Origin: Thiohalocapsa sp.
GTDB taxonomy: Bacteria; Pseudomonadota; Gammaproteobacteria; Chromatiales; Chromatiaceae
Direction of reading: 5' to 3'
Assembly (NCBI GenBank): GCA_021736785.1
Contig: JAIPFF010000046.1
Location: forward strand, 1 to 43,767
DNA: 43,767 nt
Part shown: positions 1 through 43,767 of the stretch, piece by piece
Layout: the number at the start of each line of letters is the position of its first letter
How positions within the stretch are numbered: position 1 is the first letter of the stretch
Position numbers and translations under genes: made by a program
Notes under the pieces: model-generated
What the model saw: the letters and a program-made list of their open reading frames with translations, nothing else
Told to the model about the DNA's origin: nothing
Database searches by the model: none

Positions 1-369
1 CGCGGCGCGCGCGGCCGGGGCGGCGCCGGGCTCGGGTCGGCGCACCGGCGGGTCGCGCACCGCATCGCCCGCGGCCAGCCGGTAGGCGGGCTTCACTCGG
101 CCCTTGTTGACGCGCACCTCGCCGCCGCGCAACAGTTTGTAAACGCGGCTTCGGGGCACGCCCTTCAAGCGCGCGAGCAGGAAGTTATCGATGCGCTGGC
201 CGGCCAGCTCCGACGAAACCGTTACGATTTCAACGCTATGAGCGCCGTTGTTTGCGGATTTAGACGAATCCGAACGGTCCGCGCGCGTGCTCAATTGCTG
301 GCCCCGGTAAAGATTGTTAGTATGCAAGGATTGTGCTGCGATGGCCGTTTTATGTCGTTGAGATTTCAT
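1..369 (-). CDS. rluC: Ribosomal large subunit pseudouridine synthase C, 5' part only
   Basis: The reading frame runs leftward from an ATG at 369 and leaves the window at base 1, so about 123 N-terminal codons are present. The visible part is an S4-type RNA-binding domain with family hallmarks: [14 protein letters not shown], then [17 protein letters not shown] and a PPVR segment. RluC makes pseudouridine at three positions of 23S rRNA (known for the family). The catalytic HRLD region lies outside the window. The conserved portion starts around residue 47, so the first 40 or so residues may be untranslated. TTG codons at 327 and 294 are alternative starts, and no convincing ribosome-binding site marks any of the three. 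The gene is divergent from rne, as in many gammaproteobacteria, which supports the assignment. Confidence 0.9.
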
Positions 370-949
370 TCGCAATCGGATCGGGCCATGTCGCATGCTC
401 CGGAAATTGCGACGGGATCGGCGGATTGAGCGCCCACTTATCCGACCTGCGAGGTCGCTTCGGGACAAGAGAGCCGCCACGAAGAGCGGCCGAGGATTTT
501 TGTCGTCGGGAGGCCGTAACCCGCGCCTCTACGACGCCGATCCGGGCCATTGTCGCGCCCGCCGCGCGGCGACGGCCGGACGGTGCCCCGGGGGCCTTCG
601 GCGAGGGGGCATTCTACACCTTCGGCACCTTCCCGCATGCCGCCGCCCGCGGCTGGAATTTCCGATTCAGTTTTTCCGGTCGACGGCCGACAAGCCGCCG
701 ACCCTGAGCACGCCGGCATCTCCCGTGCCGGACGTGAAGCTTGAACATAAGGCGCGTGCTCGACGCATGCCCCTCGCCTGCCCGCCGGTGTCCCTCGGAC
801 ACGATCAGGCGCGGCAACAAGGGGTTTCGGCATCGTCGAGCGCGGAGGCATAGGGAGCCGACTGCGCGCGCAAGCCGACCGCTCGCCGGATGCATTCCTG
901 CGAGCGCCGGTCATTGGCGCCTCGCGCCATGGTATGAGATTGATTGAAC
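370..949 (+). promoter_or_regulatory. Divergent rluC/rne intergenic region, probable long rne 5' UTR
   Basis: These 580 bases between the divergent rluC and rne starts hold no convincing gene; the frames that cross them have no recognisable protein. A 6-bp hairpin with a CTC loop lies at 788-802 (GTGTCC/GGACAC). In E. coli, rne has a long structured leader through which RNase E cleaves and limits its own mRNA. A similar leader here is an inference from gene order and gap length. No promoter could be placed with confidence. Confidence 0.4.
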
Positions 950-3900
950 ATGAAAAGAATGCTGATCAACGCGACTCAGCCCGAGGAGTTGCGGGTTGCG
1001 ATCGTCGACGGACAACAACTCTTCAACCTGGATATCGAAAGCCCCGGACGGGAACAGAAAAAGGCCAATATCTACAAAGGTGTCATCACTCGCGTCGAGC
1101 CTAGCCTGGAGGCCGCTTTCGTCGATTACGGGTCCGAGCGCCATGGCTTCCTGCCGCTGAAGGAGATCTCGCGCAGCTACTTCAAGCAGGAGCTCAAGCC
1201 CGGCACCAAGGCCGGCATCAAGGATCTGATCCGTGAAGGACAGCAGGTCGTCATTCAAATCGACAAGGAAGAGCGAGGCAACAAGGGCGCCGCCCTGACC
1301 ACGTTCATCTCGCTGGCCGGGCGCTATCTGGTGCTGATGCCCAATAACCCGCGCGCCGGCGGGGTCTCCCGGCGGATCGAGGGGCAGGACCGCTCCGAAC
1401 TGCGCGAGGCCCTGAGCCAGCTCGAGATTCCCGAAGACATGGGACTGATCGTGCGCACCGCCGGTGTCGGCAAGAATGCCGAAGAGCTGCAGTGGGATCT
1501 GAACTACCTGCTGCAGCTTTGGGACGCGATCAAAACTTCCGGCGAAGAGCGCCGCGCGCCGTTCCTGATCTATCAGGAAAGCGACATCATCATCCGCTCG
1601 ATCCGCGATCATCTGCGCGCGGACATCGGCGAGATCGTCGTCGACAGCGCCAAGATGTATCAGCGCGCCGAGGAATTCGTGCGCCAGGTGATGCCGCACA
1701 ACCTGAAAAAGCTTCGGCTCTATCAGGACGAGGTGCCGCTGTTTACCCGCTACCAGATCGAGAGCCAGATCGAATCCGCATTCCAGCGCGAGGTTCGGCT
1801 GCCCTCGGGCGGCTCGCTGGTCATCGATCACACCGAGGCGCTGACCTCCATCGACATCAACTCGGCCCGCGCCACCAAGGGCGCGGACATCGAGGAGACG
1901 GCGCTCAACACCAACCTCGAGGCCGCCGACGAAATCGCCCGCCAACTGCGCCTGCGCGATCTGGGAGGCCTGTTCGTCATCGACTTCATCGACATGACCC
2001 CGGCGCGCAACCAGCGCGAAGTGGAGAACCGGCTGCGCGAGGCGCTGAAGCAGGACCGCGCCCGGGTGCAGGTGGCGCGTATCTCGCGCTTCGGCTTGTT
2101 GGAGATGTCGCGCCAGCGCCTGCGCCCGTCCCTCGGCGAGTCGAGTCAGAACGTCTGCCCGCGCTGCAAGGGACAGGGCACGATCCGCGGCGTCGAGTCC
2201 TTGGCGCTATCGGTGCTGCGCATCGTCGAAGAGGAGGCGATGAAGGACAGCACGGCCCGCATCCTGGCCCAGCTGCCGGTCGAGGTCGCCACCTTCCTGC
2301 TGAACGAGAAGCGCCGCGGCATTTTCGAGATCGAGCAACGGCACAAGGTCGAGATCGTGCTGCTGCCGAACAAGCACATGGATACGCCCGATTACAGCAT
2401 CGAGCGCATCCGCTCTCAGGAAGCCGACCGATTGGCCGAGGACGAGCCGAGCTACAAGCTTGCCGACCAGCCGCAGACGGCTATTCCCGATTTCGCGCGA
2501 GCGCATCTGGAGGTCCGTCCCGAAGAGCCCGCCGTCAAGTCCGTCGCCCCGGCCATGCCCGCGCCGACCCGTGACCGCCCCGACGCGCCGAGTGCGCAGG
2601 GAGCGCCGGATTCGGCCGCCCCCATCGACACGCAGCGGGCCGCTGCCGAGCAGGGCAAGCGCACCGAGAGCATGCTGAAACGCCTCTGGACGACATTGTT
2701 CCAGGCGCCGCCCGAGACCGAGACCCGGCAACCCGGCGGCGAGCCCTCCGGCCCGCGTCGAAGCGACAACCGAGGCGGCCGGGACCAAGCCGCGCGCAGT
2801 CAGCAGCAGCGCCCGCGCGATCGCCAGCGCCAGAGCGACGACGAAGACAAGCCGCAGGCCCGTCGGCGCGAGCGCCCGGCCAACCAGGACGACGGCGATC
2901 AGCGCAAGCGCAGGCCTCAAGGGCAGCGCGGCACGGGCCGGGACGAGACGCCTCCCCAGTCCGCAGAAGAGCGCCCGGAAGCGGGCGACGCCAGGTCGCA
3001 GGCCGACGCCGATCGCGGGCGCGGAACGCGCCGCGGGTCGCGAGGACGCGGGCGGCGCAGCGGTGGCGACCAGGCCAGTACCGAGCGGCAGGAGTTGGGC
3101 GGCGATACCGCGGCCTCCGGCTCCGACAAGCAGACAGGCAGCACCCGTGCGGATGCCGAGACCGGGCAGCCCGACGCCGGCGAGCAGCGCTCCGATTCAC
3201 GCGCCATGATGGCCCGCGGCGAGAGTCTGCCGATGACCGCCTCGCAGGCGCAGGCGCCCCAGCGTCGAGCCTCCCGGACGAGGGAGGAGACGCCGGCGAC
3301 GGCGGACGAGGCTGCCGGCCGCGCAGAACCGGGCGCGGATCGCGATAGCGGCCAAGATCGCGGCCAAGATCGCAGCCGGAGTCGCCGCGGCAGCGGCGGT
3401 CGCGAATCGGGTCCCCGGGATCGGGCCGAGAGCGAGGCTGCCGACGCTTCCGGCGGCGAAGATGCCTCGGCGCCGCGCAACGGCGGCGCGGATCAGACGT
3501 CCGACATCCCGGCCCGCGGCGGCCGCTCGGCAAGCAGACGCGGCGCCGACGGCGCGTCGGCGGACAGCCCGGACGCGCCGATCGCCGGTAGCGGCGAGGG
3601 CACGGCGGACAGCGGCAACAGCGAAGCCAACGGCGACGGCGAGGCAGGCTCCGGGCGTTCGCGCTCGGGTCGCCGCCGGCGTGGCGGGCGACGTCGGCGC
3701 AGCAGCGCCGGCGCCCAATCCGCGACCGATGCCGGCGATCGCAGCGGCGACGGTCAGGGCGACGGTAACGGTGACGGTCAGGGCAATGGTCATGGCGACG
3801 ACAACCAGCCCCGGGCCGCATCGGCACCGGTACGCGAGCGCCCCGACTCGGCAGCCGGGGATGACTTGAACGAGCGCGACGGCGACGCCAAGAAACCCGC

Positions 3901-4708
3901 CGAGCCCACCGGCGATGCGGAAATTTCACGCCAGCGTCAAGCACGCCCCGTGGCCGATGGCCGCGCGTCGGAGAAGGCGGCCGAAGGTGGCGCCGGCGCC
4001 CCGGCAGACCCGCCCGGCACACCGCCCGCGAACCCGCCCCACGGTCCCGCCGCGGGCGCCCCGACAACCGGCGAGAGCGCGGCTGAGAAACCGCAGAAGC
4101 CGGCCTCACCGTCCGGCGACGACGGCGGGAACGGATCGAAAAAGGGCGCCGCCAGCGATGACGCTGCCCCCGCCAAGGTCAAGGCCAAAGACGGGGAGGC
4201 CGACACCGCCTCGTCGCGGCCCGCGGATACCGCCTCGCCCGCCGGGCAGGTCGAGCGCGCGGCGACCAAGAGCGCGCCCGCCGACGCCGAATCATCCGCT
4301 CCCCGTCGCGGTCCGGACCAAGGATCGAGCCAAAGCGGCCCGCCGGGCGACGCCGAGGGCTCGCCCGTGCGCACCGACGCATCCGATAAACCGCGCGCGG
4401 AATCTGCGCCGACTCACACGGCGACGGCGCCGCAAACTCATACGGCTGCCCCAACTACGCCGGTGACCCCGGCCAGCCCGATGCCGCCGGTAGCGCCGCG
4501 CGCGGAGATCGAGGCACCGGCGCCCGCCTCCGAGGCGCGGCCCGCTGCATCCGCACCCGCCGTCTCGCCGGCGGTCGGGGCGGCGCCTCGAGTCGTCTCT
4601 GTCGGAGCCGGGAGCGCCACCACGGCGCCGGCCGCGAGCGACGCGTCGCCCCGAGGCGGCGCCGACGAGCGCCCGGCGCCCGGTACCAAGTCCGACACGC
4701 CGGACTGA
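950..4708 (+). CDS. rne: Ribonuclease E with an unusually long disordered C-terminal half
   Basis: Endoribonuclease E starts mRNA decay and processes rRNA and tRNA. It normally sits on the inner membrane as the degradosome scaffold. The N-terminal ~500 residues match the E. coli enzyme closely: [10 protein letters not shown] start, S1 domain around 35-125, DNase I-like active site with D302 (IDINSARA) and D345 (VIDFIDMTP), and the zinc link C403-P-R-C406. The ATG at 950 gives the canonical N terminus; an in-frame TTG at 944 is less likely. After about residue 530 the protein becomes ~720 residues of low-complexity Arg/Gly/Asp/Ser/Ala/Pro-rich sequence. It includes arginine-rich patches that could bind RNA and a G-D-G-x run encoded at 3746-3801. 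Total length is 1253 residues against 1061 in E. coli. No degradosome partner-binding motif is recognisable by eye. Confidence 0.97.
3746..3801 (+). repeat. Short degenerate G-D-G-x repeat inside rne
   Basis: Imperfect 6- and 12-base repeats of the GGCGACGGT type encode alternating Gly with Asp, Asn, Gln and His. They lie in the disordered C-terminal region of RNase E. They keep the reading frame and look like slippage-prone low-complexity DNA. Confidence 0.6.
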
Positions 4709-5053
4709 CGCGCGCATCGGCATGCGCCCCGGCAAGCGGCCGATGAACCGCAGCGGGGCGCGGGCCGGTCCCGATGCCTGTCCCGGTGCCGGTCCCGATG
4801 TGCCAATGGCCGATCCGCCGGCAGCGACCGCGCGGGATGCCACCGGCGCGCCGGGCCACGGCCCGAGTTTGCCGACGCACGCGGCCGCGGACGGACACCC
4901 CGCTCCCGCCGCCGCCCTGACCTTTAAATGCCCGCTAGACTTCGGTTTACGGGACTGCTGGGGTACCATGCGCCCCGGAAACCAGCAGACGCCGGATCCC
5001 GACTGTGCACTCCTGTCTTCTTTCCATGCTTTAACAGGCCGACGCGGCAACCG
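4709..5053 (+). other. Intergenic region between rne and the sulfotransferase
   Basis: No supported gene was found in this 345-base gap. It contains a few direct repeats of a CCGGTCCCGATG type (about 4767-4800) and no T-tract terminator. An in-frame ATG at 4928 could extend the next gene by 42 residues. That extension lacks the hydrophobic, family-like character of the sequence that begins at 5054. Confidence 0.4.
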
Positions 5054-6319
5054 ATGTTCGACCTCTTTTTGATCAGCCTACGGCGCCACGCCGCTTTCTC
5101 GCTGCAATCGTTATCGCGGTCCGCGGACGGCAGGGCACCGGTCAGCGCGCGGAGGATCCTGGTCATGCTCGGATTCCTGCCTGTTTTCGCGCTGGTGCAA
5201 GCGATCCACTGGCTCGGTTTCCTACTCGACGAAGTCTTCTACAGGGGCTATCGACGCGTGCAAGTGCGCGAGCCGCTGTTCGTGCTCGGAGTGCCCCGAA
5301 GCGGCACCACGAAGCTGCACACGGTCCTGGCACGCGACCCGCAGTACACCACCTTTTCCACTTGGGAATGCCTGTTCGCGCTTTCGGTCAGCGAGCGCCG
5401 CTTCTGGCTCGCTCTGGCGCGTGCAGACGCCGCGCTCGGCCAGCCCTTGGGCCGCCTCATCGGTTGGATCGAGCGGCGGATCTTCGCCGGACTGGACGAT
5501 GTTCATGCGATGAGCCTCACCACGCCGGAGGAGGACTACTTCGCGCTGATGCCGGCGATGTCTTGCTTCATCCTCTTCCTGCCGTTTCCCGCTGCGGAGC
5601 ACCTCTGGCGCATGGGCCGCTTCGACCGCGACATGCCCGAGCGCGAGCGCCGCCGCCTGCTCGACTTCTACGAGTCGTGCCTGAAGCGCCACCTGTACGT
5701 GCATGGCCCCGAAAAGCGCTTGCTGTCGAAAAACGCCGCCTTCGCGCCGCTGGCGCAGTCGTTGGCGCAGCGCTTCCCGGATGCCCGTTTCCTCGTCTGC
5801 CTGCGCGACCCGGCGCAGACCGTGCCATCGCAGCTGAGCTCCATCGAGTCGGGCCTGCGCTTTTTCGGCGTACCGCCGGACAGCGCGCCCATCAGAGAGC
5901 GGCTGCTGGATCAGCTCGGTTTCTACTACGAGAACCTGGCCGCACTCGACCGGGCTCTGCCGACCGAGCGCTGCGCGACCACTACCCTGCCCCGGCTTTC
6001 GGCGGATCTCGGCGGCGCGCTGCGCGCCATCTACGACCAACTGGGCCTGCCGATGTCCTCCGAGCTCGCCGAAGCGCTCGCGAGCGAGTCCACCGCCTCG
6101 CGCCGCTACCGCAGCCGTCACCGCTATTCTCTGCAGCAGTTCGATCTCGACGCCGCGCAGCTTGCGCAGCGGTTCGCTGCAGCCTATACCCACCCGGCAT
6201 TGCAGCAAGCCGCCGACGCCTCAGCCGAGGCCGACGCGTCGTCACCTGTATCGGAGCGGCCCGCCGTCGGCAGCCGCATCGAAGCCACTTCCGAATCGAG
6301 AGGCGCCGTGTCATGTTGA
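5054..6319 (+). CDS. Membrane-associated PAPS-dependent sulfotransferase family protein
   Basis: Predicted to transfer sulfate from PAPS to an unknown acceptor. The 5'-phosphosulfate-binding P-loop is residues 81-87 (PRSGTTK, preceded by VLGV). The 3'-phosphate site is near 251-259 (RDPAQTVPS). A hydrophobic stretch at about 36-58 could anchor or embed the protein in the membrane. The family is the broad Sulfotransfer_3 type, of about 400 residues, and this one is 421. The start at 5054 (MFDLFLIS) was chosen because it begins the conserved-looking part; no strong ribosome-binding site is seen, and 4928 remains possible. The stop overlaps the next gene by 7 bases, so the two are probably translated together. 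With the glycosyltransferase and the deacetylase-like gene downstream, the acceptor is likely a glycan or glycolipid (inference). Confidence 0.75.
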   Translation: MFDLFLISLRRHAAFSLQSLSRSADGRAPVSARRILVMLGFLPVFALVQAIHWLGFLLDEVFYRGYRRVQVREPLFVLGVPRSGTTKLHTVLARDPQYTTFSTWECLFALSVSERRFWLALARADAALGQPLGRLIGWIERRIFAGLDDVHAMSLTTPEEDYFALMPAMSCFILFLPFPAAEHLWRMGRFDRDMPERERRRLLDFYESCLKRHLYVHGPEKRLLSKNAAFAPLAQSLAQRFPDARFLVCLRDPAQTVPSQLSSIESGLRFFGVPPDSAPIRERLLDQLGFYYENLAALDRALPTERCATTTLPRLSADLGGALRAIYDQLGLPMSSELAEALASESTASRRYRSRHRYSLQQFDLDAAQLAQRFAAAYTHPALQQAADASAEADASSPVSERPAVGSRIEATSESRGAVSC

Positions 6320-7494
6320 ATCCATCGACACCGAACCGGCAGATCAGCCCGCATGCGACGGCGGCGGCTGGCTCCGCAAGCGCAAAAGGGCTGCGCATCG
6401 CCATCGTTTCCGATGCGGCTCCCGAGCGCAACGGCGTCGGTGCCTACTATCGCGATCTGGCCGAGCACCTGCGCGCGGCCGGCGCCGTCGTCAACCTGAT
6501 CTCCCCGCGTTTTCGCGCCGGACGCTGGCATGGCGGGCTGGCATTGCCGCTGCCGGGCGATCCGACCCAGAAATTCGTCGTTCCGTCACCGGATCTGGTA
6601 TCACGGCGACTGGATCGCCTGAAACCTGACGCCGTCATCGTGCCCACACCGGGGCCGTTCGGCATGCTCGGCATGTACTTCGCCAAACGCCGCGGGGCGC
6701 GGCTGGTGATCGGTTTCCACACCCATTTCGAGCGCCTGGCCGAACTGAACCGGCATTGGCGCTTGCGCGGCTGGGTTGCGCAAACCTACCTGAACGCCTG
6801 CAACCGCAAATTGTTCGCCGCCGGCGAGCTGGTATTGGCCAATTCAAGCGAGATGGTCGAGGTCGCGCGTGAGATCGGCGCGGATAAGGTCAGCCTGATG
6901 GGCACACCGATCCCACTGCGCTTTCTCGATGTCCCGCCCGAGCCCCTGTCGGCTGATGTCCGCCGCGTTTTGTTCGCCGGACGCCTTGCGCCGGAAAAGA
7001 ATCTCGAGGTGCTCGTCGACGCGGCGCGCGCGGTGCCCGGTATGGATTTCGTCATCGCCGGCGACGGACCGCTGCGGGAGTGGGTCGTCGAACAGGCCGA
7101 GAAGCTGGACAATCTGACCTATATCGGCTGGGTCAAGCGCCCGCAGATCATGCCCCTGATCGACGACCACGACCTGCTGATCCTGCCGTCGACCGTGGAG
7201 TCGTTCGGAACCATCGCATTGGAGGCCATGGCGCGCGGGCGGCTCGTGGTGGTGTCGTCGCAATGCGGCATCCTGAGCTGGGACATGCTCAAGCGCGGCC
7301 TGTTCCAGATACGCGATCAGGAGCCGCTGGCCGACACCCTGCACCGCATCCGCGGGCTCGACCACGCCATCCTCGAACGCAAGGCCGAGATCGCCCGCGA
7401 TGCCGCGTGCGAAATCAATAACCGCAACCTGCAGCATTGGGTCTCCGTGCTGCGGGGCGACAGCGACGCGGTACTCGATGCAAGCGCCCACTGA
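6313..7494 (+). CDS. GT4-family glycosyltransferase (GT-B fold)
   Basis: A retaining glycosyltransferase of about 393 residues. The N-terminal acceptor domain begins with LRIAIVSDAAPERNGVGAYY and contains GFHTHFE near 135. The C-terminal donor domain has R224 and K229 in the FAGRLAPEKN motif, AGDGPLR near 249-255, and the E-x7-E motif E296/E304 (ESFGTIALEAMA). These are hallmarks of GT4 enzymes that use nucleotide sugars, such as PimB- or SqdX-like lipid glycosyltransferases. The precise donor and acceptor cannot be read from the sequence. The start at 6313 overlaps the sulfotransferase stop by 7 bases, and the 3' end overlaps the next start by 17. This tight coupling argues for one glycan or glycolipid pathway. 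Confidence 0.8.
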   Translation: MLNPSTPNRQISPHATAAAGSASAKGLRIAIVSDAAPERNGVGAYYRDLAEHLRAAGAVVNLISPRFRAGRWHGGLALPLPGDPTQKFVVPSPDLVSRRLDRLKPDAVIVPTPGPFGMLGMYFAKRRGARLVIGFHTHFERLAELNRHWRLRGWVAQTYLNACNRKLFAAGELVLANSSEMVEVAREIGADKVSLMGTPIPLRFLDVPPEPLSADVRRVLFAGRLAPEKNLEVLVDAARAVPGMDFVIAGDGPLREWVVEQAEKLDNLTYIGWVKRPQIMPLIDDHDLLILPSTVESFGTIALEAMARGRLVVVSSQCGILSWDMLKRGLFQIRDQEPLADTLHRIRGLDHAILERKAEIARDAACEINNRNLQHWVSVLRGDSDAVLDASAH

Positions 7495-8224
7495 CCTGTC
7501 CGCGGCACCGGCCGCACTGATTTCGATTCACGACCTGATGCCGCGTACCATGCCCGCGGTGCGCCGTACCATCACGCTGCTGGAAAAGACCGTGCGCGGT
7601 CCGGTGACGTTGCTGGTCGTCCCCGGCGCCGGCTGGAACAGCGACGGTGTGCGCGAGCTAAAGGCGCTGCAGCGCGCCGGTTACCGGCTCGCGGGGCACG
7701 GCTGGGCGCATCACACCGACTTCATCGTCCGGCCCTATCACCGCCTGCACAGCCTGCTGATCTCCCGGCGCGTCGCCGAGCACTTGGCGCTCAACGAAGA
7801 CGGCATCATCGGGCTGATCAACCGCTGTTATGACTGGTTCGCGGACAACGGGCTGGACGCGCCGACCCTGTATGTACCGCCGGCCTGGGCGATGGGTGCG
7901 GTGCGAGCGGAGCATCTCGCGGATCACTGTCCGTTCGAGCGTTACGAAACCTTCGCCGGCATCCTGAGCATGCCCCAAGGCCGCCTCCAGGGCACGGCGC
8001 TGCTCGGCTACGAGGCCGACCGAGCGTGGCGCGCCCCGATCATCCGCACCTGGAATGCAGTCAATCGCGCGCGTGTGCGCAACGGCGGCCTGATCCGCAT
8101 CGGCATCCATCCTGACGACAGCGAGCTTCGGCTGCGCGGCGACCTGCTCGCCGACCTGACACGCTACGCCAGGGTCGTCGATTACGACGCCGTCGGCGCC
8201 GCCGCGACAATGCCCGTCGGCTAG
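7478..8224 (+). CDS. DUF2334 polysaccharide deacetylase-like protein
   Basis: A 248-residue protein of the DUF2334 group within the NodB/polysaccharide-deacetylase superfamily. Visible motifs are ISIHDLMP near 16-22 (H18-D19, the place of the metal-binding Asp), AGHGWAHHT (H74, H78, H79) and a late GIHPDD. Such residues usually hold a divalent metal that hydrolyses N- or O-acetyl groups. There is no signal peptide, so it probably acts in the cytoplasm. The ATG at 7478 lies inside the end of the glycosyltransferase gene. The final codons meet the convergent phosphatase gene: its TAG stop shares bases with the stop of the opposite gene. A role trimming the sugar added by its neighbour is an inference. 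Confidence 0.7.
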   Translation: MQAPTDLSAAPAALISIHDLMPRTMPAVRRTITLLEKTVRGPVTLLVVPGAGWNSDGVRELKALQRAGYRLAGHGWAHHTDFIVRPYHRLHSLLISRRVAEHLALNEDGIIGLINRCYDWFADNGLDAPTLYVPPAWAMGAVRAEHLADHCPFERYETFAGILSMPQGRLQGTALLGYEADRAWRAPIIRTWNAVNRARVRNGGLIRIGIHPDDSELRLRGDLLADLTRYARVVDYDAVGAAATMPVG

Positions 8225-8715
8225 AAGTGCCGCGACCGGATCTCCTCGAGCAGCCCTTTCGCCGCCTCCTCCACCATATCGAAGACGGCTTCGAACCCGC
8301 CGGCGCCGCCGTAGTAGGGATCGGGCACCTCGCGAATTTCCATATGCGGGGCGAACTCCATGAACAGGCGAATGCGTGATGCCAACTCCGGCTGCTGGCG
8401 GCAAAGCTCGGACATCGCCCGGTAATTGTCCTGATCCATGGCCAGTACATAGTCGAAATAGCCGAAGTCCCGCGCCTCGACACGTCGCGCCCGCAAATGG
8501 GACAGCGCGATACCGCGACTCATCGCCGTCTCCTGGGCGCGGCGGTCCGGGGGCTCGCCGACGTGGTAGGCATGGGTGCCGGCCGAATCGATCTCGAAAC
8601 GCTCGCTCAGCCCTTGGTCGTCGATCAGTTTTCGGAACACCCCTTCCGCCGTCGGCGATCGGCAAATATTGCCCATGCAGACGAAAAGGATTTTGACAGG
8701 TTTCGGATCGCTCAT
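8221..8715 (-). CDS. Low-molecular-weight protein tyrosine phosphatase
   Basis: A cytoplasmic phosphatase of 164 residues, close to the family norm. The catalytic loop C-x5-R is C13 to R19 (CMGNICRS) and the general acid is D132 in DPYYGG. The DAGTHA-like segment SAGTHAYHVG and the MDQDN motif are also typical. In bacteria these enzymes often act on tyrosine kinases of exopolysaccharide systems, or act more broadly. In related genomes the gene commonly lies next to kdsB and rne, which fits here. A GAGG ribosome-binding site precedes the ATG. Convergent with the DUF2334 gene, with overlapping stops. Confidence 0.92.
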   Translation of the reverse strand: MSDPKPVKILFVCMGNICRSPTAEGVFRKLIDDQGLSERFEIDSAGTHAYHVGEPPDRRAQETAMSRGIALSHLRARRVEARDFGYFDYVLAMDQDNYRAMSELCRQQPELASRIRLFMEFAPHMEIREVPDPYYGGAGGFEAVFDMVEEAAKGLLEEIRSRHF

Positions 8716-8981
8716 CGCTGCCTCGACATGAAGTGAATACCGTTGGGAACGTCCCGGCAGTTTAAACCAGAATCGTGCGGCGGCCGGCGCGAGCTCCTTT
8801 CGACACTCGGAAAATCAAACCCTTATCAGTCGCCCATCGGTTCCGCCGCCGTCGTTGACGACGACCGGACACGGACCTTCGGGCCGAGCGGCAAGCGAGT
8901 CCGGGCCGGCGCCGCTGTTCTGCGCACCGAGCGGCTATCCAGCTAGCGAGTCGGGCCGCGGCCGGGCCGTCGCGGTTGCCG

Positions 8982-9431
8982 TCAGCGCTCGAAGGGCAGC
9001 ACGCGTTCCTGCATGCGCCGATGCAGACGCTGGCGCTCCAATGCGCGTCGGTGCGTTTCGAACATGTCCCGTCGCGGCACGGCCGTCGAAGGCCGCGGCG
9101 TCGGGCTCGGCGACGGGTCTGCCTGACGCGGCAGCTCGCTGCGCCGGCGCGCACTGTCGAGCTCGCGCTGGCGGCGCTGCTGCAGCGCCCGCAGATCGTC
9201 GCGCTGCCCGCGCTCGATGGCTTCCAGACGGCGCTCTTCTTGAAGCCCCAGCGGCTCGACGCGCTCACGGTATGAGCGCTGGTCCCGCTCGAGCTGGAGC
9301 CAGTCGCTTGCCTCGCGGCGGGTCTCGGGCTGCGCCAGTGCATCGGCGCCGGCCAGGGCGCAGACAGCAACGGCTGCCGCCGCTGCCAACCTTCTCGCCG
9401 GCCCGGTCCGGGAACGTTCGACAGGGCGCAC
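8982..9431 (-). CDS. Small exported, arginine/glutamine-rich coiled-coil protein of unknown function
   Basis: No family is recognised. From a GTG at 9431 the protein would have 149 residues. It has a positively charged n-region (RSRTGPARR), a hydrophobic stretch AAAAAVAVCALAGA and a likely signal-peptidase site near ALAQ. The rest is a heptad-like segment rich in Arg, Glu, Gln and Leu, predicted as coiled coil, with a short Pro/Ser linker. The frame stays open to an ATG at 9566 with a GCAGG box upstream. That start would put about 60 residues before the hydrophobic segment, so the GTG is preferred. The gene faces away from the small-RNA promoter at 9560-9576. The product is probably periplasmic. 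Confidence 0.5.
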   Translation of the reverse strand: MRPVERSRTGPARRLAAAAAVAVCALAGADALAQPETRREASDWLQLERDQRSYRERVEPLGLQEERRLEAIERGQRDDLRALQQRRQRELDSARRRSELPRQADPSPSPTPRPSTAVPRRDMFETHRRALERQRLHRRMQERVLPFER

Positions 9432-9443
9432 CCGATCAGTGCA
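9427..9443. promoter_or_regulatory. NtrC-like palindrome upstream of the small-RNA promoter
   Basis: The 17 bases fit the enterobacterial NtrC consensus TGCACC-N5-GGTGCA at 10 of 12 fixed positions (CGCACC, five bases, AGTGCA). The centre lies about 150 bp upstream of the predicted start of the small RNA, within the range for enhancers of sigma-54 promoters. It overlaps the proposed start of the secreted protein gene. Assignment is by motif only. Confidence 0.4.
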
Positions 9444-9559
9444 ATCGTGCGCCGCGGCCGCTTTACGACGATGCGCCTTTGCCCGCACCGCTGGAGCAGG
9501 TCCGGCATCAATCGCCCACGAAGACGCTCGGTGAGAGGCGCGAAAGGCAGCGAACAACA

Positions 9560-9576
9560 TTGGCATCAAACCTGCT
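9560..9576 (+). promoter_or_regulatory. Sigma-54 (RpoN) -24/-12 promoter for a small RNA
   Basis: TTGGCAT, five bases, then CTGCT matches the consensus TTGGCAC-N5-TTGCT with exact spacing. The invariant GG is at 9562-9563 and GC at 9574-9575, and there are two mismatches. Transcription would begin near 9587, at the foot of the first hairpin of the small RNA. No plus-strand protein gene follows before the terminator at 9644-9670. Confidence 0.6.
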
Positions 9577-9586
9577 TATACGATAG

Positions 9587-9670
9587 AGAGGCGGAAAGTC
9601 CCTCTCTGCCATTTCCGTCCTCTGACCTCCTCAGTGGTGAATCGCCCCGCCTCCCGGCGGGGCTTTTTTT
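9587..9670 (+). ncRNA. Candidate sigma-54-dependent small RNA with an anti-Shine-Dalgarno loop
   Basis: The predicted transcript is about 84 nt and not recognised as a known RNA family. Three elements are seen directly. A 7-bp hairpin is formed by 9585-9591 and 9601-9607, with a 9-base loop containing CGGAAAG. A small hairpin CTGA/TCAG at 9622-9634 exposes the loop CCTCC. The third is an intrinsic terminator ending in T7. The C/U-rich stretch between hairpins (TTTCCGTCCTC) should be single-stranded. An exposed CCUCC is complementary to Shine-Dalgarno sequences, a feature of several bacterial regulatory RNAs with C-rich loops. There is no open frame of note in it. The upstream sigma-54 element and NtrC-like site suggest nitrogen-linked expression (inference). 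Confidence 0.6.
9644..9670 (+). terminator. Strong intrinsic terminator, plus strand
   Basis: A perfect 8-bp GC stem (GCCCCGCC at 9644-9651 with GGCGGGGC at 9656-9663) closes a TCCC loop and is followed directly by seven Ts (9664-9670). The T-tract is on the plus strand, so it ends rightward transcription. The only rightward transcript it can serve is the proposed small RNA, because the nearest upstream plus-strand gene ends at 8224. Confidence 0.9.
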
Positions 9671-9686
9671 GTCCGGGACCAGCACA

Positions 9687-10085
9687 TCAAGCCTCGATCT
9701 CGACCGTGAAGCTCGGCGCGTTCACGATGGATTTCTTCACCGCGCAGAGGTCCATGGAGCGCACGATGCCGTCGCGGTATCGCTCCGGAAAGCCCTCCGG
9801 AAGACGCAATCGCAGCGTCGCCGAGGCGCCCGTCCCATCCTTCGCGCCGGGCTCCCATGACAGGGATAAGCCAAGGCCCTGCGTCGGAATGTCACGAGTT
9901 TGACAAAAATTCAGTGCATAGATGCCGCTGCAAGCGGCGATCGAGGCCAAAAATAGATCGAATGGTGCGGGTGCCGAGCCCTCGCCGCCGTTTTTCTCGG
10001 ATTGATCGGTTGCGACCCTGAAGCCGCCGACCTGCACGTCCACGCGCTTGCCGCCGGGAAATGTCACTGCCAGGTGGTCAGACAC
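9687..10085 (-). CDS. OsmC/Ohr-family protein
   Basis: A 132-residue OsmC-like protein. The family reduces organic hydroperoxides through two cysteines, or has related redox roles. C52 (in ASIAACSG) and C114 (in SMDLCAVKKS) occupy the expected positions. The strand-rich N terminus (FPGGKRVDVQVGGF, then GGEGSAPAPFDLF) fits the OsmC fold. The start is taken as GTG 10085 because a GGGGA box lies about 8 bases upstream; the frame stays open further upstream without family similarity. It faces the next gene divergently, with 205 bases between. It is cytoplasmic. It may belong to the YhfA-like branch rather than Ohr, which cannot be settled here. Confidence 0.82.
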   Translation of the reverse strand: MSDHLAVTFPGGKRVDVQVGGFRVATDQSEKNGGEGSAPAPFDLFLASIAACSGIYALNFCQTRDIPTQGLGLSLSWEPGAKDGTGASATLRLRLPEGFPERYRDGIVRSMDLCAVKKSIVNAPSFTVEIEA

Positions 10086-10146
10086 GAATGAGTCCCCATT
10101 TATCGGATTTTCGAATACTCTGTATGAGATCGCCCCGCGGCGGTTG

Positions 10147-10160
10147 CTCCGGCGCCGGAG
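10147..10160. promoter_or_regulatory. Perfect 14-bp palindrome between divergent genes
   Basis: CTCCGGCGCCGGAG is a perfect palindrome near the middle of the 205-base gap between the OsmC-family gene (minus) and the 93-residue unknown (plus). It could be an operator for a dimeric regulator, but GC-rich DNA makes such palindromes fairly easily. Confidence 0.25.
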
Positions 10161-10290
10161 CGCCCGCGCACAGGGGACACACAACATCGCACACAATGGG
10201 CCGCGGTTTCGAGCATCGCGGTCCCGTCACGCCGCCGGCACGCTAGCGCGTCGAGCGAAACGTGCCCGCGCCACAAACAGGGAGAGCAAC

Positions 10291-10572
10291 ATGAATGATT
10301 CCGAGCCTTTTATCGCGCGTCTGCGTCAACTGATCGGCCGAGATTGCCGCTACTACGGACGGCCTTGCCGGATCGTCGAGATTCTGTCGGCGGAAGGCCG
10401 GATCGTGCTGGAGGGACGGGAAGCGATGCCGCCGATTCAAATCGATCAGTACGGGCAGGCGGCCTTCCGGGGAAACGAGCACATCGAGGTGCCGATGTTC
10501 AATCAGAACAGCGAGTTCTCGGAAGATCTGCAGCATCTGCTCGACGGGCTGTCCGCCGGACGCAATGGGTAG
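10291..10572 (+). CDS. Small conserved-looking protein of unknown function, 93 residues
   Basis: Not recognised. The ATG at 10291 follows a good ribosome-binding site (GGAGAG, about 6 bases upstream). The sequence looks cytoplasmic and folded. Residues 9-48 (LRQLIGRDCRYYGRPCRIVE and the following EGRIVLEG) suggest an SH3-like or small beta-barrel domain. A polar acidic tail contains FNQNSEFSEDLQHLL. C18 and C25 form a C-x6-C pair. There is no signal peptide or membrane segment. It is convergent with kdsB and divergent from the OsmC-family gene, with its own gap, so it is probably a single-gene transcript. Coding evidence is the ribosome-binding site and balanced composition. Confidence 0.7.
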   Translation: MNDSEPFIARLRQLIGRDCRYYGRPCRIVEILSAEGRIVLEGREAMPPIQIDQYGQAAFRGNEHIEVPMFNQNSEFSEDLQHLLDGLSAGRNG

Positions 10573-10606
10573 CCCGGCCGCGGGCTTCGCAACACCGACG
10601 GCCGGG
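10573..10606. terminator. Inverted repeat between two convergent genes
   Basis: CCCGGCCG at 10573-10580 pairs perfectly with CGGCCGGG at 10599-10606 across an 18-base loop. It starts directly after the stop of the 93-residue gene and precedes the 3' end of kdsB. It may act as a bidirectional terminator, although no T-tract follows on either side. Confidence 0.35.
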
Positions 10607-10647
10607 ATAGATAAGAGCGGCAAGGCACGGCGGCGCGGCGCAGGCGA

Positions 10648-11415
10648 TCAGGAACGGCCGAGCAGCTCGACCACCCGCTTGACGTCGTCGGCGGTATCGA
10701 TACCCGGCCCCGGCTCCTCGCCGGCGATCGCCACATGGATGCGCTCGCCGTGCCAGAGCACACGCAGTTGCTCCAGGGACTCGGCGATCTCCAGCGGCGA
10801 AGGATCCCAATCGACGAAGCGGCGCAAGAAGGCCGCGCGATAGGCGTACAGGCCGATGTGACGCAGGAACGGCACGCCTGCAGGCAGGTGCGAGCGCTTG
10901 CCCAGAAATTCGTCCCGGTGCCACGGCATCGGTGCCCGCGAGAAGTACAGCGCGCAACCCTGCGCGTCGACCACCACCTTGACCACGTGCGCATCGAACA
11001 AGTGCGCCGCGTCGGTGATCGGGAAGGCCAGGGTCGCCATGCCGATATCGGGGTGCCTGCCAAGGTCGCCCGCCACTTGATCGATCAGCGCCGGCGGCAT
11101 GCAGGGCTCGTCGCCCTGGAGATTGACCACGATCACCGATGCGTCCCAACCGCGCCGATCGATGACTTCCGCCACACGGTCCGAACCGCTGTGATGATGC
11201 CCCGCGGTCAGCACCACGTCGGCGCCGGCCGCCTCGCAAACATCGACCACGCGCGCATCGTCGGTCGCGACCACGACTTCCGCCGCGCCGCTCGCCCGCG
11301 CCTGCTCCCAAACCCGCAAGATCAGCGGCTTGCCGGCGATATCGACCAACGGTTTGCCCGGCAGCCGGCTGGCCCCGTAGCGCGCCGGAATGACGACATT
11401 GAAGGACGCGCTCAA
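10648..11415 (-). CDS. kdsB: 3-deoxy-manno-octulosonate cytidylyltransferase
   Basis: CMP-Kdo synthetase activates Kdo with CTP for the inner core of lipopolysaccharide, in the cytoplasm. It has 255 residues against 248 in E. coli. The N-terminal nucleotide-binding motif [17 protein letters not shown], the NLQGDEP metal/nucleotide motif, [38 protein letters not shown] and GIDTADD all match KdsB. The best start is TTG at 11415, overlapping the TGA stop of the upstream ycaR gene (TTGA), which suggests translational coupling. It is the last gene of the minus-strand envelope operon that begins at exbB. Confidence 0.95.
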
Positions 11416-11600
11416 GGGGCCGCGACCTCTTCCTCGGCGTCGAGGGTTCTGGCCTCTTCTTCGAGCATCACCGGCATGGAATCGCGAATCGGATAGGCCA
11501 GACGGTCGATGCGGCAGATCAGTTCTTCCGCCGTCTTGTCGTAGACGAGCTCGCCCTTGCAAACGGGGCAGCGCAGAATTTCAAGCAGTCTCTTGTCCAT
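11412..11600 (-). CDS. ycaR: Trm112/YcaR-family small zinc-ribbon-like protein
   Basis: A 62-residue protein homologous to YcaR, which sits between lpxK and kdsB in many gammaproteobacteria. [18 protein letters not shown] is nearly the textbook N terminus, followed by [15 protein letters not shown] and VMLEEEAR. C11 and C14 form a CPVC knuckle and one more cysteine lies in ELICR, so the zinc site may be incomplete. The ATG at 11600 has an AGAGG box 8 bases upstream; a GTG three codons earlier is less likely. Family members often assist methyltransferases, but the bacterial role is unclear. Confidence 0.9.
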
Positions 11601-11639
11601 AGGCGACACCTCTGTCGTTTGTTATTGCCCCGCCGGCCT

Positions 11640-12671
11640 TCACCCGGCGCGATGCACCCGGTCGGCAATGATGCGATCCAGCGCCTCGACCAGCGCCGCG
11701 TCGGGCACGGCGCTCACGGGAACGCTCCAGCAATCGTCCGCGCCCGGCAGCCGGCGGCACTTCACCGCGTCCTTTTCCGTCATCAGCACCGGGCCCTCGG
11801 GCCAACCGGCCAAATCCGAGGCGCTGAAGCGATGATGGTCCGGATAGGGCATCGGACGGATCGCGATACCATGACGGCGCAGCATCGCAAAGAACCGCTC
11901 GGGATTGCCGATACCTGCCACCGCCGTGACCTGAACAGCCGCGAAGTCAGCCAGCGGCATGCGTCGATAAGGATCATACAGGCTCGACGCATCCTCCGGC
12001 ATCAGTGCCATGCCGAATCCGTCGACGCCATCGACGCCCGGCTTGGCGCGGTTGATCACCTGCAGGTCGGCACGCGGCGCGCGCGCGCGCGGCTCGCGCA
12101 ACGGTCCCGCCGGCAGACAGCGGCCGTTACCGAAGCCGCGCTCGCCGTCGATGACCAGGATCTCGCAGTCGCGGCGCAGCCGGTAGTGCTGCAGTCCGTC
12201 GTCGGTGATCACCACATCGCAGCCGCGCTCCACCAGCAGCCGTGCCGCGGCGACGCGGTCGCGGCCGATGGCGACGGGACAGCCGGCACGCGCGGCAAGC
12301 AACAGCGGCTCATCGCCGAAATGCGCCGGATCATCGGCGTGCTGCGACCCGCCGCTTGCGTGGGGCAGCAGTTGCGGTATCGCATTGGCGGCCGCGCCGA
12401 AGCCGCGTGTGGCGATGCCGGGCGCGAAGCCCTGCCCGCGCAAATGCTCGGCGAGCCACAGCACCAGCGGAGTCTTGCCGGTACCGCCCACCGTCAGATT
12501 ACCGACGACGATCACCGGCACGCCGACGGCGCGCGAATGGAGCAGGCCGCGCCGATAGCCGGCGGCGCGCAGCGCGGCGACGGCGCAGTAAAGCCAGCCG
12601 AGCGGAGAGAGCAGCGCCGAGACCGCGCGGGCGGCCGGCGCCCGGCCGTACCAGAGCGCTTCCGGCCTCAT
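11640..12671 (-). CDS. lpxK: Tetraacyldisaccharide 4'-kinase
   Basis: LpxK phosphorylates the 4' position of the lipid A precursor at the inner membrane, the sixth step of the Raetz pathway. It has 343 residues, near the usual 330. A hydrophobic N terminus (about 16-36) gives membrane association. The P-loop is at 58-68 (GNLTVGGTGKTP), followed by TRGFG near 89 and the ITDDGLQHYRL motif around 160-170. The ATG at 12671 overlaps the msbA stop as ATGA. The stop is followed by a 39-base gap before ycaR. Confidence 0.95.
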   Translation of the reverse strand: MRPEALWYGRAPAARAVSALLSPLGWLYCAVAALRAAGYRRGLLHSRAVGVPVIVVGNLTVGGTGKTPLVLWLAEHLRGQGFAPGIATRGFGAAANAIPQLLPHASGGSQHADDPAHFGDEPLLLAARAGCPVAIGRDRVAAARLLVERGCDVVITDDGLQHYRLRRDCEILVIDGERGFGNGRCLPAGPLREPRARAPRADLQVINRAKPGVDGVDGFGMALMPEDASSLYDPYRRMPLADFAAVQVTAVAGIGNPERFFAMLRRHGIAIRPMPYPDHHRFSASDLAGWPEGPVLMTEKDAVKCRRLPGADDCWSVPVSAVPDAALVEALDRIIADRVHRAG

Positions 12672-14479
12672 GCGCGCGGCCCGGCGGCGTCCGCCGGGCG
12701 CGACTGCACGGCCGGTGCCGGCGTATCGTGAAATTGCAGCCGGTGCAGCCGGGCGTAGTAGCCGCCCTTCGCCAACAGCTCGCCGTGCGGCCCCTCCTCG
12801 ACCACGCGTCCGGCGTCGAGCACGACGATGCGGTCCACATGCTCGATGGTGGACAGGCGGTGGGCAATGACCAGCGTCGTGCGGTGCTTCATCAGCGCCG
12901 CCAGTGCCGCTTGGATATGGCGCTCCGCCTCGGTATCGAGGGCCGACGTGGCCTCGTCCAGGATCAGGATCGGGGCGTCCTTAAGCATCGCGCGCGCGAT
13001 CGCCAGCCGTTGCCGCTGCCCGCCCGACAACAACACGCCGCGATCGCCGACCAGGGTATCGAAGCCGTCCGGCAGCGCGCGGATGAAATCGAGCGCATGG
13101 GCCGCCTCGGCCACGCGCTCGATCTCGGCGCGCGGTGCATCGGCGGTCTGGCCATAGGCGATGTTGTTGGCGACGCTGTCGTTGAACAGGACGACATCCT
13201 GCGTCACCAGCGAGATCTGCGCCCGCAGGCTCGCCAGCGTCAGCTCGCGGATATCGATGCCGTCGATCAGGATACGACCCTCGGTGGGGTCGTAGAAACG
13301 CGGCAGCAGGTTCGCCAGTGTCGACTTGCCGCTGCCGGAGCGGCCCACCAGCGCGACGCTCTGACCGCGCTCGATGACGAGATCGAGTCCGTGGATCACC
13401 GCACCCTTGGTCGGGTCGTAGACGTGCTTCAGTCCCCGGTACTCGATACGCCCCTCGGCACGCGCGAGGGTGCGGGTGCCGACATCCGATTCGGTCTCGG
13501 TATCGAGCAGCTCGAACAGACTGTCCGCGGCGACGATACCGCGCTGCAGTTGCGAGTTCACCGCGGTCAGACGCTTCACCGGCGGCAACATCAGGCCCAT
13601 CGCGACGACGAAGGACATGAAGGTGCCGACGGTAATGTCCTCGCGCATCCCCTGCAGCGTCGACAGATACACGATAACGCCGATGGCCACGGCCGAGAGC
13701 AGCTGCACCAGCGGCACGCTGACCGACTCCACGGCGATGACCTTCATCTGCAGCGAGCGCGTCTTCTCGTTGATGCGCGAGAACTCCGCGGACTCCCTCC
13801 CCTCGCCGCCGAACGCCTTGACCACGCGATGGCCGTCGATGACCTCCTGCGCGACGTGGGTCAGTGAGCCGACCCGCTCCTGGATGCGCTTGCCGTAGCG
13901 GCGAAAGCGCTTGGTCGCGTATTTGATGGAAAAGGCCATGACCGGACCGATCAGCAGGAAAATCGCCGACAACGCCGCATCTAGATAGAGCATATAGGCG
14001 AGCAGCGCAATGGCGGTGAAGCCGTCGCGCACCAGCGTCGTGACGGCCGAGGTGGCGGCGCTGGCCACGTTCTCGACGTTGTAGGTCAGCTTCGCCAGGA
14101 TCTGACCGGTGCCGTGGGCGTCGTAGTAGCGCGTCGGCGAGCGCAGCAGGTGGTCGAACATCTCCTGGCGCAGGTCCGCGACCACGCGCCGGCCGACCCA
14201 CTTCAGGCAGTAGGTGTTGACGAAGCCGGCCACGCCGCGCACGGCGAAGATGCCCACCAGCACCACGGGCATCAGGCGCACCAGGTCGGGATCGCGGTCG
14301 ACGAAGCTGCCGTCGAGCAGCGGTTTGATCATGGCCGCGAACAGCGGCTCGGTGGCGGCGAACACCAACATGCCGACGATCGACAGCGCGAACATGCGCC
14401 AATACGGCTTCACATAGCCGATCAGGCGCTTATAGGTCTCCTTGCCGGAGAAGACTTCGGCCGGCACGGCGGCGGTCAT
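12668..14479 (-). CDS. msbA: Lipid A export ABC transporter, ATP-binding/permease
   Basis: MsbA flips core-lipid A across the inner membrane. The half-transporter has 603 residues. The membrane domain (about 25-310) has six predicted helices. The nucleotide-binding domain has Walker A at 379-387 (GRSGSGKST), signature LSGGQ at 484-488, Walker B ILILDE around 504-509 and the switch histidine in IAHRLST. The ATG at 14479 overlaps the exbD stop (ATGA), and the stop overlaps lpxK in the same way. Placement between exbD and lpxK supports MsbA over other ABCB-type exporters. Confidence 0.94.
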   Translation of the reverse strand: MTAAVPAEVFSGKETYKRLIGYVKPYWRMFALSIVGMLVFAATEPLFAAMIKPLLDGSFVDRDPDLVRLMPVVLVGIFAVRGVAGFVNTYCLKWVGRRVVADLRQEMFDHLLRSPTRYYDAHGTGQILAKLTYNVENVASAATSAVTTLVRDGFTAIALLAYMLYLDAALSAIFLLIGPVMAFSIKYATKRFRRYGKRIQERVGSLTHVAQEVIDGHRVVKAFGGEGRESAEFSRINEKTRSLQMKVIAVESVSVPLVQLLSAVAIGVIVYLSTLQGMREDITVGTFMSFVVAMGLMLPPVKRLTAVNSQLQRGIVAADSLFELLDTETESDVGTRTLARAEGRIEYRGLKHVYDPTKGAVIHGLDLVIERGQSVALVGRSGSGKSTLANLLPRFYDPTEGRILIDGIDIRELTLASLRAQISLVTQDVVLFNDSVANNIAYGQTADAPRAEIERVAEAAHALDFIRALPDGFDTLVGDRGVLLSGGQRQRLAIARAMLKDAPILILDEATSALDTEAERHIQAALAALMKHRTTLVIAHRLSTIEHVDRIVVLDAGRVVEEGPHGELLAKGGYYARLHRLQFHDTPAPAVQSRPADAAGPRA

Positions 14480-14901
14480 CGGTCGCTGTCGGGGCGGCTG
14501 GCGGCGAAGGCGATGCGCGTCAGGCCGAGCTGGCCGGCCGCGTCCATGGCCGTCATCACCGCCTGGTGCGGCGTCTGCGCATCGGCCTTGATCAGCACCG
14601 GCAGATCCCGCCGGGGGCCGACGGCGCCCACCAGCGCCTGCTTGAGCGTATCGATACGCTTGCCGAGCACCTGCTGACCGTCGACATAGAACGCGCCGCC
14701 GGCATCGATGGCGATCTCCACCAGGGTGATCTCCTCGGCGGAAATCGCGTCGCCGTCCGCCCGCGGCAGTTCCAGGCGCAGCCGCGCATCTTCCTTGAAG
14801 GTGGTCGAGACCATGAAGAAGATCAGCAGCAGGAAGACCACGTCGATCAACGGAGTCAGGTTGATATCGGGCGCGTCGGGCTTCTGCGGGCGCAGGTTCA
14901 C
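14476..14901 (-). CDS. exbD: ExbD/TolR-family proton-channel component
   Basis: A 141-residue inner-membrane protein with one N-terminal helix carrying the essential proton-conducting aspartate, D20 (NLTPLIDVVFLLLIFF), and a periplasmic domain. With ExbB it converts proton-motive force into mechanical work on TonB-type partners. No tonB lies nearby. In this gene context ExbBD-like pairs are common next to msbA-lpxK, but the partner is uncertain. Both ends overlap neighbours by ATGA. Confidence 0.9.
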   Translation of the reverse strand: MNLRPQKPDAPDINLTPLIDVVFLLLIFFMVSTTFKEDARLRLELPRADGDAISAEEITLVEIAIDAGGAFYVDGQQVLGKRIDTLKQALVGAVGPRRDLPVLIKADAQTPHQAVMTAMDAAGQLGLTRIAFAASRPDSDR

Positions 14902-15527
14902 AGCACGCGGCCCTCGTCCGATTCACGCTCGCCCTTCATGACTTCGATCAGCCGCAGCGACTGCTCTTCCATACCGATGATCAGCTTGTTCACGCGGCTG
15001 TTGAAATAGCGGTGAAACATCAGCGCCGGGATCGCCACCGACAGCCCCGCGGCGGTGGTGATCAGCGCCCGGGAAATGCCGCCGGCGAGCACGCCGGGGT
15101 TGCCGACACCCGCCTCCATGATGACGCCGAAGACCTCGATCATGCCGATCACGGTACCGAGCAGCCCTAGCAGCGGCGTGACCGCGGCGATGGTGCCGAG
15201 GGTGCTCAAATAACGCTCCAGTTCGGCCACCACATGCCGGCCGGTGTCCTGGATTGCCTCCTTCATGACCTCGCGGGAATGAAAGCGGTTGATGAGTCCC
15301 GCCGCGAGGATACGCCCGAGGGCGGAGCCTTCGCGGATCTCGGCGATGCGCGCGGTATCGAGCTCGCGGCGGCGGCTCAACTGCCAAATGCGCCCGACCA
15401 GATCCTCCGGCATCACAACGCTCGGGCGCAGCGCCCAAAAGCGCTCGATGACGATCGCCGTCGCGGCCACCGAGCAGAGCAGGATGGGCACCATCAGCCA
15501 GCCGCCCGCGGTCAACAATTCCAACAC
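14898..15527 (-). CDS. exbB: ExbB/MotA/TolQ-family proton-channel component
   Basis: A 209-residue MotA/TolQ/ExbB protein with three predicted membrane helices: near the N terminus (WLMVPILLCSVAATAIVIE), about 110-140 (TLGTIAAVTPLLGLLGTVIGM) and about 150-180 (ALITTAAGLSVAIPALMF). The GTG at 15527 is chosen because a near-perfect Shine-Dalgarno sequence GGAGGTGAT lies upstream. The 104-base gap to comEC probably contains the promoter of the exbB-exbD-msbA-lpxK-ycaR-kdsB operon. Confidence 0.92.
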   Translation of the reverse strand: MLELLTAGGWLMVPILLCSVAATAIVIERFWALRPSVVMPEDLVGRIWQLSRRRELDTARIAEIREGSALGRILAAGLINRFHSREVMKEAIQDTGRHVVAELERYLSTLGTIAAVTPLLGLLGTVIGMIEVFGVIMEAGVGNPGVLAGGISRALITTAAGLSVAIPALMFHRYFNSRVNKLIIGMEEQSLRLIEVMKGERESDEGRVL

Positions 15528-15631
15528 GCCGCAATCACCTCCACGCTCACTGGACGCCGGCTCGAGCGCACCGGCCGCGAATCGGCGAATGATACAGGAA
15601 CGGGCCGGAGCCGATGGCGACGAACGGCTGC

Positions 15632-18001
15632 CTAGCGCCGTTCCGGGGCCGGACGCCACAGCCGGCGCCGCGCATCGCGAAACGTGCGCGGCGGCGGGAT
15701 CGGCCCGGACGCCGGCAGGGTCAGCTCGACGGCGCCCGTATCGGCCGTATTCAACGTGCGCGCGCCGCTCGCCAGCACACGACCGTGTACGCCCGCATCC
15801 GGAAACCCGAAGCGGTTCAGATACCCTGCCGAGTACAGCACCCAGCGCGGTGCGACCTGCTCCAGGAAGGCATCGGAAGTGGAGGTCGCGCTGCCGTGGT
15901 GGGCGGCAACCAGCACGTCCGAGCGCAGTCGTCCCCCGAGGCTCGCCGCCAACCTCCGCTCGACGCCCTGCTCCAGATCCCCGGGCAGCAGCAGCGAGCC
16001 GCCGGCGGTGCTCACGCGCAGCAGGCAGGAGGCATCATTGCCGGCGTAGCCGTCGCGATCCGGGTGCAGTATCTCGAAATCGACGCCGTCGTGGCTCCAA
16101 CGCTGCCCGCTGCGGCACGGCAGTGCGTGCGGGGCACCGATCTCGGCCGGCTCGCCGGAGAGCAGCGAGCCCACGGTCAACCTGTCCGGCAGGCCCGCGA
16201 GACCTCCCGCATGATCGTTGTCGGCGTGGCTGATGACCAGGTGCTCGAGATGGCCGACGCCGACCTCGCGCAAATAGGGCGCCACCACGGCGGCCCCGGT
16301 GCCGAAACCGCTGCGAAAACGCGGACCGAGGTCATAGACCAACGCGTGGCCGGAGGTGCGCACGACCACGGACAGCCCCTGCCCCACGTCCAGCAGCGTG
16401 ACCCTGGCCTCGCCTGGCGCCGGCGCGCTCGGGCGCAGCAGCGCCAGCGGCAGCAGCAGCACCAGCCCGAGCCAGCGCGACGGCAGGCCGCGCGGAGCCA
16501 GCAGCAACAGCGCGCCGGCGAAGGCCGCGGCCCAGACCCAACCCGGCCGGCCGCCGAGCGCCGTGCTCGCCGCCGGCCACGACGCCACGCTCTCCAGCAG
16601 CGCGTAACCCTGCTCGAGCACCGGTGCGACCAGCGCCAGCGGCCAATGCCAATCCAGCGCCACCCCGAGCAGCGCCGCCGCCAGCACCGCCGGCAGCAAT
16701 AGGCCGAACAGCGGTACCGCGATCAGGTTCACGGCCGGCGCGGCCAGCGACGCCCGCCCGAACAGCAGCAGCAGCATCGGCAGCAGGCCGAGCGCGACCG
16801 CCCATTGCGCCTGTCCCCATCGGCGCAGTGTGGCCGATACCGAGCGCCGCGGCGGCAGCCGCCGGCCGAGCGCGTAGAGCAAGACCGCCACCGCGCCGAA
16901 CGAAAGCCAGAAGCCGAAGGACAGCACGCTCGGCGGATCGACCGCCAGTACCGCGGTCAGGGCCAGCACCAGCCCCGCTGCCGGGCGCAGCGTGCGCGCA
17001 CCGACCAGGGCCAACAGCACCACGGCGAGCATGATCAGCGCGCGCTGGGTCGGGATCGAGAAGCCGGCCAATGCCGCGTAGCCGGCAGCGGCCGCAAGCG
17101 CCGCCAGCGCGGCGGCGCGGGGCGCGGCCAAGCGCAGCGACAGCCGCGCACTGCGCGACCAGAGCCAGCGCACCGCCAGCAGCACGAAGCCCGCGACCAA
17201 GCCGACATGCAGCCCCGAGATCGCAATCAGGTGGCTGGTGCCGGTGCGGGCAAAGACCTCCCACTGCGCCGGCGTCAGCCCGTCGCGGTCGCCGATCACA
17301 AGCGCCTTGACCAGCGCCTGCGCCGGGCCATCATCCATCAGCGCGTCGAGACGATCTCGAAGATGCTGGCGCCAGCGGGTCAGCCGGTAGCCGCCGGCGC
17401 CGTGGTCCAGGCGCTCGTTGCCGTCTCCGGCACGCACATGGCCGGTGGCGGCGATGCCCTGCTGAAACAGCCAGCGCTCGTAGTCGAAGCCGCCGGGGTT
17501 GGCGAAGCCGCGCGGCGGCTTCAGGCGCACATGCAGGCGCCAGCGCTCACCGGCCAGCAGCGCCGGAGCACCGCGATACCAGGAGACACGCGCCAAGCCG
17601 GCGAAATCCACCGGCTCGCCATCGGCTTGCAGGCGCTCGATCTCGAACAGAAAGCGTGTGCGCGCGTCTTCCGCGTCCGGGAGCGACGCAATGCGGCCCT
17701 CGGCGACCAGCGTGCGCCCCGCCAGCGACTCCGGCAACGGCGCGCACAGCGTCTCGCAGGCGTGCAGATGCGCCCACAGCAGGCCGAGCCCCAGCGCCGT
17801 TAGCGGCAGCGCGCGGCGGCGAAACAGGCCGGCGAGCACCGCGGCGGCGGCCACTGCCCAAGGCAGCCACATCGGCGGCAGCGCCGGCTGCAGAAAATAC
17901 AGACCGATGCCCGCGGAGAAACCGAGGCCAATGCCGAACAGACTGACCGGGATCAGCGGAAACGGGACCGCCGTTGCAATCCGGCGTGGCGGGGCTGGCA
18001 T
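15632..18001 (-). CDS. comEC: ComEC/Rec2 DNA-uptake channel protein
   Basis: A polytopic inner-membrane protein that passes one strand of incoming DNA into the cytoplasm during natural transformation. It has 789 residues. Parts in order: N-terminal helices, an OB-like periplasmic part around 90-200, the Competence domain from about 215 (ALVKALVIGDRDGL, then TGTSHLIAISGLHVGL) with many helices, and a C-terminal metallo-beta-lactamase-like domain with HADNDHAGG near 588-596. Intact catalytic motifs suggest the gene is functional. The ATG at 18001 is preferred over a GTG at 18022. Its 5' end lies 47 bases from the divergent DUF2062 gene, so their promoters must overlap. Confidence 0.93.
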   Translation of the reverse strand: MPAPPRRIATAVPFPLIPVSLFGIGLGFSAGIGLYFLQPALPPMWLPWAVAAAAVLAGLFRRRALPLTALGLGLLWAHLHACETLCAPLPESLAGRTLVAEGRIASLPDAEDARTRFLFEIERLQADGEPVDFAGLARVSWYRGAPALLAGERWRLHVRLKPPRGFANPGGFDYERWLFQQGIAATGHVRAGDGNERLDHGAGGYRLTRWRQHLRDRLDALMDDGPAQALVKALVIGDRDGLTPAQWEVFARTGTSHLIAISGLHVGLVAGFVLLAVRWLWSRSARLSLRLAAPRAAALAALAAAAGYAALAGFSIPTQRALIMLAVVLLALVGARTLRPAAGLVLALTAVLAVDPPSVLSFGFWLSFGAVAVLLYALGRRLPPRRSVSATLRRWGQAQWAVALGLLPMLLLLFGRASLAAPAVNLIAVPLFGLLLPAVLAAALLGVALDWHWPLALVAPVLEQGYALLESVASWPAASTALGGRPGWVWAAAFAGALLLLAPRGLPSRWLGLVLLLPLALLRPSAPAPGEARVTLLDVGQGLSVVVRTSGHALVYDLGPRFRSGFGTGAAVVAPYLREVGVGHLEHLVISHADNDHAGGLAGLPDRLTVGSLLSGEPAEIGAPHALPCRSGQRWSHDGVDFEILHPDRDGYAGNDASCLLRVSTAGGSLLLPGDLEQGVERRLAASLGGRLRSDVLVAAHHGSATSTSDAFLEQVAPRWVLYSAGYLNRFGFPDAGVHGRVLASGARTLNTADTGAVELTLPASGPIPPPRTFRDARRRLWRPAPERR

Positions 18002-18048
18002 ATACTCAGGGCCGGGACGCACGACAATCCGAGAGCGCGAACACGACC

Positions 18049-18594
18049 GTGAGACGGTGGCTCAAGGGGATCATGCCCGATCCGCGGCAGATCCTCGACA
18101 ACAAGTACCTCCGAGTGTTCGGCACTCTGCTCAAGGATCCCAACCTCTGGCACCTGAACAGGCACTCGGCCGCCGGCGCCGTGGCGCTCGGGCTGTTCGT
18201 GATGTATTTGCCGCCGCTGGGGCAGATGTTCGTCGCCGCCGCCGGCGCCATCAAGCTGCGTGTCAACCTGCCCATCGCCGTATCCCTGGTCTGGCTCAGC
18301 AACCCGCTGACGATACCGCCCATGTTCTATGGCGCCTATGTCCTCGGCGCATGGATCCTCGGCGAGCCGATCCGCGCCTTCGAAGTCCATTTCTGGCTCG
18401 ACTGGCACAACTGGCTCGGCGTCGTCGGCCCGGTCATGCTGGGATCGCTGATCTGCGCCAGCGTCTGCGCGTTGATCGGCTATTTCGCGGTACAGGGACT
18501 GTGGCGCCTCAGCCTGATCCGCGAGATCGAACTGCGCCGCGCCCGCTACGCCGCCATTCGCACCAGCACGCCGTCGTCCAGCCGCCAGATCTGA
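18049..18594 (+). CDS. DUF2062 membrane protein
   Basis: A 181-residue DUF2062 protein, a family regularly found beside comEC in gammaproteobacteria. The N terminus [16 protein letters not shown] is typical. Then come the conserved [18 protein letters not shown] region (about 40-57), [19 protein letters not shown] and a final helix around 120-150. Two to four membrane segments are likely. Function unknown. The GTG at 18049 was chosen over a longer frame from 17974 because it begins the family homology. The 3' end overlaps the convergent lolD gene by 49 bases. Confidence 0.85.
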
Positions 18595-19256
18595 TCCGCC
18601 CGCGCGGCAAGCTCCATGTCGTGGGTGACGATAATGAAGCTGGTGCCGACTTCCCGGTTCAATTCCAGCATCAGCGCATAGACGCCGGCCGCGGTGTGCT
18701 GGTCGAGATTGCCCGTGGGCTCGTCCGCCAGCACGCAGTCCGGGTGGGTGACCAGCGCCCGGGCGATGGCCGCACGCTGGCGCTCGCCGCCCGAGAGCTC
18801 CGACGGTTTGTGGCGGAGCCGGGGGCCGAGTCCGACACGCTCGAGGATGGCGGTCGCCCGCTGCAGGGCGTCACCGGCCGTCGCGCCGCCGATGGCGAGC
18901 GGCATTGCCACGTTCTCCAACGCCGAGAACTCGGGCAGCAGGTGATGGAACTGATAGACGAAACCGAGCCGGCGGTTGCGCAGCAGGCCGCGCGCCTTCT
19001 CCGAGAGCCGCATCGGATCCTGGCCCGCCCAGAGCACCTGTCCGGCGCTCGGACGCTCGAGCCCGCCGAGACAATGCAACAGCGTGCTCTTTCCCGAGCC
19101 CGATGCGCCGACGATGGCGATCCGCTGGCCGCGCTCGATCACCAGGTCCGCCCCGCTCAGCACCCGCACTTCCTGCGGCCCCTGATGGAAGGTCTTGGTC
19201 AGGCCCCGCGCCTCCAGGACGGGCTTCGCGGCGGCATCGGCTTGCGCGTCATTCAT
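18546..19256 (-). CDS. lolD: Lipoprotein-releasing system ATP-binding protein
   Basis: LolD powers extraction of outer-membrane lipoproteins from the inner membrane to LolA. It has 236 residues. Walker A is at 50-58 (GASGSGKST), followed by the LolD-type [22 protein letters not shown] segment split around Q-loop residues, the signature LSGGERQR and Walker [12 protein letters not shown]. The start overlaps the lolC stop by 8 bases. The 3' end overlaps DUF2062 tail to tail by 49 bases. Confidence 0.95.
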
Positions 19257-20496
19257 AGCGCAGCGCCTCCGCCGGATCGGTCCGCGAGGCGCGCCAAGCG
19301 GGGTAAAGCGTGGCGAACACCGACATCAGGAACGCGCCGAGGCCGATGCGGATCACATCCGCGGCGCGCACGTCGGACGGCAGCGCGCTGATGTAGTAGA
19401 TGCTGGGATCGAGGAAATGAACGCCGAAGGCCTGCTCGATGGAGGCGACGATCGGCTCGACGTTCCAGCCCAGTAGCACGCCGCCGACTACGCCGAGGAG
19501 GGTGCCGGCGAAGCCGATGGCGGTGCCCTGAACCATGAAGATCGCCATGATCCGCCCCGGAGATGCCCCGAGCGTGCGCAGCACGGCGATGTCGGCGCGC
19601 TTGTCGGTGACGACCATGACCAGCGTCGAGACGATATTGAATGCGGCGACGGCGACGATCAGGAACAAAATAATGGTCATCATGCGCTTCTCGGTGCGCA
19701 GCGCCGCGAAAAAGTTGCGGTGAACCTGAGTCCAGTCCGACACCCGGTAGGCGCCGTCCAGCGTATAGGCGATCTCGCGGGCGACCAACGGCGCCTCGAA
19801 CATGTCTTCGAGCTTCAGGCGCACGCCTTCGGCGTTGTCGCCGAGGCGCATCAGCGTCGCGGCGTCCGACATGTGCATGAAGCCGGCGCCGCGGTCATAG
19901 TCGGCCATACCGACCTCGAACAGCCCGATGACCTCGAACGCCTTCAGCCGCGGCATGACGCCGACCGGTGTCGCACTGACCTGCGGCGTCACGACCGTGA
20001 CCTTATCGCCGACGCCCACACCGAGCACCGCGGCGAGCTCGGTGCCGAGCACGATGCCGAATCCGTCGGCTTTCAGGTCGTCGACGGAGCCCGCGACCAT
20101 ATCGCCGCGCAGATCCGACACCGCGTCCTCGCGCTCCGGCAGGATTCCGCGCAGGATCGCGGCGCTGGTGCGCCCGGCATTCATCAGCATCGACTCGATC
20201 TCGACATAGGGCGCCGCGCCGATGACTTTCGGATGACTCGAAACCCGATCGATCAACTCCTCCCAGTCGGCGATGCCGCCGCGCGGCTCGCTGAGCGTGG
20301 CATGGGAGGTCATGCCGAGAATGCGCTCCTGAATTTCCTTGTGAAACCCGTTCATCACCGACAGCACCACGATCAAAGCGACAATGCCGAGCATGATGCC
20401 GAGCATCGAGATCAGGGAGATGAAGGAGATGAAATGGTTGCGACGCTTGGCCCGCGTGTAACGCAGGCCGACGAACAGGGAGAGAGGGTGAAACAT
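19249..20496 (-). CDS. lolC: Lipoprotein-releasing system transmembrane protein LolC/LolE
   Basis: The integral membrane subunit of the Lol transporter, 415 residues. [20 protein letters not shown] is a typical LolC/E N terminus. It is followed by the first helix (about 28-48), a large periplasmic domain, and three C-terminal helices around 270-290, 315-340 and 375-395 (FtsX-like). The end [13 protein letters not shown] is characteristic. Only one LolC/E gene is next to lolD, so it may work as a homodimeric LolF-type subunit, or the second gene lies elsewhere. It is the first gene of a lolC-lolD unit. Confidence 0.92.
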
Positions 20497-20722
20497 GGCG
20501 CGCGATTAGACCACGTTCTGCCGACAGTGGGTAGATCGGACTCGGGGCGGATCTGCAGCCTGCACACGCTTCGGGAGTTAACGCATCGCACGCCGATCCA
20601 GTAGGATCTTGCGGGCGCGGCCCTCGCGCCCGCTCGAAGCAGCCGCTGCCGAGCGGATCGGCGAGCGGCGTGGCCGCGTCCGGACCGGCCGACATTCGAA
20701 TCACTAGATCGGGAGCGACTGC
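20497..20722. promoter_or_regulatory. Divergent lolC / hdeD-like intergenic region with a GC hairpin
   Basis: It holds the promoters of lolC (minus) and the HdeD-like gene (plus). A possible plus-strand sigma-70 element is TTAACG around 20578 with TAGGAT about 18 bases downstream; this is weak. A perfect 9-bp hairpin (20611-20619 with 20625-20633, loop GCCCT) would fall in the 5' leader of the plus-strand mRNA. It lacks a T-tract, so it is not an obvious terminator. Confidence 0.3.
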
Positions 20723-21325
20723 ATGACCACCGACAATGCGAACGAACTCTTCCCCGCCCAGAGCGCGCTCTTCGGCGAGTTGGAAAAAAACTGGGGCTGG
20801 CTGCTGGCCTTCGGGCTTGCGTCCATCGTGCTGGGCACCATCGGCCTCGGCATGACCTACTATCTGACGCAAGCCACCGCCGTCTTCATCGGTGCGCTGC
20901 TGATCGTCGGCGGCGTGCTGCAGTTGCTCGACGCGATGAAGTGCCGCGGCTGGAAGAGCGTCGCCTGGCACATTCTGATCGCCCTACTCTACGTGGTGGC
21001 CGGCTTGATCACCGTCACCCATCACCAGATCGCAGCCATCTCGCTGACGCTGATTCTCGCCTCGATCCTGATTGCCGTCGGCATCTTGCGGGCCATCATC
21101 GCGTTTCAGATCAGGCCCGCTAAAGGCTGGTACTGGCCGCTGATCTCCGGCATCGTCTCGCTGATTCTGGGCGGCATGATCATGGCCGAGTGGCCCCAGT
21201 CCGGCCTGTGGATCATCGGCCTGTTCATCGCCATCGAGCTGATCTTCAACGGCTGGTCCTATGTCTTCGTCGCGCTCGCCGCGCGGACATCGGCGAAGCA
21301 GAGGAAGCGCGAGCAGACGGCCTGA
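20723..21325 (+). CDS. HdeD-family membrane protein
   Basis: A 200-residue protein with about six membrane helices in three pairs, the DUF308/HdeD pattern: LLAFGLASIVLGTIGLG, ATAVFIGALLIVGGVLQLL, ILIALLYVVAGL, ISLTLILASILIAVGI, and so on. E. coli HdeD protects against acid at high cell density; elsewhere the role is unclear. A GGGAGCGA box precedes the ATG. The tail is basic and cytoplasmic (SAKQRKREQ). A strong hairpin follows 15 bases after the stop. Confidence 0.85.
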   Translation: MTTDNANELFPAQSALFGELEKNWGWLLAFGLASIVLGTIGLGMTYYLTQATAVFIGALLIVGGVLQLLDAMKCRGWKSVAWHILIALLYVVAGLITVTHHQIAAISLTLILASILIAVGILRAIIAFQIRPAKGWYWPLISGIVSLILGGMIMAEWPQSGLWIIGLFIAIELIFNGWSYVFVALAARTSAKQRKREQTA

Positions 21326-21340
21326 CGACTGCCGCCCGGC

Positions 21341-21375
21341 CGCGCCGGCGCATCCCCGAGCGATGCGCCGGCGCG
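21341..21375 (+). terminator. Perfect 14-bp hairpin between the hdeD-like gene and aguA
   Basis: Bases 21341-21354 pair perfectly with 21362-21375 around a 7-base loop. It begins 15 bases after the stop of the HdeD-like gene. There is no T-tract, so it may be a Rho-aided 3' end, an mRNA stabiliser, or an attenuator in front of aguA, which starts 39 bases later. Confidence 0.5.
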
Positions 21376-21413
21376 CTGCGAACAACCCGACACCCGATTC
21401 AGGCCCTTCAGTC

Positions 21414-22487
21414 ATGCCCACGACCCCCGCCGTTCGGCTGCCCGCCGAATGGGAAGCGCAGTACGCCGTCATGCTCACGTGGCCCCACCCCGACAGTGAC
21501 TGGGGGCCGAGCCTGGCCGAGGTCGAGCCCCTGTACGAGCGCATTGCGGCGACCATCGCCCGCTATGAGCCGGTGCTGATCGTCTGCCGCGACCACGGCC
21601 ACCGGGACGCCGTCGCCGAGCGGCTACGCATCGCCGGCGTGCCGGGCGCGTCGCTGGTGCTCGCCATCGCCCCCGGCAACGATACCTGGGCACGGGACCA
21701 CGGCCCGATCACCATCGTCGGCGAAGACGGCCGAGCGACGCCGGTGGACTTCCGCTTCAACGGCTGGGGCGGCAAATTCCCGGCCGAGCTCGACGACCGC
21801 ATCACCGCCGCGCTGCATGCGGCCGGCTTCCTCGGCAGCGCAGACCTAGTCTCCAGCGCGCTGGTGCTCGAGGGCGGCGCCATCGAGAGCGACGGCGCCG
21901 GCACATTGCTGGCGGTGCGCCGCACCCTGGTCGACCCGGCGCGCAATCCGGCCTGGTCGCAGGCCGAGATCGAGGCCGAGCTGCGCCTTCGCCTCGGCGT
22001 CGAGCGCGTGCTCTGGCTCGATCATGGCCAAGTCAGCGGCGACGACACCGACGGCCATATCGACACGCTGGCCCGGTTCAGCGACCCGGCCACGATCTGC
22101 TATGCGGCCTGCACGGACCCCCTCGACGCGGACCGACCCGAGCTGGATCGCATGCACGACGAGCTGCGGGCGCTGCGGCAAGTCTCCGGCGAGCCGTATC
22201 GGCTGATCCCGCTGCCGCAGCCGAGCCCGATCCACGACGCGGACGGCCACCGCCTGCCGGCGGGTTACGCCAACTTTCTGGTCGTCAACGGCGCGGTGCT
22301 TGTGCCGGTCTACGGCGACGCGGCCGACGCCGTGGCCCTCGCCCGACTCGCGGAGGCCTTCCCCGCCCTTACCGTGGAGCCCGTGGACTGCCGCCCGCTG
22401 ATCCGCCAGGGGGGCAGCCTGCATTGCATCACCATGCAGCTGCCGGCGGCGCTGCGGCCGGTCTCGCGCGCGGCGGCCGGGATCTGA
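21414..22487 (+). CDS. aguA: Agmatine deiminase
   Basis: Hydrolyses agmatine to N-carbamoylputrescine and ammonia, in the arginine decarboxylase route to putrescine. It has 357 residues (family about 340-370). PAD_porph hallmarks: RLPAEWEAQ and TWPHPDSDWG at the N terminus, NDTWARDHGPI near 95-105, FNGWGGKF, EGGAIESDG, GDDTDGHIDTLARF and the catalytic cysteine C338 in GGSLHCITMQ. Cytoplasmic. The ATG at 21414 begins the homology. The next gene, an exported amidohydrolase, starts 114 bases downstream on the same strand. No N-carbamoylputrescine amidase (aguB) is in the window. Confidence 0.92.
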   Translation: MPTTPAVRLPAEWEAQYAVMLTWPHPDSDWGPSLAEVEPLYERIAATIARYEPVLIVCRDHGHRDAVAERLRIAGVPGASLVLAIAPGNDTWARDHGPITIVGEDGRATPVDFRFNGWGGKFPAELDDRITAALHAAGFLGSADLVSSALVLEGGAIESDGAGTLLAVRRTLVDPARNPAWSQAEIEAELRLRLGVERVLWLDHGQVSGDDTDGHIDTLARFSDPATICYAACTDPLDADRPELDRMHDELRALRQVSGEPYRLIPLPQPSPIHDADGHRLPAGYANFLVVNGAVLVPVYGDAADAVALARLAEAFPALTVEPVDCRPLIRQGGSLHCITMQLPAALRPVSRAAAGI

Positions 22488-22601
22488 CCACGCGACGCCT
22501 ACGTTGCGACGGCGCCTGCCCTGCGATTGGGTCGCCGGGACTTGTTCTCGGCGCCGGCGCTCGCATTGTGGAGCGACGTCCAGCTTTTCCATGACCAACC
22601 G

Positions 22602-23645
22602 ATGCCGATGATCGAAACCCCTTCCCCGCGGACCCGGTGCCCAAATCCGTTTCGCCGCCCCCGCCCGAGCACCGCAGCGTCGGCATCGCCTCGGCGCCGC
22701 GGCACAGCGCTGCTGATCGTGTCGCTGGTCGCATCGCTGCCCGCAGTGCTGCTCGCCGCATCCGCCGCGGCCGCGGACACGGCCCTGCCGCCGGTGGCGG
22801 ACGCCCATCTGCACTACAAGTGGAATCAGGCCGAGGTGACCTCGCCCGAAGCGGCTGTGGCGGCGCTGCGCGCGAACAATGTGCAGCTGGCGGTCGTCAG
22901 CGGCACGCCCGCCGAACGGGCTTTGGAGCTGCACGCGCTGGCGCCCGACATCGTCGTGCCGATCTACGGCGCCTATCGCCGTGGCGGCGACTGGTACGGC
23001 TGGCAGGGGCGCGAGTCGCTGGTGGACGAGGTGCGCGAGGCACTGGCGTCGGGCAAGTATCGCGGCATCGGCGAGCTGCACTTGATCGGCGGCTTTGCCG
23101 TGCGCTGGCAGCGCAGCGACGTCATGAAGGCGCTGCTGGCGGTCGCCGCCGAGTACGATGCGCCGGTGCTGGTGCACACCGAGTTCTCCCGGGCCGAGCC
23201 CACGCTGTCGATCTGCACCGCCAACCCGCGCAACCGGCTGCTGCTCGCGCACGCCGGCGCCGCGCTGCCGCCGGCCGAGGTGGAGCGCGTGCTCGAGGCC
23301 TGCCCCAACGTCTGGATGGACCTCTCCGCCCGCGATCCCTGGCGTTTCGTTCGCTTTCCGATCGCCGACGAAGACGGCCGCCTGCTGCCGGAATGGGAAG
23401 CGCTGGTCTTGCGCTGGCCCGAGCGCTTCGTGGTGGGCAGCGACGCGGTATGGCCGGTGGAGCGGCTCGATGCCTGGGACCAGGCCGACACCGGCTGGGA
23501 GCGCATCGGGGATTTCCTGGAATTTCATCGCCGCTGGGCGTCTTTCCTGCCGGACGACGTTGCCCGCAAGGTGCTGCTCGACAATACGCTGGCGCTGTTC
23601 GCACGGCCCGACGGCAGCGAACGACCCGCTCGATCCGGGGACTGA
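22602..23645 (+). CDS. Exported amidohydrolase-family protein
   Basis: A TIM-barrel hydrolase (Amidohydro_2 type), 347 residues from ATG 22602. A long Arg/Pro-rich n-region is followed by a hydrophobic segment at about 35-53 and a likely cleavage site near AAAADT (about 58), so the mature enzyme should be periplasmic. Metal-binding motifs: DAHLHY (H69, H71), VLVHTEF, LLAHAG and VVGSDAVW (catalytic Asp). No substrate can be assigned. It lies after agmatine deiminase, but the compartments differ, so a shared pathway is doubtful. An upstream in-frame start at 22527 is possible and would lengthen the odd N terminus. Confidence 0.72.
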   Translation: MPMIETPSPRTRCPNPFRRPRPSTAASASPRRRGTALLIVSLVASLPAVLLAASAAAADTALPPVADAHLHYKWNQAEVTSPEAAVAALRANNVQLAVVSGTPAERALELHALAPDIVVPIYGAYRRGGDWYGWQGRESLVDEVREALASGKYRGIGELHLIGGFAVRWQRSDVMKALLAVAAEYDAPVLVHTEFSRAEPTLSICTANPRNRLLLAHAGAALPPAEVERVLEACPNVWMDLSARDPWRFVRFPIADEDGRLLPEWEALVLRWPERFVVGSDAVWPVERLDAWDQADTGWERIGDFLEFHRRWASFLPDDVARKVLLDNTLALFARPDGSERPARSGD

Positions 23646-23908
23646 GGCAGCGGCACCGGGCACGGCCGAGCGCAGCGGCGAGCGGGCCCGGCGGCCCTAC
23701 CCGCACCGCAACCGGACGCCCGTGGCGGCGCGCCGCCTATGCCGGCGGCACGCCTGGGTCGGCGCTCCGTCCCGGCCCTCCCCCGCCGAGGCTCTTCCCC
23801 CGATAGAGAAGCACAATCATCGCATTCGCTTTTCGCAATTTCTCTTCCCGTCCCGGTGCAGCTAAGGTCTATGGGTGGCCTATCCGCAACACCCCGAGGA
23901 GGACAGCG

Positions 23909-25321
23909 ATGAAGCGATCGACATCCCGGTGGAGCTCGCGCCCGGCAGCGCTGCCGGGCCGGGTCGGCGACCAGCGCCGAGCCGTCCTTGGCGGACGCGG
24001 CACGTTGCGCCCGTCCCGCACGGCCGCGGCGCTTCGACCGACCTCCAACCGGCTATCCGCTCGACTATCGGGTCGACTATGGGGGCTGCTGGTCGGCCTG
24101 ATTCTGGTGGCCGCCGCCGCGCGCATGGTGGTCGCCGCCCCGCTGGGCCTGCCGGCGGTGCCGATTCCGCCCGACAACCCGCAGACCCCGGAGAAAATCG
24201 CGCTCGGTGAGAAGCTTTTTCACGACAAGCGCTTCAGCGCAACCGGCGAGATCTCCTGTGCCAGCTGTCACGCCGCCGAAAAGGCCTTTACCGACAGTCC
24301 TAAACCCGTATCGGAGGGCATCCGCGCGCTGAAGGGCACCCGCAACGCGCCCACCGTGGTCAACGCGGCCTATCTGACGACGCAGTTCTGGGACGGACGC
24401 GAGCCCGATTTGGAATCCCAATCGCTGCAGCCGTTCGTCAATCCGGTCGAGGGCGGCTTGGCGGATCACGGGCCGATCATCGAGATCGTTCGCACCGATC
24501 CCGACTACGTCGCCGCGTTCCGGCAGGTGTTCGGCAAGACCGCCGAGACCATCACCATCGACGACGTCGCCAAGGCCATCGCGAGCTTCGAGCGCACGCT
24601 GATCGCCGGCGACTCACCGTTCGACCGCTTCTACTTCGGCGGCGATCCCGATGCGCTGACCCCGCAGCAGATCCGCGGGCTGAGCGTGTACTTGGTCCAA
24701 GGCCGCTGTAACTCCTGCCACGTCATCGAACAGGACCAGGCGCTGTTCACCGACAATAAGTTCCACAATGTCGGCGTCGGCATCGACCGCATCGAAGGCG
24801 ACGTCCCCGAGCTCGCGAGCGCGTTCCTGAAGGCGAAAAACGCCGGCGTAGATGTCGACGTGGAAGTGCTGACCAATCCGAAGAGCTCCGAGCTCGGCCG
24901 TTTCGCCGTTACCGACGACATCTCCACCGTCGGTGCCTTCAAAACACCGACGCTGAGAAACATCGCGCTGACCGCGCCCTACATGCACGACGGCAGCCTC
25001 GCGACGCTGGAAGAGGTCATCGAGCACTACGATAACGGCGGCTTCACCGGCGAGGGGCCGGCCAATCCGTACTTGAGCGGCGGTATCCGCCCGCTCGGCC
25101 TGACCGAGCAGCAGGAGGAGGACCTGGTGGCGTTCCTGAAAGCACTGACCAGCCCCGAATACGCGGCACTGGCCGAGCAGACACCGGACGCGACCCGAGA
25201 CGACGCGCCCGCGCGCCCCGACACACCGCGGCAGGTCCGGGCACCCGGGCAAGGCGCCGCGCCGCCCGTCGCATCGTCGATACCGGCGGCGGCCCGTGCG
25301 GCCATCGACCCGGCTCAATGA
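23909..25321 (+). CDS. Diheme cytochrome c peroxidase / MauG-family protein
   Basis: A 470-residue periplasmic or membrane-anchored diheme protein. A basic N terminus leads to a hydrophobic anchor or signal at about 57-76. Heme 1 is bound by CASCH (C117, C120, H121) and heme 2 by CNSCH (C267, C270, H271). Other family motifs are GEKLFHDKRFS, GTRNAPTVVNA, FWDGREPDLESQ, ASFERTL, TPTLRNIALTAPYMHDGS (a likely axial-ligand/active-site region, M359-H360) and the final GLTEQQEEDLVAFLKAL. These proteins reduce hydrogen peroxide or oxidise a partner protein. The C-terminal 45 residues are Pro/Ala-rich and unusual. The ATG at 23909 has a GAGGAGG box. It is first of three genes with 13- and 10-base spacings, probably one operon. 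Confidence 0.9.
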   Translation: MKRSTSRWSSRPAALPGRVGDQRRAVLGGRGTLRPSRTAAALRPTSNRLSARLSGRLWGLLVGLILVAAAARMVVAAPLGLPAVPIPPDNPQTPEKIALGEKLFHDKRFSATGEISCASCHAAEKAFTDSPKPVSEGIRALKGTRNAPTVVNAAYLTTQFWDGREPDLESQSLQPFVNPVEGGLADHGPIIEIVRTDPDYVAAFRQVFGKTAETITIDDVAKAIASFERTLIAGDSPFDRFYFGGDPDALTPQQIRGLSVYLVQGRCNSCHVIEQDQALFTDNKFHNVGVGIDRIEGDVPELASAFLKAKNAGVDVDVEVLTNPKSSELGRFAVTDDISTVGAFKTPTLRNIALTAPYMHDGSLATLEEVIEHYDNGGFTGEGPANPYLSGGIRPLGLTEQQEEDLVAFLKALTSPEYAALAEQTPDATRDDAPARPDTPRQVRAPGQGAAPPVASSIPAAARAAIDPAQ

Positions 25322-25334
25322 CCCGGAGGACACC

Positions 25335-26402
25335 ATGAGCAAGCTTTCCCGACGCAACTTCCTCAAAGGCTCCGGGCTCCTGGCCGCCGGCGGCGTGCTG
25401 CCCATGAGCCTGATCGAGCTCGCCTTCGCCGACCCCCGGCAGAACTTCAATTTCGCCTACATCTCCGATTCCCACATCCAGCACATCAAGGGAAAGGAGT
25501 TCGTACGCAACTGGGACCGGGGCCTGATGCGCGCGGTGGCAGAGACCAACCTGCTCGACCCGAAGCCGGATTTCGTGCTCTACGGCGGCGACATCGCCCA
25601 ACTCGGCACCAAGCCCGAAATCGACCATGGCCTGGAGTTGTTGTCGGCGCTGCGCTACCCGGTGCGCTATGCACTGGGCGAGCACGACTACTACCTCGAC
25701 CTCGGCGAATACTGGGAGAGCCAGCTCGGCCCGCAGTACTACAGCTTCGATCACAAGGGCGTGCACTTCGTCGTGCTGAACAGCATCCTGACCTACGACG
25801 AATGGACCAACAAATGGCCGACCCCGGAACAGCGCATGGCGGTCATGGCCGGCCTCGATAACCCGAACGGCTCGCCGTTCATGGTCGGCGAGGCGCAGCG
25901 CGCCTGGATGGCCGACGACTTGGCCAAGGTCGCAAAGACGACGCCCGTGGTCGTGCTGTCTCATTCGCCGCTGCAGAAGATTTTCCGCAACTGGAACTTC
26001 TGGACCGAGGACGCCGAGCAGGTGCAGGCCCTGCTGGCTCCGTTCGACAAGGTCACGGTGCTCTACGGCCACGTTCACCAGATTCAGTACAACCAAATCG
26101 GCAACATCAGCTTCAACTCCGCAATGGCAACCGCCTGGCCCTGGCCCTACCCGCGCAGCTATGCCCAGGCGCCCAGCCACATGCCGAAGCTGACGGTACC
26201 GATGAACCGCGCCGATCCGTTCTTCGAGCGCGATGCCACCGGCTGGCAGTTCATCGACCTGCACAGCGGCAACATCGACCTGCACTACGCGCTGTACGAC
26301 AACCCGAACCGCGTCGTCGCCTTCAACGCGCAGAGCGGCCGGCCCGAGGACACCGCGTTCCAAGACCCCGCCACCCGGGTCCCGGCCCAGATGCACTACT
26401 GA
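25335..26402 (+). CDS. Tat-exported metallophosphoesterase
   Basis: A 355-residue calcineurin-type phosphoesterase with a twin-arginine signal (S5-RRNFLK-G12, then GLLAAGGVLP), so it is exported folded with its metals. Metal-site motifs: SDSH (D45, H47), YGGD (D86), GEHD at 115-118, LSHSP (H210) and YGHVH (H246, H248). The family normally has GNHD, so here Glu replaces the metal-bridging Asn. The substrate is unknown; related proteins hydrolyse phosphodiesters or phosphomonoesters. A GGAGGA box precedes the ATG. It sits between a diheme peroxidase-like gene and a cytochrome c gene, which suggests a shared periplasmic process (inference). Confidence 0.85.
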   Translation: MSKLSRRNFLKGSGLLAAGGVLPMSLIELAFADPRQNFNFAYISDSHIQHIKGKEFVRNWDRGLMRAVAETNLLDPKPDFVLYGGDIAQLGTKPEIDHGLELLSALRYPVRYALGEHDYYLDLGEYWESQLGPQYYSFDHKGVHFVVLNSILTYDEWTNKWPTPEQRMAVMAGLDNPNGSPFMVGEAQRAWMADDLAKVAKTTPVVVLSHSPLQKIFRNWNFWTEDAEQVQALLAPFDKVTVLYGHVHQIQYNQIGNISFNSAMATAWPWPYPRSYAQAPSHMPKLTVPMNRADPFFERDATGWQFIDLHSGNIDLHYALYDNPNRVVAFNAQSGRPEDTAFQDPATRVPAQMHY

Positions 26403-26412
26403 GGAGACGCCG

Positions 26413-26826
26413 ATGAGCAACATCACGCAGTCCGCTGTCGCCGCGCCGCTGGCGGCCCTGCTCTGTATCGCCGCGGGCGGCGTGCAGGCGGATGACTTCA
26501 CCGACGCGGAGCTCGAGCGCTGGCAGGGCCAGTTCATGGAGGTCGTCGAAGAGGGCCGGCGGCTTTGGGGCACCGAGGGACTGGGCAGCAACCGACTGGT
26601 CTGCGGCCAGTGCCACCCGAACGCCGCCAATACGCATCCGGAGACCTATCCGAAGTTCCAAAAGCAGCTCGGGCGCGTCGTGCCGATCTGGGAAATGGTC
26701 AACTGGTGCATCCGCAATCCGTTGGAGGGCGAGGCCTTGAACGCGGCCGACCCGCGCATGATCGCGCTGCAGGCTTACATGAACTACGAGCGCCGCGGCG
26801 TGGCGATGGAGCCCGGAAAGCATTAG
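26413..26826 (+). CDS. Small exported monoheme cytochrome c
   Basis: A 137-residue protein with a Sec signal peptide (about 1-26, cleavage near VQADD) and one heme site, CGQCH (C64, C67, H68). The region after the heme reads NAANTHPETYPKFQKQLG, then PIWEMVNWCIRNPLEG and AYMNYERRG. This resembles SoxA/TsdA-like cytochrome domains more than classic cytochrome c. M95 and C99 are candidate distal ligands. A GAGGAG box overlaps the stop of the phosphoesterase gene, and the start is 10 bases after it. It may pass electrons to or from the diheme protein two genes upstream. Confidence 0.85.
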   Translation: MSNITQSAVAAPLAALLCIAAGGVQADDFTDAELERWQGQFMEVVEEGRRLWGTEGLGSNRLVCGQCHPNAANTHPETYPKFQKQLGRVVPIWEMVNWCIRNPLEGEALNAADPRMIALQAYMNYERRGVAMEPGKH

Positions 26827-26850
26827 CGGAGCCTTCGCCGAATCGGCCCC

Positions 26851-26915
26851 CGCGTCCGGCGACCGGTAGGCAAATCCCACCGCCCGGACGCGCCGGGCGG
26901 CCGAGCGTTTCGGCC
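26851..26915. terminator. Two hairpins downstream of the cytochrome gene
   Basis: A 9-bp stem (CGCGTCCGG at 26851-26859 with CCGGACGCG at 26884-26892, long loop) is followed by a 6-bp hairpin (GGCCGA at 26899-26904 with TCGGCC at 26910-26915). Neither has a T-tract. Together they may end the three-gene transcript before guaD. Confidence 0.35.
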
Positions 26916-26982
26916 ACTTGCCTCGGCATCGCCGCGCGGTGCAGCATGTCCGTTCGGCTCGTTCGGTGAGAGAGAATCCTCG

Positions 26983-28281
26983 TTGGGCAAACGCGCCTTC
27001 CGCGCCTCGATCCTGCATTTTCTGTCCGACCCCGGCTGCCCGGCGGACAGCGCCCGCTTCGGCTATTTTCCGGACGGATTACTGTTGACCGACGGCGGCC
27101 TCGTCACCGCCGTCGGCGACGCATCGGACCTGCTGCCCGGCCTGGGTAACGATCGGCAACTGACCGATTACTCGGGCAAGCTGATCCTGCCGGGCTTTGT
27201 CGACTGCCACGTCCACTATCCGCAGATCGACATCATCGCCTCCTACGGCGAACAGCTCCTGCAATGGCTCGAGCGCTATGCGTTCCCGGCCGAGATGCGC
27301 TTCGCCGATCCCGCCCACGCCGCCGACGCGGCCGCCTTTTTCCTCGATGAGCTGCTGCGCAACGGCACCACCACGGCATTGGTGCTCGCGACGGTGCATC
27401 CTCAGTCCGTCGATGCCTTTTTCTCTGCCGCCGCCGCGCGGCAGCTGCGCATGATCGCGGGCAAAGCCTTGATGGACCGTCATGCCCCTGCAGCGCTCAC
27501 CGACACGCCCGAGCGCGGCTACGCCGACTCGAAGGCGCTCATCCGACGCTGGGCCGGCGTGGGGCGGCTCGACTATGCGATTACGCCCCGCTACGCGCCG
27601 ACGTCGTCCGCGGAGCAATTGGCGCGGGCGGGTCAGTTGGCACGCGAAGTGCCCGAGGCCTACGTGCATACCCACGTCTCCGAGAACCGCGAAGAGCTCG
27701 CATGGGTCGCGCGGCTGTTTCCCGAGCACCCGAGCTACCTCGAGGTTTACGCACACTACGGTCTGCTCGGCGAGCGTACGATCCTGGCCCACTGCCTGCA
27801 TCTAAACGACGCCGAGCGGCGGCGCATCGCCGCCGCCGGTGCCGCGACGGCCTTCTGCCCGACGTCCAACCTCTTCCTCGGCAGCGGGCTGTTCGACCTG
27901 GCGGCGAGCGACCGCGCAGGCGTGCACGTGGGGCTGGCCACCGATGTGGGCGCCGGGACCAGCCTGAGTATGCTGCGCACCCTGCACGCGGCCTACCAGG
28001 TGCTGCAACTGCGCGGCCAGGCGCTCTGTCCGCTGCGCGCCTTCTACTTGGCCACACGCGGCGGCGCACGGGCGCTGCGTCTCGAGCATCGGATCGGCAG
28101 CTTCGCGCCGGGCAACGAGGCCGACTTCGTCGTGCTCGACCCGCGGGCCACGCCGCTGATGGCGCGCCGGATGGCCGCGGCACGGCAACTGGAAGAGCGG
28201 CTGTTCGTCTGGCTGACCCTCGGAGACGACCGTGCCGTCGCCGCGACCCACGTGCTCGGCGAGCCGCTGTATCGGCGCTGA
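26983..28281 (+). CDS. guaD: Guanine deaminase
   Basis: Converts guanine to xanthine and ammonia in purine salvage and catabolism; cytoplasmic, zinc-dependent. It has 432 residues, near E. coli GuaD (439), with long stretches of similarity: GKLILPGFVDCHVHYPQ (H76, H78), ASYGEQLLQWLERYAFP, RNGTTTALV, TVHPQSVDA, AGKALMDRHAP, ITPRYAPTSS, HTHVSEN, LAHCLHL, FCPTSNLFLGSGLFDL and TDVGAGTSLSML. The start appears to be TTG 26983 behind a GAGAG box; no in-frame ATG fits as well. It probably has its own transcript. Confidence 0.95.
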   Translation: MGKRAFRASILHFLSDPGCPADSARFGYFPDGLLLTDGGLVTAVGDASDLLPGLGNDRQLTDYSGKLILPGFVDCHVHYPQIDIIASYGEQLLQWLERYAFPAEMRFADPAHAADAAAFFLDELLRNGTTTALVLATVHPQSVDAFFSAAAARQLRMIAGKALMDRHAPAALTDTPERGYADSKALIRRWAGVGRLDYAITPRYAPTSSAEQLARAGQLAREVPEAYVHTHVSENREELAWVARLFPEHPSYLEVYAHYGLLGERTILAHCLHLNDAERRRIAAAGAATAFCPTSNLFLGSGLFDLAASDRAGVHVGLATDVGAGTSLSMLRTLHAAYQVLQLRGQALCPLRAFYLATRGGARALRLEHRIGSFAPGNEADFVVLDPRATPLMARRMAAARQLEERLFVWLTLGDDRAVAATHVLGEPLYRR

Positions 28282-28433
28282 GGCGCAACGCGCCATCGTC
28301 CTGCGACGCTGTTCACTCATTCGCGGCTCGCGGCTTGACGTCGCGGCAATTGTTCTCTTAGCCTGAGCTCACTCGTTCACGAATTGAGTTCAATCTCAGA
28401 GAATCCCCGATATGGGACGAAGCGAGGACCCGA

Positions 28434-29969
28434 TTGAAACGTAGCCCACAACTAGCCAGGATCGTGGCTATATCGATTCTGTTCATCGGCCTGCTCGGCT
28501 TTGCAGGCCTGCAATATAAATTCCCTCCCGTGGACGGTTACCGCATAAAGACGACACCTGACGCGCGCTTCGGGCAATTGGACCCATGGGTACACAGTGC
28601 GCTGCTGGACGAAACGCGTCCGGTCTCCGCGCGCTACGAAGACCTGTTCCGCTACTTCATTGCCGGCTTCCTTGCTTATCGCAGCGAAGACGGCGCTTAT
28701 GCTTTTTATCCCGGCGCTCCGAGCACCAACGGCCGACAGGTGGACGGCCTGGAGGGTTTCGCACGCACCGCGCCGCTGATCGCAGCCTGGCTGCACGGCG
28801 GCCGCGAGCGCATGATCGAGATTCCCGAGCTCGGCGAAGTCGATCTGCTCGCGTTGCTGCGCGACGGCGTCACGGCCGGCACCGACCCGTCGCTGGACAG
28901 CTACTGGGGCGACATCGGGCTGCGCAACCAGCGTGTCGTGGAGGCCGCGGACATCGCATTGGCGCTGTGGCTGACAAAGGAGCAGCTTTGGTCCAGCCTG
29001 GATGAGCCGACGCGGGCGAACATCGCTGCCTGGCTCGCGCAAACAGAAGGAAAATCGCGAGGCGCGCGGCATGCCAATTGGCGATTGTTTCCGATGCTGG
29101 TCAATCGTGTCTTGAATGATCTCGGCATGCCCGCTTCGGACAAAGCGTTCGATGAAGATTGGCAAGTAGTGAAGGCGAGCTATGCAGGAGACGGCTGGTT
29201 CCGCGATGGCGAGCATTCCGGCTTCGACTATTACAATGCCTGGTCCTTTCACTATGCATTGCACTGGCTGAGCCTCATCGACCCGCAGCTCGAGACCGAT
29301 TTCATCGACCGCGCGCGCGGCGAATTCGTGCAGTCGTTTCGCTATTTCATAACGCCGCGCGGCTTACCGATCTACGGACGTTCCATTTGCTACCGCACCG
29401 CGGCGACGGCGCCGCTGATCATTGCGGCCAACCGCGACCCGAACAGCATCGCTCCCGGCGAGGCGCGACGGGCACTCGACCGGGTCTGGCGATATTTCGT
29501 CAACCGCGGCGCATTGACCGACGGCATGCTGACGCAGGGCTATTGCGAGGCGAACATGCAGATCCTCGACCGCTATTCCGGGCCGGGCAGTTGCTTGTGG
29601 GGCACCCGATCGCTGATTGCCGCCTTCATGGTGCCGCCAGACGCCCCGCTATGGACCGATCCGGAGTTGCCGCTGCCGGTGGAGCAGGCCGATTTCGAGA
29701 TGACGATCGATGCCGCGCAACTTCGGCTGACTGGCAACCGGGAGACGGGCGTCGTCACCGTTCGCAAGCTCGATCACCACGGCGCCGCCAACCCGCGGCT
29801 CAAGCCCGACGACTGGCGCCGGCGTGCCGCGGAATGGGTCTTCATGCGCCCGTTCCGCCCCGCCAACCGCAGGGCCAAGTACAACGCCGCCGAGTACAGC
29901 TCCGACCCCGTGTTCTGCGGCTGTCTGGAGCCGGGCGGCACGAGCGCGCGCGTGCCGGGGTACCTGTGA
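28434..29969 (+). CDS. Membrane-anchored DUF2264-family protein
   Basis: A 511-residue protein with an N-terminal helix (about 8-26) that should anchor it in the inner membrane, with the rest in the periplasm. The body matches the DUF2264 pattern, an alpha/alpha-barrel family thought to act on glycans: RYEDLFRYFIAGFLAY, VDGLEGFARTAPLIAAWL, SYWGDIGLRNQRVVEAADIALAL, NWRLFPMLVNRVL, DGWFRDGEHSGFDYYNAWSFHYALH (conserved segments within these) and YGRSICYRTAA. Cytoplasmic relatives are described only as possible unsaturated-glucuronide-type hydrolases. The start is TTG 28434, with a GAGGA box 5 bases upstream. The stop overlaps the next gene by GTGA. It is first in a four-gene coupled unit. Confidence 0.8.
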   Translation: MKRSPQLARIVAISILFIGLLGFAGLQYKFPPVDGYRIKTTPDARFGQLDPWVHSALLDETRPVSARYEDLFRYFIAGFLAYRSEDGAYAFYPGAPSTNGRQVDGLEGFARTAPLIAAWLHGGRERMIEIPELGEVDLLALLRDGVTAGTDPSLDSYWGDIGLRNQRVVEAADIALALWLTKEQLWSSLDEPTRANIAAWLAQTEGKSRGARHANWRLFPMLVNRVLNDLGMPASDKAFDEDWQVVKASYAGDGWFRDGEHSGFDYYNAWSFHYALHWLSLIDPQLETDFIDRARGEFVQSFRYFITPRGLPIYGRSICYRTAATAPLIIAANRDPNSIAPGEARRALDRVWRYFVNRGALTDGMLTQGYCEANMQILDRYSGPGSCLWGTRSLIAAFMVPPDAPLWTDPELPLPVEQADFEMTIDAAQLRLTGNRETGVVTVRKLDHHGAANPRLKPDDWRRRAAEWVFMRPFRPANRRAKYNAAEYSSDPVFCGCLEPGGTSARVPGYL

Positions 29970-30382
29970 GGCGCCGCACCTTCTGCATCGCGCCCGTCGC
30001 CGCGCTCGGCGTCGGTCCCGCCGTCGCCAGTGCCGGCTCGGCGCTTGCGCTCGCCGCCGGCGACGCCGCGAGCGCGTCTCGGGAGTTGCAACCGGCGGTG
30101 CGGGCGCTGTCCGACATGCTGTCCGATCCCCATGCGGCAGCCGCGCTCGGCCTGCGCTGCCGCGCCTTGGGCATCGCGCCCGCGGACCCCGCGGCCTGCC
30201 TTTGCCTCGCCGGCGTCGGCCCGGGATGCGGCGCTCGGGCACCGGCGAGCTTTCGTGACCGGTGCCGGCAGGACTATGCGGCCGGGCGCACCGTGATAGT
30301 CGACGGCTGGCTGCTTTCTTTCGCCGAGGTAGGCCTGTTCGCGTTGCTGGGGTCGACGCTCCGCGACGGAGGATCGGCTTGA
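29966..30382 (+). CDS. Small subunit of a GMC-type dehydrogenase (gluconate 2-dehydrogenase subunit 3-like)
   Basis: A 138-residue protein with a Tat-like N terminus (RRRTF followed by a hydrophobic stretch to about residue 30). Near the C terminus it has DYAAGRTVIVDGWLLSFAEV, a pattern typical of the small partner subunits encoded next to GMC dehydrogenases. Several cysteines occur in the middle (LCLAGVGPGC). The GTG at 29966 overlaps the DUF2264 stop, and the TGA overlaps the TTG start of the oxidoreductase. The subunit probably carries the flavoprotein through Tat export in complex, as known for such two-subunit enzymes (inference here). Confidence 0.72.
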   Translation: MRRRTFCIAPVAALGVGPAVASAGSALALAAGDAASASRELQPAVRALSDMLSDPHAAAALGLRCRALGIAPADPAACLCLAGVGPGCGARAPASFRDRCRQDYAAGRTVIVDGWLLSFAEVGLFALLGSTLRDGGSA

Positions 30383-32049
30383 TTACCGACATCCGCACAC
30401 GTCCGATCGGCACCCGTATCGAAACCGATATCTGCATCATCGGCGGCGGAGCGGCGGGCATCACCTTGGCGCTCGCGCTGGAGACGCGGGGCATCCCCTG
30501 CGTGCTGCTCGAGAGCGGCGGCAGCGCCCCGGACACCGGCATCCAAGCACTCTACGCCAGCGAGCAGTCCGGCCTGGCCGACGCGCAGTCCTGCCGGCTG
30601 CGCTACTTCGGCGGCACCACCAATCATTGGGGCGGCTATTGCACACCGCTGAGTCCGGAAGACTTCGAGGAGCGCGCTTGGGTGGCGCATAGCGGCTGGC
30701 CAATCGGCTTGCCCGACTTGCTGCCGCACTACGAGCATGCGCAAACGGTCTGCGGCCTGGCCCCGTTCGCCTACGACTGCGACCGGGTCGGCGTGCATCG
30801 CGAGCAGTACCGGCGCTTCAGCGCCGACAAAGTGGAGCCTCGCTTCTATCAGTTCAGCACCCCGCCCCGGCGTTTCGGGGAAGCCTACGGCGAGGCGTTA
30901 AAGCGCTCGCGCGGTGTCGAGGTGTATCTCTACGCAAACGTCGACATGCTGGAGGCCGGCAAGAACGCGGATACCGTGCGCACCGCGGCACTGCGCACGC
31001 TCGACGGCTGGACCGGCGAGGTCCGCGCGAGGCAGTTCGTGCTCGCCTGCGGCGGCATCGAGAATGCCCGCCTGCTGCTGCTTTCCGATCGGGTGCAGCG
31101 CGAGGGTCTCGGCAACGCAGCCGGCAATGTCGGGCGCTACTTCATGCAGCACCCGCATGTCGCCGACACGGAGCTGCTGATCGGCGACCCCGATGCCTTG
31201 CAGACGCTGTTCGACAGCTTCGCCCGCGACGGCATCACCTACCGCGCCAGTCTCGGCCCGTGCGCGCGGGCGCAGCACCGACACCATATCCTGAACTGCA
31301 GCGCCACCATGCACACCCCCCACGAGCCCGACTCGGGCTCGGCGGCGCTCAGCGCGCTGACCAGGGACTTGAAGCGCGGCAACTGGCCGGCGCGCAGCGG
31401 CGAGAAACTGGGCCGCGTGATCACCGATCTTGACGGCGTCGTCGATCGCCTCGCCTATGGCCCGCGCAGCGGCTTTCTTTGGCTGCGCGGCGAACAGGCA
31501 CCCAACCCGGAAAGCCGCATCATGCTATCGGACCAGCGCGATGCCTTGGGCCAGCGGCGGACCCGCGTGCAATGGCGGCTGTCCGCCCTCGACAAGCGCA
31601 CGCTGCGGGTCAGCGCGCACCTGATCGCCCAGGAGCTAGGCCGCCTCGGCATCGCGCGGCTTCGGCTGCCGCTGTGGCTGGTCGAGGACGACGACGCATG
31701 GCCCGACACACTCTGGGGCGGTTGCCACCACATGGGCACCACGCGCATGTCGCGGACGCCGGCGGCGGGCGTCGTCGACACGGACTGCCGCGTTCATGGC
31801 GTGGACAACCTCTATATCGCCGGCAGTTCGGTGTTCCCGACCAGCGGTTACGCCAATCCGACCTTAACCATCGTCGCGCTGGCACTGCGCCTCGCGGATC
31901 ATCTCGCCGCCGAAAGCCGGCGACGGTACCCGAATAGCCTGCACCCGCCCGCGGATGCCCGTGGACGGGGCGCCGCCGGTCAGGCCTCCGACGCAAGGCT
32001 TCGGCAAGCTGACCGGCGTCAGCGCAACCTAGGGGATGCGGCGGCGTAA
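30379..32049 (+). CDS. GMC-family FAD-dependent oxidoreductase, large subunit
   Basis: A 556-residue flavoprotein. The FAD dinucleotide-binding motif GGGAAG is at 22-27 in CIIGGGAAGITLALALE, followed by GGTTNHWGGYC near 80 (FAD contact). The C-terminal catalytic pair is His (H450/H451 in CHHMGTTRM) and N493 in SGYANPTLTIVALALRLADHL. It would oxidise a sugar or polyol alcohol group and pass electrons to a membrane or periplasmic acceptor. It has no signal of its own and probably relies on the Tat-type small subunit. A 37-residue low-complexity tail follows the usual family end. The start is TTG 30379, overlapping the previous stop. The stop TAA overlaps the next ATG. Confidence 0.88.
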   Translation: MITDIRTRPIGTRIETDICIIGGGAAGITLALALETRGIPCVLLESGGSAPDTGIQALYASEQSGLADAQSCRLRYFGGTTNHWGGYCTPLSPEDFEERAWVAHSGWPIGLPDLLPHYEHAQTVCGLAPFAYDCDRVGVHREQYRRFSADKVEPRFYQFSTPPRRFGEAYGEALKRSRGVEVYLYANVDMLEAGKNADTVRTAALRTLDGWTGEVRARQFVLACGGIENARLLLLSDRVQREGLGNAAGNVGRYFMQHPHVADTELLIGDPDALQTLFDSFARDGITYRASLGPCARAQHRHHILNCSATMHTPHEPDSGSAALSALTRDLKRGNWPARSGEKLGRVITDLDGVVDRLAYGPRSGFLWLRGEQAPNPESRIMLSDQRDALGQRRTRVQWRLSALDKRTLRVSAHLIAQELGRLGIARLRLPLWLVEDDDAWPDTLWGGCHHMGTTRMSRTPAAGVVDTDCRVHGVDNLYIAGSSVFPTSGYANPTLTIVALALRLADHLAAESRRRYPNSLHPPADARGRGAAGQASDARLRQADRRQRNLGDAAA

Positions 32050-33308
32050 TGGCGGTACTGCCCGCCACGGCGCTAGCGACGCGACAGCCGATGCCCAACG
32101 GAGACCAGCGGCCGATGAAAGTCTTGATGGTCGAGAACGGCCGCGGCGGCTATACCCGCTATACCTGCGATTTATCCAAGCATCTCGCCGCGCTGGGCGC
32201 CGATGTGCACTATCTGGCCAGCCGCGAGCATGCTGCCGAAGCGCAATGCGGGGTCGACTTACATCCGGTGCTGCGGCCCAATTCGCCGGTCATGGACGGC
32301 ACCGGCAAGCTCGGCTTCGCGAGCCGGCGCCTGGTCTGGTCGCTGCAAAGCCTGAGCGCTATCTATCGTTTCGCGCGTCGTTGCGACCCGGACGTGATCC
32401 ACTTGCAGACCGCGACACCGGCGTCGTACTGCCACCTGTTGCCCCTGTTGCGCCAGCGCTGGCCGCTGATCCTCACCGTCCACGACGTGCTGCCCCACCA
32501 CGGCACCAAACTGCTGAAGTCCATCGAGCATTTGCGCAAGCTCTACATGGCCGTAGACCATGTCATCGTCCACACAGAGGCCAACCGCCGGACACTGATC
32601 GACACCTTCGATATCCCGCGGGAGCGCATCGAGGTGATCGCCCATGGCGCCGACGCCTCGGCGCCCGTGCTGTCGAAAGCGCAGGCCCGCCGGCAGCTGT
32701 CGCTACCGCCCACCGAGCGCATCGTCGTCTCCCTCGGCGTCATCCGCACCAACAAGCGCCTCGACTTGCTGATCGACGCCGTCGCCGCGGCCTTGCAATC
32801 TCGCGGCGACATCAGGCTGGTGATCGCGGGCAGGCCGAGCAGCGTGTCGGCAGAGCAAGTCTCGGCCATGCTGCGGTCGGCGGGCATCGAAGAGCATGCC
32901 ATCACCCGCTTCGGCTGGCTGGACGACGATGAGATCGGCCTCTACCTCGACGCCTGCGATACCTGCGTGCTGCCCTATGTGGACTTCGACGCCCAAAGCG
33001 GCGTGCTGATGCAGGCCCTCGCACACGCCGCACCGCTGATCGTCAGCGACGCGGGCTCGCTGGCGGAAACCGTTCAGGGCGCCGGGGCCGGGCTCGTCTT
33101 CCGTCGCAACGACGCCCGAGCATTGGCGGCGCGCCTGCTGGAAATGCTCGGCTCCCCCGCGCTGCAGCGCCAATGCGCGAGCAATGCCCGGCAGGCGGTG
33201 CGCGAGGTGCTCGACTGGCGCCTGATCGCCGCCGCCACGCTGCGCAGCTACCGCAACGTCTGCAATCTGCCGGCAGATGCCCGCACATCGCTTACGCCGA
33301 CGGCATAG
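32049..33308 (+). CDS. GT4-family glycosyltransferase
   Basis: A GT-B glycosyltransferase of 419 residues from ATG 32049, which overlaps the previous stop (TAATG). A second ATG at 32115, behind GGAGA, begins the conserved part (MKVLMVENGRGGYTRYT) and may be the true start. Donor-domain motifs: SLGVIRTNKRLDLLIDA, VIAGRPSS, FGWLDDDEIGLYLDACD, then YVDFDAQSGVLMQALAHA. The usual ExFGxxxxE is replaced by the QSGVL variant known in some GT4 members. Cytoplasmic. With the DUF2264 and GMC proteins it probably belongs to one cell-surface glycan pathway (inference). Confidence 0.8.
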   Translation: MAVLPATALATRQPMPNGDQRPMKVLMVENGRGGYTRYTCDLSKHLAALGADVHYLASREHAAEAQCGVDLHPVLRPNSPVMDGTGKLGFASRRLVWSLQSLSAIYRFARRCDPDVIHLQTATPASYCHLLPLLRQRWPLILTVHDVLPHHGTKLLKSIEHLRKLYMAVDHVIVHTEANRRTLIDTFDIPRERIEVIAHGADASAPVLSKAQARRQLSLPPTERIVVSLGVIRTNKRLDLLIDAVAAALQSRGDIRLVIAGRPSSVSAEQVSAMLRSAGIEEHAITRFGWLDDDEIGLYLDACDTCVLPYVDFDAQSGVLMQALAHAAPLIVSDAGSLAETVQGAGAGLVFRRNDARALAARLLEMLGSPALQRQCASNARQAVREVLDWRLIAAATLRSYRNVCNLPADARTSLTPTA

Positions 33309-33483
33309 GCTCGCCCGGCCCAGCCAAGCACCTACAGCGGCTCCCCACGGCTAAACCGTTCGCAGCGCCGACGCTCGGCCGCGGCCCGGCGGTCTCCCGA
33401 GACAACCATGCGGGCGTCGGTTATCGTATCGGCTCGCATAACGACGCCTACCCTCGGCCCTATCCCGACGACGCCCATCGCCC

Positions 33484-34338
33484 ATGGAACGCTCCTACCG
33501 CCTGATCATCTCCTGCCCCGACCAAGTCGGCATCGTCGCTGCCGTCAGCGACTTCATCGCCGCTCACCGGGGCTGGATCACCGAAGCCCACCACTACACC
33601 GATCCGTCGAGTCAGTGGTTCTTTATGCGCTATGTGGTGCGCGCGTCTTCGCTGCCGTTCGGCCTGGAGCAACTGCAGGCATTGTTCACGCCCATCGCCG
33701 AGCGCTTCGGGATGCAATGGCGCGTCGGCGACACCGGCGTCAAGAAGCGGGTCGTGCTGATGGCCAGCAAGCAGGAACATTGCTTATCGGATCTGCTCTA
33801 TCGGTGGCGCAGCGGCGAGCTCGACTGCGACATCCCCTGCGTGCTGTCGAACCATGACGATTTGCGCAGCTACGTGGAGTGGCACGGCCTGCGTTATTGC
33901 CATATCGCCGTGGACCCCGACGATAAGGCGCCCCACTTCGCCGCCGTCGAGCAAGCCATCACCGAGGCCAGCGCCGATGTCGTCGTGCTGGCGCGCTACA
34001 TGCAAATCCTGCCCGCCGCCATCTGCGCGCAATACCCGGCGCGGATCATCAACATCCATCACAGCTTCCTGCCGTCGTTCGTCGGCGCCAAGCCCTACCA
34101 CCAGGCCTCCGAGCGCGGCGTCAAGCTGATCGGAGCCACCTGTCACTACGTGACCGCCGACTTGGACGCCGGCCCCATCATCGAGCAGGACGTCGTGCGC
34201 GTCGGCCATCACAACAGCGTCGAGGACATGGTGCGTCTCGGCAAGGACGTAGAGAAAATGGTCCTCGCCCGCGGCCTGCGCTATCACCTCGAAGACCGCG
34301 TGCTCGTGCACGGCAACAAGACGATCGTCTTCGGCTGA
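33484..34338 (+). CDS. purU: Formyltetrahydrofolate deformylase
   Basis: Hydrolyses 10-formyl-THF to THF and formate, feeding formate to purine synthesis and balancing one-carbon pools. It has 284 residues (usual length). An N-terminal ACT domain (about 5-80, YRLIISCPDQVGIVAAVSD) precedes a formyltransferase-type domain with catalytic N190 and H192 (INIHHSFLPSF) and D228 (ADLDAGPII). KPYHQASERGVKLIGAT is also diagnostic. It is a single gene, preceded by a 175-base gap and convergent with urtE across the repeat array. Confidence 0.95.
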   Translation: MERSYRLIISCPDQVGIVAAVSDFIAAHRGWITEAHHYTDPSSQWFFMRYVVRASSLPFGLEQLQALFTPIAERFGMQWRVGDTGVKKRVVLMASKQEHCLSDLLYRWRSGELDCDIPCVLSNHDDLRSYVEWHGLRYCHIAVDPDDKAPHFAAVEQAITEASADVVVLARYMQILPAAICAQYPARIINIHHSFLPSFVGAKPYHQASERGVKLIGATCHYVTADLDAGPIIEQDVVRVGHHNSVEDMVRLGKDVEKMVLARGLRYHLEDRVLVHGNKTIVFG

Positions 34339-34360
34339 AAACGCGAACTCCGACTCGCCG

Positions 34361-34976
34361 CCCGGGCTGAGGGCGGGCGTCAGGAGTCTGCGGCCCGCCG
34401 CGGACGGGTTGCTGCCGCCGGCGCAGGAAGACGTCCGGGCTGAAGCCCAGACTCCCGTGGAAGAAACACGTCCGTGCTGAGGGCGGGCGTCAGGAGTCTG
34501 CGGCACGCCGCGGACGGGTTGCTGCCGCCGGCGCAGGAAGACGTCCGGGCTGAAGCCCAGACTCCCGTGGAAGGAACATATCCGTGCTGAGGGCGGGCGC
34601 CAGGAGTCTGCGGCACGCCGCGGACGGGTTGCTACCGCCGGCGCGGGAAGACGTCCGGGCTGAAGCCCAGACTCCCGTGGAAGAAACACGTCCGTGCTGA
34701 GGGCAGACGCCAGGAGTCTGCGGCACGCCGCGGACGGGTTGCTGCCGCCGGCGCAGGAAGACGTCCGGGCTGAAGCCCAGACTCCCGTGGAAGAAACACG
34801 TCCGGGCTGAAGCCCAGACTCCCGTGGAAGGAACATATCCGGGCTGAGGGCGGGCGCCAGGAGTCTGCGGCACGCCGCGGACGGGTTGCTGCCGCCGGCG
34901 CAGGAAGACGTCCGGGCTGAAGCCCAGACTCCCGCGGAAGAAACACGTCCGGGCTGAAGCCCAGACTCCCGGGGCG
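34361..34976. repeat. Tandem array of 110-bp units with REP-like palindromic cores
   Basis: Units beginning CAGGAGTCTG start at 34381, 34491, 34601, 34711 and 34858, so the period is exactly 110 bp three times. The fourth unit is 147 bp because a 37-bp piece is duplicated inside it. Each unit contains the palindromic core GGGCTGAAGCCC (seven copies of the surrounding ~25-bp sequence in all) and a GCGGC/GCCGC hairpin. The copies are nearly identical, with an alternation of AAGAAACACG and AAGGAACATA. It fills the gap between convergent purU and urtE. Minus-strand frames stay open through it, but 110 is not a multiple of three, so it is not read as coding. Confidence 0.92.
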
Positions 34977-34995
34977 GCGGAGCGGAGGGGTGCGG

Positions 34996-35691
34996 TCAGA
35001 CCGTGAGGTATTCGCGGACCAGGCCGTCGTTGAGCTCGTCCATCGGGCCGTCGGCCATCAGGCGGCCGCGGTCGAGGATCACGAAGCGGTCGGCGACGCG
35101 GCGCGCGAACGGCAGTTTCTGCTCCACCAGAATCACGGTGAGGCCCAATTCGCCCATCAGCCGGCGGATGATGTCGCCGATTTCGTGCACGATGTTCGGC
35201 TGGATGCCCTCGGTGGGCTCATCGAGGATCAACAGCTTCGGGTCGATCACCAGCGCGCGCCCGATGGCGAGTTGCTGTTGCTGGCCGCCGGATAGATCGC
35301 CGCCGCGCCGCCCGAGCATCTGCTTCAGCACCGGAAACAGCTCGAAAATATACTCCGGAACCTGCTTCTTTCCGTCGCCGCGGGCCGGCAGCCCGATCTG
35401 CAGATTCTCTTCCACCGACAGCAGCGGAAAGATCTGCCTGCCCTGGGGCACATAGCCGATACCGAGCTGCGCCCGGCGCTCCGCGGGCAGCCGGGCGATG
35501 TCGGTGTCGCCGAACGTCATGACACCGGAGCGCAGCGGCAGCAGGCCCATGATGCACTCCATCAGCGTCGTCTTGCCGACGCCGTTGCGCCCCATGACGC
35601 AGGTGCACTGCCCTTCGGCGATGTCGATGTCGAGATCCCACAGCGTGTGGCTCTCGCCGTAGTACTGATTCAATTTCGATATCTGAAGCAC
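34996..35691 (-). CDS. urtE: Urea ABC transporter ATP-binding protein UrtE
   Basis: The second ATPase of the high-affinity urea/short-amide transporter, 231 residues. MLQISKLNQYYGESHTLW is a typical UrtE start. Walker A is at 34-42 (GRNGVGKTT), then GYVPQGRQIFP, signature DLSGGQQQQL and Walker B LLILDEPTEGIQP. The GTG at 35691, with GGAAG about 8 bases upstream, is preferred. The frame remains open upstream through the 14-bp repeats. Unlike the rest of the operon, it is separated from urtD by 224 bases. The end faces the 110-bp repeat array, and no urease gene follows. Confidence 0.94.
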   Translation of the reverse strand: MLQISKLNQYYGESHTLWDLDIDIAEGQCTCVMGRNGVGKTTLMECIMGLLPLRSGVMTFGDTDIARLPAERRAQLGIGYVPQGRQIFPLLSVEENLQIGLPARGDGKKQVPEYIFELFPVLKQMLGRRGGDLSGGQQQQLAIGRALVIDPKLLILDEPTEGIQPNIVHEIGDIIRRLMGELGLTVILVEQKLPFARRVADRFVILDRGRLMADGPMDELNDGLVREYLTV

Positions 35692-35903
35692 GAAGCGTCT
35701 TCCGATTTGTGTGGCTCGATGCGTATGGCTCGATGCGTATGGCTCGATGCGTATGGCTCGATGCGTATGGCTCGATGCGTAGGGCTCGATGCGTAGGGCT
35801 CGATTCGTGCGGCTCGATTCGTGCGGCTCGATTCGTGTGGCTCGATTCGTGCGGCTCGATTCGTGCGGCTCGATTCGCGTGGCTTCCTGGCCGCGCAGCG
35901 CAC
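35670..35903 (-). CDS. Possible repeat-encoded small frame linking urtD to urtE
   Basis: A frame from GTG 35903 (12 bases after the urtD stop) runs through the 14-bp minisatellite and ends inside the first codons of urtE. It would give 77 residues with a 14-residue period (alternating SSRTNRA and RIEPHE-type blocks). There is no Shine-Dalgarno sequence and no known family. It might serve only to carry ribosomes across the repeat. It is listed because changes in repeat number would shift its frame. Most likely not a functional protein. Confidence 0.15.
   Translation of the reverse strand: MRCAARKPRESSRTNRAARIEPHESSRTNRAARIEPYASSPTHRAIRIEPYASSHTHRAIRIEPHKSEDASCFRYRN
35713..35880. repeat. 14-bp minisatellite (12 tandem copies) between urtD and urtE
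   Basis: Twelve contiguous copies of a 14-bp unit occur with exact periodicity (GGCTCGAT at 35713, 35727, 35741 and so on to 35867). Two subtypes lie in blocks: GGCTCGATGCGTAT on the left, with two GCGTAG intermediates, and GGCTCGATTCGTGC on the right. A degenerate thirteenth copy follows at 35881. The blockwise order of variants is typical of slippage or unequal exchange. Confidence 0.95.
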
Positions 35904-35915
35904 CCCGGGCTCGCG

Positions 35916-36815
35916 CTACTCGCCGAGGTACACCTCGACCACGCGCCGGTCGTTCTGCACCTCGTCCATACTGCCTTCGGCCAGCACCGAGCCCTGGTGC
36001 AGCACCGTCACGCGCTTGGCAATCGAGCGCACGAAGTCCATGTCGTGCTCGACGACGACGACGGAGTGCTTGCCCTCGAGGGCCAACAGCAACTCCGCGG
36101 TGCGGTCCATCTCCTGGTGGGTCATGCCGGCGACCGGCTCGTCCACCAGCAGCAGATGCGGATCCTGCATCAGCAGCATACCGATCTCGAGCCACTGCTT
36201 TTGGCCGTGGGACAGCGCGCCGGCCGCGCGCCGGGCATGCTCCGCCAGACCGATGGTGGCGAGCACCTCGTCGATCCGATCCTTCTGCGCGCCCGAGAGC
36301 TTGGCGAACAGCGTCGGCAGGACGCGCTTATCGCCGGCCATGGCGAGCTCCAGGTTTTCGAAGACCGTATGGTGCTCGAACACCGTAGGCTTCTGAAACT
36401 TGCGCCCGATGCCGATCTCGGCGATCTCGGGCTCGGAAAGCCGCAGCAAATCGATCTTCTGGCCGAAGTACACGGTGCCGCTGTCCGGACGGGTCTTGCC
36501 GGTGATGATGTCCATCATCGTCGTCTTGCCGGCCCCGTTCGGGCCGATCACGCAGCGCAGCTCGCCGGCGTCGACATAGAAGTTCAGGTTATCGATGGCC
36601 TTGAAGCCGTCGAAGCTGACGTTCAGGTCTTCGATGTACAGGATGGCACCGTGACTGACATCGAGCTCCAGATCCTTCGCGGAAATCATGAAGTCGAACT
36701 GCCGGTCCCGGCGCATGGCCTCGCGGAACGCGAGCCAACGCTGGCGCTGACTGCTGAAGTCGAAGGCGCGGTCGCGGCGCAGCAGCTCGATGGATTGATC
36801 GGCGGACCAGTTCAT
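35916..36815 (-). CDS. urtD: Urea ABC transporter ATP-binding protein UrtD
   Basis: ATPase subunit, 299 residues. The ABC domain begins near 58 (AILYIEDLNVSFDGFKAI), with Walker A at 91-99 (GPNGAGKTT), a LivG-type GIGRKFQKPTVFEHHTV segment, signature LSHGQKQW and Walker B LLLVDEPVAGM. An N-terminal extension of ~45 residues carries a twofold RRDRxFDF motif (13-20 and 35-42); similar extensions occur in some UrtD proteins. An internal ATG at 36689 would remove it. The start overlaps the urtC stop (ATGA). Confidence 0.93.
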   Translation of the reverse strand: MNWSADQSIELLRRDRAFDFSSQRQRWLAFREAMRRDRQFDFMISAKDLELDVSHGAILYIEDLNVSFDGFKAIDNLNFYVDAGELRCVIGPNGAGKTTMMDIITGKTRPDSGTVYFGQKIDLLRLSEPEIAEIGIGRKFQKPTVFEHHTVFENLELAMAGDKRVLPTLFAKLSGAQKDRIDEVLATIGLAEHARRAAGALSHGQKQWLEIGMLLMQDPHLLLVDEPVAGMTHQEMDRTAELLLALEGKHSVVVVEHDMDFVRSIAKRVTVLHQGSVLAEGSMDEVQNDRRVVEVYLGE

Positions 36816-37945
36816 GCGCTCGCCTCCCCGGATGCGGTCTTCGGGCCATCCGTCCCGCCGCCGCGCCGGCGCAGCATCCGCAGCAGCCCGGCGATGCCCT
36901 GGGGCAGGAACAGCGTCACCAGCACGAACAGGCCGCCCAGGGCGAACAGCCAGGCCTCCGGGAACGCGCCCGTGAAGTAGGTCTTGCCGTAGTTGACGAC
37001 AACGGCGCCGACGACGGCCCCGTACAGCGTCGCCCGGCCGCCGATGGCCACCCAGATCACCAGTTCGATGGAGTTCAGCGGCGAGAACTCACCCGGATTG
37101 ATGATGCCCACCTGCGGCACGTACAGCGCACCGGCGATGCCGGCCAGCATGGCGGAGAAGGTCCAAATCGCCACCTTGACGCGGTCGACCCGATAGCCGA
37201 TGAAGCGCGTGCGCGCCTCGGCGTCGCGGATGGCCACCGCGACGCGCCCGAGCCGCGACGTGACGATGCCGCGGCATGCGATATAGCCGAGCGCCAATGC
37301 CAGTGCCGAGGCCAGAAACAGGGCGATTCGGGTCGCGTCGGACTGCAGGTCGAAGCCGAGAATATCCTTGAAATCGGTGAGCCCGTTGTTGCCGCCGAAG
37401 CCCATTTCGTTGCGGAAGAAGGCGAGCATCAGGGCATAGGTCAGGGCCTGGGTGATGATCGACAGATAGACGCCGGTCACCCGCGATCGGAACGCGAGCC
37501 AGCCGAAAACAAAGGCCAGCGCGCCGGGCACCAGCACCACCATCAGCGCCGCGAACCAGAACATATCGAAGCCGTGCCAGAACCATGGCAGCTGCTGCCA
37601 GTCCAGGAACACCATGAAGTCGGGCAGCACCGGATCGCCGTAGACGCCGCGCTCCCCGATCTGGCGCATCAGGTACATGCCCATCGCATAACCGCCGAGC
37701 GCGAAGAAGGCGCCGTGCCCGAGGCTGAGGATGCCGAGGTAGCCCCAGACCAAGTCCACCGCCACCGCCAGCAGCGCATAGGTGAGGTACTTGCCGAGCA
37801 GCGTCACGGTGTAGGTGCTCAGGTGCCAGGGACTGCTCTCCGGCACTGCCAGGTTCAGGATCGGCACGACCACGGCGACCACCGCCAGCACCGCGAGCAT
37901 GATCTGACCGCCGGTGTCGCCCCGCATCGATGTGAGCAAGCCCAT
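36812..37945 (-). CDS. urtC: Urea ABC transporter permease UrtC
   Basis: LivM-like inner-membrane permease, 377 residues, with about nine or ten helices. Typical segments are DLVWGYLGILSLGHGAFFALGGYAMGMYLM, FRNEMGFGGNNGLTDFKDILGF (conserved parts) and IELVIWVAIGGRATLYGAVVGA, followed by FLPQGIAGLL. The ATG at 37945 begins 2 bases after the urtB stop. The Gly/Arg-rich C terminus is cytoplasmic. Confidence 0.94.
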   Translation of the reverse strand: MGLLTSMRGDTGGQIMLAVLAVVAVVVPILNLAVPESSPWHLSTYTVTLLGKYLTYALLAVAVDLVWGYLGILSLGHGAFFALGGYAMGMYLMRQIGERGVYGDPVLPDFMVFLDWQQLPWFWHGFDMFWFAALMVVLVPGALAFVFGWLAFRSRVTGVYLSIITQALTYALMLAFFRNEMGFGGNNGLTDFKDILGFDLQSDATRIALFLASALALALGYIACRGIVTSRLGRVAVAIRDAEARTRFIGYRVDRVKVAIWTFSAMLAGIAGALYVPQVGIINPGEFSPLNSIELVIWVAIGGRATLYGAVVGAVVVNYGKTYFTGAFPEAWLFALGGLFVLVTLFLPQGIAGLLRMLRRRGGGTDGPKTASGEASA

Positions 37946-37947
37946 GG

Positions 37948-40071
37948 TCAACCCTCCGCGGCCCGGCCGCGCTGCGGGAACAGCCCACGCGGGCGCTTCT
38001 GGATGAACAGGATGATGAACACCAGCACCAGGATTTTGGCCAGCACGGCGCCGGTCCAGGGCTCCATGAACTTGTTGGCGATACCGAGCGTCAGGCCGCC
38101 GACCAGCGTGCCCCACAGATTGCCGACGCCGCCGAAGACCACGACCATGAACGAGTCGATGATATAGGCCTGGCCCATGTTCGGGCCGACGTTGGTCAGC
38201 TGAGACAAGGCGACGCCGGCCACGCCGGCGATGCCGGCGCCGAGCCCGAAGGTCAGTGCGTCCACGCGCGCCGAGCGAACGCCCATGGCCTGCGCCATGG
38301 CCCGGTTCTGCGAGACGGCACGCACTTGCAGTCCGAGCGCGGTGCGCTTGAGGATCAGCAGCAGCGCGACGAAGACCATCAGCGCGAAGACCACGATATA
38401 CAATCGGTTGTAGGTCAGCGACAGCGCCGGGTTGATCTGCAGCGAGCCGCTCATCCAGCTCGGATTCTCGACAATGACGTTCTGCGCCGAGATCGTCGTG
38501 CGCACCAACTGCTGCAGGATCAAACTGATGCCGAAGGTGGCCAGCAGCGTCTCCAGCGGCCGTCCGTACAGGAAGCGGATCACGGTCCGCTCGATCGCGA
38601 TGCCGAACAGCCCGGAGACGATGAATGCGGCCGGAATTGCGACCAGCAGCGAGTAGTCGATCCAGTTGGGCATCGCGAGCTGCACCAAGTACGTCGTATA
38701 GGCGCCGATCATAATCAGCTCGCCGTGGGCCATGTTGATGACGCCCATGACGCCGAAGGTGATGGCAAGGCCAATGGCGGCCAGCACCAGCACCGAGCCG
38801 AGGCTGAGGCCGAAGAACACCGTCTCGGCGATCTTATAGGTCTGGACGCGGCTTTCGATGTCCGCGAGCACGCCCTCGGCGGCGGCGAGGACGCCGGCGT
38901 CGGTCTCCGATGCCAGCAGGCCGCCGAGCGCATTGCGCGCGGCCGGATAAAGACTGCCGCGCAGCGATTCGACAGCGGCGAGGCGAACGGCGGCATCCTC
39001 GGACTTCAGCTCGGCGATGGCCACGGCCAAGTCGATGGCATCGGCGACGCGCCCGTCGGATTCCTCGGAGCGCTGGGCACGCAGTGCGGCCAGCGTGTCG
39101 GCATCGTCCGTGCCGACCATTTCCAACGCGGCGGACAGGCGCACGTTCGGGTCCGGGCTCGCCAGCGTCAGCGTGGCGATGTCGGTGCGCAGTGAGTTGC
39201 GCATGAGATTGTTGACGGTGATTTTCGCCGCATCCCGCGACCCGACCTCGCCGAGCGACTCGCCGGTGAGCGCATCGGTCAGCGCGAGACCGGCCGCGGA
39301 CTTCTCGGCGAAGACGATGCGCTTGTCGTCTTTGCGATAGTAGAGGTCGCCGTTGAGCAGCGCCTTCAGCAAATCGGCGGCGCGCTCGTCGCCGCTGGCG
39401 GCGATATCGTCGGCGGCCTGCTGCTTGACCTTAAAGGAACGCTCGGCAAGTCCTGCGATGGCCGTCTCGAGGGACGCCGGCTGCTCGGGCGCGTCTTCAG
39501 CGCCGGGCGGGTTCAAGCCCGCGTCGGCGTCGGTCTCGGCCGCGACCTCGGCCAGCGCCGCGGCGTTATCGGTCTCGCTGTTTTGCGTGCCGAGGGCGTC
39601 CGCGCTGTCGGCGGCGGCGACCTCCGTAGCGAGCGCAGCCGCGCTGTCGCCGGCGCTGGCCTCCGCGACGGGCGCATCCCCGCCATCGGCAGTGCCGGTC
39701 TCCGCGACCGGGGCATTCGCGCTGTCGCTTGCACCGGTTTCCTCAACAGGCGCGTCCGCGCTGTCGGCAGTGCCGGTCTCGGCAACAAGCGCCTCCGCGC
39801 CGTCGGCGCCGCGGTCCGAATCCGCCGGCGCCGCCGCGATGTCCGCGGAACCCGCGTCGACGCCGTCGATCGACGGCGTCTCGGCGAGCTCGGCGACAGC
39901 GCCTGCGGGGCTCGAAACATCGGCGTACGACGCGGGCGCGGCACCGGCGGACGCCCGCTCGCCCTCCTCAGCGGCAGCCAGCGCCGGCCAAGTCGCGAGC
40001 AGCAGCGCGCTCAGCAGCAGGCCGGCGCTCGGTGGCGCGCCGACGGTCAACAGAACGGGGACAGCGTGCAT
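37948..40071 (-). CDS. urtB: Urea ABC transporter permease UrtB with a very large periplasmic N-terminal region
   Basis: LivH-like permease, 707 residues. Residues 1-34 form a signal peptide (hydrophobic LLLSALLLATWPALAAA). About 35-200 is acidic and Ala-rich and includes seven tandem 13-residue repeats (94-184). About 200-412 is a helical, HEAT-like periplasmic domain known from other UrtB proteins. From 415 the membrane permease follows (VFFGLSLGSVLVLAAIGLAITFGVMG, NMAHGELIMIGAY and later VVFGGVGNLWGTLVGG, conserved parts). Usual UrtB with the periplasmic domain is about 520-540 residues, so the repeat region is extra. The start at 40071 was chosen for its signal peptide; 40095 and 40173 are in-frame alternatives. 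Confidence 0.92.
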   Translation of the reverse strand: MHAVPVLLTVGAPPSAGLLLSALLLATWPALAAAEEGERASAGAAPASYADVSSPAGAVAELAETPSIDGVDAGSADIAAAPADSDRGADGAEALVAETGTADSADAPVEETGASDSANAPVAETGTADGGDAPVAEASAGDSAAALATEVAAADSADALGTQNSETDNAAALAEVAAETDADAGLNPPGAEDAPEQPASLETAIAGLAERSFKVKQQAADDIAASGDERAADLLKALLNGDLYYRKDDKRIVFAEKSAAGLALTDALTGESLGEVGSRDAAKITVNNLMRNSLRTDIATLTLASPDPNVRLSAALEMVGTDDADTLAALRAQRSEESDGRVADAIDLAVAIAELKSEDAAVRLAAVESLRGSLYPAARNALGGLLASETDAGVLAAAEGVLADIESRVQTYKIAETVFFGLSLGSVLVLAAIGLAITFGVMGVINMAHGELIMIGAYTTYLVQLAMPNWIDYSLLVAIPAAFIVSGLFGIAIERTVIRFLYGRPLETLLATFGISLILQQLVRTTISAQNVIVENPSWMSGSLQINPALSLTYNRLYIVVFALMVFVALLLILKRTALGLQVRAVSQNRAMAQAMGVRSARVDALTFGLGAGIAGVAGVALSQLTNVGPNMGQAYIIDSFMVVVFGGVGNLWGTLVGGLTLGIANKFMEPWTGAVLAKILVLVFIILFIQKRPRGLFPQRGRAAEG
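39520..39792 (-). repeat. Seven tandem 39-bp repeats inside urtB
   Basis: Encodes seven consecutive 13-residue units of the form A-P/L-V-A-E-T-G-T-A-D-S-A-D. The first three are closest and later ones have diverged. All keep the reading frame. Each unit adds two or three acidic residues, so the product is a flexible, negatively charged periplasmic linker. Confidence 0.8.
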
Positions 40072-40217
40072 GGGCTTTGTTCGGTAAGCGTGCATACCGG
40101 ATACCGGCGCCGGCGGCATCCCCGGCAGCAGGCGGAAATTGGCGGGCGCGGCCGGTATCGGACCGACCGGCACCCGCGAAGCGGACCGATGATGGGTGGT
40201 CCGTTATTGCCGAGCGA

Positions 40218-41522
40218 TCACTCGGCGGCCTGCGAGCCCAGGCATTCCTTGGTGACGGTGTTGTAGTTGCCGCAGTTGATCGGATCGGTCCAGTCGCCGA
40301 CCAAGTCCTTCGAGCCTTCCAGGTAATCGGACCAGGCGTCGCCGGGCACTTCGCCGTCGGTCTGCCAGACGACCGCGAACTGGCCGTCCTCTTGGATCTC
40401 GCCGATCAGCACCGGCTTGGTGATGTGATGGTTGGCCAGCATCTTCGCGGTGCCGCCGGTGAGGTTCGACGTCTCGAGTCCGACAATCGCGTCTTCGACC
40501 GCATCGGTCTCGGTGCTACCGGCCTTCTCGACGGCCTTCACCCACAGATCGAAGCCGATCTTGTGCGCCTCCATCGGGTCGTTGGTGACGCGCTTGTCGT
40601 TGCCGATAAAGTCGTGCCAAGTGCCGATAAAGGTATCGTTTTCCGGCGTGTCGACGCTCATGAAGTAGTTCCAGGCCGCCAAGTGGCCCACCAGGGGCTT
40701 GGTGTCGATGCCCGAGAGCTCTTCCTCGCCGACCGAGAACGCCACCACCGGAATGTCTTCGGCGGCGATACCTTGGTTGCCCAGCTCCTTGTAGAACGGC
40801 ACGTTGGCGTCGCCGTTGATGGTGGAGACGACGGCGGTCTTCTTGCCCTCGGAGCCGAACTTCTTGATGTCCGCGACGATGGACTGCCAGTCGGAATGAC
40901 CGAACGGCGTGTAATTGATCATGATGTCGTCTTCGGCGACGCCGTTCTGCTTCAGGTACGCTTCCAGAATCTTGTTGGTGGTGCGCGGGTAGACGTAGTC
41001 GGTGCCGGCCAGCACCCAACGCTCGACGCCGAGCTCGTCTTTCAGGTAGTCGACCGCGGGAATGGCCTGTTGATTGGGCGCGGCACCGGTATAGAAGACA
41101 TTTTTGGATGACTCCTCGCCCTCGTACTGCACCGGATAGAACAGCAGCCCGTTGAGCTCCTCGAATACCGGCAGCACCGATTTACGCGATACCGAAGTCC
41201 AGCAGCCGAAGACCGCCGCGACCTTCTCCTTCTCCAGCAACTCGCGCGCCTTCTCGGCGAACAGCGGCCAGTCGGAGGCGGGGTCGACAACCACGGCCTC
41301 CAGCTTCTTGCCGAGCAGCCCGCCCTTTTCGTTCTGCTGCTCGACCAGCATCAGCACGGTGTCCTTCAGCGTGGTCTCGCTGATGGCCATGGTGCCCGAC
41401 AGCGAGTGCAGCACGCCGACCTTGATCGTGTCTTCTTCGGCCACGGCCGTCATCGATGCCGACAGGCCGAGGCCAAGACCGGCGCCCATCAGGAGGGACT
41501 TCAACAGGGTGCGTTTCCGCAT
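40218..41522 (-). CDS. urtA: Urea ABC transporter substrate-binding protein UrtA
   Basis: The periplasmic urea-binding component, 434 residues. A signal peptide (about 1-28, MRKRTLLKSLLMGAG onward, cleavage near AVAEE) precedes IKVGVLHSLSGTMAISE, then VFGCWTSVSRKSVLPVFEE, LFYPVQYEGEE and PNQQAIPAVDYL, all close to known UrtA proteins. A GCGGAGA box precedes the ATG. It is first of the urtABCDE operon and carries a sigma-54 promoter with NtrC-like sites upstream. The gap to urtB (146 bases) is the largest before the urtD-urtE repeat, which fits higher production of the binding protein. Confidence 0.95.
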   Translation of the reverse strand: MRKRTLLKSLLMGAGLGLGLSASMTAVAEEDTIKVGVLHSLSGTMAISETTLKDTVLMLVEQQNEKGGLLGKKLEAVVVDPASDWPLFAEKARELLEKEKVAAVFGCWTSVSRKSVLPVFEELNGLLFYPVQYEGEESSKNVFYTGAAPNQQAIPAVDYLKDELGVERWVLAGTDYVYPRTTNKILEAYLKQNGVAEDDIMINYTPFGHSDWQSIVADIKKFGSEGKKTAVVSTINGDANVPFYKELGNQGIAAEDIPVVAFSVGEEELSGIDTKPLVGHLAAWNYFMSVDTPENDTFIGTWHDFIGNDKRVTNDPMEAHKIGFDLWVKAVEKAGSTETDAVEDAIVGLETSNLTGGTAKMLANHHITKPVLIGEIQEDGQFAVVWQTDGEVPGDAWSDYLEGSKDLVGDWTDPINCGNYNTVTKECLGSQAAE

Positions 41523-41559
41523 GCGATCAGTCTCCGCTTGTTGTGCGTTCTAGGAATGA

Positions 41560-41575
41560 TCCGGGTCGCCCCGGA
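41560..41575 (-). promoter_or_regulatory. Hairpin with a GCGA tetraloop in the urtA 5' leader
   Basis: In the minus-strand RNA, UCCGGG and CCCGGA form a 6-bp stem closing a GNRA-type GCGA loop. It would lie about 5-20 nt from the 5' end predicted by the sigma-54 element. Such a 5' hairpin often protects mRNA from 5'-end-dependent decay. Confidence 0.4.
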
Positions 41576-41591
41576 ATGCCACCACGCAAAA

Positions 41592-41607
41592 GCAACCGGC
41601 GAGCCAA
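41592..41607 (-). promoter_or_regulatory. Sigma-54 (RpoN) promoter of urtA
   Basis: On the minus strand TTGGCTC, five bases (GCCGG), then TTGCT matches the -24/-12 consensus with one mismatch in the fixed bases and exact spacing. It predicts a start near 41580 and a leader of about 58 nt. Control of urea transporters by nitrogen status is established in several bacteria. Confidence 0.75.
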
Positions 41608-41668
41608 CTCCGCAACGCCTTGCGCGCGTGAGCTTTTTAGTTGCGGGTCAGGAGCAGGGAGAGCCGAT

Positions 41669-41685
41669 CGCACCAACTTGATGCA
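41669..41685. promoter_or_regulatory. NtrC-like site, proximal, upstream of urtA
   Basis: CGCACC, five bases, GATGCA: 10 of 12 fixed positions of TGCACC-N5-GGTGCA. The centre is about 97 bp upstream of the predicted urtA start, typical for an enhancer used with sigma-54. Confidence 0.55.
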
Positions 41686-41711
41686 TGCCCGCCGGGCGCT
41701 GCTGACAAGGA

Positions 41712-41728
41712 TGCCCGCCAATGGTGCA
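41712..41728. promoter_or_regulatory. NtrC-like site, distal, upstream of urtA
   Basis: TGCCCG, five bases, GGTGCA: again 10 of 12 positions. The centre is 43 bp (about four helical turns) from the proximal site and about 140 bp upstream of the predicted start. Paired sites on one DNA face favour cooperative binding, as known for glnA. Confidence 0.5.
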
Positions 41729-41795
41729 AGCCGGAGTGCGGGCCGCCGGAGCCCCGACCGGCAGGTAGCGCGCGCTCAGGCGCGATTAGACGCGA

Positions 41796-42782
41796 TCAGG
41801 CGCGCTCGGCGGGAAAGGCAAGCACCCCATCGATATCGGCGACGCCGAGCAGCCCCATCAGCAGCCTGTCCAGACCGAGCGCCACGCCGGCGCTGTCGGG
41901 CATGCCGGCCTCCAGGGCCGCCAGCAGCATCGCATCCAGCGGAACCGGGCGCTGCCCGTGTCGGCGGCGCGCGAGGAGGTCGGCCTCGAAGCGCCGGCGT
42001 TGTTCCGGTGCGTCGGTCAGCTCGCGGAAGCCGTTCGCGAGCTCGACGCCTTCGAGATACAGCTCGAATCGCTCGGCGGCCGGATAGGGCGTCGCGCGCA
42101 CTCGGGCCAAGGCGGCCTGGCTCGGCGGGTAGTCGTAGAGGAAAGTCATGCGGCCGCGCCCGAGATCCCCTTCCAGGCAGTGGCACAGCAGCAGGTCGAG
42201 CCAACCGTCGGCGTCGAGCATGAGGGCGTCCGCGCCGGGCACACCCGCGGCGAGCGCCGCGGCGCGGCGCTCGTCCACCGACGCATGCCAAGGATCGAGA
42301 CCGAGGCGCGAGACGAAAAGCTCGCGGTAGGCGATGCGCTCGGCGGCCAAGTCGGGCGCATTCAGTGCGACGCGCAACAAATCCGCCACTTCGTCCATGA
42401 GCGCATGCATCGTGAAGCCCGGCCGATACCACTCCAGCAGGGTGAACTCCGGGTGATGCCGGCGGCCGCGCTCGCGGTCGCGAAAGACCCTGCAGATCTG
42501 GTAGATGGGTCCGCTGCCGGCGGCCAGGAGCCGCTTCATCGGGAACTCGGGGGACGTGTGCAGGTAGCGCGCCGCGAGCCCGTCGCCGAGCCGGAAGCTC
42601 TCCAGCGCCGGATCCGTCGCGGCATAGCGCGAGAGCATCGGCGTTTCGACTTCGAGCACGCCGCGCTCGGCGAAGAAGGCGCGAATGCGCGCGAACAGCG
42701 CGGCCCGCGCCTGCAGCGCCTGCATGGAGGCGCTCGGCCGCCAGGCGGCGCCGGCGCCTGCGTCGGAATCGCGCGGGCTCAC
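41796..42782 (-). CDS. epmA: Elongation factor P-(R)-beta-lysine ligase
   Basis: EpmA (PoxA/GenX/YjeA), a lysyl-tRNA-synthetase paralogue that attaches (R)-beta-lysine to Lys34 of EF-P. It has 328 residues against 325 in E. coli. Visible motifs: WRPSAS near the N terminus, [74 protein letters not shown] and [17 protein letters not shown]. It lacks a tRNA anticodon-binding domain, as expected. The GTG at 42782 overlaps the efp stop (GTGA) and restores the WxPSAS start. Adjacency to efp supports the function; epmB is not in the window. Confidence 0.95.
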
Positions 42783-43351
42783 TCGTCCTTGGCGCGGGAG
42801 ACGTAGGAGCCGGTGCGGGTATCGACCTTGATGGTCTCGCCGATCTGCACGAACAGCGGCACGCTGACGACCGCGCCGGTCTCGAGAGTGGCCGGCTTGC
42901 CGCCGCCGCCGGAGGTGTCGCCTTTCAGGCCGGGGTCGGTCTCGGTGATCTGCAGGACGACGAAGTTGGGCGGCTCGACGCTGAGCGGCGCACCATTCCA
43001 GAGCGTCACCGAGCACATGTCCTGTTCCTTGATCCATTTCGCGGCATCACCGACGGCGTTGGCGTCTGCGACCAACTGCTCGAAGGTGGCCGGGTCCATG
43101 AAGTGCCACTCCTCGCCGTCGTTGTAGAGATACTGCAGCTCGGTATCGAGGACATCGGCGGCCTCCACCGAGTCGCCGGATTTGAACGTCTTTTCGACGA
43201 CGCGCCCGGTCTTCAGGTTCTTGACCCGGACCCTGTTGAAGGCTTGGCCCTTGCCGGGCTTGACGAACTCGTTTTCGACGATGCTGTATGGATCACCGTC
43301 CAGCATGATCTTGAGTCCGCCCTTGAATTCGTTGGTCTTGTAGGTTGCCAT
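42779..43351 (-). CDS. efp: Translation elongation factor P
   Basis: EF-P rescues ribosomes stalled on polyproline. It has 190 residues with three beta-barrel domains. K34 in KPGKGQAF is the residue modified by Epm[18 protein letters not shown] and the C-terminal [22 protein letters not shown] are diagnostic. A GAGAAAG box precedes the ATG. It is translationally coupled to epmA. The very Pro-rich proteins encoded here, such as RNase E, would be clients (inference). Confidence 0.98.
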
Positions 43352-43446
43352 GGCTCTTTCTCCGAGACGTCGACTGAATCGGGGAATGATACCGCGAACA
43401 CTGTGGGTATGGCGCGCCGTGGCGCCGAAATCGGACGCGGGCAGCG

Positions 43447-43767
43447 TCAGTAGCCGTAGCCTTCGCTGTCGATGCGGTAGATTCTGCCTTCCCTGATGAT
43501 GATGCGCTGGATGAATCGCCGCGGGCCGAAATTGTATGTCCAGACGTCGTAGGGCCGTGCAATCCAGTCGGAGTAGTACTCGCCTGTCAGCGAATCGTAC
43601 TTGCGATAAGGCGTGCGGCCGTCGAAGTGCTCCACCAGCGTCGGCTCTCCGCAGGCTTCGAGCAATTCCAGCGTGCTGTCGCCGACGCCGACGACGTCGT
43701 TGCCGCAGCGCAGCGCCCATGCGGGTGCCGCGGCGGAGGCCAGCATGAGCGCCAGCAGCGCCGCCGC
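43447..43767 (-). CDS. DUF2845 family exported protein, 5' end outside the window
   Basis: The frame enters from the right edge and ends at 43447, so about 106 codons are seen and the first few are missing. The visible N terminus ([21 protein letters not shown]) is the later part of a signal peptide. The mature part has the DUF2845 pattern: C in [21 protein letters not shown] (two cysteines that could pair), then [18 protein letters not shown] and a final [13 protein letters not shown]. Periplasmic; function unknown. An internal ATG at 43746 is unlikely to be the start because it would cut the signal peptide. Confidence 0.8.

Follow-up and report, generated by a model that had tools for sequence, protein, structure and literature searches.

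A candidate small RNA gene of Chromatiaceae with a sigma-54 promoter, an NtrC-type enhancer site and an anti-Shine-Dalgarno core

The locus and its relatives within the family

The window considered in this study is the whole stretch of 43,767 nucleotides from the purple sulfur bacterium Thiohalocapsa sp. (Chromatiaceae), in which a small RNA gene with a promoter and a terminator of its own is predicted on the plus strand, opposite to both of its neighbours, which are encoded on the minus strand (Table 1). A 195-aa open reading frame on the minus strand (8982-9569) showed no Pfam match and, by eye, a signal-peptide-like stretch; its true start is uncertain because the NtrC site and the sigma-54 element both overlap with its 5' part. 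The surroundings of the gene are partly kept among the homologous loci, and the flanking genes vary. In 40 named loci, of which 32 extend 1.5 kb downstream and 31 extend 1.5 kb upstream, KdsB was found within 2.2 kb downstream of the small RNA in 27, and in 21 the phosphatase lay upstream at no more than 3.1 kb.

Table 1. Positions of the predicted small RNA, its control elements and the flanking genes in the window
Feature	Position	Strand	Remark
DUF2334 protein	7400..8224	+	nearest upstream plus-strand gene; ends 1.36 kb from the small RNA
LMW phosphotyrosine phosphatase (PF01451)	8221..8715	-	flanking; Pfam match
Putative NtrC-type enhancer CGCACCCGATCAGTGCA	9427..9443	+	10/12 of consensus; 134 bp upstream of the sigma-54 TGGC
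Sigma-54 (RpoN) -24/-12 element TTGGCATCAAACCTGCT (9560-9576), as TGGCATCAAACCTGCT	9561..9576	+	GG-N10-GC
Small RNA, about 84 nt	9587..9670	+	start predicted from the -12 element; end is the T-run
5' hairpin AGAGGCGGAAA...UUUCCG-U-CCUCU	9587..9623	+	CU-rich loop; fold prediction
Conserved core ACCUCCUCAGUGGUGA	9625..9640	+	predicted mRNA-pairing (seed) region; conservation, unpaired probability
Intrinsic terminator	9644..9670	+	8-bp GC stem (9644-9663), 4-base loop, T7
OsmC-like protein (PF02566)	9687..10196	-	flanking, convergent with the small RNA; start uncertain
Cytidylyltransferase, KdsB-like (PF02348)	10648..11562	-	flanking; ORF longer than gene

A scan for the exact pattern ACCTCCTCAGTGGTGA-N1-7-CCCC over 84,980 species, each represented by a single genome, gave 44 stretches, 40 of them from Chromatiaceae or gammaproteobacteria; the other four (L024, L033, L052 and L059) came from unrelated organisms with the surrounding features absent, and were dropped. 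Because such a scan requires the exact core, a covariance model was built on 28 transcripts, with the promoter left out, and all 210 genomes of the family were searched with it, the cut-off for calling the small RNA being 46 bits. At 46.4 bits or above we obtained 56 copies, which are related by descent, so that counts over them are not independent events; they lie in 55 of the 210 Chromatiaceae genomes, the next score was 35.6 bits, and the small RNA of the own Thiohalocapsa genome scored 94.3 bits. At an E value of 0.001 the same search reported 112 of the 210 genomes, with scores split into two groups, and in a sample of the class 118 of 369 genomes passed this E value. Above 34.0 bits the class sample held the own genome only, and the lower group is therefore read as mostly GC-rich terminators. 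The training sequences were chosen for the exact core, as a result of which strongly diverged members may be missed. From these comparisons of sequence, we regard the small RNA gene as real and as restricted to the family Chromatiaceae.

Several variants were also noticed. The copy in L133 (genome G141) was out of reach of the exact-pattern scan, its core being ACTTCC. Genome G219 harbors a diverged second copy with an altered core (L143, 2871-2956; 46.4 bits), which is equipped with a sigma-54 element of its own and, at -133, an NtrC-like site (9/12). Two weak matches adjoin the same phosphatase gene, namely L145 (3070-3151; 35.2 bits), where the sigma-54 element scores 12/12, and L149 (3111-3193; 33.0 bits), where a near match to the element has GT in place of GC; both fall below the cut-off and are probably diverged members of the small RNA family. 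A 33-bit match in two related genomes (L146, 1251-1334, and L148, 1164-1247, both on the minus strand) has the core TCCTCC-TTTGGTGGTAA and a TTGACA-like sequence upstream in place of the sigma-54 element, and is perhaps another small RNA.

Concerning the organisms, a photosynthetic reaction centre was found in 50 of the 55 RNA-bearing genomes compared with 27 of the 155 other family genomes, counts that are not corrected for kinship, and 27 of the 77 reaction-centre-bearing genomes are without the small RNA at 46 bits. The culturable purple sulfur bacterium Thiocapsa roseopersicina is among the carriers of the RNA (locus L047). The gene nifH was detected in 45 of 55 RNA-bearing and 47 of 155 other family genomes, and ten RNA-bearing genomes have no nifH over the cut-off. 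Nitrogen fixation as the common factor was considered and set aside, as among reaction-centre-bearing genomes nifH occurs in 43 of 50 with the RNA and 20 of 27 without it (p = 0.23). NtrC was found over the cut-off in 193 of the 210 family genomes.

Sigma-54 element and NtrC-type site

With reference to the promoter, the RNA is predicted to start 12 bases from the -12 GC, measured from its C. During this analysis a strict GG-N10-GC element scoring at least 9 of 12 was required, and for the control an identical search window was applied to randomly chosen positions in the loci of the copies. Such an element occupies the expected position in 55 of the 56 copies compared with 329 of 10,921 control positions (3.0%). 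All 56 copies have the element, which in one of them an insert has displaced, and the model by which the copies were found contained no promoter. A sequence-only reading of this DNA had proposed a -24/-12 element with correct spacing, which agrees with these data, GG and GC lying 10 bases apart. The displaced element belongs to Thiocystis minor (L022, equal to L129), where it reads TGGCATTTATAATGCA and scores 10/12; 122 bases separate its -12 C from the RNA, compared with about 12 in the others. In this species (L022, 3950-4180, minus strand) a stretch of about 110 bases with a CRISPR-repeat-like palindrome at its end lies between promoter and RNA gene. A CRISPR array at this gene was considered and rejected, there being a single repeat-like piece and no array found nearby.

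Upstream of the promoter, we counted dyads with no motif presupposed, taking all 4-mer pairs with gaps of 0-16 in the 56 copies and in 216 control stretches. The commonest was GCAC-N7-GTGC, that is, the NtrC site, which occurs in 48 of 56 copies and in 1 of 216 controls. Sites were then scored against TGCACC-N5-GGTGCA, which we take to be the NtrC consensus. A score of at least 9/12 within 300 bp was reached in 51 of the 56 copies and 1207 of 8369 control stretches, so that controls often match at this looser score; at least 10/12 was reached in 42 copies compared with 84 controls, and at least 11/12 in 15 compared with none. In the 51 copies the best site starts 121-140 bp before the TGGC in 34, 156-160 bp in seven, 185-243 bp in nine and 101 bp in one. 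Seven copies (L120, L126, L128, L134, L136, L138 and L142) have a second site of at least 9/12 at a distance of 27-34 bp. Five copies score below 9/12, four of them with an 8/12 site at -129 to -132 and that of G063 with none.

The stricter form YGCACY-N5-RGTGCA was scanned over the 5.2-Mb own genome, and the 400 bp to either side of every match were searched for the strict sigma-54 element. The motif occurs at four places, three of which are followed by a sigma-54 element within 78-134 bp that scores 10 or 11 of 12, the small RNA's being the one at 134 bp. At one of the others (contig C50, near 21207) the element lies at 125 bp and is followed by the genes of a TorF-family porin and a P-II protein, the latter matched at an E value of 2.1e-54, yet scoring too low for the equivalog cut-off of either P-II model. 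Since the genes of P-II proteins belong to the classical targets of NtrC, we consider the motif to be that of NtrC in this Thiohalocapsa. At the third place (contig C25, near 68942, minus strand) an 11/12 element at 78 bp is followed by an open reading frame of about 376 aa, for which no Pfam family was matched and which is possibly a nitrogen-regulated gene. The fourth lies inside an open reading frame that is cytochrome-b-like by eye, with no sigma-54 element within 400 bp. Since three of the four places have a sigma-54 element, NtrC control is favoured, and from the sequence of these sites the control of the small RNA by NtrC and sigma-54 is very probable. The sequence-only reading had also pointed to an NtrC-like palindrome upstream, which is present at 10/12, and to nitrogen control, which gains support from the conserved dyad, detected with no motif presupposed, and from the same layout at the TorF porin/P-II pair.

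Fold, open core and target searches

The predicted fold of 9587-9671 has an energy of -36.3 kcal/mol, a value reached by 1 of 200 shuffles, with z = -3.55, and over 50 distinct homologues the mean z is -3.15, with 43 at -2 or lower. For the 5' part of the RNA alone the mean z is -1.86, with 24 of 50 at -2 or lower, and the 3' arm of the 5' hairpin is paired in 45 of 50. The core is mostly unpaired, with a mean unpaired probability of 0.70 over CCUCCUCAGU and 0.80 over UCCUCAG. Of 50 distinct sequences from the strong group, 49 contain CTCAGTGGTGA and 44 contain ACCTCCT, which is single in those 44 transcripts and double in none. The shorter CCTCC occurs once in 36 transcripts and two or three times in nine, one of these having three. 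The heptamer ACCUCCU presumably corresponds to the anti-Shine-Dalgarno of the 16S rRNA 3' end.

In the minimum-energy folds of the 50 homologues the middle hairpin takes an ACC/GGU form in 37 and a CUGA-CCUCC-UCAG form in seven. Because the folds differ there, the CCUCC region is, as modelled, more aptly described as an open core than as a fixed loop, and the middle hairpin is weak. The three hairpins of the sequence-only reading, one with a CCTCC loop, are thus upheld as to a strong fold, and not as to the loop, the middle hairpin being weak and CCUCC mostly unpaired. A model-fitted alignment of 55 distinct rows, five of which are weak matches or the second copy, was used for the helices. The terminator helix is paired in 100% of them with both-side changes at 4 of 7 pairs, and the short ACC/GGU helix, which varies on one side only, shows pairing in 98.1% of cells. 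The strong terminator that had been proposed is present, with 8 G-C pairs and T7, and its helix covaries. Terminator-like sites in 8000-11500 number one, compared with 2.1 expected from shuffles, which is chance level, so the terminator takes its weight from conservation. Among relatives the -24/-12 element, the terminator and the transcript are kept, and the middle hairpin weakly so. A long U tail on an intrinsic terminator, a trait of Hfq-type base-pairing RNAs, is present and conserved. ATG occurs anywhere in 15 of 50 distinct sequences only, hence we see no conserved open frame in the small RNA.

Regarding targets, no complement to the core of at least 16/19 was found in the own genome besides the gene itself. 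The pattern ACTGAGGAG-N3-12-ATG gave 37 sites in ten genomes of the genus; among 30 of the 37, ppa (inorganic pyrophosphatase) recurs in three genomes and acetate kinase in two, and apart from these no protein recurs. We examined ppa in the best 30 of 179 genomes with a match, 21 RNA-bearing and nine without the RNA. As a conserved target it was rejected, at least 11 contiguous pairs being formed in 3 of these 21 RNA-bearing genomes; a 10-pair form appeared in two more of the 21 and in one of the nine. Perfect 11-base sites of the form CCACTGAGGAG-N2-12-ATG were present in 26 of 55 RNA-bearing and 56 of 155 other genomes, a small difference, and in one of the 26 the site is the gene's own antisense strand.

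Proposed function and relation to known small RNAs

We consider it probable that the locus encodes a trans-acting regulatory RNA of about 84 nt which belongs to the nitrogen-limitation regulon of Chromatiaceae, is activated by NtrC and sigma-54, and represses mRNAs by pairing. Its trans-acting nature is our inference from the anatomy of the locus, and pairing at ribosome-binding sites is the likely mechanism. As the conserved sequences suggest, nitrogen limitation would lead NtrC-phosphate to bind the enhancer about 130 bp upstream and to activate sigma-54 RNA polymerase at the -24/-12 element, and a short RNA would be made, ending at its own conserved U-tailed terminator. The open ACCUCCUCAGUGGUGA core would then pair with the ribosome-binding site of a few mRNAs and lead to their repression, probably with the assistance of Hfq, and the conserved CAGUGGUGA extension of the core should confer selectivity for targets. 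It is quite unlikely that the RNA instead acts in nitrogen starvation as a mimic of the 16S 3' end that, through its anti-Shine-Dalgarno heptamer, competes for strong Shine-Dalgarno sequences in general, in which case translation of strongly initiated mRNAs would be lowered cell-wide, instead of that of a few targets.

Other explanations of the same data differ in what the RNA binds, in its activator, or in whether it is a gene at all. The RNA may bind a protein or another small RNA as a sponge, with the CU-rich core as bait and no mRNA pairing; the target searches, which yielded no conserved target, agree with this, RNA-binding proteins could bind CU-rich loops, and nine of the 50 transcripts carry CCTCC more than once. 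However, a highly conserved and mostly unpaired core of 16 nt over the anti-Shine-Dalgarno exceeds the usual length of a protein motif, and ACCTCCT is never doubled, which makes a sponge unlikely. We hold it very improbable that the RNA is a sigma-54 small RNA under another enhancer-binding protein, such as NifA or a CbrB-like carbon regulator. It is generally known that many activators use sigma-54 promoters, and a NifA-type TGT-N10-ACA was observed upstream of 9 of 56 copies compared with 7 of 216 controls; against this stand the dyad in 48 of 56 copies compared with 1 of 216, the CbrB-type pattern in none of 56, the ten RNA-bearing genomes without nifH over the cut-off, and the observation that nifH does not track the RNA in reaction-centre-bearing genomes.

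We find it hardly credible that there is no separate gene and that the features belong to a longer transcript, as its 3' or 5' portion, or represent a stray terminator. A stray terminator would fit the chance-level count of such sites in the region. A longer transcript is opposed by the absence of a near plus-strand gene upstream, a point made in the sequence-only reading that holds, the closest, that of the DUF2334 protein, ending 1.36 kb off, and promoter and transcript are kept together in 56 copies with near-fixed spacing (one insert), while the flanking genes vary.

If regulation by an NtrC-activated, mRNA-pairing RNA is true, a post-transcriptional arm would be added to the nitrogen control of phototrophic, largely nitrogen-fixing purple sulfur bacteria. 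The system would also offer a clean case for comparison, in which 55 genomes share a single promoter architecture, a single core and a known starvation signal, and there are RNA-less relatives, a promoter that is naturally interrupted and a second copy that has diverged.

In comparison with known families, an Rfam scan of the whole window found no family at gathering score, and a permissive scan of 9540-9690 (151 bases) gave 27 matches up to an E value of 10, all below gathering. The earlier statement that the RNA matches none that is recognised agrees with this outcome; of the covariance searches it had suggested, the one against Rfam thus gave no family, and the one with a new model gave the 55 of 210 genomes reported above. 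The best sub-threshold match was the Betaproteobacteria toxic small RNA (RF02278; 29.3 against 50 bits, E 0.00017), and anti-hemB (RF02837; 23.6 against 49.5 bits, E 0.00077) and SorY (RF02651; 19.4 against 111 bits, E 0.041) were also found below threshold. Like the present RNA, these three have a CU-rich stretch followed by a GC-rich U-tailed terminator. CrcZ, Qrr and GlmY/GlmZ are sigma-54-dependent small RNAs of gammaproteobacteria with other activators and sequences, and they are absent from the matches of both the full-window and the permissive scan. In the open-licence literature, we found no paper on such small RNAs in purple sulfur bacteria or Chromatiaceae.

According to excerpts of the published accounts, NrsZ of Pseudomonas aeruginosa is induced by NtrB/C and RpoN on nitrogen limitation (PMC9308961, PMC8395346), and it is a processed RNA of about 226 nt that adjoins ntrC and has the motif ACAGGCAG (PMC9308961). 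As far as these excerpts describe NrsZ, the likeness lies in the control by NtrC and RpoN under nitrogen limitation, which for the Thiohalocapsa RNA is a prediction; the latter differs in its length of about 84 nt, in the motif ACAGGCAG, found in none of 50 distinct homologues, and in its place, since NrsZ stands beside ntrC and here the small RNA lies on contig C92 with the best ntrC match on C23. In the excerpted text on NfeR1, the alpha-r14 RNA of Sinorhizobium, there is an unpaired anti-Shine-Dalgarno core and three hairpins each with CCUCCUCCC, and the RNA is repressed by NtrC and tied to NtrBC, with a promoter that is described without a sigma-54 signature (PMC10746234). On that description the two share an anti-Shine-Dalgarno core in unpaired regions and the tie to NtrBC, and differ in that alpha-r14 has three CCUCCUCCC hairpins and the window has one ACCUCCU core; the Rfam model ar14 scores 16.2 bits on the small RNA, against a gathering score of 58.8. 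NcS25 of Burkholderia cenocepacia, again from an excerpt, is an 84-nt RNA with a single-stranded seed containing a 7-nt complement to Shine-Dalgarno, is constitutively expressed and is described with no sigma-54 motif upstream (PMC10117139). In size and type of seed it resembles the present RNA, whereas sigma-54 control sets the two apart on this account, and the Rfam model ncS025 gives 12.5 of 46 bits. The Thiohalocapsa RNA would thus unite features known apart, namely the NtrC/sigma-54 activation of NrsZ and the anti-Shine-Dalgarno core of alpha-r14.
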